Assembly (NCBI GenBank): GCA_001769655.1
Contig: MEPC01000016.1
Span: 1 to 64,000, forward strand
Length of the DNA stretch: 64,000 bases
Reading direction: 5' to 3'
From: Bacteroidetes bacterium RIFCSPLOWO2_12_FULL_37_12
GTDB lineage: Bacteria; Bacteroidota; Bacteroidia; 2-12-FULL-37-12
Shown here: positions 1-64,000 of the stretch, in pieces
Numbering within the stretch: the first letter of the stretch is position 1
How the letters are laid out: every line of letters starts with the position of its first letter
Made by a program: the position numbers and the translations under genes
Notes under the pieces: model-generated
The model's input: the letters and a program-made list of their open reading frames with translations, nothing else
Database searches by the model: none
What the model was told of the DNA's origin: nothing

Positions 1-28
1 ATTGACACTCAATAAAGCGAAAAAAATC

Positions 29-36
29 TATATTTG
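29..36 (+). promoter_or_regulatory. Bacteroidota -7 box upstream of a truncated gene
   Basis: TATATTTG matches the Bacteroidota -7 consensus TAnnTTTG exactly. A TTG at 2-4 lies 24 bases upstream, slightly far for a -33 element. The gene it should serve has lost its 5' end, so the promoter may be a leftover. Confidence 0.45.
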
Positions 37-99
37 CAGGGTAATAATGGAGTAGATGAGTGCGTTATCCGGCTACCGAAGGTTTAGTTCAACAATGAG

Positions 100-1017
100 T
101 TGTACGCAGCAGGAAATATTACTACATTAGGTGGTAAGGATGTAAGCCGCATCGCAAAGTGGAATGGTACAAATTGGAGTAATGTAGGTAGCGGGATTGA
201 TGGGGGTTTTGGATATATTAACTGTATGGCTGTGTATAAAAACGAACTCTACGTTGGGGGTGATTTTACTTATGCGGGTGGTAACATCGCATATAACATT
301 GCCCGCTGGAATGGCTCTAGATGGGATTCGTTAGGAAGCGGTTTAGATGGAACACCAAAGTCAATGGTTGTTGACACCATCAATAATGTTTTATATGTGG
401 GGGGTACTTTCTTTTATGCGGGAGGAATTTACACAAAAAATATTGCGAGATGGGATGGAAATACATGGTCAAAGGTAGGGGTCCCCATAACAAATGGAGC
501 TGTTGATATGGCAATGTATCATAACGAATTGTTTGTTGGGATGGCAGATTTATCCCCAAATATTTCCCGTTGGAATGGTAAAGAATGGAAATGGGTTTAT
601 GGTCTAAATTCGTCAGTTATTTCATTTAAAGTACATAACGACTTCCTCTACGTCGGTGGATATTTTACTAAAGCTAATGGTGTTTGGGTCAATAGTATTG
701 TAAGATTCTACTCTCCACCGGATACTACCATTGTATCTGATGAAATTTTAAAAAAAAATGAATTTCAAAATTTTTTTGAAATTATGCCTAATCCACCCGG
801 TAATGATGCAATGATTATATTCTCTGACCCAACCAATATCCAAGGGAGTATGAAAATTTATGATTTACAAGGCATTGAAATAAAGCAATGGCAAATAACA
901 AGTGGCACTAAACGGAAAAAAATTTCTCTGGAGGATTTTCGTAGCGGAGTTTATCTTTGTGAAATTTTGTTTAATGGAGAAAAAAGAATTTTTAAAAAAA
1001 TGATAGTGATAAAATAA
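100..1017 (+). CDS. 5'-truncated beta-propeller-like T9SS cargo protein
   Basis: Secreted protein with about four to five repeats of roughly 45-50 residues, each carrying NELYVGG-type and ARWNG-W motifs like the blades of a Kelch-type beta-propeller. The last 75 or so residues form a T9SS type A sorting domain (an MPNPPG motif, then IYDLQG, a GVYLCEI strand and a final KKMIVIK), so the protein is predicted to be exported through the T9SS and anchored or released at the surface. The only start in frame is a TTG at 100. The residues just before it (FNNE) continue the repeat pattern back to an in-frame TAG at 85-87, and no signal peptide is present. The N-terminus has therefore been lost or interrupted. 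Substrate or ligand unknown. A second T9SS gene follows after 16 bases. Confidence 0.7.
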   Translation: MYAAGNITTLGGKDVSRIAKWNGTNWSNVGSGIDGGFGYINCMAVYKNELYVGGDFTYAGGNIAYNIARWNGSRWDSLGSGLDGTPKSMVVDTINNVLYVGGTFFYAGGIYTKNIARWDGNTWSKVGVPITNGAVDMAMYHNELFVGMADLSPNISRWNGKEWKWVYGLNSSVISFKVHNDFLYVGGYFTKANGVWVNSIVRFYSPPDTTIVSDEILKKNEFQNFFEIMPNPPGNDAMIIFSDPTNIQGSMKIYDLQGIEIKQWQITSGTKRKKISLEDFRSGVYLCEILFNGEKRIFKKMIVIK

Positions 1018-1033
1018 AAATTTCATTAAGATT

Positions 1034-1999
1034 ATGTATAAATTTATTAAATTACTTTTTTTTGTGGTTATCACACTGCCATTAAAATCACAAGTTTATT
1101 ATTCTAATTATCTTGACTCAACTGTTGAGTGGTATCGCTATAGTTTTAGTTGGAACCAAGGAGCATCGTGGAATACATATACTACTATTTATTTTGACGG
1201 TGATACTTTTATACAAGGAAAATATTATTATAGAGAATGCTGGTTATCAAAAGAAATTGCTAAACTTATTTTTGGTCCACCTGACACTAATATCTATTTC
1301 AGTTGCCCGTATTTTACAAGGGAGGATAGTTCAAAGAAAATTTTAAAATATTCAAAATTTGATTCATCGGAATTTGTTTTTTTGGATAATCAAAAAATTA
1401 GTGAAATTCAAATAAATGATTCTTTTCCGACTCCCCTGCCTGTAAGTTGCAAAGTAGATATTATTGACACATTTTACTTAGGTACAAAATCGCTTAAATC
1501 AATAAGGTCTAATCTAAATAATTTAGGGATTCTTGAGGGGGTAGGTATTTTAGATGGCAATTTATGCGGTATGCTTTTTGAGAGTACATCTCATCTTGTT
1601 TGTTTCAAAAAACAAAACAATTTGTTGCAGTTTACAACTCAAGAATGTGATTCTATGTATCCTGTGCCCATTAGGAAGCAAGCATTTTCACATTTATCAA
1701 ATATTCATTTTTTAAAGAATAAAAATACAATAACGCAAAACGAAGCTATTCAATTTCTCGTTCTCCCGAACCCTTCCTCACAAAGTGTCACTATTCAATA
1801 TAAAATACCTGCTACGGTTCATTATTTTTTAAGAATCAACACTTTTGTTGGAGAAGTTCTTAAGGGCTGTTCACTGGAATCTTCCAAAACCACTCTAGAA
1901 ATACAAACCACGGAGTTTAAACCCGGGCTGTATTTCTGCGCCTTGGTGGATGAAAAGGGGAGTGTGATGCAATACAGAAAGCTCGTGGTGGTGCGGTGA
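1034..1999 (+). CDS. Secreted T9SS cargo protein of unknown function
   Basis: A signal peptide occupies about residues 1-19 (KLLFFVVITLPLKSQ), followed by about 220 residues with no fold I recognise. The C-terminal 80 residues are a T9SS type A sorting domain (LVLPNPSS, LRINTFVG, FKPGLYFCALVD, and a terminal YRKLVVVR). It lies 16 bases after another T9SS cargo gene on the same strand and probably shares its transcript. The predicted path is Sec export followed by T9SS secretion. The central region contains several cysteines and many tyrosines, consistent with an extracellular protein. No enzymatic motif was seen. Confidence 0.8.
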   Translation: MYKFIKLLFFVVITLPLKSQVYYSNYLDSTVEWYRYSFSWNQGASWNTYTTIYFDGDTFIQGKYYYRECWLSKEIAKLIFGPPDTNIYFSCPYFTREDSSKKILKYSKFDSSEFVFLDNQKISEIQINDSFPTPLPVSCKVDIIDTFYLGTKSLKSIRSNLNNLGILEGVGILDGNLCGMLFESTSHLVCFKKQNNLLQFTTQECDSMYPVPIRKQAFSHLSNIHFLKNKNTITQNEAIQFLVLPNPSSQSVTIQYKIPATVHYFLRINTFVGEVLKGCSLESSKTTLEIQTTEFKPGLYFCALVDEKGSVMQYRKLVVVR

Positions 2000-2072
2000 G
2001 GGGGGTAGATAGTGGGAAGGGGAGATGGGTGAAAAGGAGAGGTGAACGATTATTTAAGTAAATTAAATTTAT

Positions 2073-2080
2073 TATATTTG
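2073..2080 (+). promoter_or_regulatory. -7 box for the TumE-like toxin-antitoxin pair
   Basis: TATATTTG, an exact TAnnTTTG match, lies 39 bases before the ATG of the first gene of the pair. No clear -33 TTG was found at the usual distance. Confidence 0.5.
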
Positions 2081-2119
2081 TGATCAGTAAATTATTTTTA
2101 ACACATAAAGTTTAAAATT

Positions 2120-2428
2120 ATGCAAACTGTTACATTTGAATTGCAATCCAATATAGCCAATCGTATTGACGCATTTATTCAATTATTTGGCAGTAAAGAA
2201 GTAATGTTTGATAAATTTCTTGAATATCATATAAAAAAACTCAAACGTGAAATCGCTCTTATGCAAATAGATTTGAATAAATACGAACTAAAATATAAAA
2301 TGTCATCTTCAAAATTTTATAAACAAATCGAAAAGGGAAAATTGGGTGATAGCAAAGATTTTATTCTATGGTCGGGTATTTATGAAATGCATTTGAGTTG
2401 TAAACAAAAATTAAAAAAAATGATATGA
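2120..2428 (+). CDS. Small helical protein, probable antitoxin partner of TumE-like toxin
   Basis: Protein of 102 residues, mostly helical and lysine-rich, with no signal peptide or membrane segment. The region around residues 20-55 (FGSKEVMFDKFLEYHIKKLKRE) is amphipathic. I do not recognise a named family. Its ATG start lies downstream of a good -7 box, and its stop overlaps the start of the next gene (ATGA at 2425-2428), showing translational coupling. In that position next to a TumE-like gene it is inferred to be the antitoxin. Characterised TumE partners are often HTH proteins, and no clear HTH motif is visible here, so the assignment rests on context. Confidence 0.6.
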   Translation: MQTVTFELQSNIANRIDAFIQLFGSKEVMFDKFLEYHIKKLKREIALMQIDLNKYELKYKMSSSKFYKQIEKGKLGDSKDFILWSGIYEMHLSCKQKLKKMI

Positions 2429-2799
2429 TTTTTAACTATTTTGACAAAGTAAAAACCACTATAGAAAATTATTCTCATATCATAGAAAATTATCAATTAA
2501 ATGAAAGAGTTTATAGTGAAGCGCGAGGTTATATTGAAGGAGAAATAACATTTACCGATGATAGTCGTTTGGATTTTGCGGTAGTAAAAGACATTGAAAT
2601 AAATCTAAAAATTAAATATCATTATCATTATATGGATTCCGAAAATAATCTTATTTTTAGATACGATAATGCCAGACATTATAAAGGCATAAAATCATTT
2701 CCACATCACAAGCACCTACCAAATACGATTGAAGCAAGTTCGGAACCGGAAATTACTACAGTTTTATCTGAAATTGAAAATAGGATTCTCAAAAAATGA
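2425..2799 (+). CDS. TumE-like (DUF6516) toxin
   Basis: Protein of 124 residues. The segment FRYDNARHYKGIKSFPHHKH near residues 77-96 matches the signature of the DUF6516/TumE family of toxin-antitoxin toxins, where an RYDNA motif is followed by FPHHKH. The N-terminal half is a run of beta-strands (YIEGEITFTDDSRLDFAVV), also usual for the family, and the length fits. It starts within the last codons of the preceding small gene through a 4-base ATGA overlap, the usual arrangement for co-expressed antitoxin-toxin pairs. TumE-type toxins are reported to act on RNA or translation, but the target here cannot be read from sequence. Confidence 0.7.
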   Translation: MIFNYFDKVKTTIENYSHIIENYQLNERVYSEARGYIEGEITFTDDSRLDFAVVKDIEINLKIKYHYHYMDSENNLIFRYDNARHYKGIKSFPHHKHLPNTIEASSEPEITTVLSEIENRILKK

Positions 2800-2816
2800 A
2801 AACTTTAACGTTTCAT

Positions 2817-2922
2817 TTACAGTTCAATTGGTTTGTTTTTTTGCCACTAATTGCACGAATTAGTTATTTTGTTTTTTTAAAATTAGTGAAATTCGTGGCT
2901 AAACATTTATTGGACTGAACAG
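2817..2922. repeat. Nested palindromic intergenic repeat, copy 1
   Basis: The inner arms are GCCACTAATTGCACGAATTA (2843-2862) and AATTAGTGAAATTCGTGGC (2881-2899), which pair with about three mismatches. The outer arms are ACAGTTCAA (2819-2827) and TTGGACTGAAC (2910-2920). The same inner and outer motifs recur at 60926-61086, and a relative lies at 12793-12893. It sits between the ends of two convergent genes, so a bidirectional terminator role is possible. Confidence 0.6.
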
Positions 2923-2936
2923 AAAAAAAATAAATT

Positions 2937-5900
2937 TCAATATTTCATAATCCTTCTTTTCAACAACCTTTCAAATAAATTGTGTAAGGGAAATATCACT
3001 GCCGCAAGGGTTGCGTTTACCAACAGCTTCCAAACCGGCTCTCCTCCGGTCATGGTTTCAATATATGGATCCAAAAGTACAAGTATAAATTCGAATAAAA
3101 TCAGAAATGAAATAAATACGGTTAATTTTGCTACCCACGGAGGGAGCTGGAATTTCCCAATGAAAAATACAAAGACAAACAATGCGAAAATTCCTATTAA
3201 TATTCCTGAATATTCAAGCGTATTCCGCCGGCTGAGTGCCACTGCTAATTGCCGGTTACTTTCGGCTTCTTCCTGCGCCTTTTTTAATGATGCCATTTCA
3301 TATTCATGTTTCAATTCCAAACGACCAATATCTTTAGCTTTTTCGTCGTTATAAATTGAATCTTTAACTTCACTATACTTTTTGTAATGTGTATATGCCA
3401 ATTTATAATTACGCGTGGAATCGTATAATTGACTGATGATTTTCTCAAAATCCTTTTTATAATCATAAACTTTCAACGAATCGCAAATTGAAAGCGACTG
3501 TTTCAAAAATTTCTCCGCTGTTTTATAATTACCTGATAAGGTATAAAGCCATCCTATATTTCCAAGATGACGTGCCATTCCTTTTTTATTTCCCAATTCC
3601 TCATCTATTTTCAATGCCTTGAAAAAATAATCTATTGCATTCTTATATAGTGTGTCTTTTATAATTTTTTGTTTTTCCTTCAAGCCCTGCTCTCCATAAA
3701 TACTGGCTATGTTTCCTAACCATAACGCTATCTCAGATTTTTCGCCATTCTTTTGCATCAATTGCAAAACCTTTAAATAATTGTCTAACGCTCTTTTGTA
3801 ATCCCCTTTTGCGTAATATATATTACCAATATTTCCAAGATGCCTCGCAGTACCCTGAAAGTTTTTAAGTTCTTCATCTAATTTCAACGCTTGTGAATAA
3901 TAATCCAATGCTTTAATGTAGTCACCTTCATAAAAATAAATGTTTCCAATATTCCCAAGCGTAAGGGCAATTTCAGATTTATTTCCAAGTTCTTTCTTTA
4001 TTTTCAATGCCTTGAAATAATAAAAAAGTGCCTTTGGATAATTTGCTTGTTCGGCATATACAATTCCAATATTGCCAAGGTTAATGGAAATTCTATTTTT
4101 ATCTCCTGACAAAGTAGCCATATCCAATGCTTTAAAATAAAAGGAAATCGCATCCGTATATTTTCCTTGTTTCCAATAAACTAAACCTATATTACCAAGC
4201 GTGTTTGCTGAGGCAATCTTGTCATTGCTCTCCTCGGATATTTTAAATGCAATAAAATGATGCTCCAATGCCATAGGATAATTTCCCTGATTGTAGGAAA
4301 TGCTGGCTAATGAGCGATGAGCGGCGGCAGTGCCCTTTCTAAAATTAATTTTTTTGGAAAGTTCCAGCGATTTGTTAATATAATTTATCGCTTCCGTAGT
4401 ATTATCAATGCGCAATTCCCAAGCAATGGCATTAAGGGTATTTACCTTTTCCGTATCCCTTTTATATGACTCAGAAGATTGATTTAAAATTTTAAGTTTT
4501 TGCATTAATGAATCTACTAAAACGGTTTTAGTTACATCAGTTTTTTTATAAAAACCACTATTAATAAGTGATATAAAAAACCATCCTAAAAAAAAGATTA
4601 ATCCTCTGAATATTACAGAACTTCCATCTGTATCTGTTTTCAAAATGGCAGACTCATGATACGTTGACTGATTTGAATTCTCTGTGTTTTTACCATTATA
4701 AATTCTCTGCTTCAGCTTTTTTTCAAAAAAGGTATGTACTGGAAAAATTAATGCCGCAAGTATAACATTTATGAGTAGTTTGAAAAGAGGTTCACCGCTT
4801 GTCACACGTTCTGAATAAGGATCCAATAATACCAGTACAAATTCAAATAAGATCAAAAATGGAATGAAAACAGACAACTCAATAATCCATTGAGGTAAAT
4901 TAAATCTTATTAAAATAAAAACAATAGAAAATAATATAAAGATTCCGATTAAAATTCCGGAATATTCCAATGTATTTCTTCTTTGAAGAGCCACGGCCTC
5001 TTTTAACGCTTTTTCTCTTTCTATCTGTAGTCGTTTATATTCAATCATGTCCAATTCATGGCGCGTCTCAATTCTACCAATATCAATCGCTTTTTCCTCG
5101 CTGAAAATGGAATCTTTAGCTGAACTATATTTTTTGTAATGAAAAAAGGCAAGTTTGTAATAATCGTTTGAGGATAACCCCGGCAAACCTTCAAGGTTTT
5201 GCTTTGGCTCGCGCCTGGCTAAACCTTGAAGGTTTGTCTGCGCGGCTAAACCTTGAAGGTTTGCTAAAGTATCGTACAAATGACTCAGTATAAAACTATA
5301 TTCCTTTAAACTTTGCAAATCCCCTATCGTGTCGCAGATAGCAATGGATTGTTTTAGATATTTTTCACCTTCTGAAAATTTTCCGGAGTTTACCAATAAT
5401 GAGCCAATATTCCCAAGATGCATAACCGAACCACTTATGTTTTGTAATTCGTCATCTATTTTTAATGCTCTTAAATAAAAATTCATTGCTTTATTGCGAA
5501 GGGAATCACATGTCTCAATGAAATCTGCTGATGAAATATTTTTCAGCAAAGAGTCATTTTTGGGATACATACATATGTATTGCATCTGGTCAGAAAAAAT
5601 CAGCCCTAAATTGTCAAGAGAAACTGCTTCTAAATGTTTATAGCCAAATTTCTGGGCTAATTTAAGTGACTTTGTAAAATAGGTAATTGATTCAGGGTAA
5701 ATTTTTTCTAAGGCGTACAGGATATTTCCCTTAGAACATTCATCATTTGCCTGATTACGGTAAATAGCCCCCACATTACTCAGTGTATTTGCCTCTAATT
5801 CGTTAAATTCTAATTCGTGTGCAATTTTTATTGCATCTATAAAATATGCAAGCGCTTTTTTATATTCCAATTGGAAAAAATAAACATTACCAATATTCCC

Positions 5901-6443
5901 AAGATGTCGTGCAGTTTCTTTTTTATCACCGATTTCCTTAGACATTTTCAGTGACTTGAAAAAATTACCAAGGGCTTTGGGATAATCTGCCTGCTCGGAG
6001 TAAACTACTCCAATATTTCCATAAAGCGCCGAGCTGAATTTTACAATTTCATAGTTTAATTTACGGGAATCTTTCCCTCTTAATGCCTGCAAGATGGACA
6101 AACTTTTATTATAATTCCAAAGAGCATTATTATAATTTCCTTTCAAATAATAACTCCAACCAATGATTCCCAATGACCTGGCAAAATCGAATGGTTTTTT
6201 TAATTTTTTTGATAATTTTTTTGCCTCCTCCGCATATAATAAACTGCTATCCGGATTCTGAAATGTATATGCACCTGCTAAATTTAAAAGGGTTTTAATC
6301 CGGGAAGTATCTTCAGTAATAGAGTTTAAATTATTTTTCAGGGAATCAATTTCCGAAGGAGGAATTTGAATCTGGCTGAACGCAATGATAGAAGTTAACA
6401 GCTCAGCAAGGAACAGTAGTATGATTTTTTTTATTACTAGCAT
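2937..6443 (-). CDS. Giant TPR membrane protein, two fused copies of one module
   Basis: Protein of 1168 residues. A signal peptide or anchor occupies about residues 5-23. The order is: TPR array, short coiled coil ending NTLEYSGILIGIF near 490, a block of membrane helices containing LILFEFVLVLLDPY (to about 580), another membrane helix near 610-630, a second TPR array (about 640-1000), a second coiled coil, NTLEYSGILIGIF again near 1075, and a second membrane block with LILFEFILVLLDPY. The second half repeats the first, so the gene arose by in-frame duplication and fusion. TPR units are of the GNIGxxYxxxGxYxxAL kind. Likely a membrane scaffold or sensor; no kinase, cyclase or DNA-binding domain is seen. 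The start is 39 bases after priA and probably in the same transcript. Residues about 394-419 are a palindrome insertion. Confidence 0.85.
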   Translation of the reverse strand: MLVIKKIILLFLAELLTSIIAFSQIQIPPSEIDSLKNNLNSITEDTSRIKTLLNLAGAYTFQNPDSSLLYAEEAKKLSKKLKKPFDFARSLGIIGWSYYLKGNYNNALWNYNKSLSILQALRGKDSRKLNYEIVKFSSALYGNIGVVYSEQADYPKALGNFFKSLKMSKEIGDKKETARHLGNIGNVYFFQLEYKKALAYFIDAIKIAHELEFNELEANTLSNVGAIYRNQANDECSKGNILYALEKIYPESITYFTKSLKLAQKFGYKHLEAVSLDNLGLIFSDQMQYICMYPKNDSLLKNISSADFIETCDSLRNKAMNFYLRALKIDDELQNISGSVMHLGNIGSLLVNSGKFSEGEKYLKQSIAICDTIGDLQSLKEYSFILSHLYDTLANLQGLAAQTNLQGLARREPKQNLEGLPGLSSNDYYKLAFFHYKKYSSAKDSIFSEEKAIDIGRIETRHELDMIEYKRLQIEREKALKEAVALQRRNTLEYSGILIGIFILFSIVFILIRFNLPQWIIELSVFIPFLILFEFVLVLLDPYSERVTSGEPLFKLLINVILAALIFPVHTFFEKKLKQRIYNGKNTENSNQSTYHESAILKTDTDGSSVIFRGLIFFLGWFFISLINSGFYKKTDVTKTVLVDSLMQKLKILNQSSESYKRDTEKVNTLNAIAWELRIDNTTEAINYINKSLELSKKINFRKGTAAAHRSLASISYNQGNYPMALEHHFIAFKISEESNDKIASANTLGNIGLVYWKQGKYTDAISFYFKALDMATLSGDKNRISINLGNIGIVYAEQANYPKALFYYFKALKIKKELGNKSEIALTLGNIGNIYFYEGDYIKALDYYSQALKLDEELKNFQGTARHLGNIGNIYYAKGDYKRALDNYLKVLQLMQKNGEKSEIALWLGNIASIYGEQGLKEKQKIIKDTLYKNAIDYFFKALKIDEELGNKKGMARHLGNIGWLYTLSGNYKTAEKFLKQSLSICDSLKVYDYKKDFEKIISQLYDSTRNYKLAYTHYKKYSEVKDSIYNDEKAKDIGRLELKHEYEMASLKKAQEEAESNRQLAVALSRRNTLEYSGILIGIFALFVFVFFIGKFQLPPWVAKLTVFISFLILFEFILVLLDPYIETMTGGEPVWKLLVNATLAAVIFPLHNLFERLLKRRIMKY
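5185..5262. repeat. Three copies of a 15-bp palindrome inserted in the TPR gene
   Basis: AAACCTTCAAGGTTT at 5185-5199 and AAACCTTGAAGGTTT at 5221-5235 and 5248-5262. The last two copies share a longer 20-base unit, GGCTAAACCTTGAAGGTTTG. On the coding (minus) strand they are in frame and encode NLQGLA or NLEGLP repeats between TPR units. The corresponding place in the second half of the duplicated gene has no such insert. Confidence 0.85.
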
Positions 6444-6482
6444 GCTTTGTCCGTGAAAATATCAAATTATAAACATCTTCTC

Positions 6483-8969
6483 TCACCCAGGATCCACATC
6501 CACCACCACGTAAATTCCTTTAAATCCTTCTCTCATCCTGTGGTCATTTAAAATATCGGTAATAATTTTTTTACACTTTTTCAAATCCAACCCCTGCCTT
6601 TCCAATTTAACCATCAGATTTAATATGTATTTATTGCGGATTTTGTTGACAAAAGGCGTTTCAGGACCAACTACCCTTGTGGCACCTAATGACACTTTTA
6701 AATTTTTTGTCAATAAATTGGCACCGTTACTGAGATAATTTTCGTCTGCATGCTTTAAGGTAAATTGTATTAATCGTGAAAAGGGTGGGTATAAAAACCT
6801 TTTTCTTAACTCCAGTTCATATTCATACATTCGTTTGTAGTCATGATAATAAACAAAATTTAAAATAGGATGCTCCGTATCCTTGCATTGAATTAAAACC
6901 TTGCCGAGTTTCTCTCTCCTGCCCGCCCTCCCGCTCACTTGTTCCATCAGTTGATAACTGCGTTCATGAGAACGGAAATCCGGATAATTCAACATCTGGT
7001 CAGCATCCATAATTCCGATTAAGCTCACATTTTCAAAATCCAATCCCTTGGTGACCATCTGCGTTCCCACTAGAATCTGTGTCTTACCGCTTCCGAAATT
7101 TTCCAATATTTCCTGATACGAGGTCTTGCTTCTTGTCGTATCCAGATCCATGCGCTGTACCTTTGCATCGGGTAATAATAAGTGCAGTTCATCTTCTAAT
7201 TTTTCGGTACCAAAACTATTTAGTTTAATATTATTATTCCCGCAATCAGGACAAACGGTTGCAGGGGGAGATGTATAACCACAATAATGACACTTCGATT
7301 CGTGGGTGCCGAGATAATAGGTAAGATTTACATTACAGTTTTTGCATTTCATAATCCAGAAACAAGTGGCACAACTTAAATAGGGTGAATATCCCTTTCG
7401 GTTTTGAAACAATATTGCCTGCTCATTCCTGGTCAGACAATCCTGCAATTCCTGAAAAAGATTTGACGAAAAATGACCTTTCATCCGCTTCCATTTTTTT
7501 TCCTTTTTCATATCCACCAGATTTATTACAGGCAACTGCGCCGTGCCATACCGTTGTGTAAGTTCTACCAATCCCCATTTCCCATTAGTGGCATTAAAAT
7601 AACTTTCCAACGATGGAGTAGCAGAACCAAGCAACACCTTGGCTTTATGAATCTGTGCCATTATCAGCGATGTGTCACGGGCATGGTATTTCGGGTCAGG
7701 TTCGTTCTGTTTATAGGAAGAATCGTGCTCTTCATCAATCACAATTAATCCCAATTCGTCAAACGGTAACAACACAGCGGAACGCACCCCCAGAATGACT
7801 TGAAATTTCTTTTTCACCAGATCGTGCCACAACTCCGCCCGTTCATTATCTGTGAATTTTGAATGATAAATCCCCACCGGAACTCCAACCCCTTTCCGGA
7901 TTCTCGACACAATCTGATGAGTCAGGGCAATTTCAGGCAGTATGTATAATATTTGTTTTCCACGGGATAAATATTCACGTATTAATTGAATATAAATTTC
8001 AGTTTTACCAGAACCGGTGATGCCGTGAAGCAAAACCGTGTCACCATTTTTAAAATAATCATTTATTTTTGTAATGGCTGAGTTTTGTTCAATACTTAAT
8101 TCCTTTATCTCGGGATTTTCTGACAGGTTAATATCCCCGAATCGCGAGACCTCTTCATCAAACAATTCAAAAATATTTTTCTTTGAAAGCGTATTTACAG
8201 ATGACTCACTGACTCCGGATTCAATAAACTCTGATTTTAAAACACCTGATTTATTTTTTACAGACGAAAATCCCAGATCGGCATCCTGAATTCGTTGCAG
8301 ATATTTTAAAACGGCATCCTGCATGAGTGATTTCTTTTCCAGAGAGTTCAAAATATTCTCTAATTCATCCTTTTTTTCAAGAATTTCACTTTTTAGCCGT
8401 AGTTTCCTGATTAGTTTAGGATGAAACTTTTCTTCCAATTCCTCAAAAACAGTAATTGCTTTTTTCTCAACTAATTTATTTATTAATCCGTGCACTGATT
8501 TTAATCCCATCACTTTTTCCGCCTCATTAAAAGTGAGGATTCCTTTTTCAGCAATTTCTTTCACTAAAATTTTTTCTTTCTCATTCAGGTCAAAGGCAGA
8601 AAGGTCTGTCACCCCGTCAAATAACGATATTTTCGATTCACTGTTTAATCGCAATGCAGAAGGCATGGATGCATTCATCACTTCCCCCAACGTGCACAGG
8701 TAATAACCGGCAATCCATTGATAGACATCCATTAATTTTTGTGTGGCAACAGGATGCTCATCAAGTACCTGAATGATTTCCTTAGGTAAATAATTTTCAG
8801 GTTTATTCTGGTGAATTCTCCATATTAATCCTGTTTGAATCTTTTTTGGACCAAACTGAACAATAGCTCTATGACCCACTTTAACGGTTTCTGAATATTT
8901 TTCCGGAATTGAATACGTAAACAGTTGGTTTACTTTAAGGGGGAGGAGAAGGTCGGCGTAGAGGGGCAT
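6483..8969 (-). CDS. priA: Primosomal protein N' (replication restart helicase PriA)
   Basis: ATP-dependent 3'-5' helicase that reloads the replisome at stalled forks. The N-terminal 3'BD domain (MPLYADLLLPLKVNQLFTY) is followed by a winged-helix linker, Walker A GITGSGKT near residues 316-323, a DEEH Walker B box (IDEEHDSSYKQNEP), eight zinc-binding cysteines in the CATC, CKNC, CHYC and CPDC pairs, a helicase C domain ending QVSGRAGRREK, and a C-terminal domain. About 828 residues, the usual length. The open frame runs 8 codons further upstream, but the ATG at 8969 begins the conserved N-terminus and is preferred. The region between the winged helix and Walker A is somewhat long and acidic. 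Confidence 0.95.
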   Translation of the reverse strand: MPLYADLLLPLKVNQLFTYSIPEKYSETVKVGHRAIVQFGPKKIQTGLIWRIHQNKPENYLPKEIIQVLDEHPVATQKLMDVYQWIAGYYLCTLGEVMNASMPSALRLNSESKISLFDGVTDLSAFDLNEKEKILVKEIAEKGILTFNEAEKVMGLKSVHGLINKLVEKKAITVFEELEEKFHPKLIRKLRLKSEILEKKDELENILNSLEKKSLMQDAVLKYLQRIQDADLGFSSVKNKSGVLKSEFIESGVSESSVNTLSKKNIFELFDEEVSRFGDINLSENPEIKELSIEQNSAITKINDYFKNGDTVLLHGITGSGKTEIYIQLIREYLSRGKQILYILPEIALTHQIVSRIRKGVGVPVGIYHSKFTDNERAELWHDLVKKKFQVILGVRSAVLLPFDELGLIVIDEEHDSSYKQNEPDPKYHARDTSLIMAQIHKAKVLLGSATPSLESYFNATNGKWGLVELTQRYGTAQLPVINLVDMKKEKKWKRMKGHFSSNLFQELQDCLTRNEQAILFQNRKGYSPYLSCATCFWIMKCKNCNVNLTYYLGTHESKCHYCGYTSPPATVCPDCGNNNIKLNSFGTEKLEDELHLLLPDAKVQRMDLDTTRSKTSYQEILENFGSGKTQILVGTQMVTKGLDFENVSLIGIMDADQMLNYPDFRSHERSYQLMEQVSGRAGRREKLGKVLIQCKDTEHPILNFVYYHDYKRMYEYELELRKRFLYPPFSRLIQFTLKHADENYLSNGANLLTKNLKVSLGATRVVGPETPFVNKIRNKYILNLMVKLERQGLDLKKCKKIITDILNDHRMREGFKGIYVVVDVDPG

Positions 8970-9068
8970 TGTGAGATAGAATTTGTAATTCAAAATACTT
9001 GTTTGATGCGTTAAGACAGTTAATTATTGTATACAAAAGGTAAACAAGTTTACGAAAAAATAATGAAT

Positions 9069-9138
9069 AACATATAACATATAACATAAAACATAAAACA
9101 TAAAACATAAAACATAAAACATAAAACATATAACACAT
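9069..9138. repeat. Heptanucleotide tandem array, about 10 units of AACATAA
   Basis: Ten contiguous 7-bp units: two AACATAT, six AACATAA, one AACATAT and one AACACAT. It lies upstream of priA on the minus strand. Related 7-bp arrays occur at 9584-9618, 15489-15516 and 18436-18470. Confidence 0.95.
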
Positions 9139-9286
9139 AACAATAAATTACTAAGGGAGTCCACTATTCAAATTTTTTATGATAGTTTTTGTAATGCGTT
9201 CATACTTATACATTTTTAATTATATGTTTTTTGTTATATGTTTTTTTCTAAAACCTAAATTATTTTTATTAAAAAAACACAAATAA

Positions 9287-9315
9287 TTGAATTTCATCAG
9301 ATTTTACGAAATTTG
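9287..9315 (+). promoter_or_regulatory. feoAB promoter
   Basis: TTG (9287-9289), 18 bases, then GAAATTTG (9308-9315), one mismatch from TAnnTTTG. The ATG of feoA follows only 7 bases later, so the transcript may be leaderless or nearly so. The promoter overlaps an upstream in-frame ATG that would otherwise extend feoA, which argues for the shorter start. Confidence 0.55.
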
Positions 9316-9322
9316 CACGCTT

Positions 9323-9559
9323 ATGCGTACAGCCGCAAACCTCAAAACAGGCGAATCAGCCATCATTGACCATTTTTCTGACTCCGAAGTGTCTCTTAAA
9401 TTAATGGAAATGGGATGTCTCCCGGGTGAAAAAATCCGGCTTGAACGAATTGCCCCTTTCGGCGATCCTGCGGCATTCTGGGTTTCAGGGTATTGCCTGC
9501 TGTTACGATTAGAAGAAGCGCGAACCATTATTTTGGATGAATCAAAAGTTTATAATTGA
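9323..9559 (+). CDS. feoA: Ferrous iron transport protein A (FeoA)
   Basis: Small cytoplasmic SH3-like protein of 78 residues that works with FeoB in Fe2+ uptake. The motifs LMEMGCLPGEKIRLERIAPF and a C-terminal beta-strand pair (FWVSGYCLLLRLEEA) are typical of the family. The open frame extends 12 codons upstream, but that start lies inside the promoter; the ATG at 9323 (MRTAANLKTGE) gives the usual length. feoB follows after 93 bases, an unusually long spacer because it contains a 7-bp tandem array. Confidence 0.9.
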   Translation: MRTAANLKTGESAIIDHFSDSEVSLKLMEMGCLPGEKIRLERIAPFGDPAAFWVSGYCLLLRLEEARTIILDESKVYN

Positions 9560-9583
9560 TAAGAAGCATTCAATATCCAGCGT

Positions 9584-9618
9584 CCAACATCCAACATCCA
9601 ACATCCAATATCAAATAT
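9584..9618. repeat. Heptanucleotide tandem array of CCAACAT between feoA and feoB
   Basis: Three exact CCAACAT units (9584-9604) followed by CCAATAT and CAAATAT. It fills much of the 93-base spacer between feoA and feoB and could weaken translational coupling of the two genes. Confidence 0.85.
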
Positions 9619-9652
9619 TCTATATTCCAACATTCCTTTTATATAGTCAATC

Positions 9653-11776
9653 TTGTCCCCCTCAACCCGCCCCCTCAAAATCGCCCTCATCGGCAATCCT
9701 AATTCCGGGAAAAGTTCGCTTTTTAACCATCTTACCGGACTTAATCAGAAAGTAGCCAATTTTCCGGGTGTCACCGTTGACAAAAGGATTGGCAGTTTCA
9801 GGTTATCTGAGTCATCTACCGCTACAATTCTCGATTTCCCCGGGCTTGTCAGTTTGTATCCTTCCTCAGAAGACGAAAAAGTCGTCATTGATGTGCTGAG
9901 TAATCCCGCATCAGAAGATTATCCCGATAAAGTGATAGTAATAGCGGATGCTTCAAATCTCAAACGTAGTTTACTTTTATTATCTCAGATTATTGACCTG
10001 AAATTCCCTGCGGTGCTGGCTTTGAACATGCTGGATGTTGCAAAACGAAAAGAAATAAAAATTAATACACCGGAACTTAAAAATGTATTGGGAATTAATA
10101 TTGTGGAAATTAATGCAAGAACCGGTACTGGAATTAAAGAACTTAAAGAAGTTCTGTCTAAAGCAGACCCTGACACCAAAGGAATACCTGTTTTTTCAGC
10201 AAAGCCACTTGCCCCGGAATTATTAATCTCTATTTGTGAATTAATGCCATTGAAGAATGAATATAAAGCATTTCTTGTGGCACAGCAATACAGTTTTCTT
10301 AGGAGCGTGCCTGAAGAAAAGAAAAAGAAAATTGAAGAATTATGTAAAAATTCATGCGCAGATCTTAATAAAATGCACGCCCAGGAAATAGTAACCCGTT
10401 ATAAAATAATTGACCAGATTATTTCAAAAGTAGTAACTACCGGTAATGGCACTGTAGATAAGGAATTCTCACACCGCCTTGATAATATACTGACTCATAA
10501 AATCTGGGGATACGTAATATTTCTGATTCTTATGTTTATTATTTTTCAAATCCTATTCGAAGGCGCCGCATATCCAATGAAAATGGTGGAAATATTTTTT
10601 TCATACCTGCCGGGTGTCATTCATGATATCTTGCCTTCAGGAATTCTTACCGATTTATTCACCGATGGCATTGTAGCCGGTTTGGGTGGTGTCATCATGT
10701 TCCTGCCTCAGATTTTATTATTATTTGCATTTATTGCCATTCTCGAAGAGACCGGTTACATGGCAAGAGTGTCATTTATCATGGATAAACTGATGAGAAG
10801 TTTCGGATTAAACGGAAGGTCGGTAGTGCCACTGCTCTCGGGAGTTGCCTGTGCCGTGCCTTCAATTATGGCAACACGGATAATCAGCAATTGGAAAGAA
10901 CGGCTCATAACTATATTTATTATTCCCCTTATGAGTTGCAGTGCCCGGTTACCGGTTTACACTATCTTAATAGCATTGACTATCCCCGATAAAAAAATGT
11001 TTGGATGGATTAATTTACAGGGATTAACCTTGATGGGATTATACTTATTTGGATTTATAGCCGCATTGCTGACGGCGATTGTATTAAAAATTTTTATTAA
11101 AACAAAAGAGAAAGGTTTTTTTATGATGGAACTACCTGTTTACAGAACGCCAAGATGGAAAAATGTATTTGTTGAGATGATGGAAAAAGCGCGTGTTTTT
11201 ATTTTTGATGCCGGAAAAGTCATTGTAGCTATTTCTGTTGTCCTCTGGGTACTGGCAAGTTTTGCTCCCGGTGACACTTTTTCAACCATAGAGCAGGAAG
11301 TAAAAAACACTCCCCAATTTTCGGGAATGAATGAACAGGATATTCAGAAACTGATTGATTCGCGGAAACTTCAGGAATCGTATGCAGGAATTATCGGTCG
11401 TTCTATTGAGCCAATAATTCGTCCCTTGGGTTTTGATTGGAAAATTGGAATTGCGCTCATTACTTCTTTCGCCGCACGGGAGGTTTTTGTGGGAACCATG
11501 TCCACCATCTACAGCGTGTCAGGGTCTTCCAACGAAACAAAAACACTTCAGGAAAAAATGAGGGCTGAAAGAAACGAAAAAACCGGTTTGCCCGTATTTA
11601 CGCCGGCAACCGCTTTTTCCCTTATGATTTTTTATGCCATTGCTATGCAATGTATGAGTACACTTGCGGTTGTGTTTCGTGAAACTAAAGGATGGAAATG
11701 GCCGCTTATTCAACTTTTTTATCTTAGTGCGTTGGCGTACATAGCGAGTTACTGTGTTTATAGGATTTTAATTTGA
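9653..11776 (+). CDS. feoB: Ferrous iron transporter FeoB
   Basis: Inner-membrane GTP-dependent Fe2+ transporter. The G domain shows G1 GNPNSGKS (residues 14-21), G2 within FPGVTVDKR, G3 DFPG (usually DTPG) and G4 NMLD. A helical linker is followed by two Gate domains and a FeoB C-terminal domain with about eight or more membrane helices, including the conserved LLSGVACAVPSIMATR segment and a FAAREVFVGTMSTIYSV segment. At 707 residues it is of normal length. No ATG is available before the G1 motif; a TTG at 9653 is the only plausible start, since an in-frame TAG lies just upstream. batB follows after 12 bases. Confidence 0.95.
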   Translation: MSPSTRPLKIALIGNPNSGKSSLFNHLTGLNQKVANFPGVTVDKRIGSFRLSESSTATILDFPGLVSLYPSSEDEKVVIDVLSNPASEDYPDKVIVIADASNLKRSLLLLSQIIDLKFPAVLALNMLDVAKRKEIKINTPELKNVLGINIVEINARTGTGIKELKEVLSKADPDTKGIPVFSAKPLAPELLISICELMPLKNEYKAFLVAQQYSFLRSVPEEKKKKIEELCKNSCADLNKMHAQEIVTRYKIIDQIISKVVTTGNGTVDKEFSHRLDNILTHKIWGYVIFLILMFIIFQILFEGAAYPMKMVEIFFSYLPGVIHDILPSGILTDLFTDGIVAGLGGVIMFLPQILLLFAFIAILEETGYMARVSFIMDKLMRSFGLNGRSVVPLLSGVACAVPSIMATRIISNWKERLITIFIIPLMSCSARLPVYTILIALTIPDKKMFGWINLQGLTLMGLYLFGFIAALLTAIVLKIFIKTKEKGFFMMELPVYRTPRWKNVFVEMMEKARVFIFDAGKVIVAISVVLWVLASFAPGDTFSTIEQEVKNTPQFSGMNEQDIQKLIDSRKLQESYAGIIGRSIEPIIRPLGFDWKIGIALITSFAAREVFVGTMSTIYSVSGSSNETKTLQEKMRAERNEKTGLPVFTPATAFSLMIFYAIAMQCMSTLAVVFRETKGWKWPLIQLFYLSALAYIASYCVYRILI

Positions 11777-11788
11777 TTTTTTAAACTC

Positions 11789-12775
11789 ATGATATTCAAT
11801 TACCCTTTTGAAAACCTTTATATAATCTTTGCTATAATTTTTGGCGTAGGTATTTTTCTATGGATTTTCAGGATTTATCGGATTTCCTTCCGTTTAAAAA
11901 ATAAAATTTTCCATTTCAATAATATTTTCAAGACCCTTCTCAGAAGTTCTTATTTTACTTTAATTATTTTTTCATTAATGGGACCGGGCTGGGGTGGAGA
12001 AAAAAAGGAAATAAAAGCGATAGGAAAAGACATTCTGGTGGCTGTTGACCTTTCAAATTCAATGAATTCCATGGATGTACAACCCTCACGGTTAGAGAAA
12101 GTAAAATTTGAACTTAAAAAACTAGTCGAGGCGTTTAACTCTGACCGTGTTGGAATTCTGATATTTTCATCCGAACCGTTTGTTCAATGTCCTCTGACGT
12201 ATGACAGAGGGGCGTTGAATCTTTTTATTGAGACATTGTCCACACGATTAGTGCCATCCGGAGGAACGCAGATAGGTCCTGCGCTTGCTCTTGCCTCTGA
12301 AAAATTGCTCAGCGATGATGAAAAAGGAAAAAGTCCACATGCCAAAATTATTCTCCTTATCAGCGACGGTGAGGACTTCAGCCAGCAGGCGGAGGAGCAA
12401 GCGGAGGAATTGAAGGAAAATGGAATAAAATTATTCTCACTGGGAGTAGGTACTGAACAAGGAGGAGTTATTCCCTTAAATTCAGGACAGAATAAGAAAG
12501 ACACCGAAACAGGAAATGATGTGATTACCAAACTAAAATCAGAATTATTAAAAAAACTCTCTTCCATCACCGGAGGTGCATACTACGAGATTAATGAAAA
12601 AGAGAATCAATCCCCTGCGCTTATCAAGTCCATTGACCGAATTGCCGGAGAATTACAAGATACCAAAATGGTGGATATCTCAGCCGATAAATATTATTAT
12701 TTTTTAATTCCGGCTTTAGGTTTAATTTTGCTGGATATTTTGATAACGGTGAAAACGTTTAGAATTAATTTGTGA
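11789..12775 (+). CDS. batB: BatA/BatB-type VWA membrane protein
   Basis: Protein of 328 residues with two N-terminal membrane helices (about 10-27 and 50-65), a von Willebrand factor A domain (about 85-285) and a C-terminal membrane helix (about 305-322). The MIDAS is complete: DLSNS (DxSxS), the threonine in PSGGTQIG, and the aspartate of ISDGEDF. This is the architecture of BatA/BatB of the Bacteroides aerotolerance operon, and the TPR partner batC lies 1.8 kb downstream. It starts 12 bases after feoB, probably in the same transcript. batD and a separate batA are not seen in the window. Confidence 0.85.
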   Translation: MIFNYPFENLYIIFAIIFGVGIFLWIFRIYRISFRLKNKIFHFNNIFKTLLRSSYFTLIIFSLMGPGWGGEKKEIKAIGKDILVAVDLSNSMNSMDVQPSRLEKVKFELKKLVEAFNSDRVGILIFSSEPFVQCPLTYDRGALNLFIETLSTRLVPSGGTQIGPALALASEKLLSDDEKGKSPHAKIILLISDGEDFSQQAEEQAEELKENGIKLFSLGVGTEQGGVIPLNSGQNKKDTETGNDVITKLKSELLKKLSSITGGAYYEINEKENQSPALIKSIDRIAGELQDTKMVDISADKYYYFLIPALGLILLDILITVKTFRINL

Positions 12776-12792
12776 GGATAGAAAAAATAAAA

Positions 12793-12893
12793 TAACCGCG
12801 AATTCACGCGAATAAATAGCGTTAACTATCGATTATTTTTTATATTTCTTTGTTCGCGTATATTCGCGAATAATTAGTGTAAATTAGCGGTTA
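12793..12893. repeat. Nested palindromic intergenic repeat, copy 2 (diverged)
   Basis: AACCGCGAATTCACGCGAAT (12794-12813) faces TTAGTGTAAATTAGCGGTTA (12873-12892). Inner TTCGCGTATATTCGCGAA occupies 12853-12870. The ACCGCGAATTCAC core resembles the GCCACnAATTnCAC core of the repeats at 2843 and 60960. It fills the gap between batB and cysH. Confidence 0.6.
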
Positions 12894-12930
12894 ATTTTAT
12901 TAATTATTCCATAAATTTCAAGAACATAAT

Positions 12931-13584
12931 ATGTCTATAAAAGAAATAAAAGATCAACTTTTAAAATACAAATCGGAAGGAAAAAAGATATTCACTTCTT
13001 CTTCTTTTCAAACGCATAGTATTCCGTTACTGCATATAGTAAGCAGTATAAATGTTGAAGTGGATGTTTTGTTTATCAACACCGGATTTCATTTTCCGGA
13101 AACAATTTCTTTCAGAGATAAAATTGTTAAACAATTACATTTGAATCTCATAGATGTTCGTTCTGCTGTATCCAAAATTCAGCAAAAAGACGAGGAAGGA
13201 CAATTTTATTTTATATCCGACCCCGATTATTGCTGTTATTTGAATAAGACACAACCCATTGAGCCCTATTTACAAATTTATGATGTCTGGATAAGTGGAA
13301 TAAGAGCGGATCAGAATACCACCAGAAAAAATTTAAAAAATGTGGAGCACGCTCCTTATAATACGTTGCGCTTTCATCCAATTATTGATTGGAATTTTGA
13401 ACAAATTGAAGAGTATAGGAAATTGCACAATTTACCGGAACATCCTTTGGTGCAGAATGGATATAAAAGCATAGGATGCGCACCTTGCACCAGAAAATTT
13501 GAATTTGATAATGAAAGAGCATCCAGGTGGTATGGCATGAATAAAAACGAATGTGGTTTACATACGGATTTAATAATAAAATAA
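12931..13584 (+). CDS. cysH: Assimilatory APS/PAPS reductase, CysH family (4Fe-4S type)
   Basis: Reduces adenylyl sulfate or phosphoadenylyl sulfate to sulfite. Protein of 217 residues with a PP-loop-like SSSFQTHS near 23-30, a WISGIRADQNTTR motif near 120-132, the cluster-binding cysteine pairs C101-C102 and C183-C186 (GCAPC), and the catalytic cysteine C208 in ECGLH. The four cluster cysteines indicate the 4Fe-4S bacterial type that usually uses APS. No ATP sulfurylase or sulfite reductase gene is near. It lies between batB and batC and 4 bases before an epimerase gene, so sulfite might feed a sugar-modifying step, but that is only inference. Confidence 0.9.
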   Translation: MSIKEIKDQLLKYKSEGKKIFTSSSFQTHSIPLLHIVSSINVEVDVLFINTGFHFPETISFRDKIVKQLHLNLIDVRSAVSKIQQKDEEGQFYFISDPDYCCYLNKTQPIEPYLQIYDVWISGIRADQNTTRKNLKNVEHAPYNTLRFHPIIDWNFEQIEEYRKLHNLPEHPLVQNGYKSIGCAPCTRKFEFDNERASRWYGMNKNECGLHTDLIIK

Positions 13585-13588
13585 TACT

Positions 13589-14509
13589 ATGAACTTATTA
13601 ATTACAGGAGGAGCGGGATATATTGGAACCGAATTGATTTTTAAATTGCTCAATGATAGTGCAGTTTCATCTATTGTAATTTATGACAATTTAAATCGTG
13701 GTAACTATAATTTTTTCCTTGGAAAAACCAAGATAGACAGCAGTAGATTACGATTTGTAAAAGGAGATATTCTTGATTCCCGGAAATTAAGCAAAGAGGT
13801 TGAAAAAGCGGATATCGTTTTTCATTTAGCGGCTAAAGTAACCACTCCGTTTGCCGATTACAGCCCGCATGAATTTGACCAAGTAAATAATTGGGGAACT
13901 GCTGAACTTGTTTATTTAGTCGAAAAAAGCAAAGTTAAAAAATTTATTTATGCCAGCAGTATTTCTGTTTATGGATCTTCCACAGAGGAATTAACAATGG
14001 AGTCCCCTCTTAATCCAAAAACCTTTTATAGTGTTTCTAAAATGCGTGGTGAGGAGCATGTCAGAAGATTGATTGATTCCGAAACAAAGACATACATTTT
14101 TCGTTTCGGAAATGTGTATGGTTATAGCAAAAGCATGCGCTTTGATTCTGTAATAAATAAATTTATTTTTGAGACAAACTTTTCAAAACGAATCAGAATT
14201 TTTGGAGACGGAAATCAATACAGGTCATTTATTCATATTGATAGATTGTGCACGTTTTTAAGTAAAATTTATTATTCAGAATTAAAACCGGAAATTTATA
14301 ATTTAGTAGAAAGTTCTTTCAAAGTTAATGAGGTAGTAAGCGTTTTGAAATCATTGTATCCGGAATTGGAAATGACGCACGTCAACCAGAATATCAGCAT
14401 GAGAAGTTTAATTGTAAAGCAAGACGAGCGTATTCAGGAAATTAAATCTGTTAAGGAAAAAGAACTCATATTGGATTTGAATGAATTTAAAAGCAAGTTT
14501 AGTTTTTAA
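13589..14509 (+). CDS. NAD-dependent sugar epimerase/dehydratase (extended SDR)
   Basis: Protein of 306 residues with the Rossmann motif GGAGYIG (7-13), the acidic residue after strand beta-2 (IYDNLNRG), DIVFHLAA, and the catalytic YSVSK (YxxxK) with an upstream SSISVYG serine segment. This is an NDP-sugar epimerase or dehydratase of unknown specificity. It follows cysH by 4 bases and its 3' end lies 25 bases before batC. It is not the size of UDP-sulfoquinovose synthase (about 390 residues), and no feature fixes its substrate. Another possibility is a role in polysaccharide synthesis unrelated to cysH. Confidence 0.85.
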   Translation: MNLLITGGAGYIGTELIFKLLNDSAVSSIVIYDNLNRGNYNFFLGKTKIDSSRLRFVKGDILDSRKLSKEVEKADIVFHLAAKVTTPFADYSPHEFDQVNNWGTAELVYLVEKSKVKKFIYASSISVYGSSTEELTMESPLNPKTFYSVSKMRGEEHVRRLIDSETKTYIFRFGNVYGYSKSMRFDSVINKFIFETNFSKRIRIFGDGNQYRSFIHIDRLCTFLSKIYYSELKPEIYNLVESSFKVNEVVSVLKSLYPELEMTHVNQNISMRSLIVKQDERIQEIKSVKEKELILDLNEFKSKFSF

Positions 14510-14534
14510 GGGCTCTCATTATTATTTTATATTT

Positions 14535-15467
14535 ATGAAACTTATTTATATAATTTTATTCCTCATTTCCCAATTCTCCCTTGCCAGTGATGGTGCAGGA
14601 GAAATCCGCAAAAAAAATAAATTGAAAGCAGAAGGAACCAAGGCATTCCAGAATAAAGAATATAAAAAAGCTATTGAAAAATTTTCCTATCTGCTGGATT
14701 CATTAAAAAATGAAGACGATCATGTGAGAATGAATCTTGCCACCGCCACTCTTTTAAGCGGTGATTCATCAGCGGCATTGTTGCAGTATCAAAAAGTGTT
14801 GGCTTCAACCGATAAGAAATTACGTTCACAGGCATTACAGCAATCCTCTGTTTTGGCTTTTCAGCAAAAACAATATAAAGATGCCCTGGAACTCAGCAAA
14901 GAAGCGTTAAAGCAGGATCCTTCCAATAAAGATGCACGGTTTAATTACGAACTGCTGAAGAAAATATTAAAAGATAATCCACAGAATCAGGATAATAAAA
15001 AACAGGATCAACAGAACAAGGACCAACAGGATAAACAGGATCAGAAGAACAAAGACCATCAGGATAAGCAAAACCAACAGAATAAAGACGAACAAAATAA
15101 GAAAGACAAGCAAAATCAACAGGATAAACAAGGGCAAAATGATAAAAAAGAAAATCAAGAGAACGAAAAGCAAGGTGATAAGAACAAAGAGGATGAAAAA
15201 AATTCTAAAGATCAGCAAGACAAAAAAGATAAGGAAAAGGAAAAATCCAACGAAGGAAAAGAAGGAAAAAAAGATGACAAAGAACAAAAAAAGGATTCGA
15301 GCAATGCTATTCAACCCAATCAGTCAAAACCGGTGAAGCCATTGAAAATATCACCGGATAAAGCTAAAATGATTCTTGAAGCGCTACGCAGTGCAGAAAA
15401 GCAATATTTACAACAGTTGCAAAAAAAGCCGGAAAAATCCAGGAAAAGAGAGGGTCCGGATTGGTAG
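14535..15467 (+). CDS. batC: BatC-type TPR protein with a long charged tail
   Basis: Protein of 310 residues with an N-terminal signal peptide or anchor (MKLIYIILFLISQFSLA), three TPR-like units (about 35-140), then about 120 residues made almost only of K, D, Q, N and E in DKQNQQNKD-like repeats, and a short C-terminal helix (PDKAKMILEALRSAEKQYLQQL) conserved in BatC proteins. The open frame extends 18 codons upstream, but the ATG at 14535 starts the signal peptide. In the usual bat operon this gene follows batB directly; here cysH and an epimerase separate them. The low-complexity tail also produces spurious antisense frames. Confidence 0.8.
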   Translation: MKLIYIILFLISQFSLASDGAGEIRKKNKLKAEGTKAFQNKEYKKAIEKFSYLLDSLKNEDDHVRMNLATATLLSGDSSAALLQYQKVLASTDKKLRSQALQQSSVLAFQQKQYKDALELSKEALKQDPSNKDARFNYELLKKILKDNPQNQDNKKQDQQNKDQQDKQDQKNKDHQDKQNQQNKDEQNKKDKQNQQDKQGQNDKKENQENEKQGDKNKEDEKNSKDQQDKKDKEKEKSNEGKEGKKDDKEQKKDSSNAIQPNQSKPVKPLKISPDKAKMILEALRSAEKQYLQQLQKKPEKSRKREGPDW

Positions 15468-15488
15468 GATTTTCTTAATTCATTTTTT

Positions 15489-15516
15489 GTTATGTGTTTT
15501 ATGTTATGTGTTTTTT
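15489..15516. repeat. Heptanucleotide tandem array, 4 units (GTTATGT/GTTTTAT)
   Basis: GTTATGT, GTTTTAT, GTTATGT and GTTTTTT, the reverse-complement version of the array at 9069. It lies between batC and the thiolase gene. Confidence 0.8.
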
Positions 15517-15556
15517 GGCTCTCTGACGTTTTGTGTGGGTAAAATTCGGAATGTGT

Positions 15557-15570
15557 CCCCGCTGGCGGGG
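15557..15570. repeat. GC-rich hairpin in repeat debris
   Basis: CCCCGC (15557-15562) and GCGGGG (15565-15570) form a tight stem with a 2-base loop in otherwise AT-rich DNA, followed by GGGGGTGG. It may act as a terminator for batC but has no T-tract directly after it. Confidence 0.5.
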
Positions 15571-15601
15571 GCAGGGGGTGGAAAACCTGTTTTTTATATG
15601 A

Positions 15602-15632
15602 TTGTGAATTATTAAGATTTTACGTAAGTTTG
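15602..15632 (+). promoter_or_regulatory. Thiolase promoter
   Basis: TTG (15602-15604), 20 bases, then TAAGTTTG (15625-15632), an exact match to the -33/-7 pattern. The ATG at 15657 lies 24 bases downstream; the upstream in-frame start at 15630 overlaps the promoter and is excluded. Confidence 0.7.
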
Positions 15633-15656
15633 GAAATCTTTTTTTCCCCAACCCCC

Positions 15657-16838
15657 ATGCAAGAAGTTTTTATAGTATCAGTTTCACGGACACCTATCGG
15701 TAGTTTTGGAGGCACTTTGTCCTCTCTTACCGCAACCCAATTAGGCGCTGTAGCCATAAAAAATGCTGTAGAAAGAGCACATATCAAACCCAGCGATGTT
15801 CAGGAGGTATATATGGGCAATGTGCTTTCCGCTGGTTTAGGACAGGCACCAGCCCGGCAAGCCGCCATTTTTGCCGGTCTTACTCCGGGAACCACTTGCA
15901 CAACCGTGAATAAAGTTTGTGCTTCAGGTATGAAAGCAATTGTCTTCGCGGCACAAAGTATCATGCTTGGAATTAGCGATGTGGTAGTTGCCGGTGGGAT
16001 GGAAAGCATGTCGAATGTTCCTTACTATCTTGATAAAGCGAGAAATGGTTACCGGTTGGGACATGGTCAGGTTATGGATGGGATTATTAAAGACGGATTA
16101 TGGGATGTTTATAATGATTTTCACATGGGCACGGCGGCTGAACTTTGTGCTACTGAGATGAATATATCAAGAGAAGAGCAGGATAATTATGCCATTGAAT
16201 CCTATTCCCGTTCTACGAATGCATGGCAGAATCAATTATTTTCTGAGGAACTTTCTTCGGTAGAAATTCCTGTAAGAGGTGGCGACCCCGTAAAAGTGAC
16301 ACAAGACGAGGAATATAAAAAAGTTAAATTTGACAAGATTAAATCCTTGAAGCCGGTATTTAAAAAAGAAGGTACGGTGACAGCGGCTAATTCTTCAAAA
16401 ATAAATGACGGCGCCGCGGCAGTCGTACTGATGAGTAAAAAGAAAGTGGAAGAACTCGGAATTAAACCTATTGCCAGGATTATGAGTTTTGCCGATGCAG
16501 AGCAGGAACCGGAAAAATTTTCAACTTCCCCATCATTAGCTATTCCTAAAGCAATGAAGTTGGCAGGTTTGAATGGAAATAAAGCAGATTTTTATGAAAT
16601 CAACGAAGCATTTTCGGTAGTGGCTATTGCTAATAATCAAATACTCCAATTAGATCCCGCCAAAGTGAATGTATTGGGAGGAGCAGTGGCGCTCGGCCAT
16701 CCTATCGGTTGCAGTGGCACACGGATTACCATTACGCTAACTTCTGTTTTGAAACAGAAAAACGGTCACATCGGAGTGGCAGGTATATGCAACGGTGGGG
16801 GAGGAGCGACAGCCATTGTGCTGGAGAGAGTGAATTAA
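15657..16838 (+). CDS. Acetyl-CoA C-acyltransferase (thiolase)
   Basis: Catalyses thiolytic cleavage of 3-ketoacyl-CoA or Claisen condensation of two acetyl-CoA. Protein of 393 residues. The nucleophile is C88 in [10 protein letters not shown], followed by the conserved [15 protein letters not shown] and [10 protein letters not shown] motifs, which carry the catalytic His and second Cys. The GGMESMSN segment and length fit the biosynthetic/acetoacetyl-CoA group (AtoB/ThlA-like) better than FadA, but specificity is not certain. It has its own promoter and stands alone; no hydroxyacyl-CoA dehydrogenase is adjacent. Confidence 0.93.
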
Positions 16839-16903
16839 GAATTACGAATCAGAATGGACATCGAAGTAATTTTTTTTAGAAAATTATTTCCCAAAAAAAA
16901 CCT

Positions 16904-17431
16904 ATGATACACGAAATAGGAGGAAATCAAAACCAAATTTCCCAAAAGATTAATGAGGAATCAGAACAGGTTTTGAGTAAATTTCTGCAAGAAAAAATAA
17001 ATAATCCAAAACAGGAAGATATTCTGAATCAAAACAAGTTTGATTCTTATGAAATTTTAAAAAGAAAGTTTTCTACGGGTTCAGAAAAGGTTTTTATTGA
17101 TTTTAAAAAATTTAACGCTGAAGATTTCGTTACGTTCACTCCCCGGTATTTAAGGATTATCACTTACACAATACTGGGACTTTCTATTTTAGGAAGTATT
17201 TTACTGAAATCATGGGTTGTGGCAACTGTGGGTTTTTTTGCCTTCATTGCAGGGATGTTATTCAATTTTTTTCTCTTTCAACAATCAATCCTGAAAAAAG
17301 TAATGGATGACTTTTGTGCCTTTGAGCATTGGTATGAAAAAGGAATTGTTTCATTTACTTATAATAATAAAAGTTATTTTTCCCCTGAAAATTGGTCTTC
17401 TATCATTGTTCACGAAAAATTAAAAAACTAA
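16904..17431 (+). CDS. Conserved-looking membrane protein, function unknown
   Basis: Protein of 175 residues. About 80 polar, predicted cytoplasmic residues at the N-terminus, then two close membrane helices (about 83-101 and 104-125), then a 50-residue tail with a YNNKSYFSPENW segment. This topology (helical hairpin with both ends on one side) resembles YcxB-like or bPH-type small membrane proteins, but I cannot name a family. The next gene begins 13 bases after it on the same strand. Confidence 0.65.
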   Translation: MIHEIGGNQNQISQKINEESEQVLSKFLQEKINNPKQEDILNQNKFDSYEILKRKFSTGSEKVFIDFKKFNAEDFVTFTPRYLRIITYTILGLSILGSILLKSWVVATVGFFAFIAGMLFNFFLFQQSILKKVMDDFCAFEHWYEKGIVSFTYNNKSYFSPENWSSIIVHEKLKN

Positions 17432-17444
17432 CGGGATTTGATGT

Positions 17445-18359
17445 ATGAATGTTGCTAAAAATTATATATACCTCCCATTCCTTTTGTTTTATTTATGTCA
17501 GCACACATCCTCCCTTTTATATTCACAATCCCTAAATAAAAAAGAAATTAAAAAATTTCAAACTTACGAGGGTGAAATGATTGCACTTGCCGATAGTTTA
17601 CTCCATTCAAAAAAAGATACGGTGCGCAGAAATGCGGCACATCTCTTAGTAAGAAAACTGGTAACTTCACTGAAACTAAACAACTCCTATTTATACCCTT
17701 TTGATTCTCTTTCAAAATTAATTTCCATTATTCGCGCACCGGATGATTCATTCCGGATATTTACATGGTATTGGATCAGGGACAATGGCTTCATGCGTCA
17801 TTATGGTTGTTTTCAAAGAAATAACCCTGATAAACTCGAACTATATCCTCTGTTTGATAATTCTGATTTTTTGCCTGATCCGGAATGTACCACAACCGGA
17901 AAAGAGGGGTGGTACGGAGCATTATATTTTCAGATTATTAAAAAAACCAGTACTAAAGAAAGAACCCGGTATGTTTTATTGGGTTGGGATGGAAATGATT
18001 TTTACAGTAATAAAAAAGTTATAGACGTGGCTAAGTTTGAACCGGTTTATAAATCCCAAAAAAAAGTTAAGGACACCCTTGTGTTGGGAGGACCATTTTT
18101 TGAGGTTTATGGTGAGTTAAAAAACCGTGTAATTTTAGAATATAAAAAAGATGCTCCCATGTCATTGCATTATCAATCCAAAGAAGACATGATTATTTTT
18201 TCACACTTAGCTCCTCCTTCCGTGGATGGATTTCAACCGGAAGACCTCATTCTTTTTGAAGGGTTTATGATGTTGCCGGACGGTACTTTCGATGGATTGT
18301 ATTTTGATGATGGAATCTGGAGAACGAAAGAGAACATTGATGTTGGGAATTCTAAATGA
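17445..18359 (+). CDS. Secreted protein of unknown function
   Basis: Protein of 304 residues with an N-terminal signal peptide (about 1-28, YIYLPFLLFYLCQHTSSLLYS) and no sorting domain, so periplasmic or outer-membrane associated. The middle has a helical stretch (ALADSLLHSKKDTVRRNAAHLLVRKL), then beta-rich sequence with FRIFTWYWIRDNG, GWYGALYFQII and VLLGWDGNDFYSNKKVIDV motifs. I recognise no enzyme. It follows the small membrane-protein gene by 13 bases and probably shares its transcript. Confidence 0.7.
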   Translation: MNVAKNYIYLPFLLFYLCQHTSSLLYSQSLNKKEIKKFQTYEGEMIALADSLLHSKKDTVRRNAAHLLVRKLVTSLKLNNSYLYPFDSLSKLISIIRAPDDSFRIFTWYWIRDNGFMRHYGCFQRNNPDKLELYPLFDNSDFLPDPECTTTGKEGWYGALYFQIIKKTSTKERTRYVLLGWDGNDFYSNKKVIDVAKFEPVYKSQKKVKDTLVLGGPFFEVYGELKNRVILEYKKDAPMSLHYQSKEDMIIFSHLAPPSVDGFQPEDLILFEGFMMLPDGTFDGLYFDDGIWRTKENIDVGNSK

Positions 18360-18373
18360 GTATTTTTTTTTTG

Positions 18374-18381
18374 TAAATTTG
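18374..18381 (+). promoter_or_regulatory. Candidate fabG -7 box
   Basis: TAAATTTG matches TAnnTTTG exactly. It lies 106 bases before the fabG ATG, leaving a leader that contains a 7-bp tandem array (18436-18470). Confidence 0.4.
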
Positions 18382-18435
18382 TTCTCGTTTGGTGAAAAAC
18401 TTTAAAGGAAAACATATAGATCTGTCCAAATGAAT

Positions 18436-18470
18436 ACATTAAACATTAAACACTAAACACTAAACACTAA
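18436..18470. repeat. Heptanucleotide tandem array, 5 units of ACACTAA/ACATTAA
   Basis: Two ACATTAA units then three ACACTAA units, ending 17 bases before the fabG start. It sits in the predicted 5' leader. Confidence 0.9.
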
Positions 18471-18487
18471 ATACTTTCTCCACCCCC

Positions 18488-19231
18488 ATGAAACTATTAA
18501 CCGGAAAAACAGCCCTCATTACCGGTGCCACCCGTGGCATTGGACGAGCTATTGCTTTGCGTTTTGCTCAAGAAGGAGCTCACATTGCTTTTACATATAT
18601 ATCCAATCATGAAAAAGCTAAATTGCTTGAAGATGAATTAAATGCTATGGGAATTTGTGCTAAAGGGTTTTGCTCGGATGCTTCTGTTTTTCCGGAGGCC
18701 GAAAAATTAATCCAGCAAGTGATCACTGAATTTAAACAACTCGACATTCTTGTAAACAATGCCGGAATAACCAGAGATAATCTGATTTTAAGAATGACCG
18801 AAAAAGATTGGGATGATGTTTTGTCGGTAAATTTAAAATCTGTTTTTAATTTATCTAAAGCAACCATTAAATATTTTTTGAAACAAAGGAATGGCTCAAT
18901 AATTAATCTCAGCTCGGTGGTTGGAGTAAATGGAAATGCAGGTCAAGTAAATTATGCTTCTTCAAAAGCAGGTATTATTGGCTTTTCGAAATCTCTGGCA
19001 CAGGAAATCGGTTCGCGTAATATAAGAGTGAATGTAATTGCGCCGGGATTTATTAAGACAGAAATGACAGAACAGATTTCGCCCGAAGCGCAGGAGAAAT
19101 GGAAAGCTATGATTCCTTTGCAACGGTTAGGGGAGGGAAAAGAAGTGGCAGACGCGGCGTTATTTCTTGCTTCGGATTTATCTTCCTATGTTACTGGCCA
19201 TGTACTACAGGTAGATGGTGGGATGGGATGA
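18488..19231 (+). CDS. fabG: 3-oxoacyl-[ACP] reductase FabG
   Basis: NADPH-dependent reduction of 3-oxoacyl-ACP in fatty acid elongation. Classical SDR of 247 residues: TGATRGIG (12-19), NNAGITRD, the catalytic serine in INLSSVVG, YASSK (YxxxK) and a C-terminal SSYVTGHVLQVDGGM. The NAGITRDNLILRM segment is typical of FabG rather than a sugar or steroid SDR. It stands alone with a candidate upstream promoter. Its 3' end converges with the PorP gene, 31 bases away. Confidence 0.93.
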   Translation: MKLLTGKTALITGATRGIGRAIALRFAQEGAHIAFTYISNHEKAKLLEDELNAMGICAKGFCSDASVFPEAEKLIQQVITEFKQLDILVNNAGITRDNLILRMTEKDWDDVLSVNLKSVFNLSKATIKYFLKQRNGSIINLSSVVGVNGNAGQVNYASSKAGIIGFSKSLAQEIGSRNIRVNVIAPGFIKTEMTEQISPEAQEKWKAMIPLQRLGEGKEVADAALFLASDLSSYVTGHVLQVDGGMG

Positions 19232-19262
19232 GGGTAAATTTTAGAGTAGTATATGCGCGAAA

Positions 19263-20333
19263 CTAAAATCTCGGAAACGGCAATAAAATTCTATCTGTAT
19301 CAACACTGCTTTCTGCTTCACTTTCATTTTCAGATTTTTCAAACGAACTGACGGATGGATTTTTTCTGTCAATGTAAAATCCAACTGAAATTTCATAAGC
19401 ACCAAAATCACCTGAATTAAATTCGCTTAAAGAATAATCACTGGCAAAGGCAACTTTAAAATTCTTATAATCTAACCCAATGTAAAAGGCAGTGGCATCT
19501 TCATTCCTGAAAGATGCGCCTAAAGCTAAAGCACCCGGGTTGCTTCCCTCTTTGGCAGGTAATGAGATTTCAAATCCTAAATCACCCGAAAACATCTCTC
19601 TGGTGCCTTGATAATAATAAGTAATTCCGGGTTTCAAACTAAATGATTTTGAAATCCTCCAATCTCCACCGGTCATAATTGTATATCTGGAAGAAATATC
19701 GCCAGGTTCACCAAAGTTTTTCTTTTCCGAAAAATTAACCCTGCGCATGACTGCCCCAAGATAGGGTAGAAAACGACTTTCCTTTCCAGGAGGATTTGAT
19801 TTATAATATAAAATTCCAAAATTAAGATCAAAATTAAAATCATTATCAGGATTCGATAAAACATCTTGTGTGGAATTGTTAAAAGTTCCCCCGGGAGTAT
19901 ATTGGTCTTCAAAATACAGTTTCTTAGTATCGAGTGATTTATGGGTAAGCATAAATTGCAAACCAGAGCGCAGATGATGTCCCGTAATAATTCCACCCAA
20001 CGGAGCATCGTAAGCAATGGCTGTGGAAGCTGTTGAAGTATTTAACCCCCCTGCTTTGTCCTGATTTACGGAGACCCCTAATCCAAATTTATTTTTCTGA
20101 AGGTAAAAAGGTAAATCAGTGCTTACAGTCATCGTGCTGAACTCAACGTCTGGAACCGGAGAGTATTTCCGTAACCGGAAACCAAAATTGTACGCTTCAT
20201 TTATACCCGCAAAAGCAGGATGAAATTCAGGCGAGATGCTGTAATTTAGAGAAGATAACGGGTCCTGCCCGAACGACTGAGGACTTACGTACCACATAAG
20301 TGGCACTATGAAAATAAATATTTTTTTTAACAT
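19263..20333 (-). CDS. PorP/SprF-family T9SS-associated outer-membrane protein
   Basis: Outer-membrane beta-barrel protein of 356 residues. Family features are the signal peptide MLKKIFIFIVPLMWYVSPQSFGQDP, the early YSISPEFHPAFAGINEAYNFGFRLRKY motif (family proteins have NPAxAG), and alternating barrel strands to the end. The tail after the last strand is acidic. PorP/SprF proteins are known to help gliding-type (type B) T9SS substrates reach or attach to the surface and are often paired with such a substrate, as here with the large gene upstream. The open frame extends 22 codons further, but the ATG at 20333 begins the signal peptide and follows a -7 box. No plug or enzymatic domain. Confidence 0.88.
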   Translation of the reverse strand: MLKKIFIFIVPLMWYVSPQSFGQDPLSSLNYSISPEFHPAFAGINEAYNFGFRLRKYSPVPDVEFSTMTVSTDLPFYLQKNKFGLGVSVNQDKAGGLNTSTASTAIAYDAPLGGIITGHHLRSGLQFMLTHKSLDTKKLYFEDQYTPGGTFNNSTQDVLSNPDNDFNFDLNFGILYYKSNPPGKESRFLPYLGAVMRRVNFSEKKNFGEPGDISSRYTIMTGGDWRISKSFSLKPGITYYYQGTREMFSGDLGFEISLPAKEGSNPGALALGASFRNEDATAFYIGLDYKNFKVAFASDYSLSEFNSGDFGAYEISVGFYIDRKNPSVSSFEKSENESEAESSVDTDRILLPFPRF

Positions 20334-20368
20334 AGTATTAAAAATTTTTATGAACATTAAAAACCCTT

Positions 20369-20396
20369 TAAACTTAACGAAATAATGATTGTCAAA
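20369..20396 (-). promoter_or_regulatory. Promoter of the PorP/SprF gene
   Basis: On the minus strand TTTG (20393-20396) is followed after 16 bases by TAAGTTTA (20369-20376), one mismatch from TAnnTTTG. It lies 35 bases before the ATG and just downstream of a terminator, so this gene can be transcribed separately from its large neighbour. Confidence 0.5.
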
Positions 20397-20425
20397 CAAT
20401 CAATACGATTATATAATTGATTTTT

Positions 20426-20453
20426 GTAAAAACACGGTGCACCGTGTTTTTAC
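20426..20453. terminator. 28-bp perfect palindrome, terminator of the type B cargo gene
   Basis: GTAAAAACACGGTG (20426-20439) is followed directly by its exact complement CACCGTGTTTTTAC (20440-20453). The transcript would form a 12-14 bp stem ending in U-rich sequence in either direction. It lies 12 bases beyond the stop of the 1135-residue gene. Confidence 0.8.
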
Positions 20454-20465
20454 TCAATAAAAAAT

Positions 20466-23400
20466 TTATCTGATTAAAACCACGCTCCCCCTGATTGCTT
20501 TATGCAGGGCATTCCCTTTTGCGTCTTTTCCGGTTACGCTATAAATATAAGTTCCGAGGTCGCATGGTTTGCCATTAGGATAATTGCCATTCCATCCACC
20601 CACGGGATCATTGGTTTCAAAAATTTTCTGCCCCCATCGATTAAAAATTTCCATTTTCATCTCTGTCATTTTTCCTAAAGGCAAGGGTCTGAATAAGTCA
20701 TTACGCAAGTCGTTGTTTGGAGAGAAAATAGTTGGAAAAATCACTGTTTTCACCGTATCAATTTTAACGATAACAAGATTTAACACAGAGTCAATTTTGA
20801 CCCCAGCGGAATTTACAAGGTAAATTTTGGATGTATTTGAACTGCAACCGTAACTATTTTTTACCTGCAGGTTTATGGAATAACTGCCACTATCCGGATA
20901 GAAATGTAAAAGATTTGATTTATCGCCTGTAATTCCATCGCCGAAATTCCAATTGTACATGATAATTCCGGTTGAATCGGGATCATAAAATCTGACTAAC
21001 CCCGTCTCGTTTACTCCAATGGTATCTGCATAAATGGTGACTTTCGGTTTAGGATAAACAAAAATTTGTAAGCTGTCCACTAACTTGGAAGGCACCGACT
21101 GACAAGTTTTTTGACTCTGGTCGCGTACGGTAACTTTTACCCAATAACCCGTTGGATAACTATTTAACGTATCAAGAGGAGCAAAAACAATTGCAGGGTC
21201 GGAAGTGTTGATAGAATTAAGATACGTAAAAGTAAACGGTCCTTTTCCTCCGGTTACTTCCGTTTTAATTGATGTCTTCTCACCCACACATAAATTACTG
21301 TCACTGCGTGTCATTTTTATAGAGTAGGGAACACATGCTTTGGTGACACATGAAGCCAGAGTTGAAGTATCAGCTCCGCAATCGTTGTTTTGACTGTAAA
21401 CCTGCAAGGTGACTGTTTGGTTTTCAAAAAGGTTTGAAACAGAATAGGAAGTGATGTTTCCTTTATTGATAAAAGGAAAGCCCATTTCACTTATAAAATA
21501 ATTGGAAACATCCGGAATGGCATTCCATGAAAAATAAACAGTGCTGAATGAAGAAGAATCACATTTAATGGTTGGTGCAACAGCTCTGTTGGTGAAAAAA
21601 ATCGTTATGGTATCTTTACAACCATCCACAGTATAAATGTAGTCGGCAGAACCACTTAACCCTGCCGTATCAACATTTCCTAAAGAAGCGTTAATTAAGC
21701 CAGGACCTGCCCAGATTCCACCTCCTGGAATACCGTTTCCCAACAAAAAGGGTCCTTCATTCAAACAAACCTTTTTATCAGTTGGAGCGGTTGAACTTTT
21801 AATGCTGATTATTTTTTCGGATGTACATTCTGCAAAAGAGTAGGTGACCAAATAATTTCCGGAAAGCAAAGGGGTTTCTGTAATCATCCCTTTTTCATCC
21901 ACATCAATTTCTTTAGAAGACCAGATGCCATCCGAGGGAATTCCTCCGGTTAAAACCAAGGGTTTTTCGTTAGAACAAAAGGTTTCTGAATTACCTGCTT
22001 TTACGGAATCAATCGTTAAAAAATTTACGATAGCAAAATTACTGCAACCATCGGGAGTTATTCCTATGAGTTTAACTTCCTGAGTATCTCTGAATGTAGG
22101 AGCTGTAAAATCAAAATCGGGCAATGGATTGGATTTAACGGTATCTCCGTCCACCATCCATATATATAAGGAAACGTTAGGGGTCGTGCCATCCAGAGAA
22201 ACTTTTTTCCCTGGGCAAAGAGTGTCACTTATTGTACCTGAAATGGAAACATTGGGAATCTCGAAAACCCGTATGTTAAAATCGCTATAATTTCCAATGC
22301 AATTATTCGTATCTGTTACAATAACATCAAACACGTCCCCATCAGTGCCGGTTGAACCATAATAGGTAAAAGAACTATCGGTTACTAAGGTAGTATCACT
22401 GTTTAAGAGCCACCTATATGATTTCAGCCCGCCCAAATCAATCGATAAAACGGCTGAATCCACTTCACATAAAATTGAATCACCGGTTATTTTGGGAATT
22501 GGATTTTCAAAAACAGTGATTTGGAGAGGGGCGGTAATGGTATCTGTACAACCATAGTTGACTTTTAATTGATAGGTTCCTCCTGATTTTGCCTCATACG
22601 TTTTAAATGTTTCGTTATCCACAGGCAAACCGTCTCTATACCATTGATTACCGTTTGGAGCGGGTGAAGACAATAGAATTCTGCCGCCTTCACAGAATTT
22701 AGTATAACCAAAGCCGGTATCTATACTAATCGTTGATTTGGATAAAATCTCAGTTTCAACGGTAGTATCGGCTGAACAACCATTATCGGAGGTGAGAGTG
22801 AGATTAAGAGAAAATTCACCTGTTGTCCCATAAACATACTGGTGAGAACCGTTTGTATCAGAAGAGTCCCCATCCCCATATTTCCATTTATAAGATGCAA
22901 TCGCAGGAGTTGGACAATTCATTGTATGAATGCCAAGGTTATCAAAAAAATCTTTACTTTTTTCATCCCACTGTTGCCCTGGTAAAAAACTATCTGGGTC
23001 GTTTACTGCTCCATAATTTATGTTAGAGTTACGTATGAGAGTATGGTCCTTTGAATTTGCAACACCATCATCCCATTTTCCGCTAGATGCAGATGGGTCA
23101 TTTACCTTGCCAAAAAAATCAACGATAATTCCTTCGGGATTCCTTAAGACCAATGCGTCATCTCCATTAAAATCAAAAGCATCAATGGAAGTAGAATCGT
23201 CGTCTGCTTTGGCCTTTAATAATGGGTCAACAACGGAAGTATCTCTTGGATTACAAAGTACGTAAGCATTACCGGGAATTAAATCAAATGACTTCAAATT
23301 ATAAGCGGGTCTGATGGTTCCGCTATTCCGATAATAACATTGAATTGTATAACCGGTTAAATTTATCGTTCGGTTTGTGCCGTTGTAGATTTCAATTCCT

Positions 23401-23873
23401 TTACTAAAATTTGACCCTTCTACATATTCAGACATTATTAAATCAGCAGAACAGGACTGGGAAGGCATGCTGGATTTGTCGGTAATTGAAATAGAAGAAC
23501 CTACACACACGGTATCAAGAGAAAAATCCGGCTTGGGCTTTTGACGAACGGTAACCAGTATGTTTCTTGTAGTATCGGCACCCAATGCATCGGTTACTTG
23601 TAACCCATAAACAGTTGAATAAGAAGGGGTAACTTTTACAACAGAATCGCTTGCTGTAGGGTTTAACCAAGTGTATGTATAAGGTCCGGTGCCTCCATTT
23701 ACACTCACGGTGAGGGTAACTGTATCCCCTCTGCAGATATTATTCTGGTCGGCAGTTATGGAAACTTGCATTAATCCCTGTGAAAAGGTTGTTACATGAG
23801 AAAAAGCAACCAGAAGCAGGATTAAGAGCGAATCAGAGATTCTTCTTACAAAAACTTTATTTTTACAATCCAT
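20466..23873 (-). CDS. Large T9SS type B (gliding-motility-associated C-terminal) surface protein
   Basis: Protein of 1135 residues. A signal peptide (about 1-32) is followed by an Ig-like/PKD region, a lamin-tail (LTD) domain at about 140-310 (SEYVEGSNFSKGIEIYNGTN, FNGDDALVLRNPEG, FFGKVND), a PKD domain with YKWKYGDGD, several cysteine-bearing adhesin-like repeats, a second PKD with YNWNFGDG near 1000, and a C-terminal type B (CHU_C) sorting domain: FSPNNDLRNDLFRP, MEIFNRWGQKIFE, GWNGNYPNGKPCDLGTYIY. Likely a surface adhesin. Paired with the PorP/SprF gene that follows, the usual partner of such proteins. Confidence 0.92.
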   Translation of the reverse strand: MDCKNKVFVRRISDSLLILLLVAFSHVTTFSQGLMQVSITADQNNICRGDTVTLTVSVNGGTGPYTYTWLNPTASDSVVKVTPSYSTVYGLQVTDALGADTTRNILVTVRQKPKPDFSLDTVCVGSSISITDKSSMPSQSCSADLIMSEYVEGSNFSKGIEIYNGTNRTINLTGYTIQCYYRNSGTIRPAYNLKSFDLIPGNAYVLCNPRDTSVVDPLLKAKADDDSTSIDAFDFNGDDALVLRNPEGIIVDFFGKVNDPSASSGKWDDGVANSKDHTLIRNSNINYGAVNDPDSFLPGQQWDEKSKDFFDNLGIHTMNCPTPAIASYKWKYGDGDSSDTNGSHQYVYGTTGEFSLNLTLTSDNGCSADTTVETEILSKSTISIDTGFGYTKFCEGGRILLSSPAPNGNQWYRDGLPVDNETFKTYEAKSGGTYQLKVNYGCTDTITAPLQITVFENPIPKITGDSILCEVDSAVLSIDLGGLKSYRWLLNSDTTLVTDSSFTYYGSTGTDGDVFDVIVTDTNNCIGNYSDFNIRVFEIPNVSISGTISDTLCPGKKVSLDGTTPNVSLYIWMVDGDTVKSNPLPDFDFTAPTFRDTQEVKLIGITPDGCSNFAIVNFLTIDSVKAGNSETFCSNEKPLVLTGGIPSDGIWSSKEIDVDEKGMITETPLLSGNYLVTYSFAECTSEKIISIKSSTAPTDKKVCLNEGPFLLGNGIPGGGIWAGPGLINASLGNVDTAGLSGSADYIYTVDGCKDTITIFFTNRAVAPTIKCDSSSFSTVYFSWNAIPDVSNYFISEMGFPFINKGNITSYSVSNLFENQTVTLQVYSQNNDCGADTSTLASCVTKACVPYSIKMTRSDSNLCVGEKTSIKTEVTGGKGPFTFTYLNSINTSDPAIVFAPLDTLNSYPTGYWVKVTVRDQSQKTCQSVPSKLVDSLQIFVYPKPKVTIYADTIGVNETGLVRFYDPDSTGIIMYNWNFGDGITGDKSNLLHFYPDSGSYSINLQVKNSYGCSSNTSKIYLVNSAGVKIDSVLNLVIVKIDTVKTVIFPTIFSPNNDLRNDLFRPLPLGKMTEMKMEIFNRWGQKIFETNDPVGGWNGNYPNGKPCDLGTYIYSVTGKDAKGNALHKAIRGSVVLIR

Positions 23874-23953
23874 AGAAGAACTATATTAGTTAAAAGTAGC
23901 TTATCAATAAAGAAAAACAATATCTTTAGGGCGGTATTAAAATATTGAAACGA

Positions 23954-23961
23954 CAAACTTA
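23954..23961 (-). promoter_or_regulatory. -7 box for the type B cargo gene, at the edge of a repeat
   Basis: TAAGTTTG on the minus strand, an exact TAnnTTTG match, 80 bases before the start of the 1135-residue gene. It overlaps the left end of the 116-bp repeat. The equivalent in the other copy is TAAGTTTA at 48738-48745. Confidence 0.5.
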
Positions 23962-24070
23962 CATAAAAATTTTGATTTCCACATAAACTGTATAAAAATT
24001 CAAAAAATTTCTCACCCCTCTCCACTTTTTTGGAGAGGGGCTGGGGTGAGGTCGGATTTATAGAAGAAGA
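23955..24070. repeat. 116-bp dispersed repeat, copy A
   Basis: Gapless match, about 104 of 116 bases identical, to 48739-48854 in the same orientation. It contains the hairpin CCCCTCTCCA (24015-24024), a 6-base loop and TGGAGAGGGG (24031-24040), followed by CTGGGGTGAGGTCG. Both copies lie in a gap between divergent genes. Confidence 0.9.
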
Positions 24071-24143
24071 TACACAAATTTTTGATTATTTATAGTTATT
24101 TTCCCCGATTCTTAAAAACATCACAAATTAATAATTAATCAAA

Positions 24144-26264
24144 TTGCAACTACTCTCTTTTAGTTTTCAAACAGTGCTACCCCCGGGTTATTTATTCCTA
24201 TGTGTGTTAGGTGGGTTAATTGCATCTGTTTTTCTTTATCCTAAGAAAGAAAAATGGGGAAAAAAATTACGATGGTTGCTTTTTTTTCTAAGATTTTTTA
24301 CCGTAACCCTTTTGTTAATTCTTTTTTTAAAGCCCTATTTACGCGTAGAGGAAAAAATTTATGAAAATCCTGTTTTAGTGGTAGGAATTGATAATTCACG
24401 TTCTATCGGTTTGGTTGAAGACAGCGCTCAATTAATCCGGTTAAAGCAGGGGTTGGATAGCTTGATTGATAATTTAACTGCTTACGGCTATGAAGTACAA
24501 ATTAGAAATATGGGTGGATACAAAGAACAAAAGAAGGTTAGTGACATTCCTTTTGATTTTCACAATACAGATTTTTCTGATTTTTTTAATAAAACCGAGG
24601 AAGAGTTTGAAAACAGAAATCAAACTTGCTTTTTACTACTTACCGATGGAATTTACAATAAAGGAACCAGCCCCGAGTTGTCGCCATCAAAGAAACCTGT
24701 ATATGTAATTGCTATAGGGGACACTACACAAAAAAAAGACATTGTATTAAAAAATCTGGTTTATAACAAAAATGTTTTCGGTGGGAATAAATTTCCTGTC
24801 ATAGCTGAAATTTCCAGTTTTAACCTGCAGGGAAGCACCGGCAGGGTGGAAGTCAGAAACCGCAACCGCTTGCTCGCAAGCAAAGAAATTACAATTTCAT
24901 CGTCTAAAGAGTTTTTTCGAGTTGAGTTCATTCTGAACGGTGACACTACCGGCAAAGAAATAGTTACGGTTCAGATTTTACCAGTAGAAGGAGAGTTTAC
25001 AACCACTAACAACTCCCGGAATGCATACATAGATTTTCAGCGAAAGAAAGAAAAAATTCTAATTATCGCGGCAGTTCCGCATCCCGATCTTAAAACCTTA
25101 CTGTACTGCCTGCAGGAAAATGAAACTTATAATGTTGATTTAAAAACAATAACTACTTCAAATGACATTGGACTTGAAAAGGAAAACCCCCAGTTGGTTA
25201 TTTTTCATCAGATTCCAAATAGTAAACAACTTGGAAATGAACTGCCAGCCCGTTTTATTTCAAAGGACATTCCCGTTTTTTATATTATGGGTGCAATAAG
25301 TCAGACGAAAGAACTGGAGATTTTAAAACCCGGTTGCATCATAAATTCTCCGAAAGGAACAGACCAGGTTACTGCTGTAGTTAATCCCCAGTTTGAAAAA
25401 TTCAATATTAGTACCGAGCAAAAAAATTTTATTGCAAAAGCGCCACCTTTGGAGGTATTGTATGGGGAGTATGTCATCACCCCCGGTTCCGAAATAGTTT
25501 TATTTCAGCAAGTGGGGGCTGTCGTTACTCAAAATCCGCTTTTATTGCTTAATGAAAAAGGGAATGTTAAAAATGCACTGCTGACAGGGGAAGGAATATG
25601 GAAATGGCGGTTATTCGAAAATTCTCAAACCGTACCTGAAAACCATACATGTGAACTGATTAAAAGTGTCACTCAATACCTGATGACAAAGCATGATTTG
25701 AAAAAATTCAGGGTTTATCCGCTTGAAGATGAATATACAGAAAATGATAAGATTATTTTTAACGCCGAAACGTATAATGACAATCACGAAAAAATTTACA
25801 ACAGGGAAATACAACTTGAGCTTCTCAAAGAACCGGATACATTACAGGCAAAAAAGGCAGTTCCATTAAAATTTTCATTTACAAACAATCAGACCTACGA
25901 AGGGCTTACTATTGGTAATCTGGAATCAGGGTTATATACCTATAAAGCCACCACGTTGCTTGACAACAAAGAAGAACAGGAAAGGGGAATTTTTACGGTC
26001 AAAAAAGTACAATTGGAAGAAATGAATCTGAGAGCTGACCATTCTTTATTGAGCCGGATGGCGAGGGAGAGTGGGGGAAGGGTGTTTTACAAAGGACAGT
26101 TGAAAGAGCTAAAAGATTCATTGCTCGCACTACCCAAAGCCCGGAAACTGCTTCAAACCCGGGAAGAAAACAAGGAATGGCTTCATAGTAAGTGGTTGTT
26201 TTTATTTGTGTTGATGTTGATTGTAACTGAATGGGGGCTGAGAAAATATTTCGGGCAGTATTAG
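24144..26264 (+). CDS. Membrane-anchored VWA-domain protein (BatA-like)
   Basis: Protein of 706 residues with two N-terminal membrane helices (about 15-31 and 43-66), a VWA-like domain with MIDAS GIDNSRS (DxSxS) near 90 and LLTDG near 170, a long extracytoplasmic region of beta-sandwich character ending in a glutamine amidotransferase-like fold as in many large Bacteroidota VWA proteins, and a C-terminal helix (KWLFLFVLMLIVTEWGLRKYF). It resembles the family of aerotolerance-regulator-like membrane proteins. The start is a TTG at 24144; no ATG precedes the first membrane helix. Partner and target are unknown. Confidence 0.75.
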   Translation: MQLLSFSFQTVLPPGYLFLCVLGGLIASVFLYPKKEKWGKKLRWLLFFLRFFTVTLLLILFLKPYLRVEEKIYENPVLVVGIDNSRSIGLVEDSAQLIRLKQGLDSLIDNLTAYGYEVQIRNMGGYKEQKKVSDIPFDFHNTDFSDFFNKTEEEFENRNQTCFLLLTDGIYNKGTSPELSPSKKPVYVIAIGDTTQKKDIVLKNLVYNKNVFGGNKFPVIAEISSFNLQGSTGRVEVRNRNRLLASKEITISSSKEFFRVEFILNGDTTGKEIVTVQILPVEGEFTTTNNSRNAYIDFQRKKEKILIIAAVPHPDLKTLLYCLQENETYNVDLKTITTSNDIGLEKENPQLVIFHQIPNSKQLGNELPARFISKDIPVFYIMGAISQTKELEILKPGCIINSPKGTDQVTAVVNPQFEKFNISTEQKNFIAKAPPLEVLYGEYVITPGSEIVLFQQVGAVVTQNPLLLLNEKGNVKNALLTGEGIWKWRLFENSQTVPENHTCELIKSVTQYLMTKHDLKKFRVYPLEDEYTENDKIIFNAETYNDNHEKIYNREIQLELLKEPDTLQAKKAVPLKFSFTNNQTYEGLTIGNLESGLYTYKATTLLDNKEEQERGIFTVKKVQLEEMNLRADHSLLSRMARESGGRVFYKGQLKELKDSLLALPKARKLLQTREENKEWLHSKWLFLFVLMLIVTEWGLRKYFGQY

Positions 26265-26288
26265 TTAACTTTTTTTACGTTGATTTTA

Positions 26289-26318
26289 TTGTTTTTTTTA
26301 AGGTTTTTTGTATATTTA
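26289..26318 (+). promoter_or_regulatory. Promoter of the FG-GAP/UnbV gene
   Basis: TTG (26289-26291), 19 bases, then TATATTTA (26311-26318), one mismatch from TAnnTTTG, 27 bases before the ATG at 26346. Confidence 0.5.
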
Positions 26319-26345
26319 CCAAAAATGTAAAGTAAAAAGAGTATT

Positions 26346-29300
26346 ATGAAATATTCATTTGTTATTTTTGCTGTATTTGCTTTATCAAGCACTAATTTAA
26401 GTGCACAATATTTTTCCAAAGATTCAATAAAGAACGCCGGGGGAGGGACCGTTACCTGTAAAGGCGTTGCGTGGGTGGACTTTGACAGCGATGGGGATGA
26501 CGATCTCTTTCTCGCAGGGGATACATGCAGGATGTTTCAAAATAATGGCAATGGAAATTTTTCAGAAATTGCCATTCCTTCGATCCAAGACCTTGGACCT
26601 GCCTCAGGTTCTGCCTGGGCCGACTATGATAATGACACACTCCCGGATGTTTACCTATTTGATTATGTTCCCGGGATTAATCGTTTATTTCATAATGAGG
26701 GAAATGGAGTATTTACCTTGCAAGTTGACCAGGTAAATGAAACCGGAAATGTATGGTCGGCATCCTGGGTAGATATAAACAATGATGGTTTTACGGATCT
26801 TTATGTTAGTGTTCACCACACGCTAAATAAAAACTTATTTTATTTTAATAATGGAAATGGAAGGTTTTCATTACAGGATTCTTCCGGTACTTACCAGTTC
26901 ATCTTACCATTAAATCCACCGAAAATATTACGCAGGACAGCTTCGTTCTCAGATTTTAACAATGATGGTTTTCCTGATGTCCATATATGTGGATGGAAGG
27001 GGATAAATGCCGGGGATGGTTTATATAATTATTTCTTCCTTAATAATCAGGGAGCATTTATTAGTGCAAATAACAATCTGATAACAACTGTTATAGATGT
27101 AAAATCTTCCGCATGGGGTGATTATAATAATGACGGATTACAGGATCTTTTTATTGCTTCTCAGTATGGAGCTAGTTTATGTACTAATCAAGGAAATAGC
27201 ATTTTGTCAGATACAAGTCCGGAAATAAATTCTAAAATAAGCTCTTCAGATAATCCATTATGGTTTGATTTCGATAATGACGGGTATCTTGATTTATTTG
27301 CCACTAATCTAACTTTAACCGATTCTCTGCACTTATTAAAAAATATACAAACTGGCAGTTTTTCAAAAATTAAAGGCGAACCATTAACTGATTTTCAGAG
27401 GGGAGCAATGGGAGCAGGAGCCAGTGATTTTGATAACGACGGTGATGTTGATATTTTTTTACCTTGCAATTCGAAAAATTATTTATATAAAAACAATGGA
27501 AACGCTAATCATTGGTTAAAAATCCGTCTTTACGGAACGGTGAGCAATTACTGCGGAATTGGTGCCAAAATCAAAATTAAAGTAAATAATTTCTGGCAAA
27601 TGAGAGAAGTTCTTGCCAATTCAATACCATCCCAAAGCAGTTTAACTCAGGTGTTTGGTTTAGGGAATGCTACAGAAGTTGATTCCATAAGAATTTTTTG
27701 GTCATCGGGTAATGTATTGGAAATTGGAACAACTGTAGCAGACCAATATCTGAAAATAAGAGAGTCATCCGTTAACTTTAAACATGCAACTCCATGTGGG
27801 ACTTTGAATGCCGTATTTTATAATACCAGTCCTACCGAAGGTCCTTATTTTTGGGATTTCGGTGATGGAATGATTGATTCTACCAATGACACTGTTTCTT
27901 TTTCTCACTCTTATTCAGCATCAGGTCATTATCTAGTCAAATTAACTGATCAAACGGGTAAATCAATCCGTAAGGATTCGATTTTTATTGATAATTCTAC
28001 TGAACAACAAGCATCATTGTCAGGTCCTCTGGTTGTTCCAAACAACACAAATAGTGTTGAGTATTCGATTCCCTATAAATATGGTTCAATCTATAAATGG
28101 AGGGTTGTGGGTGGTACTCAGGCAGGGGGTGATTCTTCCAATAAAATTCTGGTTGACTGGGGAGATGCAGGAAAAGGGTTCATCAGGGTAGAAGAAACAC
28201 TGATTAATAAATGTCCAGGAAGATTTGCGAGTGACTCAGTGACACTGCTTGAAAATCAATTTAAAGCAGGAACTGCAGTTTTTCCAAACGAGGCATTAAG
28301 AACCTCAACATGCCATTGGATAGACATAGACAATGATGGGTTTGTTGACCTGTATGTAACCAACGAAAACGGACCTGCGGCTTTTTATAAATACAACGGA
28401 TCATTTTTCACGAATGTAACATCCACACCCATAGTTCAATATGTGAATAGTGTCACTAATTGTGTTTGGGGTGATTATAATAATGACGGATTTATAGATG
28501 TTTTTTTCACGCGAAAATCGGGGCAGAATAATTTATTATTCAAAAATCTGGGGAATAATGAATTTGTTGAAATTTTAACCGGCAGTGTAGTGAATGACGG
28601 GGGTGACTCCTTCGGTGCAACCTGGGGTGACTATAATCGCGATGGGTTGATTGATATTTTTGTTGCTAACCAGAATGGCAATAGTTTTCTCTATAAAAAT
28701 AATGGAGATGACAATTTCATCAGAATTACCAATGCCACACCGGTACTTAATCCCATGCAAGCCATAGATGCCCAGTGGATTGATTTTGATAATAACAACA
28801 CGTTAGATCTGTTTATAACCCGTCTGAATGAGAAAAATTTATTTTTTAAAAACAATGGGGATACAACCTTTGAATTATTGAATCCATCTCCTTTCGATTC
28901 GGTTTCAAGTTATTCGTATGGGGCTTCCTGGTCCGATTATGATAATGACGGAGATATGGATTTATTTATTCCCAATAATTTTGGAAATAATAATTTTCTT
29001 TATGAAAATAATGGAGAAGGTAATTTTACGATGATTACACTAGGTGAAATTGTCAATGACGGGGGTTTTTCTACAAGCAGTTCATGGGGGGATTTCGACA
29101 ACGATGGGGACGAAGATTTATTTGTAGCCAATGAAGGAAGCAGTAATTTTATGTATAAAAACAATGGAAATAAAACATTTCTGAAAATCACTAATGAGAT
29201 TACCGTGTTAGATCAATCAAGTTCACTTGCCGGTGCATGGTTTGATTTTGACCGCACCGGAACCCTTGATTTGTATGTAGCCAACGATGGGAATGACTTA

Positions 29301-30371
29301 TTTTATAAAACAACCGACTTTGGTGCAAATTGGATTGGTATTATTTGCAAAGGGGTTATAAGTAATGCTTCTGCCTTAGGTACTAAAATATATGTTAAGG
29401 CAAAAACCGGAACCGGAGATGTCTGGCAAATGAGAGTGATCAGTGACCATTCCGGTCATGGAAACCAAAACGGGCTAATACAACATTTTGGGTTGGGATC
29501 GGATTCAATTTGTGACAGTATTAAAATCAATTGGCACTCAGGGCGTGTTCAGTATCTTACCGGGATTTCAGCAAACCAGATTATCACAGTCACAGAAAGC
29601 AATTTACCGGTACTCAGAGGTAAAAAGGTATGTGCAGGTAGTTTTGTGTCACTTAAAGCTGAGGGAGAATTAATCAAATGGTATGATTCCAGTACTTCAG
29701 TGTCACCTTTTTCTACAGTAAGTAACTATACTACTCCACTTTTAAATGACAGTGTCACCTATTATGTAACCAATACCGTTCTGGGTTTGGAAAGTGAACG
29801 GCTACCTGTGACCGTTGCTGTTTTACCAAAACCCAAGGCAAATTTTACCACTTCTGATACGGCATTGATACTGCCATCTGCCAGCATTCAGTTTACAGAT
29901 AATTCCATTGGTGCTAATTTTTGGCGGTGGGATTTTGGAGATGGGGATACTTCTTTAAAGCAAAATCCGATACATCTCTATTCCCAACAGGGTTATTATT
30001 CTGTAAAGTTGGTGGTTGGGAATTCCCTTTGTCCGTCTGATAGTATGGTAAAAACTAACCTGATTCATATAACTTCGTCTATTTTTGAGGATGTGGTGGA
30101 TAAAAATTCTTTGACCATCACACCATTCTACGAGCAGAAAAGTATATTTGCAGGATGGAATACACCCCCCGGACATTCCAATACAAAACCAATTACTATT
30201 TTTTATCAGATAATCGGATTAACGGGTCAAAAAGTAATGGAGGGAAAAATTAATAATAATAGTATGATAACGTTAATAAATATTCAGGATGGAATATATA
30301 TTATAAAGTTGAATATAAAAAGGGAAGACGGGAAAATTTTATTTGTAAACCGGAAGTTAGTTTGGTATTAA
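26346..30371 (+). CDS. Secreted FG-GAP/ASPIC-UnbV protein with T9SS sorting domain
   Basis: Protein of 1341 residues with signal peptide (about 1-20). It contains two long arrays of FG-GAP/VCBS repeats with calcium-binding DFDNDGD-type loops, each array ending in an ASPIC/UnbV domain (near 390-470, GIGAKIKIKV; and near 995-1085, ALGTKIYVKA). A PKD-like domain with FWDFGDG follows the first array and a second, FWRWDFGDGD, follows the second, showing internal duplication of the whole unit. The C-terminus is a T9SS type A sorting domain (QIIGLTGQKVMEG, IQDGIYIIKLNI, VNRKLVWY). Predicted surface or secreted integrin-like propeller protein; ligand unknown. Confidence 0.9.
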   Translation: MKYSFVIFAVFALSSTNLSAQYFSKDSIKNAGGGTVTCKGVAWVDFDSDGDDDLFLAGDTCRMFQNNGNGNFSEIAIPSIQDLGPASGSAWADYDNDTLPDVYLFDYVPGINRLFHNEGNGVFTLQVDQVNETGNVWSASWVDINNDGFTDLYVSVHHTLNKNLFYFNNGNGRFSLQDSSGTYQFILPLNPPKILRRTASFSDFNNDGFPDVHICGWKGINAGDGLYNYFFLNNQGAFISANNNLITTVIDVKSSAWGDYNNDGLQDLFIASQYGASLCTNQGNSILSDTSPEINSKISSSDNPLWFDFDNDGYLDLFATNLTLTDSLHLLKNIQTGSFSKIKGEPLTDFQRGAMGAGASDFDNDGDVDIFLPCNSKNYLYKNNGNANHWLKIRLYGTVSNYCGIGAKIKIKVNNFWQMREVLANSIPSQSSLTQVFGLGNATEVDSIRIFWSSGNVLEIGTTVADQYLKIRESSVNFKHATPCGTLNAVFYNTSPTEGPYFWDFGDGMIDSTNDTVSFSHSYSASGHYLVKLTDQTGKSIRKDSIFIDNSTEQQASLSGPLVVPNNTNSVEYSIPYKYGSIYKWRVVGGTQAGGDSSNKILVDWGDAGKGFIRVEETLINKCPGRFASDSVTLLENQFKAGTAVFPNEALRTSTCHWIDIDNDGFVDLYVTNENGPAAFYKYNGSFFTNVTSTPIVQYVNSVTNCVWGDYNNDGFIDVFFTRKSGQNNLLFKNLGNNEFVEILTGSVVNDGGDSFGATWGDYNRDGLIDIFVANQNGNSFLYKNNGDDNFIRITNATPVLNPMQAIDAQWIDFDNNNTLDLFITRLNEKNLFFKNNGDTTFELLNPSPFDSVSSYSYGASWSDYDNDGDMDLFIPNNFGNNNFLYENNGEGNFTMITLGEIVNDGGFSTSSSWGDFDNDGDEDLFVANEGSSNFMYKNNGNKTFLKITNEITVLDQSSSLAGAWFDFDRTGTLDLYVANDGNDLFYKTTDFGANWIGIICKGVISNASALGTKIYVKAKTGTGDVWQMRVISDHSGHGNQNGLIQHFGLGSDSICDSIKINWHSGRVQYLTGISANQIITVTESNLPVLRGKKVCAGSFVSLKAEGELIKWYDSSTSVSPFSTVSNYTTPLLNDSVTYYVTNTVLGLESERLPVTVAVLPKPKANFTTSDTALILPSASIQFTDNSIGANFWRWDFGDGDTSLKQNPIHLYSQQGYYSVKLVVGNSLCPSDSMVKTNLIHITSSIFEDVVDKNSLTITPFYEQKSIFAGWNTPPGHSNTKPITIFYQIIGLTGQKVMEGKINNNSMITLINIQDGIYIIKLNIKREDGKILFVNRKLVWY

Positions 30372-30401
30372 TTTGTATAATCCCCTGAAAAACCCCACCC
30401 C

Positions 30402-31181
30402 ATGAAAGTAGTTATTTTTGCCGGAGGTATCGGCAGTAGAATTACCGAAGAATCCCACCTCAAGCCCAAGCCCATGATAGAAATCGGTAACAAACCGATT
30501 ATCTGGCATATTATGAAAATATTTGAAACACAGGGGTTCAATGAATTTATTTTATGCCTCGGCTACAAGGGGAATATGCTTAAGGAGTATTTTCAAAATT
30601 ATTTTTTAAATAATTCGGATTTAACCATCAACCTGAAAAACAATTCCATAACTGTTCATAAACCATCAAAAGAATTATTTAAAGTAACATTGGTAGACAC
30701 TGGGTTACACACCAAAACAGCCGGAAGACTGAAGTGCATAAAACCTTATATTGGTAAGGAGCGGTTTATGCTAACGTATGGAGATGGGGTAGCTGATATT
30801 GATATAAAAAAAATTATTTCATTTCATAAAACAAAGAATAAAATTGCGACCATGACTGCAATACAACCATCCGGAAAATTCGGTTCTTTAAAAATAACAT
30901 CAGACGGAGACGTAACCAAATTTGTAGAAAAGCCAAAGGGAGAAAGTGGTTGGATTAATGGAGGTTTTTTTGTACTTGAACCGGAAGTTTTTGACTATTT
31001 GCCTGAGAATTCTGAAAATTGTATGTGGGAAGAAGAACCCTTAATAAATCTTACCAAAGCGAATGAACTTGCGGCATATAAACATGAAGGTTTCTGGAAA
31101 TGCATGGATGCCATGCGTGATAAAATTGAACTTGATAATCTTTGGAATTCGGGTGAAGCCAAATGGAAAATATGGAAATAA
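30402..31181 (+). CDS. rfbF: Glucose-1-phosphate cytidylyltransferase (RfbF/DdhA-like)
   Basis: Makes CDP-glucose from CTP and glucose-1-phosphate, the first step to CDP-3,6-dideoxyhexoses or branched sugars. Protein of 259 residues with the nucleotidyltransferase signature FAGGIGSRITEESHLKPKPM, YGDGVADIDI for metal binding, and GGFFVLEPEVFDYL plus a MWEEEPL segment specific to this subfamily. CDP-glucose 4,6-dehydratase, the usual neighbour, is not recognised in the window and may lie outside. It opens the polysaccharide locus and is followed 37 bases later by an ABC transporter. Confidence 0.9.
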   Translation: MKVVIFAGGIGSRITEESHLKPKPMIEIGNKPIIWHIMKIFETQGFNEFILCLGYKGNMLKEYFQNYFLNNSDLTINLKNNSITVHKPSKELFKVTLVDTGLHTKTAGRLKCIKPYIGKERFMLTYGDGVADIDIKKIISFHKTKNKIATMTAIQPSGKFGSLKITSDGDVTKFVEKPKGESGWINGGFFVLEPEVFDYLPENSENCMWEEEPLINLTKANELAAYKHEGFWKCMDAMRDKIELDNLWNSGEAKWKIWK

Positions 31182-31218
31182 ACAATTACAGAATCACTAT
31201 GTTCGGAAAACAATTAAA

Positions 31219-33015
31219 ATGTCAATGCTAAAAAAGGTACTAAAAAAAAATATTATAATTTCCACATTGCTGGATGTCTATCATTTACTTCTGCCTTCGC
31301 AACGTTTTAGTGCTTTAAAAGTAACAGTTTTGATATTTATTGGTTCCCTTGTGGATGTTATCGGCTTAGCGTCTATTCTCCCTGTTATGTTTATGGCTCT
31401 TGATACTACAGTGATACATACCAATGTGTGGATAAATATGGTTTACACTTTCTTGGGATTCCAATCAGAAAATAGTTTCATTTTTTGTTCTGTTCTAGCC
31501 CTATTATTTTTTTATATTGTTAAAAATATTATTTCTGTCCTAATAATTTATTTTCAGTCAAGGTTTTGTTACAACATAGCCACAAATTTATCTTTCCGGC
31601 AATTTATTTCATACTATTCCAAGGACTTTCTTTTTTTTAAAAACACAAACTCAAACGAAATTTACCGGGACATTGACATGATACCTTCCGGTTACGCTGT
31701 TTCGGTTATGCTTCCGCTATTAATGTTAGTGTCGGAAGGAATAGTTTTAGCCGTTATTATAATAACATTGTCATGGATAAAGGCGGAGCTTTTCTTGCTT
31801 TTAATTTTGCTTCTTGTGCCTGCTTTTATAGTTCCCTACCAGCTTTTGAAGGAAAAAGTTCATCATCTTAATGAATCAAACACAGATCTTATTCCTACAC
31901 ATAATAAAAACATACTTCAGACAATTTTTGGTTTTGTAGATATAAAATTAACTGGCAGAGAAGATAATTTTATAAATAAATACATAAAAACAAAATCAAA
32001 AATAAATACTATTCAGGCACGACTTTACACATTAGATGCTATACCGGTTAAATTAATTGAATTAATAACAATTTTGGGTATAGTAATTATTTTTACATAC
32101 ACTGTGTTTTGGGGAAATACCAAGGGAGAATTAATTACTCTTCTTAGCTTGTTTTCTGCTGCAGCATTTCGTTTAATGCCATCCATGAGTAGAATTTTAA
32201 ATTCATTAATGAAAATCAAAGGATGGAAACATAGTACACCCATTTTACGGAATATCCACAATAATGAGTTTAACCCTTTTATAATAGAATCTTTATCAGA
32301 AAAAATGAAATTTTCAAATAAAATTCTATTTGAAAATATTTCATTCACGTTTCCTGATGGCAATCAATTCGCATTAAAAAACATTACTATAGAAGTTAAA
32401 AAAGGAGAAGCAATTGGATTTGTAGGGAAATCGGGTTCAGGTAAATCCACGTTGATGAACATCCTTCTCCGATTTCTTAAAGAACAGACAGGAAGGATAT
32501 CAGTGGATGACAAGTTACTTACGGATGATAACACCAGGCAATGGAGAAATATCTTAGGGTATGTTAAACAGGATATTTTTATTATTGATGGAACACTGCT
32601 TGAGAATATAGCTTATGGGGTTGAATTGGAAAAAATTGATTTTGCAAAAGTAGAAAAAGCATTAACTATGGCAAATCTGGAAGAATGGGTTTCCAATTTG
32701 CCTGATGGAATACAGACAAATATCGGTGAATTTGGAAGTAAAATTTCAGGAGGACAAAAGCAGAGAATTGGTATTGCCAGAGCTCTATATAATGAGGCAG
32801 AAGTATTAATTCTGGATGAAGCAACAAGTCAACTGGATACTCAAACTGAAGTTGAAATCACAGAGTCAATTGAAAATTTATCAAAAAATCTTATTACAAT
32901 TTTTATTATTGCTCACCGCTTGAGCACTCTCAAGAATTGCCATCGTATTTATGAAATGGAAAAAGGAGAAATTATATGTTCACATACTTTTCAGGAAATA
33001 TCAAATAAGTTTTAG
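31219..33015 (+). CDS. ABC transporter, fused membrane and ATPase domains (PglK/MsbA type)
   Basis: Half-transporter of 598 residues, likely a flippase for lipid-linked sugars. Six membrane helices span about residues 20-330. The nucleotide-binding domain follows: Walker A GKSGSGKST near 403-411, Q-loop YVKQD, signature ISGGQKQRIG near 509, Walker B VLILDEAT, and a switch His in IAHRL. The open frame extends 52 codons upstream into rfbF; the ATG at 31219 is preferred. Within a polysaccharide locus a PglK-like flippase is more likely than a drug exporter. A Wzx-type flippase is not seen elsewhere in the window. Confidence 0.88.
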   Translation: MSMLKKVLKKNIIISTLLDVYHLLLPSQRFSALKVTVLIFIGSLVDVIGLASILPVMFMALDTTVIHTNVWINMVYTFLGFQSENSFIFCSVLALLFFYIVKNIISVLIIYFQSRFCYNIATNLSFRQFISYYSKDFLFFKNTNSNEIYRDIDMIPSGYAVSVMLPLLMLVSEGIVLAVIIITLSWIKAELFLLLILLLVPAFIVPYQLLKEKVHHLNESNTDLIPTHNKNILQTIFGFVDIKLTGREDNFINKYIKTKSKINTIQARLYTLDAIPVKLIELITILGIVIIFTYTVFWGNTKGELITLLSLFSAAAFRLMPSMSRILNSLMKIKGWKHSTPILRNIHNNEFNPFIIESLSEKMKFSNKILFENISFTFPDGNQFALKNITIEVKKGEAIGFVGKSGSGKSTLMNILLRFLKEQTGRISVDDKLLTDDNTRQWRNILGYVKQDIFIIDGTLLENIAYGVELEKIDFAKVEKALTMANLEEWVSNLPDGIQTNIGEFGSKISGGQKQRIGIARALYNEAEVLILDEATSQLDTQTEVEITESIENLSKNLITIFIIAHRLSTLKNCHRIYEMEKGEIICSHTFQEISNKF

Positions 33016-33078
33016 CTTTTCAACAAACTATTAAAGCATTTAATGTGTAGCTAAACACTATAATAGGCAAAAAAATAC

Positions 33079-34455
33079 ATGCAAAATCCCTATTTTTATG
33101 AATTTTGGTATGAGACAGTATATTATTTAAAATGGTATGACTTGTTTTTAGTTCCCGTCTATATTCTTGTAATTAATAATATAATTAAAAAGTATGAAAA
33201 AAATAAGATAAGTTCTTACCCTTATTATAAATATTTTACGAAAGGGTTAATGTTTAAAATTACAGGCTGTCTGTTATTATTTATTGTTTTTAATTTTTAT
33301 TATGGGTATGGCGATACATTCGGATACTACAGAACAAATGAGTGTTTGACAAAATTATTTTTAAAAAATCCTATTAATTTTTTCAAGGTTTGGCTAGGAC
33401 CAAATTCAGTTGAAAATTATGCCCTTTTTGATACTGATACTCTTTTTCCACCTTATTGGGGTGACCCTCAGGTATTTATGATTGTGAGAATTACTGCACC
33501 GCTTACTATATTAGGTTTTAACAGTTATCTGCTTACTAGTTTACTATTAGTTTGTTTTTCTTTTTCAGGAATCTGGAAACTATATCTATTATTTATTAGT
33601 TATTTTCCCGGAGCTTATGAAAAGGTTAGTTTTGCTTGTTTTTTTATTCCATCAGTTGTATTCTGGGGTTCCGGTTTGTTAAAAGACAGCATAACACTTT
33701 CATTAATTGGTTGGTACTGTTTTAGTTTCAATCAATGTATTATTAGGAGGAATTCTATAGTAAATTATAGTATAATTTTTCTAATTTCTTCCTATTTTAT
33801 CCTTTCTATAAAACCTTACATTTTTGCATGTTTAATTCCTACAACTGCTATTTGGGTTGCGTTTGCTTATTATACAAAAATTTCAAATAAATTTTATCGT
33901 TTTCTTCTAATACCTATTATTTCCATATTTTGTGTGATGGGGGTTTTTTGGTTATTTGACGCTCTTAGCAAAGAACTTCAACAATTTGCCCTTGATAAAG
34001 TTTTGACTCATGCATTGACAGTACAAAACGATCTTAAACAGGATTATTATGAGGGGACGGCATTTGATATTGGTGATTTTGAGCCAACCATATCTGGAGC
34101 GCTTTCCAAGTTTCCAAAGGCAATTACTGCTACATTTTTCAGACCTTTTTTGTGGGAAATTAAAAGTCCTGTTGTTTTTTTCTCAGCAGTTGAAAGTTTT
34201 TTTATTTTAATCTTTTCTTTGAAAGTCTTTTATGAGATTGGTTTTTTTAGTTTTTTTAAATACATATTAAAATCGCCCATAACGGCATTTACTTTTTCTT
34301 TTTCCATTATCTTTGGTTTTTCTGTGGGTCTAACAAGTGCCAATTTTGGTTCATTGGTCAGATATAAAATCCCTTGCTTAGTTTTTTACCTTGTAACTTT
34401 AATATTGGTTAAATTTATGCATTCGCAAAAGGATAATAGAACAGAAGTATTATAA
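33079..34455 (+). CDS. Polytopic membrane protein, candidate polysaccharide polymerase (copy 1)
   Basis: Protein of 458 residues with about ten membrane helices. It is a distant paralogue of the gene at 38842-40182: shared blocks are GYGDTFGYYRTNE (a Gx-D-x-x-GYxRxNE pattern), WGSGLLKDSI (LLKD), SIKPYIF (R/KP), RPF, and ANFGSLVRYKIP (NFGS-x-x-R). The conserved acidic and basic residues in predicted loops and the location in a polysaccharide locus suggest a Wzy-like or glycosyl-transfer role. No named family recognised; this is inference. Its 3' end converges with a glycosyltransferase gene after 16 bases. Confidence 0.65.
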   Translation: MQNPYFYEFWYETVYYLKWYDLFLVPVYILVINNIIKKYEKNKISSYPYYKYFTKGLMFKITGCLLLFIVFNFYYGYGDTFGYYRTNECLTKLFLKNPINFFKVWLGPNSVENYALFDTDTLFPPYWGDPQVFMIVRITAPLTILGFNSYLLTSLLLVCFSFSGIWKLYLLFISYFPGAYEKVSFACFFIPSVVFWGSGLLKDSITLSLIGWYCFSFNQCIIRRNSIVNYSIIFLISSYFILSIKPYIFACLIPTTAIWVAFAYYTKISNKFYRFLLIPIISIFCVMGVFWLFDALSKELQQFALDKVLTHALTVQNDLKQDYYEGTAFDIGDFEPTISGALSKFPKAITATFFRPFLWEIKSPVVFFSAVESFFILIFSLKVFYEIGFFSFFKYILKSPITAFTFSFSIIFGFSVGLTSANFGSLVRYKIPCLVFYLVTLILVKFMHSQKDNRTEVL

Positions 34456-34471
34456 TTTATTAATTATTTCT

Positions 34472-35164
34472 CTATCTTTTCCGCAGCATGAATGTCAAAA
34501 AATCCAAGCCCGTTCTACTTAACGCCTTAAACGACCCGGCTGTTGATACTCCCCCGCTTCTTTTAATCATTTCTACTGGAAATTCATAAAAAGTAAAATT
34601 CATTCTCTTTGCTTTTATCAGTATTTCCGCCAGCATAAAAATTCCTCCATATTCAATATTTATCCCATTTACAAATATTTTACGATTATATAAATGTATC
34701 CAGTTAAAATCCTTCAACGAAAGTCCAAAAAATAATCCGATCACTTTGTTATACAACCATGAATTAAATTTCATTCTGAGAGTATATCCCAATCTCACCT
34801 TACGATAACTAACCAGAATGTCCGCTTTCCCAAGATTATTATGAAATGCGCCAAATACTTCGGGAGTCAAAGGACTATCCACCGGCACAAAAATAATATA
34901 AGTGTTAGTTGAATTTTTTATCCCTACATGAATGGCACTTCCTATACCGCCGTTTAGTTTATTTAGAATTTTTACACCTTGAATGGTAGAAAATAAATTA
35001 ATTTCTTTTTCAGAACCATCCGTACTTCCGTCATTTACGATAATCAGCTCATAATCAATTTCAAATGACTTTAATGTAGAAAGTGATGTATTAATGGAAT
35101 CGGTTATTCTTCCAAGTTCATTATAAACAGGTACGATTACTGTGAAATCAGGTTTATTTTCCAT
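34472..35164 (-). CDS. Family 2 glycosyltransferase (dolichol-phosphate-mannose-synthase-like)
   Basis: Protein of 230 residues with a GT-A fold. Start FTVIVPVYNELGRI, then ELIIVNDGSTDGS (nucleotide-binding), NGGIGSAIHVGI, and VPVDSPLTPE at the place where the DxD motif (DADLQ) normally lies, so the metal-binding motif is reduced to a single aspartate. The rest resembles undecaprenyl-phosphate sugar transferases without membrane helices. It is transcribed downstream of the Gfo/Idh gene, 29 bases apart. Confidence 0.82.
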   Translation of the reverse strand: MENKPDFTVIVPVYNELGRITDSINTSLSTLKSFEIDYELIIVNDGSTDGSEKEINLFSTIQGVKILNKLNGGIGSAIHVGIKNSTNTYIIFVPVDSPLTPEVFGAFHNNLGKADILVSYRKVRLGYTLRMKFNSWLYNKVIGLFFGLSLKDFNWIHLYNRKIFVNGINIEYGGIFMLAEILIKAKRMNFTFYEFPVEMIKRSGGVSTAGSFKALSRTGLDFLTFMLRKR

Positions 35165-35193
35165 CTATAAATTTATTTTTCTCAATGGTATCA

Positions 35194-36201
35194 TCAAAGT
35201 TGAACCTTTATGTTTCCATTGTCCAAACTTTTTTGAGCCGCCTCTAATATTTTAACTACTTCAAGTCCGTTTAACCCATCCGTTAATGTTTTTTTATTGT
35301 TTAAAATACAATCCAAAAAGTGTTCAACTTCCTGCTTCAATGGTTCATTTGGTTTTATAAAAGGTATGGAAATGCCCCCATCTCTTAGTGACAGTTGAAA
35401 CTCACCAAACTCTCCGGTTCTTGGCTGATAGTCCACTCCTTTATCATAAATTCTTACTTTTTCATTGAGAGAAACATCATCAAATACAACCATTTGTTTG
35501 TCTCCTACTATGGTCATGGTTCTTATTTTACAGGGGTCTAACCATGAAACATGCATTTTAACAATTAAATTTTCATTATATTGAAGAATGAGAAAAACAA
35601 CATCATCTATCCCTTTTTGCAGATAATTTTCCCCAAAAGCTATAACCGAGACCGGTTTTGAATTGACAAGCGAAAGAATAATGGAAATATCATGGGAAGC
35701 AAGATCCCATAAAACATTTACATCACTTCTCACAGGTCCCAAACCTGTTCGTGTAAAATGAACGTATAATACATTCCCAAACGCGGTATTTTTAATCCAA
35801 TCATAAATGAATTGAATTGATGTATTATACAGGAAGGTATGCCCAACCATTAAAACGAGGTTGTTCTTTTTTGCTATTTCAATTAATTCTTTTGCCTCTT
35901 CTGATGTATATGTAAAAGGTTTTTCACACAATACATGTTTGTGGTGAAGTAGTAACTCTTTTACAATTTTATAATGTGTTTTAACAGGAGTAGATACCAC
36001 TACTGCGGTAATGGAATCATCATTTAAAATTTCTTTATAGTCATTAAAATAATTCAGTCCTGTGAATTTACCAGATAATCGGTTTAATTTTGTTTCATCG
36101 CAGTCGCAAATAGCTTTCAGCGGAACAAACTTTTGCTGGCTTAACACCCGAATAAAGTTTGGTCCCCAATAACCACAACCGATAACAGCAGAGTATTTCA
36201 T
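35194..36201 (-). CDS. Gfo/Idh/MocA-family sugar oxidoreductase
   Basis: NAD(P)-dependent oxidoreductase of 335 residues. Rossmann motif GCGYWGPNFIRVL (7-19), then VVVSTPVKTHY, the conserved CEKPF (EKP) catalytic-lysine motif, GHTFLYN, and DLASHDISIILSL with the substrate-binding histidine. Related enzymes (WlbA/WbpB) oxidise C3 of UDP-sugar acids before amination. The ATG at 36201 begins the Rossmann strand; the open frame runs 8 codons further but a -7 box lies in between. A divergent gene unit with an amidotransferase starts 52 bases away. Confidence 0.88.
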   Translation of the reverse strand: MKYSAVIGCGYWGPNFIRVLSQQKFVPLKAICDCDETKLNRLSGKFTGLNYFNDYKEILNDDSITAVVVSTPVKTHYKIVKELLLHHKHVLCEKPFTYTSEEAKELIEIAKKNNLVLMVGHTFLYNTSIQFIYDWIKNTAFGNVLYVHFTRTGLGPVRSDVNVLWDLASHDISIILSLVNSKPVSVIAFGENYLQKGIDDVVFLILQYNENLIVKMHVSWLDPCKIRTMTIVGDKQMVVFDDVSLNEKVRIYDKGVDYQPRTGEFGEFQLSLRDGGISIPFIKPNEPLKQEVEHFLDCILNNKKTLTDGLNGLEVVKILEAAQKSLDNGNIKVQL

Positions 36202-36213
36202 GGTTTTTAGGGG

Positions 36214-36221
36214 CAAACATA
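36214..36221 (-). promoter_or_regulatory. -7 box for the Gfo/Idh gene
   Basis: TATGTTTG on the minus strand, an exact TAnnTTTG match, 12 bases before the ATG. It faces away from the box at 36242-36249. Confidence 0.5.
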
Positions 36222-36241
36222 ACATATTTTTTTATTTTTTG

Positions 36242-36249
36242 TACATTTG
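36242..36249 (+). promoter_or_regulatory. -7 box for the flippase-nitrilase-amidotransferase operon
   Basis: TACATTTG, an exact TAnnTTTG match, only 3 bases before the ATG at 36253. Transcripts would be leaderless or the box is fortuitous. Confidence 0.35.
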
Positions 36250-36252
36250 GAC

Positions 36253-36642
36253 ATGCAAAATTTTCTTCATGGCTGGGGACTTGTAATTCTAAGTGGGATA
36301 CTTGACTCATCCGCTATTATCCTTATAAAAAAATCCCTTAATCGCTTTGGCAAAATACCTCTTGAAAGTGTAGGTCTAACTTTTGATTATTTGATTGACT
36401 TTCTGAAATCCCCAATTTCATTAGCCGGTATTCTCTTTTATTTGTGTTCACCGTTTATATGGTTTCTTGCTTTGTCGCGTCTGGAAGTTTCAAAAGCATA
36501 TCCTGTTCTCGTTTCCATACATTTAGTGTTATCATTTCTACTTGCTGTCATGTTTCTGGATGAAAAATTAACGTTGATTAAAATGATTGCGTTATTTATG
36601 ATTTTAACAGGAGCTATTTTATTGATTAATAAACAAGCATGA
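36253..36642 (+). CDS. SMR/EmrE-like small membrane transporter (possible lipid-sugar flippase)
   Basis: Protein of 129 residues with four membrane helices and a conserved PVLVSIHLVLSFLLAVMFLDEKLTLIKMIA segment of the SMR/DMT superfamily (in pieces: YPVLVS, FLDEKLT, GAILL). In polysaccharide loci such proteins are often ArnE/ArnF-like flippases of undecaprenyl-phosphate sugars. Its stop overlaps the start of the next gene (ATGA, 36639-36642), tying it to the nitrilase and amidotransferase. ATG at 36253 is preferred over an in-frame TTG two codons earlier that lies in the -7 box. Confidence 0.8.
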   Translation: MQNFLHGWGLVILSGILDSSAIILIKKSLNRFGKIPLESVGLTFDYLIDFLKSPISLAGILFYLCSPFIWFLALSRLEVSKAYPVLVSIHLVLSFLLAVMFLDEKLTLIKMIALFMILTGAILLINKQA

Positions 36643-37496
36643 ATGATTCTGAAAAATTAAAAATTGGTATGGGTCAGCTCCTTGTGGAAGGAGGGGAACC
36701 GGAAAGAAACCTTAACAGAGCTGAAGAATTAATCATTGAAGCATCGCGCTCAGGGTGTAATATTATTCTTTTGCCAGAATGTTCTGACTTAGCGTGGTCT
36801 CATCCGAGCGCAAAAACCAAAGCTGAAACAATTCCGGGCAAAAGAAGCGACTTTTTTTCTGCTATAGCTGTAAGAGAAAAAATATACATTGCAGTAGGTT
36901 TAACAGAAAAAGTGGAAAACAGCATTTACAATTCTGCTATTTTGGTTAATCCATCGGGAGATATTATTTTAAAATACCGTAAAATTAATATCCTAAAAGT
37001 GGTGCAGGATTTGTACGAAGTTGGTGGTACTCTTTCTGTGGTTAAAACCCCATTAGGTGTCATCGGTATGAATATTTGCTCCGACAATTACATTGATTCA
37101 TTAAACATCGGTCATGTACTTGGCAGAATGGGCGCACAAATAATTCTTTCTCCAAGCTCATGGACTGTTGATTATAATGTAACTAACGATTCAGACCCAT
37201 ATAGAGAAAAATGGTTGAAACCCTATTCAATTTTAGCAAAAATGTTTGACCTTGTTATGGTGAGTGCCACCAGCGTAGGTTATCTGGTGGGAGGTCCTTT
37301 TGAGGGGAAAAAATCAGTAGGATGCTCAATAGCAGTAGGAAAAAACGGTATTCTTGCCATGGGTAAATTTAATGAACTTGCGAGTGAGCTTATCATTGCT
37401 GAATTTATTGTACCTCAGCCATTCCGGAAAGGAACAGAACTAACTTCTTACCTGGCAGAATCCGGTTATAAAGAATCGTTTGGGAAATTTATATAA
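36639..37496 (+). CDS. Carbon-nitrogen hydrolase (nitrilase superfamily amidase)
   Basis: Protein of 285 residues. All three catalytic residues are present: E47 in LLPECSD, K115 in KYRKINI and C147 in NICSDN. The superfamily hydrolyses C-N bonds to release ammonia. It is coupled to the flippase upstream (ATGA overlap) and the amidotransferase starts 1 base after its stop. Nitrilase domains supply ammonia to amidotransferases in other systems (for example in NAD synthetase), so a role as ammonia donor for the WbpG-like enzyme is proposed. The substrate could also be a sugar amide. No signal peptide; cytoplasmic. Confidence 0.88.
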   Translation: MNDSEKLKIGMGQLLVEGGEPERNLNRAEELIIEASRSGCNIILLPECSDLAWSHPSAKTKAETIPGKRSDFFSAIAVREKIYIAVGLTEKVENSIYNSAILVNPSGDIILKYRKINILKVVQDLYEVGGTLSVVKTPLGVIGMNICSDNYIDSLNIGHVLGRMGAQIILSPSSWTVDYNVTNDSDPYREKWLKPYSILAKMFDLVMVSATSVGYLVGGPFEGKKSVGCSIAVGKNGILAMGKFNELASELIIAEFIVPQPFRKGTELTSYLAESGYKESFGKFI

Positions 37497-37497
37497 A

Positions 37498-38664
37498 ATG
37501 AAGTTAATGCCCCAAAAAAATTTCCGATGCAAAAAGTGTATAATGGATTCTTCCATAAAAGGAATTCTATTTGATTCGGAAGGGGTTTGTAATTTTTGTC
37601 ATCTGCATTTTCTACTGGCTCAACAATTTCCTATTGTAAAAGATCCGAATTATATTCCACATAAAATAATAGAAAAAATCAAACAGAGAGGCATTGGCAA
37701 AAAATACGATTGTATCACAGGAATCAGCGGAGGGTGTGACAGTACCTATACACTTTATCTTTTAAAAAAATGGAAATTAAGAGTTCTTGCCATTCATTTC
37801 AACGATGGCTGGGGTAATCCTGAAGCAGGTAAAAATATAACGAATGCAGTAAACGCGCTCGGAGTTGACTTCAACGTAATATCTTCTGACTGGCGTGAAT
37901 CAAAAGATATAAAAGTTGCCTGTTTAAAAGCTTCTGTACCGGAGTTAGACCTCGGAACCGACTTAGGAATAGCGGCGGCTTTATATGGAGCCGCTGTAAA
38001 ATATGACATTAAAACTATTGTTATAGGTAATTCCTTTCGTACAGAAGGAATAATGCCTTTGGAATGGAATTTTATGGATGGGACGTATCTTTCAGACATT
38101 CAAAAAAAATTTGGAAGCCGCCCATTAAGACTATGGAAAGCAGATGACCCGGGATTTAATCTTACATCAAAACATATAGTGTATTATATATTTTTAAAGG
38201 GCATAAAAACAATTCCAATACTTAGTTATGTACCTTATAATAAAAAGGAAGTTGCTGAAATGCTTTCAAAAGAGGTTAAATGGCAGGACCCGGGAGGAAG
38301 ATATTTTGACGATCTCTATCAGGGGTTTATGTCTATGGTACTTAGAACAAAATTTAACATTGATTTCAGAATTCCTTCTCTGGCGGCGCTTGTAAGAGAA
38401 AATCAAATTAGCTACGAGGAAGCGCTTTCTCAAATTTCATCCAAACCCTCTAATGAAACTGAGAGAATTATTGAACTTGCTATTCAGCGTCTCGGAGTTA
38501 CAAAAGAGGAAGTAATGCAGTGGTTAAAAGAAAAACCAAAATCATTCAGGGACTATAAAACCATTTATCCATTGTTTAAACTATTGCGTTTTCCGGTCTG
38601 GTTGTTTTCTGAACTTAGTTTTCTGCCAAAGACCGCATATTATAAGTATTATAAGTGCGGGTGA
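37498..38664 (+). CDS. N-acetyl sugar amidotransferase, WbpG/PseA type (copy 1)
   Basis: Protein of 388 residues. The N-terminal zinc-ribbon-like pairs CKKC and CNFC are followed by the PP-loop GISGGCDSTYTLYLL of N-type ATP pyrophosphatases, then a helical C-terminus. WbpG/PseA enzymes convert an N-acetyl group on a sugar to an acetamidino group using ATP and ammonia. Here it lies directly after a nitrilase-family gene, not after hisH/hisF. The start is ATG at 37498; a second ATG at 37507 is possible. It is a diverged paralogue of the gene at 47549-48712. The 3' end faces a probable pseudogene. Confidence 0.87.
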   Translation: MKLMPQKNFRCKKCIMDSSIKGILFDSEGVCNFCHLHFLLAQQFPIVKDPNYIPHKIIEKIKQRGIGKKYDCITGISGGCDSTYTLYLLKKWKLRVLAIHFNDGWGNPEAGKNITNAVNALGVDFNVISSDWRESKDIKVACLKASVPELDLGTDLGIAAALYGAAVKYDIKTIVIGNSFRTEGIMPLEWNFMDGTYLSDIQKKFGSRPLRLWKADDPGFNLTSKHIVYYIFLKGIKTIPILSYVPYNKKEVAEMLSKEVKWQDPGGRYFDDLYQGFMSMVLRTKFNIDFRIPSLAALVRENQISYEEALSQISSKPSNETERIIELAIQRLGVTKEEVMQWLKEKPKSFRDYKTIYPLFKLLRFPVWLFSELSFLPKTAYYKYYKCG

Positions 38665-38707
38665 ATACTTCAATGCGCAATAAATTTTCAAACTTTTACT
38701 ATTCTTT

Positions 38708-38715
38708 TAGCTTTG
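38708..38715 (+). promoter_or_regulatory. -7 box of a decayed gene
   Basis: TAGCTTTG, an exact TAnnTTTG match, 5 bases before the ATG of the probable lipoprotein remnant at 38721. No -33 element found. Confidence 0.3.
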
Positions 38716-38720
38716 CGAAG

Positions 38721-38888
38721 ATGATGAAAGTAAAATTTGTAATGCTAAAATAAACACTCAATATTTTACTTTACCTGATACTATGTTTTATTAAATGTAG
38801 TAAGGAAATAAAAAAACAAAACGTATATTTTGTTGATAATATTAGTTTTGATTCTTATCCTTTTGAATACTCATGCCTAACATGTTGA
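38721..38888 (+). pseudogene. Remnant of a lipoprotein gene with an internal stop
   Basis: Reading from ATG 38721 gives MMKVKFVMLK, then TAA at 38751-38753, then in the same frame TLNILLYLILCFIKCSKEIK, which looks like a signal peptide ending in a lipobox cysteine, followed by about 30 more residues to TGA at 38886-38888. The 3' part runs into the end of the minus-strand membrane-protein gene, so the original gene has probably been cut by whatever placed that gene here. A -7 box precedes it. A 10-bp inverted repeat, AAAGTAAAAT (38727-38736) and ATTTTACTTT (38763-38772), spans the stop. Short length makes this tentative. Confidence 0.35.
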
Positions 38889-40182
38889 TGAAAGCAACTA
38901 AAGTGAAGAACAGAGAAAAAATTCTGAAACGATGCAGTGAACCAAAATTGGAAATTGTGTAGGCAGTAAAAAAAGAAAAAATAATCACGGAAGTTATACA
39001 CATCCAAAAAAAAGGCGATGTTATCAATTGTCTCAGAAGATGAACGGGTGGAATTTTTATCAATATTATCAAAATAATAATGAAGAATAAAATATTTTCA
39101 AACACAGCAGGTAATAAAGTATGATTAGATTGAGTTTCAAAAAAAGGTCTTAAAAAGAGGTTGAACGTAAAATAAGGTATCTGGACAATTAAAAGATGAG
39201 TTAAATTTCCAAAAGAAAAATTCATTGAAGAATAAGGGTTATCAGGAAATGCAGAAGTTCTGCGGATGGAAGCTGTTTCTAAAATATTATCTAAATTAAA
39301 TTCAGCCAGGAAAGGACTTAATTTCAGAACGATTATCAAAGAAAAAAATATGAATAAGCACATTAAAAACGGAGCTGTAGTGAATTTTAATATAGGATTT
39401 TTTATGCTAAACAACATTTTCAAAAAAAAGTAAACAAGTGATCCGGATATTAGTGGAATTATCATAAAAGGGCGAATATTAATAATGATTAAAAGGGATA
39501 CTAAACCAATCAGTGGGTATTTAAATAAAAAAGATTCCTTTTCTTTATCATGTAATTTCATTATAGAGTAGAAAAACAAACAACTGAATGAAAGGACGAT
39601 ACCATCTTTCAAAAGTAAAGAACTCCATGCCGCTATTGAAGGGAAACAAAACATGGCAAAGGCAAGGACTAATAAATATTTTTTATCAGGGAGATATAAA
39701 TATTTAAAAAATTTCCAAACCGGAATAAAGGTTAGAAAAGTGAAAAGTAAATTTACTCCTAAATAACTATTTAAACAAATTGCATTGAGAATAAAGGTAA
39801 ATTTATTTACCATAAGGGACCGAGAATCCTTTAAATAGTTAGGCCACTCATTCATGAAAAAAGTATTATTAAAGACAGTATTATCGTTAAGAAGAAAAAA
39901 CCTAAAAAAACTTTGAGGTGCTTTCTTTAGTAATAAAAGAATTATTTCATTACCTCTGAAATACCCAAGTCCATCTGCAGAGCCGAGATATACATTATAG
40001 ATAAAGTAGAATATAATGCATATAGTTAGCTTAATATATATTAAAGGCAAGAAATAAATATTTACAGGATGGTGGTTGGCAAAATATTTTAAGTATAGTT
40101 CTGAAACACCTATGATACCAAAAATAAGTATTGGTAAAATAAAAACATCATGAAATGTAAGAAAATAAAATATAGAATTCAT
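38842..40182 (-). CDS. Polytopic membrane protein, candidate polysaccharide polymerase (copy 2)
   Basis: Protein of 446 residues with about ten membrane helices, a distant paralogue of the gene at 33079-34455 on the opposite strand. Shared blocks: GSADGLGYFRGNE, WSSLLLKDGI, NIRPFMI, FLRPFFE, and SNFGSLHRFRIF. These keep a D-x-x-GYxRxNE motif, LLKD, an RPF and NFGS-x-x-R in the same order. Two diverged copies in one locus are consistent with two polysaccharides or two linkage specificities. It follows the Wzz-like gene by 41 bases on the same strand, which supports a polymerase role. Confidence 0.65.
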   Translation of the reverse strand: MNSIFYFLTFHDVFILPILIFGIIGVSELYLKYFANHHPVNIYFLPLIYIKLTICIIFYFIYNVYLGSADGLGYFRGNEIILLLLKKAPQSFFRFFLLNDNTVFNNTFFMNEWPNYLKDSRSLMVNKFTFILNAICLNSYLGVNLLFTFLTFIPVWKFFKYLYLPDKKYLLVLAFAMFCFPSIAAWSSLLLKDGIVLSFSCLFFYSIMKLHDKEKESFLFKYPLIGLVSLLIIINIRPFMIIPLISGSLVYFFLKMLFSIKNPILKFTTAPFLMCLFIFFSLIIVLKLSPFLAEFNLDNILETASIRRTSAFPDNPYSSMNFSFGNLTHLLIVQIPYFTFNLFLRPFFETQSNHTLLPAVFENILFFIIILIILIKIPPVHLLRQLITSPFFWMCITSVIIFSFFTAYTISNFGSLHRFRIFSLFFTLVAFINMLGMSIQKDKNQN

Positions 40183-40223
40183 AGTGAAAAGGAAGTTAAC
40201 TAAGTAAGGAAAAAAGTATATCT

Positions 40224-41243
40224 TTACTTTTCAGTAGTTATAACTTTTTCTGTGTTTGACAAAACAAGGGAGGTATCATTGTTCAGAGTATTATTACTGA
40301 AGCCCTTTATGAGGATATTAATTGTAGATTTATACCTGAATGTATATGCGACAAAGAAAAGTGATAGGAAAAAGCTAAGGATGAAAGTCCAAACACCCGT
40401 TAATATATTATTGAAATTTAAAGGGCTGATTTTATCTGAAGGTAAGGCATATTTCATGATCAGTGCTTCAGGGAGTTTATGGTTTTCAATATAATTTTTT
40501 GACCATTCTTCCATTTTATTAGCTTCTAATAGCGATTTCGAACTGGCTCCGAAATCTTCAATTGTTTGAATAATAAGTTCTTGTGAACTTGCAAGCTTTA
40601 AACTTATTTTTTCGTTATTAATGGGTGTAATAAACAATTCTTTAAATTTAATTAAAAGATTATTAAGAGAATCAATTTTTGAATTGTATAATTTCTCAAA
40701 TTTTCGGCTCATCGCAGAATATTGTTCAATTAGAAATTTTTTTTTACTAAGTATTAATTCTGTGTTTAATTTCTGAATTTTGAAAATTATTTCATTAGCA
40801 ATCCTTGCGGCCATAAAACGGTCATAATCCTCAACACGAATACAAATAGCGTTATATGTTGTTTGCTCTACATGAATTGAAGAAGTCAATTTATTAAAAG
40901 ATTTAATATAAGCATTTGGTTCGCTGTCGGAGATTTTATAATGTTTTTGCAAATTAAATATTTTAATCAGATGATTTAATAACTTGGAAGAATATACCCA
41001 GCTGATAAGCGTTGTGTTATTTGGATTTTCCAAAACTTTAGAAGGCGTGTATGGATTAAAATCAGCATAAATATCATATACAAAACCAGTATTATATATT
41101 TGAATTTCAGAAGTATGTTTTTGGGGAAAAAGCACCATTCCTGTATAAACGATCAGAGCTATTATAAAACTGAAAGTAAACATCTTAAGAAGATTTCTTC
41201 TGATGTGAAGTACCAAATGGGTTTGTGATTCGTTCATATTCAT
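40224..41243 (-). CDS. Wzz-like polysaccharide co-polymerase / chain-length determinant
   Basis: Protein of 339 residues with the topology of Wzz proteins: one membrane helix near residues 20-38, a periplasmic region of about 240 residues rich in long helices (including KLNTELILSKKKFLIEQYSAMSRKFEKLY), and a second helix near 288-308 (GVWTFILSFFLSLFFVAY). It lacks a tyrosine-kinase (Wzc) domain. It is upstream of a candidate polymerase and divergent from a Wzy_C ligase/polymerase gene. The PSPLNF motif (here SPLNFNN) precedes the second helix, roughly where Wzz proteins have a proline-rich segment. Confidence 0.75.
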   Translation of the reverse strand: MNMNESQTHLVLHIRRNLLKMFTFSFIIALIVYTGMVLFPQKHTSEIQIYNTGFVYDIYADFNPYTPSKVLENPNNTTLISWVYSSKLLNHLIKIFNLQKHYKISDSEPNAYIKSFNKLTSSIHVEQTTYNAICIRVEDYDRFMAARIANEIIFKIQKLNTELILSKKKFLIEQYSAMSRKFEKLYNSKIDSLNNLLIKFKELFITPINNEKISLKLASSQELIIQTIEDFGASSKSLLEANKMEEWSKNYIENHKLPEALIMKYALPSDKISPLNFNNILTGVWTFILSFFLSLFFVAYTFRYKSTINILIKGFSNNTLNNDTSLVLSNTEKVITTEK

Positions 41244-41253
41244 TTTAGAATAG

Positions 41254-41261
41254 CAAAGGTA
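41254..41261 (-). promoter_or_regulatory. -7 box for the Wzz-like gene
   Basis: TACCTTTG on the minus strand, an exact TAnnTTTG match, 10 bases before the ATG. It is divergent from the box at 41275-41282. Confidence 0.5.
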
Positions 41262-41274
41262 ATAATAAATAAGT

Positions 41275-41282
41275 TATATTTG
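41275..41282 (+). promoter_or_regulatory. -7 box for the Wzy_C ligase gene
   Basis: TATATTTG, an exact TAnnTTTG match, 13 bases before the ATG at 41296. No clear -33 element. Confidence 0.5.
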
Positions 41283-41295
41283 TTTATATTTTCCA

Positions 41296-43122
41296 ATGAA
41301 TTTTATTATTAAAAAATGGCTCTCAAAACAAGTATTTTGTTTATATATTAGTTTAGGAGTATTAGCAGTTTTTTTAAGTATGAACAGCAGTTGTATAGAT
41401 GAAACTTTACTACCTAGATTATTCACTTTATCGTTATTCAATATTTTTCTATCATTATTTCTTTTTAAATACAGACTAGATTTTTCAAAAACAACTTTAT
41501 TTGTTTTTATAATAGTTATTGTATTTTTATTCTGGTGCATTTTGACAACGAAGTGGTCAACTAATCCTCTTTTATCAATTTGTGAAAATCAAAAACAAGC
41601 ATTGATCATTTCTACATTTATTCTCATTTATTTTATAAATTCTGTTTTTAAAAAAATATTTTTCATTTCTCTTAATATCAGCATTTTTATTTTCATCACA
41701 ATTTTTTTCTTTTTTGCAGTTTACGTATGCATTAAAAATAAAACTTTCTATTTATATGACATTCCATTTTCAGGTAACAAAAATCTTGCCGCCTCCTTCT
41801 TATTTATGCTTCTTCCATTTAGCTGTATTAATTTCTTCAATAAAAGAAAAAAAAGTGCTATAATTTCGTTACTAACACTCATCATGACAGCACTAATTAT
41901 CATATTGCTCCGCTCTCGTGTTGTGTTGTTTTCAACCTGTTTTTGCTTTAGCATTTTACTAATCAGCTTCAATTTTAGAAAAAAAATCATAACAAGAAAA
42001 TGGTTAAGATTTTTGATTATTGTAATAGGGATTTCTGTATTGAGCTTACCTTATATAGTTAACAAATATTCAAACGAAAATATACAAAATTCATATATAA
42101 ATTTTACTTCTTTAAACGAAAGAATGGTTTTATTAAATAAAACAAAATATATGATTATGGAACATTTTATGAAAGGGGTTGGCATAGGTAATTGGAAAAT
42201 AATATTCCCTTCTTATGGTTTGAATGAATTACCACAGACAGCAGATGATTATTATGTTCCCGGGCAATCTCAATTTATCAATGTCATCGTTCAGCGATGT
42301 CATAATGATTTAGCACAAATTTTTGCTGAAACAGGTTTTATAGGTTTTTTAATACTAATTCTATTGTTTTTTTATATATGTAAAATATATTTTAAAAATA
42401 ATTACTCTTATAAACTTACAATCTATTTTATTTTTTTTATCGGCTTTCTTTTAATTTCTTCTTTTGATTTTCCTAAAGAAAGAATTGAACACTCATTTGC
42501 AATGTGTGTATGGTTATGTTCATTTCTTTTTATTAATAAAGAAAAAAGAAAATTTAAATTAAACATAATAAGTAGCAGGTTAATTTTGCTGATTTTGTTA
42601 ACAATTAATGTAATCGGATTATATTTTATTTACCGGGGGATAACTGCTGAAAAATTATATAAGAAAATCTATATTGCTAAGGAAAAAAAGAATTGGCAAA
42701 ATGTTGTAATATTTTCTAAAGAAACGGGAAAACTATATACATCAATGGATAATTTTTCAATCCCTGCAAGGTGGTATGAAGGTGTTGGATTATTTATGCA
42801 AAATAAATTTAATGATGCAGAGAAATGCTTTCGTTCTGCTTACTTACTAAATCCTAATAATATTTATGTCATTTCTAATTATGGAATTATTTCTGAAATT
42901 AATGGTAAAAGAGAACGTGCAAAAACATTACTACTAAAAACACTTAGAATAAGTCCTCAGTTTAAAGATGCAAAAATTAATCTTGCCAGAATTTACTTTA
43001 AGGAGAGAGCATTTAAATCTGTAATTAATTTATTGAAAACGGAAATTAACGACTATAGTCAAAGTAAGCCTGAAGAACTTGAGAAATTAAGCCTGGAATT
43101 AATATCCACCTTTAAAAAATAA
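41296..43122 (+). CDS. O-antigen ligase/polymerase (Wzy_C) with C-terminal TPR
   Basis: Protein of 608 residues. About eleven membrane helices (1-440) include a central periplasmic loop with GVGIGNWKIIFPSYG and QRCHNDLAQIFAETGFIGF, the HND(x)Q...E...G signature of Wzy_C (PF04932) enzymes that transfer or polymerise lipid-linked glycans. A soluble TPR region follows (about 465-600), with RWYEGVGLFMQNKFNDAEKCF and NPNNIYVISNYGIISEINGK. The combination is usual in Bacteroidota. It is the strongest candidate in the window for polymerisation or ligation to lipid or protein. It diverges from the Wzz-like gene. Confidence 0.85.
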   Translation: MNFIIKKWLSKQVFCLYISLGVLAVFLSMNSSCIDETLLPRLFTLSLFNIFLSLFLFKYRLDFSKTTLFVFIIVIVFLFWCILTTKWSTNPLLSICENQKQALIISTFILIYFINSVFKKIFFISLNISIFIFITIFFFFAVYVCIKNKTFYLYDIPFSGNKNLAASFLFMLLPFSCINFFNKRKKSAIISLLTLIMTALIIILLRSRVVLFSTCFCFSILLISFNFRKKIITRKWLRFLIIVIGISVLSLPYIVNKYSNENIQNSYINFTSLNERMVLLNKTKYMIMEHFMKGVGIGNWKIIFPSYGLNELPQTADDYYVPGQSQFINVIVQRCHNDLAQIFAETGFIGFLILILLFFYICKIYFKNNYSYKLTIYFIFFIGFLLISSFDFPKERIEHSFAMCVWLCSFLFINKEKRKFKLNIISSRLILLILLTINVIGLYFIYRGITAEKLYKKIYIAKEKKNWQNVVIFSKETGKLYTSMDNFSIPARWYEGVGLFMQNKFNDAEKCFRSAYLLNPNNIYVISNYGIISEINGKRERAKTLLLKTLRISPQFKDAKINLARIYFKERAFKSVINLLKTEINDYSQSKPEELEKLSLELISTFKK

Positions 43123-43184
43123 TTTGGTTTATTCAAAAACTTTACTTATATTGCGCCTTGTATTAGAATTTAAACCCATTGAAA

Positions 43185-44330
43185 ATGTTTAAATCTGTAT
43201 TGTTTTTTTCTACACTGATCTTTCTTTTTACTTTCCAGACGGTGCAATCTCAATCTGTATCAGTAAGTCCAAATACTGGAAGAATTTCAGAAATTTTAGA
43301 ACTGAATATTTCAGGAGTAGGGGTTTCATTTACACAATTCTCTTCTACTAATTGCCCTTCAACAATTCTTATTGAGCCAGAAAATATCAAATTAGTTCAA
43401 CCTAATGATACAATTATAGGAAAATCTATTCTGAATCAGACAAATGATCAGAATTTTGATGTTCAGTTTTCTATACCTTCAACTGTAAATCCCGGCTTTT
43501 ATGATTTAGTTGTTGGTAGTAATCAATCATGCCCTATATCATGTTTTGATTGTATTTATCTTTATGATTGCAGGATATTTAATAATGCAAATGCTGGGAT
43601 TGATCAAAATATTTGTAATTCCGATTCAACTCAAATTGGAGGTTTATCTGAGTCAGGTTTCAGTTATGCATGGTCACCATCCAGTTGGTTTAATTCTTTA
43701 ATATCAAATCCTTACGTAAAACCAGAAATTTCAACAATTTATTCTTTAACCAGGACACATTTATCTTCGGGCTGTATCTCAAAAGATACAGTTAGCATCG
43801 CAGTTTTAAATGAACCAATTGCTTCTTTTGGATTTTCAATTAATGAAAAAACGATATTTTTTATTGATTCATCTTCCGGTGCAGAGAATTATATTTGGGC
43901 ATTTGGTGATGGCGGAACTGATTCTGCAAAATCACCAATGCACACTTATGCAACTTATGGTAATTTTATAGTAGGTCTAACAGTTAGCAATAAATGTGGT
44001 AATGATAAAGAATTGAAAATTATTGATATAAAACCAAACAATATTGAAATACTTCAAAATATGAAAGATAATAGCTTTGCAATTTATCCGATACCGGCAT
44101 CAGATAAAATTTTTATAAACTTTGAATATATTGACAGATTAGATGAAATTGTTCTAATAAATATTCATGGAAAAAAAATAACATCACAAAAAGCCGGACT
44201 ATCTATAAAAAAGAATATAAATAATATTTATGAATTTCCTTTAAATAAAATACCCGCTGGAAGTTATATTATAAAAATTAATACAACCGATGGAATGGAA
44301 TGGAAAAAGTTAGTTTTTGTGATAAGATAA
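43185..44330 (+). CDS. Secreted PKD-domain T9SS cargo protein
   Basis: Protein of 381 residues. Signal peptide (about 1-22, FFSTLIFLFTFQTVQSQS), an Ig-like region with a cysteine-rich stretch (SCPISCFDCIYLYDC), a domain with AWSPSSW, a PKD domain with YIWAFGDGGTDS (about 235-280), and a T9SS type A sorting domain at the end (YPIPASDKIFINF, LINIHGKKI, PAGSYIIKINT, KLVFVIR). The ATG at 43185 is preferred over an in-frame TTG two codons before. It interrupts the polysaccharide locus; its 3' end converges with a CotH-like gene. Likely a surface protein of unknown partner. Confidence 0.82.
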   Translation: MFKSVLFFSTLIFLFTFQTVQSQSVSVSPNTGRISEILELNISGVGVSFTQFSSTNCPSTILIEPENIKLVQPNDTIIGKSILNQTNDQNFDVQFSIPSTVNPGFYDLVVGSNQSCPISCFDCIYLYDCRIFNNANAGIDQNICNSDSTQIGGLSESGFSYAWSPSSWFNSLISNPYVKPEISTIYSLTRTHLSSGCISKDTVSIAVLNEPIASFGFSINEKTIFFIDSSSGAENYIWAFGDGGTDSAKSPMHTYATYGNFIVGLTVSNKCGNDKELKIIDIKPNNIEILQNMKDNSFAIYPIPASDKIFINFEYIDRLDEIVLINIHGKKITSQKAGLSIKKNINNIYEFPLNKIPAGSYIIKINTTDGMEWKKLVFVIR

Positions 44331-44365
44331 GGAGTGAGGAATATTAATTACATTTAGTCGAACTA

Positions 44366-46732
44366 TTAATAGGCAATCTCACTTAACCGATTCAACCCGT
44401 AAGAGAAGGAATCTGTCTTTAGATTTTTCATATTTTCCAACTCAAGTGAAGTTTTTTCAGGGAAGTAAACCCTGCTGTAGAAATTAGCTTTTATTCTTGG
44501 GTAAAAAACTGATGTACCGGTTGTTTTATTATAAAAAAAACTACCAGTTAATTCCCATTCTCCCGACTCGCTATACCCGATTAACTCATTTTTATATAAA
44601 ATATGAGAGAATACTCCTGTAAGAATTTTTGATTTTATTCCTGAAAAAATGCAGTCATTGAAATCAAGGAATGAATTCTGTGCATATATTGCCGCTTCGG
44701 GTGTATCTTTATAAAAATTGCATTTAATGAATAATACTCGGGAATCATAAATAGAAATAATAATATGTTTGTTAACCGAATTTCCAAAAAAATCAACGCA
44801 ATAAAATTTTGTATCTTCAGAATCAGAATTTATGATTATCCCGGAAGAAGCAGATTGGTTGGAAATAATAGTAATTTTATTTTCTTCCATTCCATTAAAT
44901 ATCATCGGCGAAAAGGAACGAATAAAACCGGTTTCTGTTATTTTTAGTGTAGTACCAGGAAAAGCTGTGAGAATATATCCCTTAGGAATAATTAATGGCT
45001 CGGATATAATAGTAATTCCCGGTTTAAAAATTAATCTGTTATTTAATGAATCAAATAATAAAATTTTAGAGGTTAAAAGTGACTTATTTTTCAGATAAGA
45101 TACGTTACCTTCATCAGTGGTAGCTTTAGAAAAGGGCCATAGTTTTACTTTTTCGAAATATTTTTTATCAGTGCCTAACAATTGGAGTTCAATTTCAATT
45201 TTTTTTATGTCCTTGATTAATTTTGAAGGAACCGGGTATCGCAATAATTTTAATGGTTTAAAGTTTTGACGGGCTTCAAGAATTCTTGCAGGTAAGGAAA
45301 CGACCTCCCCATTTTCCTTTTTTATTCCTGAAATAATGGCAGGGAGTGTATGTAGGTTAGTGATTTCAAGAACTACTGAGTCCTTTTTTGTTTCTTTAAG
45401 ATATATTTCAGCAATCTTTATTGGATGCAGTTTTGTAATTATTTGCTTCTGATTAAAGGCGAATATTTCTAACGAATTATCTTCATAGTCAATAAATTCC
45501 TTTTTTAACCATGACAAATTTTTGGTGTATTTATTATTAATTGAAATTCTAAAAGAATCTAAAAAAGATGGATTTGAAATGCGATTCAGTTGCTGAATGT
45601 ATTTAATAAAAAGAACTGAATCTTCAAAAAATCTCCGATACCAGAATAAGTCATTTTCTTCCTGATTTATTTGCTTTTCATCCCCAAGCAAACAGATGGA
45701 TTTACGGGGGGGCAAATGATTGTCAAAGCCAATGATCTCTAAAAGTGAATCGTTTGGATTGAAATAAAAACGTACATTATATATATTCAGATAGTGATGG
45801 TCTCTTCCAAACAAGTCTCCTATAGCAAATGCTTTTGCCAGTTTATTAACATTAAAAATTTTATGAGCAGGTAGTATTTTACTTTTGTATGATTCAAGTC
45901 GGTCCTTTGCTAAAATAAATTGTTGATATAATAAGGAGTCCTTTGATATTTTGCCTGTCTCAAAACAATCAACAGGGGAATAAGTCCAAAGTTTTGCGAT
46001 TAAATTGTCTTTGTAAGGGTCTTGGCTTCTCAATATTTTACTTAAATAAAGCTCTTCGCTGTAAAATTGCCAATATTCATCAAATCGTATGAGCAGACCT
46101 TCCGGGAGATGACGACGCTTGACATAGTTTTGATCAAAATTTTCCTCAAATGAAAACAAACCTTTGTTTGTATTATTTATAAATACATTTACAAAAAAGT
46201 AATCTGGTGTATGTAAACCAAAATAAGAATGTAATTGATGAAATAACCATTCTGAAATAAAGTTTTTTACTGAAGGATGTTGAATTGAAAAGCGACTTAA
46301 ACCCTGAAAAATATTTTTTTCATCCATTTTGAATCTGAGGGAAAGTTTAATTCTGTCTCTGGAATCAGATGTATTTCCTTTTAATCGAGCTTTCCCTTTT
46401 AAAAAAGTTTGACCTGTAATGATTTTAACGGGAACATATAAGCTATCAGTATTTAATGTGTTAAGAAAACCATCATTCTTTATGGACGCATCCATGTTTA
46501 AATTTTCTAATTTCTCGTAATCATTATTTTTAAACATGAGATTTAAAACAGGCACGTTTGTTTCATTTTCAAAATAATTCAAAGATTGAATATTAAGTAT
46601 AAAATCGGATAACCAAGTTCTGATTCTGAATATTGTTCCTTTTTGATGCATGAAAGCACCCGTATATAAAAGCAACGGAATGCAAATGATAATAAGAAAA
46701 AATCGTACACGGAAAAATAGTTTGTTTTTCAT
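44366..46732 (-). CDS. CotH-like protein with beta-helix domain (copy 1)
   Basis: Protein of 788 residues with one N-terminal membrane helix (about 8-25). A CotH-like domain spans about 100-440: LKGKARLKGNTSDS, GLSRFSIQHPSVKNFISEW, FINNTNKGLFSFEENFD, GRDHHYLNIYNVRFYF (D311) and GFDNHL (D337), which correspond to the acidic residues of CotH kinases. A C-terminal parallel beta-helix-like region follows (about 560-730, ITIISNQSASSGIIINSDSED). CotH proteins phosphorylate spore-coat proteins; others are uncharacterised. Encoded 18 bases downstream of the HisF-like gene and so tied to sugar amidation. A paralogue lies at 50217-52463. Confidence 0.75.
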   Translation of the reverse strand: MKNKLFFRVRFFLIIICIPLLLYTGAFMHQKGTIFRIRTWLSDFILNIQSLNYFENETNVPVLNLMFKNNDYEKLENLNMDASIKNDGFLNTLNTDSLYVPVKIITGQTFLKGKARLKGNTSDSRDRIKLSLRFKMDEKNIFQGLSRFSIQHPSVKNFISEWLFHQLHSYFGLHTPDYFFVNVFINNTNKGLFSFEENFDQNYVKRRHLPEGLLIRFDEYWQFYSEELYLSKILRSQDPYKDNLIAKLWTYSPVDCFETGKISKDSLLYQQFILAKDRLESYKSKILPAHKIFNVNKLAKAFAIGDLFGRDHHYLNIYNVRFYFNPNDSLLEIIGFDNHLPPRKSICLLGDEKQINQEENDLFWYRRFFEDSVLFIKYIQQLNRISNPSFLDSFRISINNKYTKNLSWLKKEFIDYEDNSLEIFAFNQKQIITKLHPIKIAEIYLKETKKDSVVLEITNLHTLPAIISGIKKENGEVVSLPARILEARQNFKPLKLLRYPVPSKLIKDIKKIEIELQLLGTDKKYFEKVKLWPFSKATTDEGNVSYLKNKSLLTSKILLFDSLNNRLIFKPGITIISEPLIIPKGYILTAFPGTTLKITETGFIRSFSPMIFNGMEENKITIISNQSASSGIIINSDSEDTKFYCVDFFGNSVNKHIIISIYDSRVLFIKCNFYKDTPEAAIYAQNSFLDFNDCIFSGIKSKILTGVFSHILYKNELIGYSESGEWELTGSFFYNKTTGTSVFYPRIKANFYSRVYFPEKTSLELENMKNLKTDSFSYGLNRLSEIAY

Positions 46733-46750
46733 TTAAAGTGATATGAAAAT

Positions 46751-47512
46751 TCAGTTTAAATATTGACTTAAAACTTCTTTTGAGGGATAATTTATCAGAA
46801 AACCAGTTTTCTGCTTATTATGAAAAAGAAATAAATTACTTGCAGCAACAGCGGATGCTCCAGATACAACAGCAAGTTTAAAATCGTTATAATTTCCTGC
46901 TCCTCCGTTTGCAATAACGGGGATACTTAAATGTCTGCTTATATCATAAATTAATTGCTGTTCATATCCTTTATATGTGCCCTCATGGGGAATGAATGTA
47001 ATTAACAGTTCACCTATACCGAGATTTTCAAGAATTTTGGCATATTCAAAAGGGTTTTTTCCTGTGTTTAATTTCCCATTTTTTACATATACTTTGTATC
47101 TTCCCCAAAAATCTTTTTTTACGTCAATGGATCCTACAATGGACTGAGACCCAAATTCATTGCTTAAATTTTTGATTAATTCGGGATTCATAAATGCGGC
47201 TGTATTAATTACTATTTTTTCTACCCCAAGCGATATAATTTGACGAACCTGTTCTATATTCTTAATTCCTCCACCATAGGTAAGAGGCATATTACATTCA
47301 ATAGCGATTAATTCAATTAAACCAAAATTAGGTTGTTTTAATTCCCAATTTTGGCTGATATCCAGAACAATAATTTCCGGTATTTCAAATTCATTAAATA
47401 TCCTAACTGCATTTATGGGATCACCTAAATAATATGCATTTTTAAATTGAGTTGTTTTAACTAAATAGTTTTGGTCTAATAATAATATCGGAATTACCCT
47501 TGTTTTTAGCAT
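46751..47512 (-). CDS. HisF-like partner of a sugar amidotransferase
   Basis: TIM-barrel protein of 253 residues of the HisF family. Histidine-type HisF needs two aspartates: D11 in CLDV and D130 in a DAK-like motif. Here position 11 is L (IPILLLD), D130 is kept in GSIDVK, and the region of D176 (normally TSMDRDGT) reads TFIPHEGT with the Asp lost. It is therefore unlikely to make imidazole glycerol phosphate and fits the HisF2 class that channels ammonia to WbpG. Other family motifs (LTYGGGIK, VINTAAF, ANGGAG) are intact. Between the amidotransferase gene (36 bases) and the CotH-like gene (18 bases) in one operon. Confidence 0.85.
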   Translation of the reverse strand: MLKTRVIPILLLDQNYLVKTTQFKNAYYLGDPINAVRIFNEFEIPEIIVLDISQNWELKQPNFGLIELIAIECNMPLTYGGGIKNIEQVRQIISLGVEKIVINTAAFMNPELIKNLSNEFGSQSIVGSIDVKKDFWGRYKVYVKNGKLNTGKNPFEYAKILENLGIGELLITFIPHEGTYKGYEQQLIYDISRHLSIPVIANGGAGNYNDFKLAVVSGASAVAASNLFLFHNKQKTGFLINYPSKEVLSQYLN

Positions 47513-47548
47513 GACAAAAAAAATGTGATATGAACAATTTTATTTAGT

Positions 47549-48712
47549 TCAAATAGTAAACTTTCCCCTTAACAATTTTTTAGGAAATAAAGGAAATGTA
47601 TAGATTTTATGAACCAATTTTGAAATCAACTGTTTAATAAAGAAATTTGTATTAAAATTGTTATAAGATTTAATGGGAAGGTTTAGAATTTCGTCAAATT
47701 CCGTAGGTGAAATCTCAAGTTTACGGCAAATATACATTTTGTCCTCACGGATGGCATCTTCGGATCTGATTTCTTTATTAAGTAAATTAAGGGCTTCATC
47801 TCTGTTCATTAAGCCCAATCTGATTTTGGCTGAATAGTTGACCTTTCTACGATCCATTTTGAATTTTACAGGAGCAATATAACTCATGAAGAATCTCGAA
47901 TATATATTCTCATAATGATGTCCGCTATAATCTATCCATCCAAACTCTTTTGTCAGCAATATTTTTGCCTCTTCTTTGTTATAATGGATGTGATTCAATA
48001 ATTGAACATGCTTAATCCTTTTAATGAAAATATAATACAAGTACCTAATCGGTGTTAAATTTGGAAAAGATTTTAAAGGATTTTTGGAATAAAAATTGTA
48101 AACACTTTGTATATATTTTGAGTCAGCAAAAAGCCATTCTTTCGGTAGAATACCCTCTGTCCTGAAACTGTCACCTGATAAAATAAACCTGATATTACGC
48201 TCCGAAGCTACCCGATAAAGAAGGGCAAAATAACCCATATCTGTTGGCAGTTCAACTTCCGCTACAGAAGCTTTTAAAAATGCAAGTTGAAGATTTCTAA
48301 ACTCATTCCAATCAACAACATAAGTATAAAGATCTATGCTCAACTTTTCCAGAGTAACCTTCATGTTTTTCACAGCCACTGTTGAGTTCCATCCATTGTC
48401 AAAGTGAACTGCCAAAGGTTTAATTCCATGTTTGACTAATAAATATAATAAATACATAGAATCAGTTCCGCCACTTATTCCTAAAATACAATCATATTTT
48501 CTGCCCTTTCCTTTTCCTTTTATTTTTTGAATAATTTCTGAGAATTTGCTACCATCTTGAGTGGTTATGGGATGTTCTCTTTCCCATTGTTCAAATAATT
48601 TACAGAATTCACATACTCCTTTTTCATCTGTTTCCAATTCATTAGAAACATTATCCATTACACATTTTGAACAGATTTTATATTCGTTGGCTATATATGT
48701 TGGTTTTTGCAT
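47549..48712 (-). CDS. N-acetyl sugar amidotransferase, WbpG/PseA type (copy 2)
   Basis: Protein of 387 residues with N-terminal CSKC and CEFC pairs and the PP-loop GISGGTDSMYLLYLL. Like the copy at 37498 it should amidate an N-acetyl sugar, but here the next gene encodes the HisF-like protein, the partner known for WbpG in Pseudomonas O-antigen loci; a HisH-like glutaminase lies 4.4 kb away at 52466. The start at 48712 is the only ATG before the first zinc pair. The gene leads a three-gene operon (amidotransferase, HisF-like, CotH-like). A 116-bp repeat lies just upstream. Confidence 0.87.
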   Translation of the reverse strand: MQKPTYIANEYKICSKCVMDNVSNELETDEKGVCEFCKLFEQWEREHPITTQDGSKFSEIIQKIKGKGKGRKYDCILGISGGTDSMYLLYLLVKHGIKPLAVHFDNGWNSTVAVKNMKVTLEKLSIDLYTYVVDWNEFRNLQLAFLKASVAEVELPTDMGYFALLYRVASERNIRFILSGDSFRTEGILPKEWLFADSKYIQSVYNFYSKNPLKSFPNLTPIRYLYYIFIKRIKHVQLLNHIHYNKEEAKILLTKEFGWIDYSGHHYENIYSRFFMSYIAPVKFKMDRRKVNYSAKIRLGLMNRDEALNLLNKEIRSEDAIREDKMYICRKLEISPTEFDEILNLPIKSYNNFNTNFFIKQLISKLVHKIYTFPLFPKKLLRGKFTI

Positions 48713-48738
48713 AAATTATCAGAATATTTTTACCTATT

Positions 48739-48854
48739 AAACTTACATGAAAATTTTGATTTCCATATAAACAGTATAAAAATTAAACAAATTTATAGCC
48801 CCTCTCCATTTTTTTGGAGAGGGGCTGGGGTGAGGTCGAATTTACAGAAGAAAA
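48739..48854. repeat. 116-bp dispersed repeat, copy B
   Basis: About 90 percent identical and gapless to 23955-24070. It contains the same hairpin, CCCCTCTCCA (48799-48808) and TGGAGAGGGG (48815-48824), and lies 26 bases upstream of the amidotransferase start, in the gap before a divergent glycosyltransferase gene. Confidence 0.9.
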
Positions 48855-48934
48855 TTATAAAAAAGACAAATGTACTTAAAAATTAATAAACTCAACATTA
48901 TCTTTCTATTGTCATAAATTCTACAGTATAGAAA

Positions 48935-48965
48935 TTTGAAATATAATATTTATTCATTACTTTTG
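48935..48965 (+). promoter_or_regulatory. Promoter of the family-4 glycosyltransferase gene
   Basis: TTTG (48935-48938), 19 bases, then TACTTTTG (48958-48965): both elements match the Bacteroidota consensus at the usual spacing. The ATG is 41 bases downstream at 49007. Confidence 0.75.
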
Positions 48966-49006
48966 ACGCATAGTATACTCACAAGATTGATTACAGTTTA
49001 TTCTTC

Positions 49007-50152
49007 ATGATAAATATTCTTTACATTGCGAAACCGGACGACCCTGTAGATTCCAAGTGGTACAATTTTTTTAGTAATGAGCAAAATAACGAATTCAATG
49101 TTTATCTTACTTTTGAAAATATGAATGGAGAATTTAATTATAATACTGTTAGACCTAAACTTTTAACTTCCAATGTTCAATTATTACCTCCATTTTCTCC
49201 TTTTTCATTTAAAAACCCTCTCAAATCATTTAAAACGATAAATTTAATAAATGATTATATAAGAATTTACAAAATACAAATTTTACACATACTATACACG
49301 ATGCCCGATGCAATATGGCTAAATTTTATAAGAAATATTAAAACAATTTTGTCAACTCAGGGTACCGATGTTCTTGTAACTCTCCCATCCCTTTTCAGGG
49401 AGAAAAAAAAATTCAACATCAAAAGTTTGTTATTATTCTATCTGTTACAAAGGGCTTTTTGCAAAGCTAATTATGTCACTAGTACTTCAAATATACAAGT
49501 GGAGTATATTTATAAATTTTTTAAAATTCGCTCACATTTGATCAGAACGGGTATTGATATAAGAGAGGTTATTAACAAAAACAATGAAAAACTATTACCT
49601 AAATTACTTAAGGAAAGGCCCTATATATTTTTCCCTAGATTCCTATTTCCTATTTACAACCACGAACTTGAAATACTTTCGTTGAAACTTCTTGAAGAGC
49701 ATATAGTACAAAAGTTTACATTCGTTTTTGTCAGACACATAAGTCCTGATAAAGAATATGAATCAAAGATTATAAATAGTTTAAATGAAATAAAAGGGAT
49801 TAATTACCTAATTCTGGACTTTATGGATAAAAATATGTTTAGTACTTTAATTAAAAATATGACTTTGGGTATAATGATTCCAATTACAGATGGTACACCG
49901 AGTTCAGCCTTAGAAGCAATGACATTAGGTAAACCAATTATTCTTGGTACTGCGGATTATGATGATGAAATATTTTCAAATGCTTGTTTAAAACTAACTA
50001 AAAACGATCCACTGCAGTTGGCCCATTTAATCAATTTAGCGATAATTAATTACCCAAGTCAATTATTAGAAACTGCTAAAATACGCGTAAAAAAATTTGC
50101 TGACAGATTTGAACAAATGATGAAACTAAAACAACTGTATTTGACTAATTGA
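49007..50152 (+). CDS. GT4-type glycosyltransferase (GT-B fold)
   Basis: Protein of 381 residues. The C-terminal half carries the nucleotide-sugar-binding motif DGTPSSALEAMTLGKPIILG (E in the E-x7-E position), typical of GT4 enzymes; the N-terminal half has IQILHILYTMPDAIWL and LSTQGTDVLV, where GT4 proteins usually have HGxD/GTD. Sugar and acceptor unknown; role presumably in repeat-unit assembly. Monocistronic with a strong promoter, then a second CotH-like gene 64 bases later. Confidence 0.82.
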   Translation: MINILYIAKPDDPVDSKWYNFFSNEQNNEFNVYLTFENMNGEFNYNTVRPKLLTSNVQLLPPFSPFSFKNPLKSFKTINLINDYIRIYKIQILHILYTMPDAIWLNFIRNIKTILSTQGTDVLVTLPSLFREKKKFNIKSLLLFYLLQRAFCKANYVTSTSNIQVEYIYKFFKIRSHLIRTGIDIREVINKNNEKLLPKLLKERPYIFFPRFLFPIYNHELEILSLKLLEEHIVQKFTFVFVRHISPDKEYESKIINSLNEIKGINYLILDFMDKNMFSTLIKNMTLGIMIPITDGTPSSALEAMTLGKPIILGTADYDDEIFSNACLKLTKNDPLQLAHLINLAIINYPSQLLETAKIRVKKFADRFEQMMKLKQLYLTN

Positions 50153-50216
50153 GGTATTGCTGTTGCGATTTTCTCAGGGGATTAGAATATTTGTACTATA
50201 AACTATTAAACACACA

Positions 50217-52463
50217 ATGTCTTTATTCAATTTTTTTCATGGAAAATTTAAGTATATAAAAGTACTTATATTGACGTTGAAAGTATTCATAATATTTCTA
50301 TTGATCGCACTGGGGTATTTTCTGAAGCGGGAAGAATTCTATACAAACCAAATAAAACCACTTATCTATAAAATTAAATATAAATATAAGCACTTTAACA
50401 CAAAAACTATTCCATTGGAACACCTGTCTATAGAAATAGAAGATAAATATCTTGAAAAAACAGAAAAAGATATAAAAAATATTTTAAGAGATAAAATCAT
50501 TCTTAAAAAATACAAAAAAAAATTTCCTGCTTTAGTAAAATATCAAGGCATTTCCTATTTAGCCCAAATAAAAATAAAAGGGGATTGGTTTGATAATGTT
50601 AATTCATCAAAATGGTCATTAACTATTTTTTTAGATGACAATAAACAAATAAATGGCATGTCACAGTTTTCTATACAAGACCCACTTTCACAAGATTATT
50701 TAACAGATTGGGTTTATCAGAAAACAATGGGAATTTATGGCTGTATTAACAACGATATTAATCTTATTACTGTTGAATTAAATAATAAACAAAAAGGAAT
50801 TTATTTGATACATAGATTATTTGGTGCGAATTGGTTAAAAGAAAAAAAACTCCCTGCAGGAATTATATGCCAGTTTAATGATCGATTTTTATGGGACGAA
50901 TTAAATTCAAGATTAAAATTTTATGAAAAGTGGCCAAAATTTTCAGCTTTACATGGGTATCATACTATTTATTCCAGTTTTCTTGAACCCCTTGACTATA
51001 ATTTAGTGCAATCAGACACATTAATTAAGAAAGCATTTGAAAATTTGAACACAAAGTTTTATCAATTCTTGAATGGGGACTTAAAACCTGACAAATTATT
51101 TGATTTAACTGCAATGAGTAAATATCTTGCCATCTCAGAAGTATTAGGTAGCGCTCATAATTATAAAGGTTGGAAGGATAGAAAATTCTTTTATAATCTT
51201 TCTACCGGCTTATTAGAACCCATAGCTTATGACGCGGCAGCTGTTTGGTCTATTAAAGAGATAGGATTGACTTTTGAGAATCTAGAAAATAAAATTATAG
51301 AAGGTACTCCTTTGCTGAATCCATTTTATTATGACTCTACTTTTATGTCTAAATATCTAATCGAAATGTATAGGTTAGCAAATGGCTTTTTTATAGATTC
51401 TATTTTTTTTAAAATAAAAGATTCCTTGCAAGGTTATTCTAAGGCATTAAACACAGAATTTTCTGAGGATGTAATGTATTCTCCATTTTATTATGATTCT
51501 TTATTAAATAGCAATGTTGACTATATAAAAGCAATCCTTAACCCCAGCAAGTGTCTTAATGTCTTTATAAAAAAAACAGGTATTGACTCCATTACAGTAG
51601 GAGTTTTAAATATTCAAAGTTTACCTGTATATGCTTTGGGTTTTAGCGTTAATAATAATTTTTTTATGAAGGATAAATTATTTATACCCGGCATGTCGCC
51701 TTTTGAACCATTAAAATATCATTATTTAAGTTTTAAATTAAATAAGCCGGCACATCCGGATGAATTGAAATTGCTATATAGCATAGTTGGTTCGGCACAA
51801 ATAATGAGTTCAAAAATATTACCATGGTCTTATCCTGATACAAGTTTGCACGTATTGAAAACTAATACAAGTAATGCTGTAAATTTAATTAAATCTGATA
51901 AATATTCTGGTTTTTTTGATGTAACTAATCAAGATATTACTTTTCATTCCGATACTATTATATTCAGAGACAAAATATTCATACCGCCAGGATATAAGGT
52001 TTTTAGTAATCCGGGAACAAATTTTATTTTCGTTGATTCAGCGGCTGTTACTTCTTTCTCCCCTTTTATTTTCAAAGGAGAAGAGGATAACCCCATCACT
52101 ATTTCCCCAAAAGGGAATGGCAACGCACATCGTATTCAACTAGTTACCGGTAGGCAAAAAAATTTATTCAAATACGTACTGTTTTCAGGTAATCAAAATG
52201 ACACAATTACCTCCGAAGAGAGTTTTATTTCTCTTGAGGGATCACTGGCTTATTTTATTTCATGCTTATTTGATACTTCAAAAACACTTCAAATTAGAAC
52301 AGCTCGATCGAAAGTAATAGTACGTAATTCCTCATTTTTTTCATTTTCTCCATATACCACTATGAAATTCTACTTTTCAGAAATTTCTTTTGATAAATGC
52401 TATTTACAATATCCATTCAACACAATGGTATTTAATTTTAAAAGTTTAGTAGAAAATTATTGA
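50217..52463 (+). CDS. CotH-like protein with beta-helix domain (copy 2, active site altered)
   Basis: Protein of 748 residues, paralogue of 44366-46732 with the same order: one membrane helix (about 15-36), CotH-like domain (about 115-420) and beta-rich C-terminus with FKGEEDNPITISPKGNGNAHRIQ. Shared blocks include GMSQFSIQDPLSQDYLTDW, KKLPAGIICQFNDR and SKYLAISEVLG. The loop equivalent to GRDHHYLNI in copy 1 reads GSAHNYKGWKD, losing the Asp, while D339 in AYDAAA remains. It may be a pseudokinase or use a different chemistry. Its stop is 2 bases from the stop of the convergent HisH-like gene. Confidence 0.72.
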   Translation: MSLFNFFHGKFKYIKVLILTLKVFIIFLLIALGYFLKREEFYTNQIKPLIYKIKYKYKHFNTKTIPLEHLSIEIEDKYLEKTEKDIKNILRDKIILKKYKKKFPALVKYQGISYLAQIKIKGDWFDNVNSSKWSLTIFLDDNKQINGMSQFSIQDPLSQDYLTDWVYQKTMGIYGCINNDINLITVELNNKQKGIYLIHRLFGANWLKEKKLPAGIICQFNDRFLWDELNSRLKFYEKWPKFSALHGYHTIYSSFLEPLDYNLVQSDTLIKKAFENLNTKFYQFLNGDLKPDKLFDLTAMSKYLAISEVLGSAHNYKGWKDRKFFYNLSTGLLEPIAYDAAAVWSIKEIGLTFENLENKIIEGTPLLNPFYYDSTFMSKYLIEMYRLANGFFIDSIFFKIKDSLQGYSKALNTEFSEDVMYSPFYYDSLLNSNVDYIKAILNPSKCLNVFIKKTGIDSITVGVLNIQSLPVYALGFSVNNNFFMKDKLFIPGMSPFEPLKYHYLSFKLNKPAHPDELKLLYSIVGSAQIMSSKILPWSYPDTSLHVLKTNTSNAVNLIKSDKYSGFFDVTNQDITFHSDTIIFRDKIFIPPGYKVFSNPGTNFIFVDSAAVTSFSPFIFKGEEDNPITISPKGNGNAHRIQLVTGRQKNLFKYVLFSGNQNDTITSEESFISLEGSLAYFISCLFDTSKTLQIRTARSKVIVRNSSFFSFSPYTTMKFYFSEISFDKCYLQYPFNTMVFNFKSLVENY

Positions 52464-52465
52464 AA

Positions 52466-53071
52466 CTATAAGTTGCAGAAATTATGCAATAACCGGATTC
52501 CCTGCTGATGACTTTTTTCGGTATGAAATTGAACCCCAAAGATATTTTCCCTATTGATAACAGAGACGAAATCATGGTCATAAAATGTAGTGGCCAAAAC
52601 ATCGTTTTTGTCATGGCAAGTAACAAAATAGGAATGAACAAAATAGAAATACGGAATATCATCAATTCCATTAAACCAGGATGATTTTTTTATAAATTCT
52701 AATTTATTCCAACCCATGTGTGGGACTTTTAAACGGTTTTTTGCAATAAATTTCTTTGTAATGCCATCAATCCATCCCAAGCCTTCACAATTCCCTTCCT
52801 CGCTGAATTTTGTAAATAACTGCATCCCAAGACACACACCCAAAATAGGAGTTTTTTGAATAACAACCTTATTGTTCAGGACATCAACAAGGGAAAGTTT
52901 TCTCATGTTTTCAATGGCTGTTCTGAAAGAACCCACCCCGGGAAGTATCAGTTTATCAGCAGTGATTATGTCATTAGGATCGTTAGAGATTTTTGCTTTT
53001 ATATTCCCTTTTTCAATTTTATGGAGGATACCTTTTAAATTACCTAAACCATGATTAATTATTACTATCAT
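52466..53071 (-). CDS. HisH-like glutamine amidotransferase
   Basis: Class I glutaminase of 201 residues. Catalytic triad C80 (GVCLGMQLF), H183 and E185 (FHTEKS), and the oxyanion-strand motif LPGVGSF. It releases ammonia from glutamine for a HisF-like partner. No other his genes are in the window and the HisF-like gene at 46751 lacks residues needed for histidine synthesis, so both are assigned to sugar amidation with the WbpG-like gene at 47549. ATG at 53071 is preferred over the in-frame start 8 codons before. The gene stands apart from its partners, on the same strand. Confidence 0.87.
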   Translation of the reverse strand: MIVIINHGLGNLKGILHKIEKGNIKAKISNDPNDIITADKLILPGVGSFRTAIENMRKLSLVDVLNNKVVIQKTPILGVCLGMQLFTKFSEEGNCEGLGWIDGITKKFIAKNRLKVPHMGWNKLEFIKKSSWFNGIDDIPYFYFVHSYFVTCHDKNDVLATTFYDHDFVSVINRENIFGVQFHTEKSHQQGIRLLHNFCNL

Positions 53072-53138
53072 TTTTTTATTAAAAATAATATTCAAAAATA
53101 ATCTATTTTATGGATATTTGGCGTGAAAACAGATATAA

Positions 53139-53158
53139 AGACGTTTCATGTAGCGTCT
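53139..53158. repeat. Short palindrome in the gap before the TylF gene
   Basis: AGACG (53139-53143) and CGTCT (53154-53158), with flanking AAAGACG and CGTCTCTTT extending the match loosely. It resembles GAGACG-type palindromes frequent in Bacteroidota. The rest of the 208-base gap has no gene. Confidence 0.35.
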
Positions 53159-53279
53159 CTTTTATGGGCACTTCTATAAATTCAACCTTATGTCTCCTTT
53201 TAGAGTGAGATAAAGAGGGAATAAAATAAAAAGATAGAATTTCAGAAGTACCCCTTTGTATAATAAAACTCTAATTTCA

Positions 53280-54119
53280 ATGATTAAAAAATTACTTAAA
53301 GCAATTATACCAGAAAAATTTATTAAAAAATTCTGGTGGTATCATTGGTACATTACCCAATTGGCTGTGCCAAATATAAGAAAAGGAAAAATTTATTTTA
53401 ATTTACGTTTTCGAATAACTGTTAAGCACCCCTATTACCTTTCACGTGGACCTCTTACCTATAATGAAGATGGTTTGGCTACTTCTCATATTTGTGGTTT
53501 TTTAAGTGATCCAAAATTTACCGCTTCTTATTCACTTGGTGAAAGAACAGGATCATTTGGCTCATCGGTAATAAGGTATCGTGCTTATATAGCGTGTTGG
53601 TGTGCCTCACAGGTAAAAGGATTGCAAGGGGATTTTGTTGAATGTGGCGTGAATAAAGGAGGTTTGTCAAGAACAATAATAAACTATATTGACTTTGATT
53701 CTTTAGGAAAAACTTTATATTTGCTGGATACATTTAATGGTTTAGTAGAAGAACTTATTTCACCTGAGGAAAAAAATCAGGGTATTAAAAGCAGGGACTA
53801 TGAAGAGTGTTACCATGAAGTACAAAATACTTTCAAAAATCATAATGTTAAAATCATCAGAGGAACCGTACCGGATACTTTAGTACAAGTAGGTTCAGAT
53901 AAGGTGTGCTACCTTTCCATAGATATGAATTGCATATATCCTGAAATAAAAGCATTGGATTATTTTTGGGATAAATTAGTGCCAGGAGCTATGGTTTTAC
54001 TTGATGATTATGGTAGAACTTCATTTCCTGAACATAAACCTACCTATGATGATTATGTTCAAACTAAAGGAAAACAAATTCTTACTTTGCCTACAGGTCA
54101 AGGGCTTTTAATTATGTGA
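53280..54119 (+). CDS. TylF/MycF-family O-methyltransferase
   Basis: SAM-dependent sugar O-methyltransferase family (macrocin O-methyltransferase), 279 residues. Motifs: GDFVECGVNKGG (SAM binding), LYLLDTFNG, the LSIDMN metal-site region and MVLLDDYG. These enzymes methylate sugar hydroxyls using a divalent metal. The ATG at 53280 gives a basic N-terminus (MIKKLLKAIIPEKFIKKFWW); an in-frame TTG 8 codons before is less likely. It converges with an FkbM-type methyltransferase gene after 6 bases. Confidence 0.87.
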   Translation: MIKKLLKAIIPEKFIKKFWWYHWYITQLAVPNIRKGKIYFNLRFRITVKHPYYLSRGPLTYNEDGLATSHICGFLSDPKFTASYSLGERTGSFGSSVIRYRAYIACWCASQVKGLQGDFVECGVNKGGLSRTIINYIDFDSLGKTLYLLDTFNGLVEELISPEEKNQGIKSRDYEECYHEVQNTFKNHNVKIIRGTVPDTLVQVGSDKVCYLSIDMNCIYPEIKALDYFWDKLVPGAMVLLDDYGRTSFPEHKPTYDDYVQTKGKQILTLPTGQGLLIM

Positions 54120-54125
54120 AAAGTG

Positions 54126-55187
54126 TTAGTTTAATGGTTGGAATATCTTAGGATTTTTATGAAGAATTAATTTAGGGCTAACACCTGAACAGAGTTTTAA
54201 ATTATGTTTTTCTACAAGAGTAATATCCTTAATAGCCAACATGTTAAATCCGTGAGGTGGACCTTCAAGGTATATATTTGAAACAGGAATAATTTCTATA
54301 GGTCTTCCACTCATGTTAACATTCCCTTGATAGTCCCTAATTGCAAAGGAAGTATATCCTAAATCGTTTAAATATTTAATTATATCAGTATTTTCTAATC
54401 CATGGCTCCAGTCAATGTAGGAGCGATGAACTTCAAAAATTAGATTCGGAGCTTCATTTGCATTTTTTTTTAGAAAATATTCAGCTCCTTGAAGAATAGC
54501 AAACTCCCCCCCTTCAACATCAACCATAATAAGTTCAATTTTATTAATACCTTTCTCTTTGCAATAGGTTGCAATAGTTACAGCCTGAATACCTTTATTC
54601 GTTTCAATAGTTCCTGCGTGAGAATCTTCACCCACTATTGACAAATAGGTGTTGTCATTTTTCCAAAGACCTTTAAAATTAATAACCATGTTATTTAAGG
54701 AATTGTTTTCTGCATTATAACGAAGCATTTCTAATGACTCAGAATTAACCTCAAAACAGTGACATACCCCGGCGTTTTTCTTAATAGATTGTGCTAAAAG
54801 AAGGGCTTGATCTCCAAAGTATGCGCCCCCCACAATAACATTTTTTGCTTTTTCGGAAAGTTCCAGTAAAAGTTTTGTCGTTTGTGGTTCCCAAACATGG
54901 TCGGAATGTTCTTCTGACATCAAAAAATCTCTGGCTATTTTTGAGCGATACTTGCAGGTTATTACAAGACCCGAAGAAAGAGTTTTGACAATTTGATCAT
55001 CAGGTCCATATAGAGAATCTACTATAGGACCGCTTATCTCTTCACGAACATTTATTCCAGATACATTTAGTTTCTTTTCTGAGCTTTTTAAAAAATCAAC
55101 CATTTGCTGGCGCAAGTTGATATTAGAGCCTAACTTGGCGATAGCTTCCTTAAGGTCGCCCGAGGAAAATGGTTTGATTGTTTTCAT
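54126..55187 (-). CDS. FkbM-family methyltransferase
   Basis: Protein of 353 residues. FkbM signatures are CFEVNSESLEMLRYNAENN and IMVDVEGGEFAILQGAEYFL, with a SAM-binding NVIVGGAYFGDQALLLAQ. A long N-terminal extension of about 110 residues precedes the methyltransferase domain. These enzymes O-methylate sugars or other small molecules. It has a -7 box directly upstream and shares a 94-base divergent gap with the epimerase gene. Confidence 0.85.
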   Translation of the reverse strand: MKTIKPFSSGDLKEAIAKLGSNINLRQQMVDFLKSSEKKLNVSGINVREEISGPIVDSLYGPDDQIVKTLSSGLVITCKYRSKIARDFLMSEEHSDHVWEPQTTKLLLELSEKAKNVIVGGAYFGDQALLLAQSIKKNAGVCHCFEVNSESLEMLRYNAENNSLNNMVINFKGLWKNDNTYLSIVGEDSHAGTIETNKGIQAVTIATYCKEKGINKIELIMVDVEGGEFAILQGAEYFLKKNANEAPNLIFEVHRSYIDWSHGLENTDIIKYLNDLGYTSFAIRDYQGNVNMSGRPIEIIPVSNIYLEGPPHGFNMLAIKDITLVEKHNLKLCSGVSPKLILHKNPKIFQPLN

Positions 55188-55195
55188 AAATCAGA

Positions 55196-55203
55196 CAAAT
55201 TTA
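55196..55203 (-). promoter_or_regulatory. -7 box for the FkbM gene
   Basis: TAAATTTG on the minus strand, an exact TAnnTTTG match, 8 bases before the ATG at 55187. One base separates it from the divergent box at 55205-55212. Confidence 0.45.
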
Positions 55204-55204
55204 T

Positions 55205-55212
55205 TACTTTTG
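55205..55212 (+). promoter_or_regulatory. -7 box for the epimerase-CmcI operon
   Basis: TACTTTTG, an exact TAnnTTTG match, 69 bases before the ATG at 55282. A TTG at 55178-55180 is 24 bases upstream, slightly far for -33. Confidence 0.5.
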
Positions 55213-55281
55213 TATGATAAAATTATTACAATTGTATTTAATGTTGAAACTAATAGAAATCACCTCTCTTTTTTTTTCATT

Positions 55282-56106
55282 ATGAAATTTACCATTCTAG
55301 GTTCTTCCGGTTTTATTGGTACACACCTTGCAAATTATTTAAAACAACAATCCATAAATTGTTTTACTCCATCAAAAGAATATGTTTTATCAAAAAATGA
55401 AAATCTTGGTCATCTGGTCTATTGCATAGGGCTTACGGCTGATTTTAGGCAGAAACCAATGGAAACAATAAAATCACATGTCTGTAAACTTATTGAAATT
55501 TTAGAAAATGCAACGTTTGAGACATTTTTATACCTTTCTTCCACAAGAGTTTACCTTGGAAGCAATTCCGGAAATGAATGGGATAAAATAACCGTGGAAC
55601 CAACTGATCCAAACTATTTGTATAATATTTCAAAACTAATGGGGGAATCAATTTGTCTTTCCATTCCAAAACCAACGGTACGTGTTGTAAGAATATCTAA
55701 TGTTATTGGTTTTGATTTTAATTCGGATAATTTATTGTATTTTCTTATTAAAGAATCCTTTGATAAAAAAAATATTATTTTAAGGCAATCCATAAAATCC
55801 ACAAAGGATTATGTAAGCATTGATGATGTAACCAAAATGATAACCTTGATTTCTCAAAAAGGAAGATGCAGGTTATACAACATTGCAAGTGGTTTTTGTC
55901 TGTCTCATGAACAATTAATTAATGAGATAAGGAAACAAATCCCTTGCGATGTTGAAGTAAACGAAAATGCGCCTGAATTAACCTATCCTGAAATTTCAAT
56001 TGAAAGAATTAAAAATGAATTTTCTTTTATTCCAAAGAACATTCTTCACGATATGCAATCATTAATAAAACAATATAAAGAGGAAAAAATAAATGATACA
56101 AATTAA
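55282..56106 (+). CDS. NAD-dependent epimerase/dehydratase (short extended SDR)
   Basis: Protein of 274 residues with Rossmann motif GSSGFIG (6-12), LYLSSTRVYLG, and the catalytic YNISK (YxxxK). It is at the short end for extended SDRs. The long upstream extension of the frame is antisense to the FkbM gene; ATG 55282 starts the Rossmann strand. Its 3' end overlaps the start of the CmcI-like gene by 14 bases, so the two are co-translated. Specificity unknown; reductase of a keto-sugar is as likely as epimerase. Confidence 0.82.
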   Translation: MKFTILGSSGFIGTHLANYLKQQSINCFTPSKEYVLSKNENLGHLVYCIGLTADFRQKPMETIKSHVCKLIEILENATFETFLYLSSTRVYLGSNSGNEWDKITVEPTDPNYLYNISKLMGESICLSIPKPTVRVVRISNVIGFDFNSDNLLYFLIKESFDKKNIILRQSIKSTKDYVSIDDVTKMITLISQKGRCRLYNIASGFCLSHEQLINEIRKQIPCDVEVNENAPELTYPEISIERIKNEFSFIPKNILHDMQSLIKQYKEEKINDTN

Positions 56107-56845
56107 TACACAAAAAGGTACAGTAACAAAAAATGGAAAGGAATTTAACTTAGGAAGTCCGGAAGCATTTAAAATTGTATCTGATATTTGGTTACGTAGC
56201 GGATGGGACGTGAAATATGTCTATTCTTTTGCATGGATGGGAAGACCTATCATTCAATTACCTGAGGATATAATTAGAATTCAAGAAGTAATCTTCAAAC
56301 TAAAACCCGATGTTATCATTGAGACAGGAGTAGCACACGGGGGTTCCCTTATGTTGTATGCCACACTTTGTAAGGCAATGGGAAAAGGAAAAGTTATAGG
56401 GATAGATATTGAAATTCGGCAAAACAACAGAAAGGCGATAGAAGAACATTTATTATATCCTTACATATCTTTAATTGAGGGGAGTTCTACGGATGTAGCT
56501 ATTTTTGAAAAAGTAAAATCACATGTAAAACCGGATGACACGGTTTTAATTCTATTGGATTCAAATCATTCGTATTCACATGTTCTCAATGAATTAAGAA
56601 TTTATTCTTCACTTGTATCCATCTATTCCTATATTGTAGCAACCGATGGAATTATGGAATATTTAGTAGGAGCACCGCGAACAAATTCTGATTGGGAACA
56701 TAATAACCCTTTAAAAGCTGCAAAGCAATTTGTTATTGAGAATGAAAATTTTATTTTTGAGGAACCTGATTTTCCATTTAATGAGGGTATAATCAAAAAT
56801 AGAGTCACGTATTGGCCCTGCGCTTTTATTAAAAGAATTAAATAA
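56093..56845 (+). CDS. CmcI-family (cephalosporin hydroxylase-like) methyltransferase
   Basis: Protein of 250 residues of the CmcI/rhamnosyl O-methyltransferase family. Motifs: VIIETGVAHGGSLMLYA for SAM binding, GIDIEIRQ, LLDSNHSYSHV with metal-ligand Asp and His, and SYIVATDGIMEYL. Despite the family name these are mainly SAM-dependent O-methyltransferases. Overlaps the preceding epimerase gene by 14 bases. No gene lies in the 129 bases after it. Confidence 0.85.
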   Translation: MIQINTQKGTVTKNGKEFNLGSPEAFKIVSDIWLRSGWDVKYVYSFAWMGRPIIQLPEDIIRIQEVIFKLKPDVIIETGVAHGGSLMLYATLCKAMGKGKVIGIDIEIRQNNRKAIEEHLLYPYISLIEGSSTDVAIFEKVKSHVKPDDTVLILLDSNHSYSHVLNELRIYSSLVSIYSYIVATDGIMEYLVGAPRTNSDWEHNNPLKAAKQFVIENENFIFEEPDFPFNEGIIKNRVTYWPCAFIKRIK

Positions 56846-56974
56846 AAATACATATCTCTAAAATTACGTTGTGCCCATCCATTGAATGAATGTTTGTGTA
56901 AATAGCCCTAAAGGCAGTTTTTCGACAGTTAAGCTAGAATTTTGATGAAGAGTAAAAATATTTTTAGAGGCAAA

Positions 56975-58042
56975 CTAAGTTTTATTCATTTTAAAATATT
57001 TTTTTATTCGTACAAGCTCTTTTTTCCCTTCCTTTTCAAAAAAAGGAAAACCATCAATTCCCTTGGTTTGATTAATTAAAATATGCTGGAAACGGAAAAA
57101 TCCTATATGTTTATTGTAGGCATTTATAATTAATTTCCCGATACAAGGAAGCATTCTGATTTTTTCTTTAAAAACAGATAATCTTGATGGATTATCAAAT
57201 GTATTTTTTTCCAAAGCACATCTTTTTTCCCAAATTTCTACATAGGAAGTCATAGCACCCTCAATAATTTTTTGACTTTCACCGGAAAGGATTAATTCGT
57301 ACCTTTGTAAATAATCTGCAATACAATTAATAAAATAACGGTATTCTTCACTATTTGATTCTAAAGAAATTATATCTGAAACACTTACTGTTATGGCACC
57401 GGATGATTGAGCAGATATCTCTCTTACTCCATAAAAAACAGGTAATACTTTATACTTTCCATGAATTAGAGAAAAAAAGATTGCCATAAATTCCTGAAAA
57501 TAATAGTTTGTAATATGAAATCTGGAATATTCAAATGATTTAAGTATGTTTTCGGTAAATTGAACACTATAAAAAGTAGTCATCTGGTTTGAAAACATTG
57601 TTTTAATTCGCATAGAGGGTATCTCTTGATTAATATCCAATCCGACAGAATGTAAATATTTTGGAGAAAAAAGAACTCTGGTTTGATGTTTCTGTATTCC
57701 AATATAGTAACCATTTACTGAGGAATAATCAGGATTTTCTTTAAGAAATTTGAGACATGTGGATATACCAGATGTAAGAATAAAATCATCATCGGCACAG
57801 ATAACAATATATTTTGTCTTTACGTTTAGAATTGATTGGTAAATTTTTTCACCAAATGAAGTGTTTGGAAAATGAAAGTAACGGGTTTGTGACAAATTTA
57901 TTTGTTCAGAATATTTTGTTTCGGATGAATCTCCTATTACGATATTAATCGGTGTGTCTTTGTAATATTCCAGGAGACGTTTAAGGTAACTATGCCTGTT
58001 ATGAGTTGGAATAAAAAGCGTTATATCATTGAAAACATCCAT
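56975..58042 (-). CDS. Glycosyltransferase of the TIGR00180 type
   Basis: Protein of 355 residues. N-terminal GT-A features: DITLFIPTHNRHSYLKRLLEYY, IVIGDSSE and YIVICADDDFIL with a DDD metal motif; the long C-terminal half is family-specific (SNQMTTFYSVQFTENIL). The pattern fits the TIGR00180-domain glycosyltransferases of polysaccharide loci. ATG 58042 is preferred; an in-frame TTG at 58063 is 7 codons upstream and overlaps a -7 box. It follows the RfbC-like gene by 17 bases. Confidence 0.8.
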   Translation of the reverse strand: MDVFNDITLFIPTHNRHSYLKRLLEYYKDTPINIVIGDSSETKYSEQINLSQTRYFHFPNTSFGEKIYQSILNVKTKYIVICADDDFILTSGISTCLKFLKENPDYSSVNGYYIGIQKHQTRVLFSPKYLHSVGLDINQEIPSMRIKTMFSNQMTTFYSVQFTENILKSFEYSRFHITNYYFQEFMAIFFSLIHGKYKVLPVFYGVREISAQSSGAITVSVSDIISLESNSEEYRYFINCIADYLQRYELILSGESQKIIEGAMTSYVEIWEKRCALEKNTFDNPSRLSVFKEKIRMLPCIGKLIINAYNKHIGFFRFQHILINQTKGIDGFPFFEKEGKKELVRIKKYFKMNKT

Positions 58043-58046
58043 AAAA

Positions 58047-58054
58047 CAAATATA
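58047..58054 (-). promoter_or_regulatory. -7 box between the RfbC-like and glycosyltransferase genes
   Basis: TATATTTG on the minus strand, an exact TAnnTTTG match, 4 bases before the ATG at 58042 and within the stop region of the upstream gene. It may provide internal leaderless transcription. Confidence 0.3.
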
Positions 58055-58059
58055 AAATA

Positions 58060-58527
58060 TCAATAATCCTTCTTATTCCAATCATAAGGAATTTCATCAG
58101 ACCTTGGATCGATTCTTTTGTATTTTAATTCCGGATTATGGGCTTCTGATGCAATGTTACAAAATATTGAATAGGGATGAGTTATACATTCCAGAGCATT
58201 TGCTATCCCTGAAGGTATATGAACTAAACAGTAATTATCGTCTCCCAAAAATATTTCCTGGAATTTACCTGAAGTAGCAGAATCTTTGCGCATGTCAAAC
58301 ATTACTAATTTTAACATACCGTTCACACAAATATAATTTAAAATGAGTGTTTCGTGGATGTGCCAGCCATTAATGATACCCGGATAAAGTTTTTTAAAAT
58401 AAACTTCGCCAAAAGGATTTAGGATATTATCTGCCCTGACTCCATGAAGTATGGTGCCTCTTTCGTCAGGGATTCTTGATAAAGGTTGAACCACAACTCC
58501 TTCTAAAGAATGATTTGTTTTTAGCAT
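58060..58527 (-). CDS. RfbC-like sugar 3,5-epimerase / cupin
   Basis: Protein of 155 residues with the cupin fold of dTDP-4-dehydrorhamnose 3,5-epimerase: RIPDERGTILHG, EVYFKKLYPGIINGWHIHETL (HxH), and a C-terminal PRSDEIPYDW typical of RfbC. It is shorter than RhlC/RfbC (about 180 residues), so it may be a related isomerase. In an operon with the C-methyltransferase upstream (37 bases) and a glycosyltransferase downstream; the combination of C-methyltransferase and 3,5-epimerase is characteristic of branched-sugar pathways. Confidence 0.82.
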   Translation of the reverse strand: MLKTNHSLEGVVVQPLSRIPDERGTILHGVRADNILNPFGEVYFKKLYPGIINGWHIHETLILNYICVNGMLKLVMFDMRKDSATSGKFQEIFLGDDNYCLVHIPSGIANALECITHPYSIFCNIASEAHNPELKYKRIDPRSDEIPYDWNKKDY

Positions 58528-58564
58528 TTTTTATTATTGAGAGGGTAAATTTAATGATTATTCT

Positions 58565-59812
58565 TCAGATTTTATCTATTTCTTCTTCACTAATAAACCG
58601 CGGAGAATCCGGCAAAGGAACAATAATCTTACCTTTAAATTTGTAAATATCTCTCAAATTACGGACAATTTCCTGATAAAAATTCCAGGCAAGGATGACT
58701 ACGCAGGAAGGTTTTTTAGTTAGCATTTCTTCAGGACTTACAATAGGAATATGAGTGCCAGCAGTTAAATGGTTATGTTTTAAAGAGTTTTGGTCAGCAA
58801 TACATGAAATCAGATTTTTGTTAACCTGGCAAAAGTTGAGCAATGTAGAACTTCTGGCTGATGCACCATACCCTGCAATAATTGCTCCCGATGATTTAAT
58901 ATCTGTGAGAACTTTTCTGAATTCTTCTCTGTGCAAAGTTGCTTGTTTTGCAAATTTTTCCCATCTTTCTAACGCATTAACTCCAAGTTCTTTTTCTATT
59001 TTTAATAGGTTAGTAACAGATTGCGTGGAAATAATTGGGATTTTTCTGAAAAAAACAACCAGAGAACCTCCGCATAAAGGACTTGGGATTACATCCTGTA
59101 TAAAGAGGTTAAATTTTTTAAACAACATACTGATACTATACAAACTAAAATAACAAAGGTGTTCATGATATATTGAATCATATTGTAGTCCTTCAAGTAT
59201 TTGTTTTGAGTAATGAAATTCTATAGCTAATAATCCCTCATCCTTCATGCAAACAGACAATCCTTTAACAAAATCTAACGTGTTCGCTACATGAGGGAGA
59301 GCATTTCGCACAAAAATGAAATCAGCTTTTGAATTCTCTGCAATAAATTTCAGCGCATAATCGGAGCTAAAAAATTCACAAAACGTTGGAATTCCTCTTT
59401 TTTCAGCCATTTCAGCAATATTACCGGCTGGGTCTATACCTTGAACTTTATAACCGTTATTTTTAAATGGTTCAAGAAAAGTACCATCATTGCTGGCAAT
59501 TTCCATAACAAACATGTTCTCAGAATGAGCCATCCTGGAAACCGCTTCGTTATAAAAATGCTCAGCCCAGATTTTAGTTTCCTTTGAAGTCCCGGTGACC
59601 CAAAAATATTTTGAGAATAATTCTTTGGGGTTTGCAGTTTCATTTAATTGAATTAAAGAACAAGAGGAACATCGACTTAAAGACAGTGGAAACCTATAAT
59701 CGGGAGATTCCTTTGTAGGTAATAATGAATTGGAAAAAGGATGACACCCAAGATCAAAAAATGAAATTAATTGAGTAGATCCACAAATGCGGCAAGAAGA
59801 AATTTTCTGCAT
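58565..59812 (-). CDS. NDP-hexose C-methyltransferase (Methyltransf_13/14 architecture)
   Basis: Protein of 415 residues. The zinc-binding N-terminal domain has C7, C10, C48 and C51 (CRIC, CSSC), then a SAM domain with VMEIASNDGTFLEPF, then a C-terminal domain with IIAGYGASARSSTLLNF and VVILAWNFYQEI. These three domains (PF08421, methyltransferase core, PF08484) are characteristic of C-3 or C-5 methylation of keto sugars such as in NovU, TylCIII or yersiniose pathways. In operon with a sugar epimerase upstream (7 bases) and an RfbC-like gene downstream. With rfbF at 30402 this suggests a CDP-linked branched sugar, but the dehydratase is not in view. Confidence 0.87.
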   Translation of the reverse strand: MQKISSCRICGSTQLISFFDLGCHPFSNSLLPTKESPDYRFPLSLSRCSSCSLIQLNETANPKELFSKYFWVTGTSKETKIWAEHFYNEAVSRMAHSENMFVMEIASNDGTFLEPFKNNGYKVQGIDPAGNIAEMAEKRGIPTFCEFFSSDYALKFIAENSKADFIFVRNALPHVANTLDFVKGLSVCMKDEGLLAIEFHYSKQILEGLQYDSIYHEHLCYFSLYSISMLFKKFNLFIQDVIPSPLCGGSLVVFFRKIPIISTQSVTNLLKIEKELGVNALERWEKFAKQATLHREEFRKVLTDIKSSGAIIAGYGASARSSTLLNFCQVNKNLISCIADQNSLKHNHLTAGTHIPIVSPEEMLTKKPSCVVILAWNFYQEIVRNLRDIYKFKGKIIVPLPDSPRFISEEEIDKI

Positions 59813-59819
59813 GTAAATA

Positions 59820-60788
59820 TTATTTTTTCAACAAACTTTTCTGCCAATCAATTGTTCTAAGCATTCCTTCTTTTAATGATATCCGGGGAGAAAAACCCAG
59901 GGCAGAAATTTTGTTAATATCGGGAACCCTTCTTAGCACATCTTCATAATTACCAAAATTTTTGTAAGAAATTAGTTTGTAATTTAATTTTGAATTTGCT
60001 CCACGTATCAATGAATTGATTAATTTTGCTAGGTCAATAATCTTGATTTCTTCATCAGGAAATCCAGCGATATTGTAAATTTGATTGTTTGTTCTGTTAT
60101 CCATAATTAGAAATATAAGCCCGGAAACTGTGTCATCAACAAAAGTAAATGTACGTGTTTGTTTACCATCCCCATGTATTTCCAGAACATTATTTTCCAG
60201 AATATTTTGTATAAAAACAGATTGAGGTCCACCCCACCATGTAAGATTCTGATTAGGCCCGTATGAACCGAATAAACGTGCTATTGAATAAATTAATCCA
60301 TTTGCTTCAGCGTTTGCCTGTATGTAATGTTCGGCATAAATTTTTGAAACCGCATAAGCCCATCTTTTTACCGTGGTAGGTCCCAGCATTAAATCTGAAT
60401 TTTCGCTGTATGGTAATTGTTTATTTTTGCCATAAACATCCGAAGTGGAAGTCATAACTAATTTACATCTATGCTTAATACAATACGATACCACATTTTT
60501 AACCATAGCAAGATTATCTTCAAGAGTTCTTAGTGAATTAGTGTATCTTGGAATTTTCATTGATGCCAGGTGAATCAGAACCTCACCACGTATTCCCCGG
60601 AATGTATTTTCGTTTCGGATGTCCGCATTGATAAACCTGAAATTAGTTGACTTCAATAAATATTTAATATTTCTCATATATCCAAAACTCAGATTATCAA
60701 TTCCAATAATCTTTATATTTTGTGATAATAAATGTTTGGCTAGGTTAGAGCCGATGAAACCGGCTACCCCGGTAATTATTACTTTCAT
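59820..60788 (-). CDS. NAD-dependent epimerase/dehydratase (GalE-like)
   Basis: Extended SDR of 322 residues: GVAGFIG (7-13), IIGIDNLSFGY, HLASMKIPRYT, TSTSDVYG and YAVSK (YxxxK). The full-length architecture and DNLSFG resemble UDP-glucose 4-epimerase or dTDP/GDP-sugar dehydratases. ATG 60788 is preferred; upstream codons overlap the promoter. First gene of a minus-strand operon with C-methyltransferase, RfbC-like and glycosyltransferase genes, so it likely acts in the same sugar pathway. Confidence 0.87.
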   Translation of the reverse strand: MKVIITGVAGFIGSNLAKHLLSQNIKIIGIDNLSFGYMRNIKYLLKSTNFRFINADIRNENTFRGIRGEVLIHLASMKIPRYTNSLRTLEDNLAMVKNVVSYCIKHRCKLVMTSTSDVYGKNKQLPYSENSDLMLGPTTVKRWAYAVSKIYAEHYIQANAEANGLIYSIARLFGSYGPNQNLTWWGGPQSVFIQNILENNVLEIHGDGKQTRTFTFVDDTVSGLIFLIMDNRTNNQIYNIAGFPDEEIKIIDLAKLINSLIRGANSKLNYKLISYKNFGNYEDVLRRVPDINKISALGFSPRISLKEGMLRTIDWQKSLLKK

Positions 60789-60800
60789 GTTTAATTTTTT

Positions 60801-60831
60801 CAAAGGTATAAAAAGAATTTCTATTACCAAA
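60801..60831 (-). promoter_or_regulatory. Promoter of the epimerase-C-methyltransferase operon
   Basis: On the minus strand TTTG (60828-60831), 19 bases, then TACCTTTG (60801-60808), both exact. The ATG is 12 bases downstream. Confidence 0.75.
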
Positions 60832-60925
60832 ACCTTGTAATTTTTTAGGCGAAGGGGAATAAGCAACTGTTTTTATATTAAGCGTTTTTTAATTTTTTTA
60901 GTTATCTATAAAATAAAGAATAACA

Positions 60926-61086
60926 GTTACTGTTCAGTCCAAGATGAAAAAATACAATTTAGCCACGGATTACACGGATTAATGTTATAATAAGATATTA
61001 ATACCATTTTTAATCAGTGTAATCAGTGGCTAAAATTTTTTTCTTATTCAATTAGTGGCTCAATTAAATGGCTACTGAACTGTAAC
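60926..61086. repeat. Nested palindromic intergenic repeat, copy 3 (largest)
   Basis: Outer arms GTTACTGTTCAGT (60926-60938) and ACTGAACTGTAAC (61074-61086) pair in 12 of 13 positions. Inner 22-base arms (60960-60981 and 61011-61032) pair in 20 of 22; the left begins TAGCCACGGATTACACGG. Extra ATTAGTGGCT at 61051-61060 repeats the inner arm partly. It makes up most of the 407-base gap between divergent genes, where no gene is seen; the remainder holds two promoters. Confidence 0.75.
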
Positions 61087-61143
61087 GAATAACACTAAAT
61101 AAGTAGATTAAATAATTGATACAATTCTTTAGAATTTTTTTTG

Positions 61144-61151
61144 TACTTTTG
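61144..61151 (+). promoter_or_regulatory. -7 box for the class I methyltransferase gene
   Basis: TACTTTTG, an exact TAnnTTTG match, 44 bases before the ATG. A TTG at 61116-61118 is 25 bases upstream. Confidence 0.5.
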
Positions 61152-61195
61152 AAAAATTATCAAAAGGTTAATATTCTTAATAATTTGGACAGATA

Positions 61196-61825
61196 ATGAA
61201 AAACGAATATTTTAAAAATCGTTTCAAATTTAATAATGATAGAAAAGCAGTTTGGAAAGCATTAACTGAATTTTTTCAAAATGAAATTCCGGCAAACTCT
61301 ACCATTTTGGAGTTAGGTGCAGGTTATTGCGATTTTATTAATGGAATAAATGCCAAAAGAAAAATTGCCGTTGATGTCATCCCTGATTCAAAAATGTATT
61401 GCAATTCAGATATTGAATTTATTTGTTGCAATGTATTGGAAATATCCTTGGTAGCGGAGTCGGTAGATGTAGTATTTGCAAGTAATTTTCTGGAACACTT
61501 TAATGACACTGAACTTAATTTACTGTTTCAAAATTTAACAAAAATCATTAAGCCATCCGGAAAACTTATTCTCATGCAACCTAATTATTTTTATGCGTAT
61601 CGTGAATATTGGGATGACTACACACATAAAAAAGCATTTAGTCATTTCAGCATTTGTGATTTTTTGCAAAACAACGGGTTTATCATACAAAAACTATATA
61701 AACGATTTATCCCATTTTCATTTTATTCAAATCTTCCTAAGTCATACTGGCTAACAAAATTTTATTTAATGCTTCCGTACAAATTTTTTGCAAAACAAAT
61801 GTGTGTGATTGCTTTAAAAAAATGA
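61196..61825 (+). CDS. Class I SAM-dependent methyltransferase
   Basis: Protein of 209 residues of the Methyltransf_11/23 fold: ILELGAGYCDFING (motif I), IAVDVIPDSK (motif II acid), DVVFASNFLEHF and IIKPSGKLILMQPN (motif post-III). It may methylate a glycan, a lipid or a protein; substrate unknown. It starts downstream of its own -7 box, on the far side of the nested repeat, and is followed by a GT39-type gene after 74 bases. Confidence 0.82.
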   Translation: MKNEYFKNRFKFNNDRKAVWKALTEFFQNEIPANSTILELGAGYCDFINGINAKRKIAVDVIPDSKMYCNSDIEFICCNVLEISLVAESVDVVFASNFLEHFNDTELNLLFQNLTKIIKPSGKLILMQPNYFYAYREYWDDYTHKKAFSHFSICDFLQNNGFIIQKLYKRFIPFSFYSNLPKSYWLTKFYLMLPYKFFAKQMCVIALKK

Positions 61826-61899
61826 AAATTTATTTAAAATGAGAATAAAAGAATATTTTTCCTTATAATTTAGTTGATTAACGTTTCATATAAACAAAT

Positions 61900-63486
61900 A
61901 TGATTAAACTTGGCCCCATTTATGAAAAATGGAATAATTTCAGCAGTTCAAAGAAAATTTTTATTTTTCTAAGTTTATTTGTTATTTTTTTCCTTCCTTA
62001 TTTAAGCTTTGATTATGGAATCTGGTGGGATGAATGGATTAATACACATTATGCAGAATTAATATTAAAATATTATTTATCCTATGGAAAAGACACATCC
62101 GCCGCAACTTATGATTGGGATATTCATTACTATGGAGGCCTTTTTGACACCTGGACCGTAGGTTTTTATCATACATTTAAAAACTGGGGGCTGTATGAAA
62201 CCAGGCATTTTTTCAATGCGCTCTCCGGTTCCTTAATGATTATTTTTACAGGATTGATTGCCAAAGAAATTGGTAATTGGAAAACGGGTATAATTGCCTT
62301 GTTATTTTTGCTCTTTTGCCCGCATATATTTGGAAACCTAATGAATAATCCAAGGGATATCCCCTTCGCAAGCGGATACATAATTTCAATCTATTTTTTA
62401 ATACGTTTATTAATTGATTTTCCAAATCCAAAATGGAAAAATGCATTTTTCCTTTCGGTTGGTGTAAGCATTACAACCGGTGTCCGCGCCGGTGGCTTAA
62501 TTTTTATTCCTTATTTATTTTTATTTTCTGCTTTCTATTTATTTTATGTAAAACGAATCTATGATAAAAGAATAGTTAAAATATTTTTAATGATTGTTAT
62601 TATTAGTATTCTGGCTTATTTTGGTTCTATGGTTGCCTGGCCCTTGGCACAATTAAAGCCATTTACTGTTCCTTATTCAGCCCTTCAAAGATTTTCAAAT
62701 TATCCAAATCTTGTATATGTGCTTTTTGAGGGGTTATATCTGGAAGGGCACAATCTCCCTTGGTATTATTTACCAAAATTAATATTTTTCACTAATCCAG
62801 TGCACATTTTTTTAGGATTGTTCTTGTTTTTAACACTTGGATTAGCAGGAAGAATCCGCATGTATAATTTTAATTTTCTTATTATTATTATTTTTTGTTG
62901 TTTTTTTCCATACCTCTATGCTCTTTACAAAAATTCTCTTTTATATGATGGTTGGAGACATTTTTACTTTATCTTTCCACTTTTGGTAATTCTTTCAGCT
63001 ATCGGAATACAGAACATTTTAAGAATAATTGTAAATAAGATTTTTAAGGTAGTTGCCATAATCATTTTGATAATTCTAGTATCCGAACCTGTTTTATGGA
63101 GTTTTAAGAACCACCCTCACGAAGGAGTGTATTTTTCACCATTGGTTGGTGGTATAAATAAAACATATACCGACTATCAGACCGATTGTCTTGGAAATTC
63201 AATGAGGTATGGAGCAGAGTGGTTAGGAAAATATTTTAATGCAAATAACATTGACTCATGTTCAATTTATACAAATGCCAATATCGTTTCTTCTGAATAT
63301 TATTTAGAAAAATATGGAAAGTTTCGCCTTACCAGAGAATTAAGTGATGAACATGATTATCAGCTTTTATTAACCCGGTGGCATACCAAAGAGCAATTAA
63401 CTACGAATTGGCCCCCCAAGGGAACTATTTATAAAGTTATGGCTGATTCCGTGACTCTATGTGCTGTTGTAAAGGTTAAAAATTAA
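61900..63486 (+). CDS. Membrane glycosyltransferase of the GT39/ArnT type
   Basis: Protein of 528 residues with about ten membrane helices. The first periplasmic loop has the acidic motif WWDEW, the position of the catalytic DE of GT39/GT83 transferases; later loops contain NPRDIPFA and GVRAGG, conserved in PMT-like proteins, and a GWRHFYFIFPL segment. These enzymes move a sugar from a polyprenyl-phosphate donor to lipid, glycan or protein on the outer face of the inner membrane. The C-terminal 120 residues are soluble. Confidence 0.82.
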   Translation: MIKLGPIYEKWNNFSSSKKIFIFLSLFVIFFLPYLSFDYGIWWDEWINTHYAELILKYYLSYGKDTSAATYDWDIHYYGGLFDTWTVGFYHTFKNWGLYETRHFFNALSGSLMIIFTGLIAKEIGNWKTGIIALLFLLFCPHIFGNLMNNPRDIPFASGYIISIYFLIRLLIDFPNPKWKNAFFLSVGVSITTGVRAGGLIFIPYLFLFSAFYLFYVKRIYDKRIVKIFLMIVIISILAYFGSMVAWPLAQLKPFTVPYSALQRFSNYPNLVYVLFEGLYLEGHNLPWYYLPKLIFFTNPVHIFLGLFLFLTLGLAGRIRMYNFNFLIIIIFCCFFPYLYALYKNSLLYDGWRHFYFIFPLLVILSAIGIQNILRIIVNKIFKVVAIIILIILVSEPVLWSFKNHPHEGVYFSPLVGGINKTYTDYQTDCLGNSMRYGAEWLGKYFNANNIDSCSIYTNANIVSSEYYLEKYGKFRLTRELSDEHDYQLLLTRWHTKEQLTTNWPPKGTIYKVMADSVTLCAVVKVKN

Positions 63487-63492
63487 TTTTAT

Positions 63493-63565
63493 GGACACCT
63501 ATAAAAAGTACTATTTGTTCCAATCTTTGAGAGGATTGGAATAATATCAGTTTTTCAAGGTGTCC
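63493..63565. repeat. Nested inverted repeat resembling a MITE or IS end pair
   Basis: Outer arms GGACACCTATAAAAA (63493-63507) and TTTTTCAAGGTGTCC (63551-63565) pair in 13 of 15 positions. An inner hairpin has perfect stems TTCCAATC (63518-63525) and GATTGGAA (63534-63541). It lies just after the GT39-type gene and may also end its transcript. Confidence 0.6.
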
Positions 63566-63611
63566 TTATAGTAAACTATTCTTAAATCAACTTTATTTTT
63601 TTAATATTAAT

Positions 63612-64000
63612 ATGAATAAATTTTTTATCGTAATCCCAACTAAAGATAAAGAAGATACTCTTTATTGGACATTGCAAACCTGCCTCGACCAGGATTATAC
63701 TAATTATGAAATTATTATAAGTGATGATAGTACTTCAGAAAATACAGGCAATATGGTTAAAAAGTTTAATAATCCAAAGATACGTTATTTCAAAACTACT
63801 ATGCATTTATCACTTGCTGGTAATCTTGAAAATGGGATTAATCAGGTTACAGAGGATGGTTTTGTAATTTTTATAGGAGATGACGATGCGTTACTTCAAA
63901 ATGGTTTATCAATACTTAATAAAGTGTTAAACGATACAGGATTGTATGCCATTGGATGGAAATTGCATAAGTATTTTTGGCCAAGCCATGTAAAAAAGTC
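63612..64000 (+). CDS. Family 2 glycosyltransferase (cut by window end)
   Basis: Only the first 129 codons are in the window. The protein begins MNKFFIVIPTKDKEDTLYWT and shows EIIISDDSTSENTG (nucleotide site), NGINQVTEDGFVIFIGDDDAL with the DDD metal motif, as in GT2 enzymes. It follows the nested repeat by 46 bases. The ATG at 63612 fits the family start. The rest lies outside. Confidence 0.85.
   Translation, partial: MNKFFIVIPTKDKEDTLYWTLQTCLDQDYTNYEIIISDDSTSENTGNMVKKFNNPKIRYFKTTMHLSLAGNLENGINQVTEDGFVIFIGDDDALLQNGLSILNKVLNDTGLYAIGWKLHKYFWPSHVKK

Follow-up and report, generated by a model that had tools for sequence, protein, structure and literature searches.

The N-acetyl-sugar amidotransferase family has been reported to be defined by a tetracysteine motif together with the motif SGGXDS (PMC10607449), and in its described acetamidino-sugar systems the synthetase is accompanied by HisH and HisF, as in WbpG/HisH2/HisF2 of Pseudomonas aeruginosa O5 and WbuX/WbuY/WbuZ of Escherichia coli O145. 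The glutaminase of NAD synthetase is of the nitrilase type (class IV) and may be a subunit of its own, with its gene in the same operon as that of the synthetase; this arrangement was verified in Thermus, where the complex uses glutamine and the synthetase alone uses ammonia (PMC3376133). The locus in this study links a nitrilase-superfamily gene (NIT) to an amidotransferase gene of the WbuX/WbpG type (WBX1). Its elements are already known (the family of the synthetase, the fold of the nitrilase, the analogy to NAD synthetase); for the pairing, a search of the literature on nitrilases with WbpG, acetamidino or PP-loop amidotransferases, from which subscription journals were mostly absent, found no description.

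The window, the whole stretch of 64,000 nucleotides that was analysed, has an SMR-type gene followed by NIT and WBX1 at 36253-38664, all on the plus strand, and two genes for candidate enzymes of the same sugar pathway that run divergently from this trio:

34472-35164, minus strand: GT2 glycosyltransferase, candidate polyprenyl-phosphate sugar transferase (Glycos_transf_2, E=4e-15; weak match to the ArnC model)
35194-36225, minus strand: Gfo/Idh oxidoreductase, candidate nucleotide-sugar 3-dehydrogenase (best model UDP-GlcNAc 3-dehydrogenase, 187 bits, below the cut-off of 450)
36253-36642, plus strand: small SMR/EamA-type membrane protein resembling the ArnF flippase subunit (start ATG; Pfam EamA, 29 bits, cut-off 28.2)
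36639-37496, plus strand: NIT, member of the nitrilase superfamily, proposed to be the ammonia-supplying glutaminase subunit (Pfam CN_hydrolase, E=2.6e-30)
37498-38664, plus strand: WBX1, N-acetyl-sugar amidotransferase of the WbuX/WbpG type, proposed synthetase subunit (NCBIfam TIGR03573, E=6.8e-57; PP-loop SGGCDS; Cys4 motif)

The SMR-type and NIT genes overlap by 4 bases, and a single base separates NIT from WBX1; re-derived coordinates gave the same three genes, overlap and gap that an earlier note on this DNA had described. The SMR-type protein matches the NCBIfam ArnF model with 45.6 bits (E=8.7e-12), under the cut-off of 99, and its relatives adjoin NIT immediately upstream in other phyla. 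A DegT relative and an acetyltransferase relative are located on the same contig, about 37-42 kb from the trio. Two similar-looking multi-spanning membrane proteins, at 33079-34455 (plus strand) and 38842-40182 (minus strand), bracket the block from GT2 to WBX1 and, judging from their sequences, may be polymerases or transferases of a glycan cluster.

WBX1 scored 193.4 bits against TIGR03573, about ten bits short of the curated cut-off of 203.2, and several of its orthologues pass it (e.g., 233 and 230 bits). Both motifs of the family are present: the PP-loop reads SGGCDS at residues 77-82 (window 37726-37743), compared with SGGRDS in 77 of 79 relatives, and the tetracysteine motif CXXC..[GN]XCXXC is formed by C11, C14, G29-V30-C31 and C34 and kept across 46 aligned relatives. 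The profile search matched 8WEX (E=9.7e-21), which is also the top Foldseek match of the AF2 model of WBX1 (pLDDT 92; E=3.5e-14, TM 0.63-0.66), the next nearest being sulfur transferases, NH3-dependent NAD synthetase and asparagine synthetase.

NIT passed none of the curated NCBIfam models, the best score being 73 bits against a cut-off of 500. Its AF2 model (pLDDT 91) has a predicted nitrilase fold, with NIT2, N-carbamoylputrescine amidohydrolase and a Pyrococcus amidase whose structure contains glutaramide (6YPA) as the nearest folds. In the profile search the NAD synthetase 5KHA (E=2.2e-7) ranked far below the amidases (archaeal nitrilase/amidase, 5e-26), and as far as sequence indicates NIT is no closer to the glutaminase of NAD synthetase than to other nitrilases. 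The residues E47, K115 and C147, which had been read as intact in the earlier note, are all present and are invariant in 81/81 aligned sequences, forming the E-K-C triad. A second glutamate near the triad is present in many, not all, characterised members of the superfamily. This glutamate, which the earlier note did not consider, is absent from the window copy, in which residue 122 is valine, and present in 69/81 sequences; the other 11 of the 12 sequences without it come from several phyla, and most of these have an acidic residue at the second position after it. The window NIT otherwise retains the near-invariant positions, 80-odd in number and triad included. The second glutamate supports the triad in many nitrilases, is essential in some, and is regulatory in NAD synthetase (PMC6946656).

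An alignment-based scan of genome contigs returned 133 NIT relatives, whereas a single-protein scan gave none; the best 80 of the 133 are the ones described here. Close relatives (50-63% identical) are present in at least 80 genomes from about ten phyla, mostly MAGs. These best 80 loci include 35 from Hymenobacter, 19 from other Bacteroidota and 15 from Omnitrophota, with one or two each from Pseudomonadota, Nitrospinota, Acidobacteriota, Lindowbacteria, Myxococcota, Thermodesulfobacteriota, Verrucomicrobiota and Bdellovibrionota. A WBX1-type amidotransferase shares the locus with NIT in 78 of these best 80, and is on the same strand downstream of NIT in 74, within about 200 bases in all but two (starts estimated); the proteins are about 45-54% identical to WBX1, apart from one contig-end fragment at 63%. 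In the two unlinked loci (L114 and L160) the WBX1-type gene is located elsewhere in the genome. Retention of the pair in 80 loci rules out chance, and no NIT-WBX1 fusion was seen.

Within the same class, NIT relatives of 50-61% identity were found in 12 of 395 genomes, the window's own included, and a thirteenth match (G320) is an outlier of 33% identity without WbuX. Relatives of NIT and of WBX1 are both matched in full in 11 genomes of this survey; in G123, which has NIT, the WBX1 match is a cut-off fragment on another contig. In G066 (83% complete; locus L212) a WBX1-type gene of 53% identity is followed by a carbamoyltransferase gene, and no NIT was found. The survey and the contig scan together rule out that the pair is unique to this genome, and the search proposed in the earlier note, for adjacent WbpG-family and nitrilase genes without hisH/hisF nearby, yields many loci. 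Viral contigs, phages and plasmids were also searched for NIT relatives and none were found, which gives no indication that the trait is carried by phages or plasmids. Pairwise distances of NIT and WBX1 correlate (r=0.69), as would be expected of any co-inherited pair, and this correlation is given no weight as a sign of interaction.

A conventional amidotransferase system, overlooked in the earlier note, is encoded in the same window, 8-14 kb from the NIT-WBX1 operon, so that two systems lie side by side:

46751-47512, minus strand: AglZ/HisF2-family partner of WBX2 (NF038364, 312.8 bits, cut-off 310), 36 bases downstream of WBX2
47549-48712, minus strand: WBX2, second WbuX amidotransferase and conventional paralogue (TIGR03573, 253 bits, above cut-off), grouping with HisF-linked WbuX
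52466-53095, minus strand: class I glutaminase of the HisH type that probably partners HisF2 and WBX2 (TIGR01855, 225 bits, cut-off 105)

The earlier description of an amidotransferase coupled to a nitrilase rather than to HisH/HisF therefore holds for the NIT-WBX1 operon, but not for the locus as a whole. HisF and HisH were searched for with profile HMMs, each built from 31 sequences, and neither turned up in any of the best 80 NIT loci (0/80; 1.17 Mb), while the window, used as positive control, gave both. The contrast set of 29 WbuX loci from the class-wide survey is without NIT throughout, and in 27 of them both HisF and HisH lie no more than 1.5 kb away. Three genomes with the NIT-WBX1 pair, G196, G199 and G356 (97, 99 and 97% complete), have no HisF above 30 bits, and in the complete genome G187 the sole HisF adjoins a HisA-like gene 0.3 Mb from the pair. 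In the trees, NIT-linked amidotransferases are separate from the HisF-linked branch that contains WBX2; they form one side of a low-support branch in a quick tree but not in a second, careful tree, and may thus be either a clade or a grade. WbuX genes without HisF/HisH within 1.5 kb were also observed, in G356 (L042, L054) and G150 (L043, L055), and these may draw ammonia from the free pool, from NIT or from another source, as suggested for G356 by the lack of a recognisable HisF genome-wide.

The genes around the pair vary among the sugar clusters while the pair itself is constant. Omnitrophota and several Bacteroidota have the gene order Gfo/Idh, acetyltransferase, DegT aminotransferase, NeuD-type acyltransferase, GT2, SMR, NIT and WBX1; in one such locus (L019) the GT2 protein is similar to PgfS/ArnC and the SMR protein to ArnF, both below cut-off. 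Among the best 80 NIT loci, 15 combine DegT with Gfo/Idh or acetyltransferase, and relatives of Gfo/Idh and GT2 occur in 17 and 23, respectively, of the 45 loci outside Hymenobacter. We take the set of Gfo/Idh, acetyltransferase, DegT, GT2 and SMR, from knowledge of these families, to be that expected for a 3-acetamido sugar which is lipid-linked and then flipped. In all 35 Hymenobacter loci valS adjoins the pair, which forms a two-gene unit, with no surrounding sugar genes in the two loci examined closely; standing alone beside valS, the two genes seem to suffice as a unit. The proposed link to a flippase applies to a subset (17 of the 45 loci outside Hymenobacter) and fails for the two-gene Hymenobacter units, which are without one. 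A constant association of pair and flippase is rejected by this gene content. A NodU-type carbamoyltransferase gene follows the pair in 13 of the best 80 loci and in several genomes of the class, many of them Bacteroidota (e.g., L024:6808-8421 and L026:6649-8259; also L130, L133, L136 and L142), and its position suggests that the sugar may be O-carbamoylated as well in these loci.

Taken together, NIT and WBX1 probably make up one glutamine-dependent N-acetyl-sugar amidotransferase of two subunits, with the nitrilase as glutaminase, a reading in which we have reasonably good confidence. NIT would hydrolyse glutamine at its Cys-Glu-Lys site and release ammonia, which might be channelled within a NIT-WBX1 complex; WBX1, an ATP-pyrophosphatase, would activate the acetamido oxygen of the sugar with ATP, and ammonia would then displace AMP, forming an acetamidino (N-C(=NH)-CH3) sugar. 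NIT would thereby fill the role of HisH plus HisF, in the manner of the nitrilase domain or subunit of glutamine-dependent NAD synthetase. Where Gfo/Idh, aminotransferase, acetyltransferase, GT2 and SMR are present, the substrate would probably be a 2,3-diacetamido sugar, placed on polyprenyl phosphate and flipped. The suggestion in the earlier note that a nitrilase may replace HisH/HisF as the ammonia source is strongly supported by comparative genomics (78/80 linked, 0/80 with HisF/HisH, and genomes without HisF). That this is an undescribed two-component amidotransferase spread over about ten phyla, in which a nitrilase fold was recruited in place of HisH/HisF as a free-standing two-gene unit, also appears likely, if with slightly less confidence. 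Weighing against the two subunits are the lack of special closeness to NAD synthetase, V122, the lack of a fusion, the presence of HisF/HisH elsewhere in the window, and the WBX1-type gene of G066 without NIT.

It could be argued that the substrate of NIT is some other amide or nitrile of the sugar pathway, for example in acyl removal or exchange before or after WBX1, and that WBX1 uses free ammonia. The substrates of the nitrilase superfamily are many and the solved structures nearest to NIT are general small-amide hydrolases, and single-domain NAD synthetase offers the precedent of an ATP-pyrophosphatase that uses free ammonia in vivo (PMC3376133). Such a role seems rather unlikely, however, as it leaves unexplained the absence of HisF/HisH from every NIT locus and the lone pair beside valS in 35 Hymenobacter loci, as well as a pair that stays constant while the accompanying genes differ between sugar clusters.

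The full WbuX-HisF2-HisH set in the same window could also mean that WBX1, though co-operonic with NIT, is fed by the HisH/HisF pair 8-14 kb away. Both of these genes exist here, but together with their own WbuX paralogue, WBX2, which lies 36 bases from HisF2, and with G196, G199 and G356 having the NIT-WBX1 pair and no recognisable HisF, and 0/80 NIT loci having HisF/HisH, such a supply is very improbable. It is less far-fetched, yet still improbable, that the family generally works as proposed and the window NIT has lost or altered its activity; V122 against glutamate in 69/81 sequences, and SGGCDS in WBX1 against SGGRDS in 77/79, would be in keeping with this, but the triad and the other 80-odd near-invariant positions are kept, the reading frame is unbroken and tightly packed, and the 11 relatives in several phyla lack E122 too, most of them having an acidic residue two positions on.

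If NIT and WBX1 do act as two subunits, acetamidino-sugar enzymes would be able to swap their ammonia source between HisH/HisF, a fused class II domain and a nitrilase, and nitrilase-type glutaminase chemistry would have a second user. An uncharacterised and widely conserved gene pair would gain a function, annotation that looks for HisH/HisF would overlook producers of acetamidino sugars, Hymenobacter among them, and a simple two-protein system would become available for the study of ammonia transfer in the amidotransferase family.

Compared with known systems, WBX1 shares with WbpG/HisH2/HisF2 and WbuX/WbuY/WbuZ the synthetase family (TIGR03573, 8WEX), the Cys4 motif and SGGxDS, and many NIT loci share with them a 3-acetamido sugar context, but NIT loci have a linked nitrilase and no HisH/HisF, and the NIT-linked amidotransferases group apart. 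A polysaccharide cluster of Sphingomonas has the same upstream enzymes as the NIT sugar clusters, but has WbuX with HisF2 and HisH (PMC11340318). A protein of 670-690 aa (L060:1459-3492, L061:1396-3435, L065:1125-3185 and L067:553-2574) joins a class II glutaminase (GlmS/PurF-type, MCGIFG) to a WbuX domain at its C-terminal side; here, too, a member of the WbuX family has a glutaminase that is neither HisH nor HisF, an apparent third way to feed such an enzyme, but it is a single protein on a distant branch of the family. The two-subunit NAD synthetase of Thermus thermophilus (TTC1538/TTC1539) resembles the pair in having a class IV glutaminase gene next to that of an ATP-pyrophosphatase synthetase, whereas its substrate is deamido-NAD, that of WBX1 is by family assignment an N-acetyl sugar, and NIT is not specifically close to its glutaminase.
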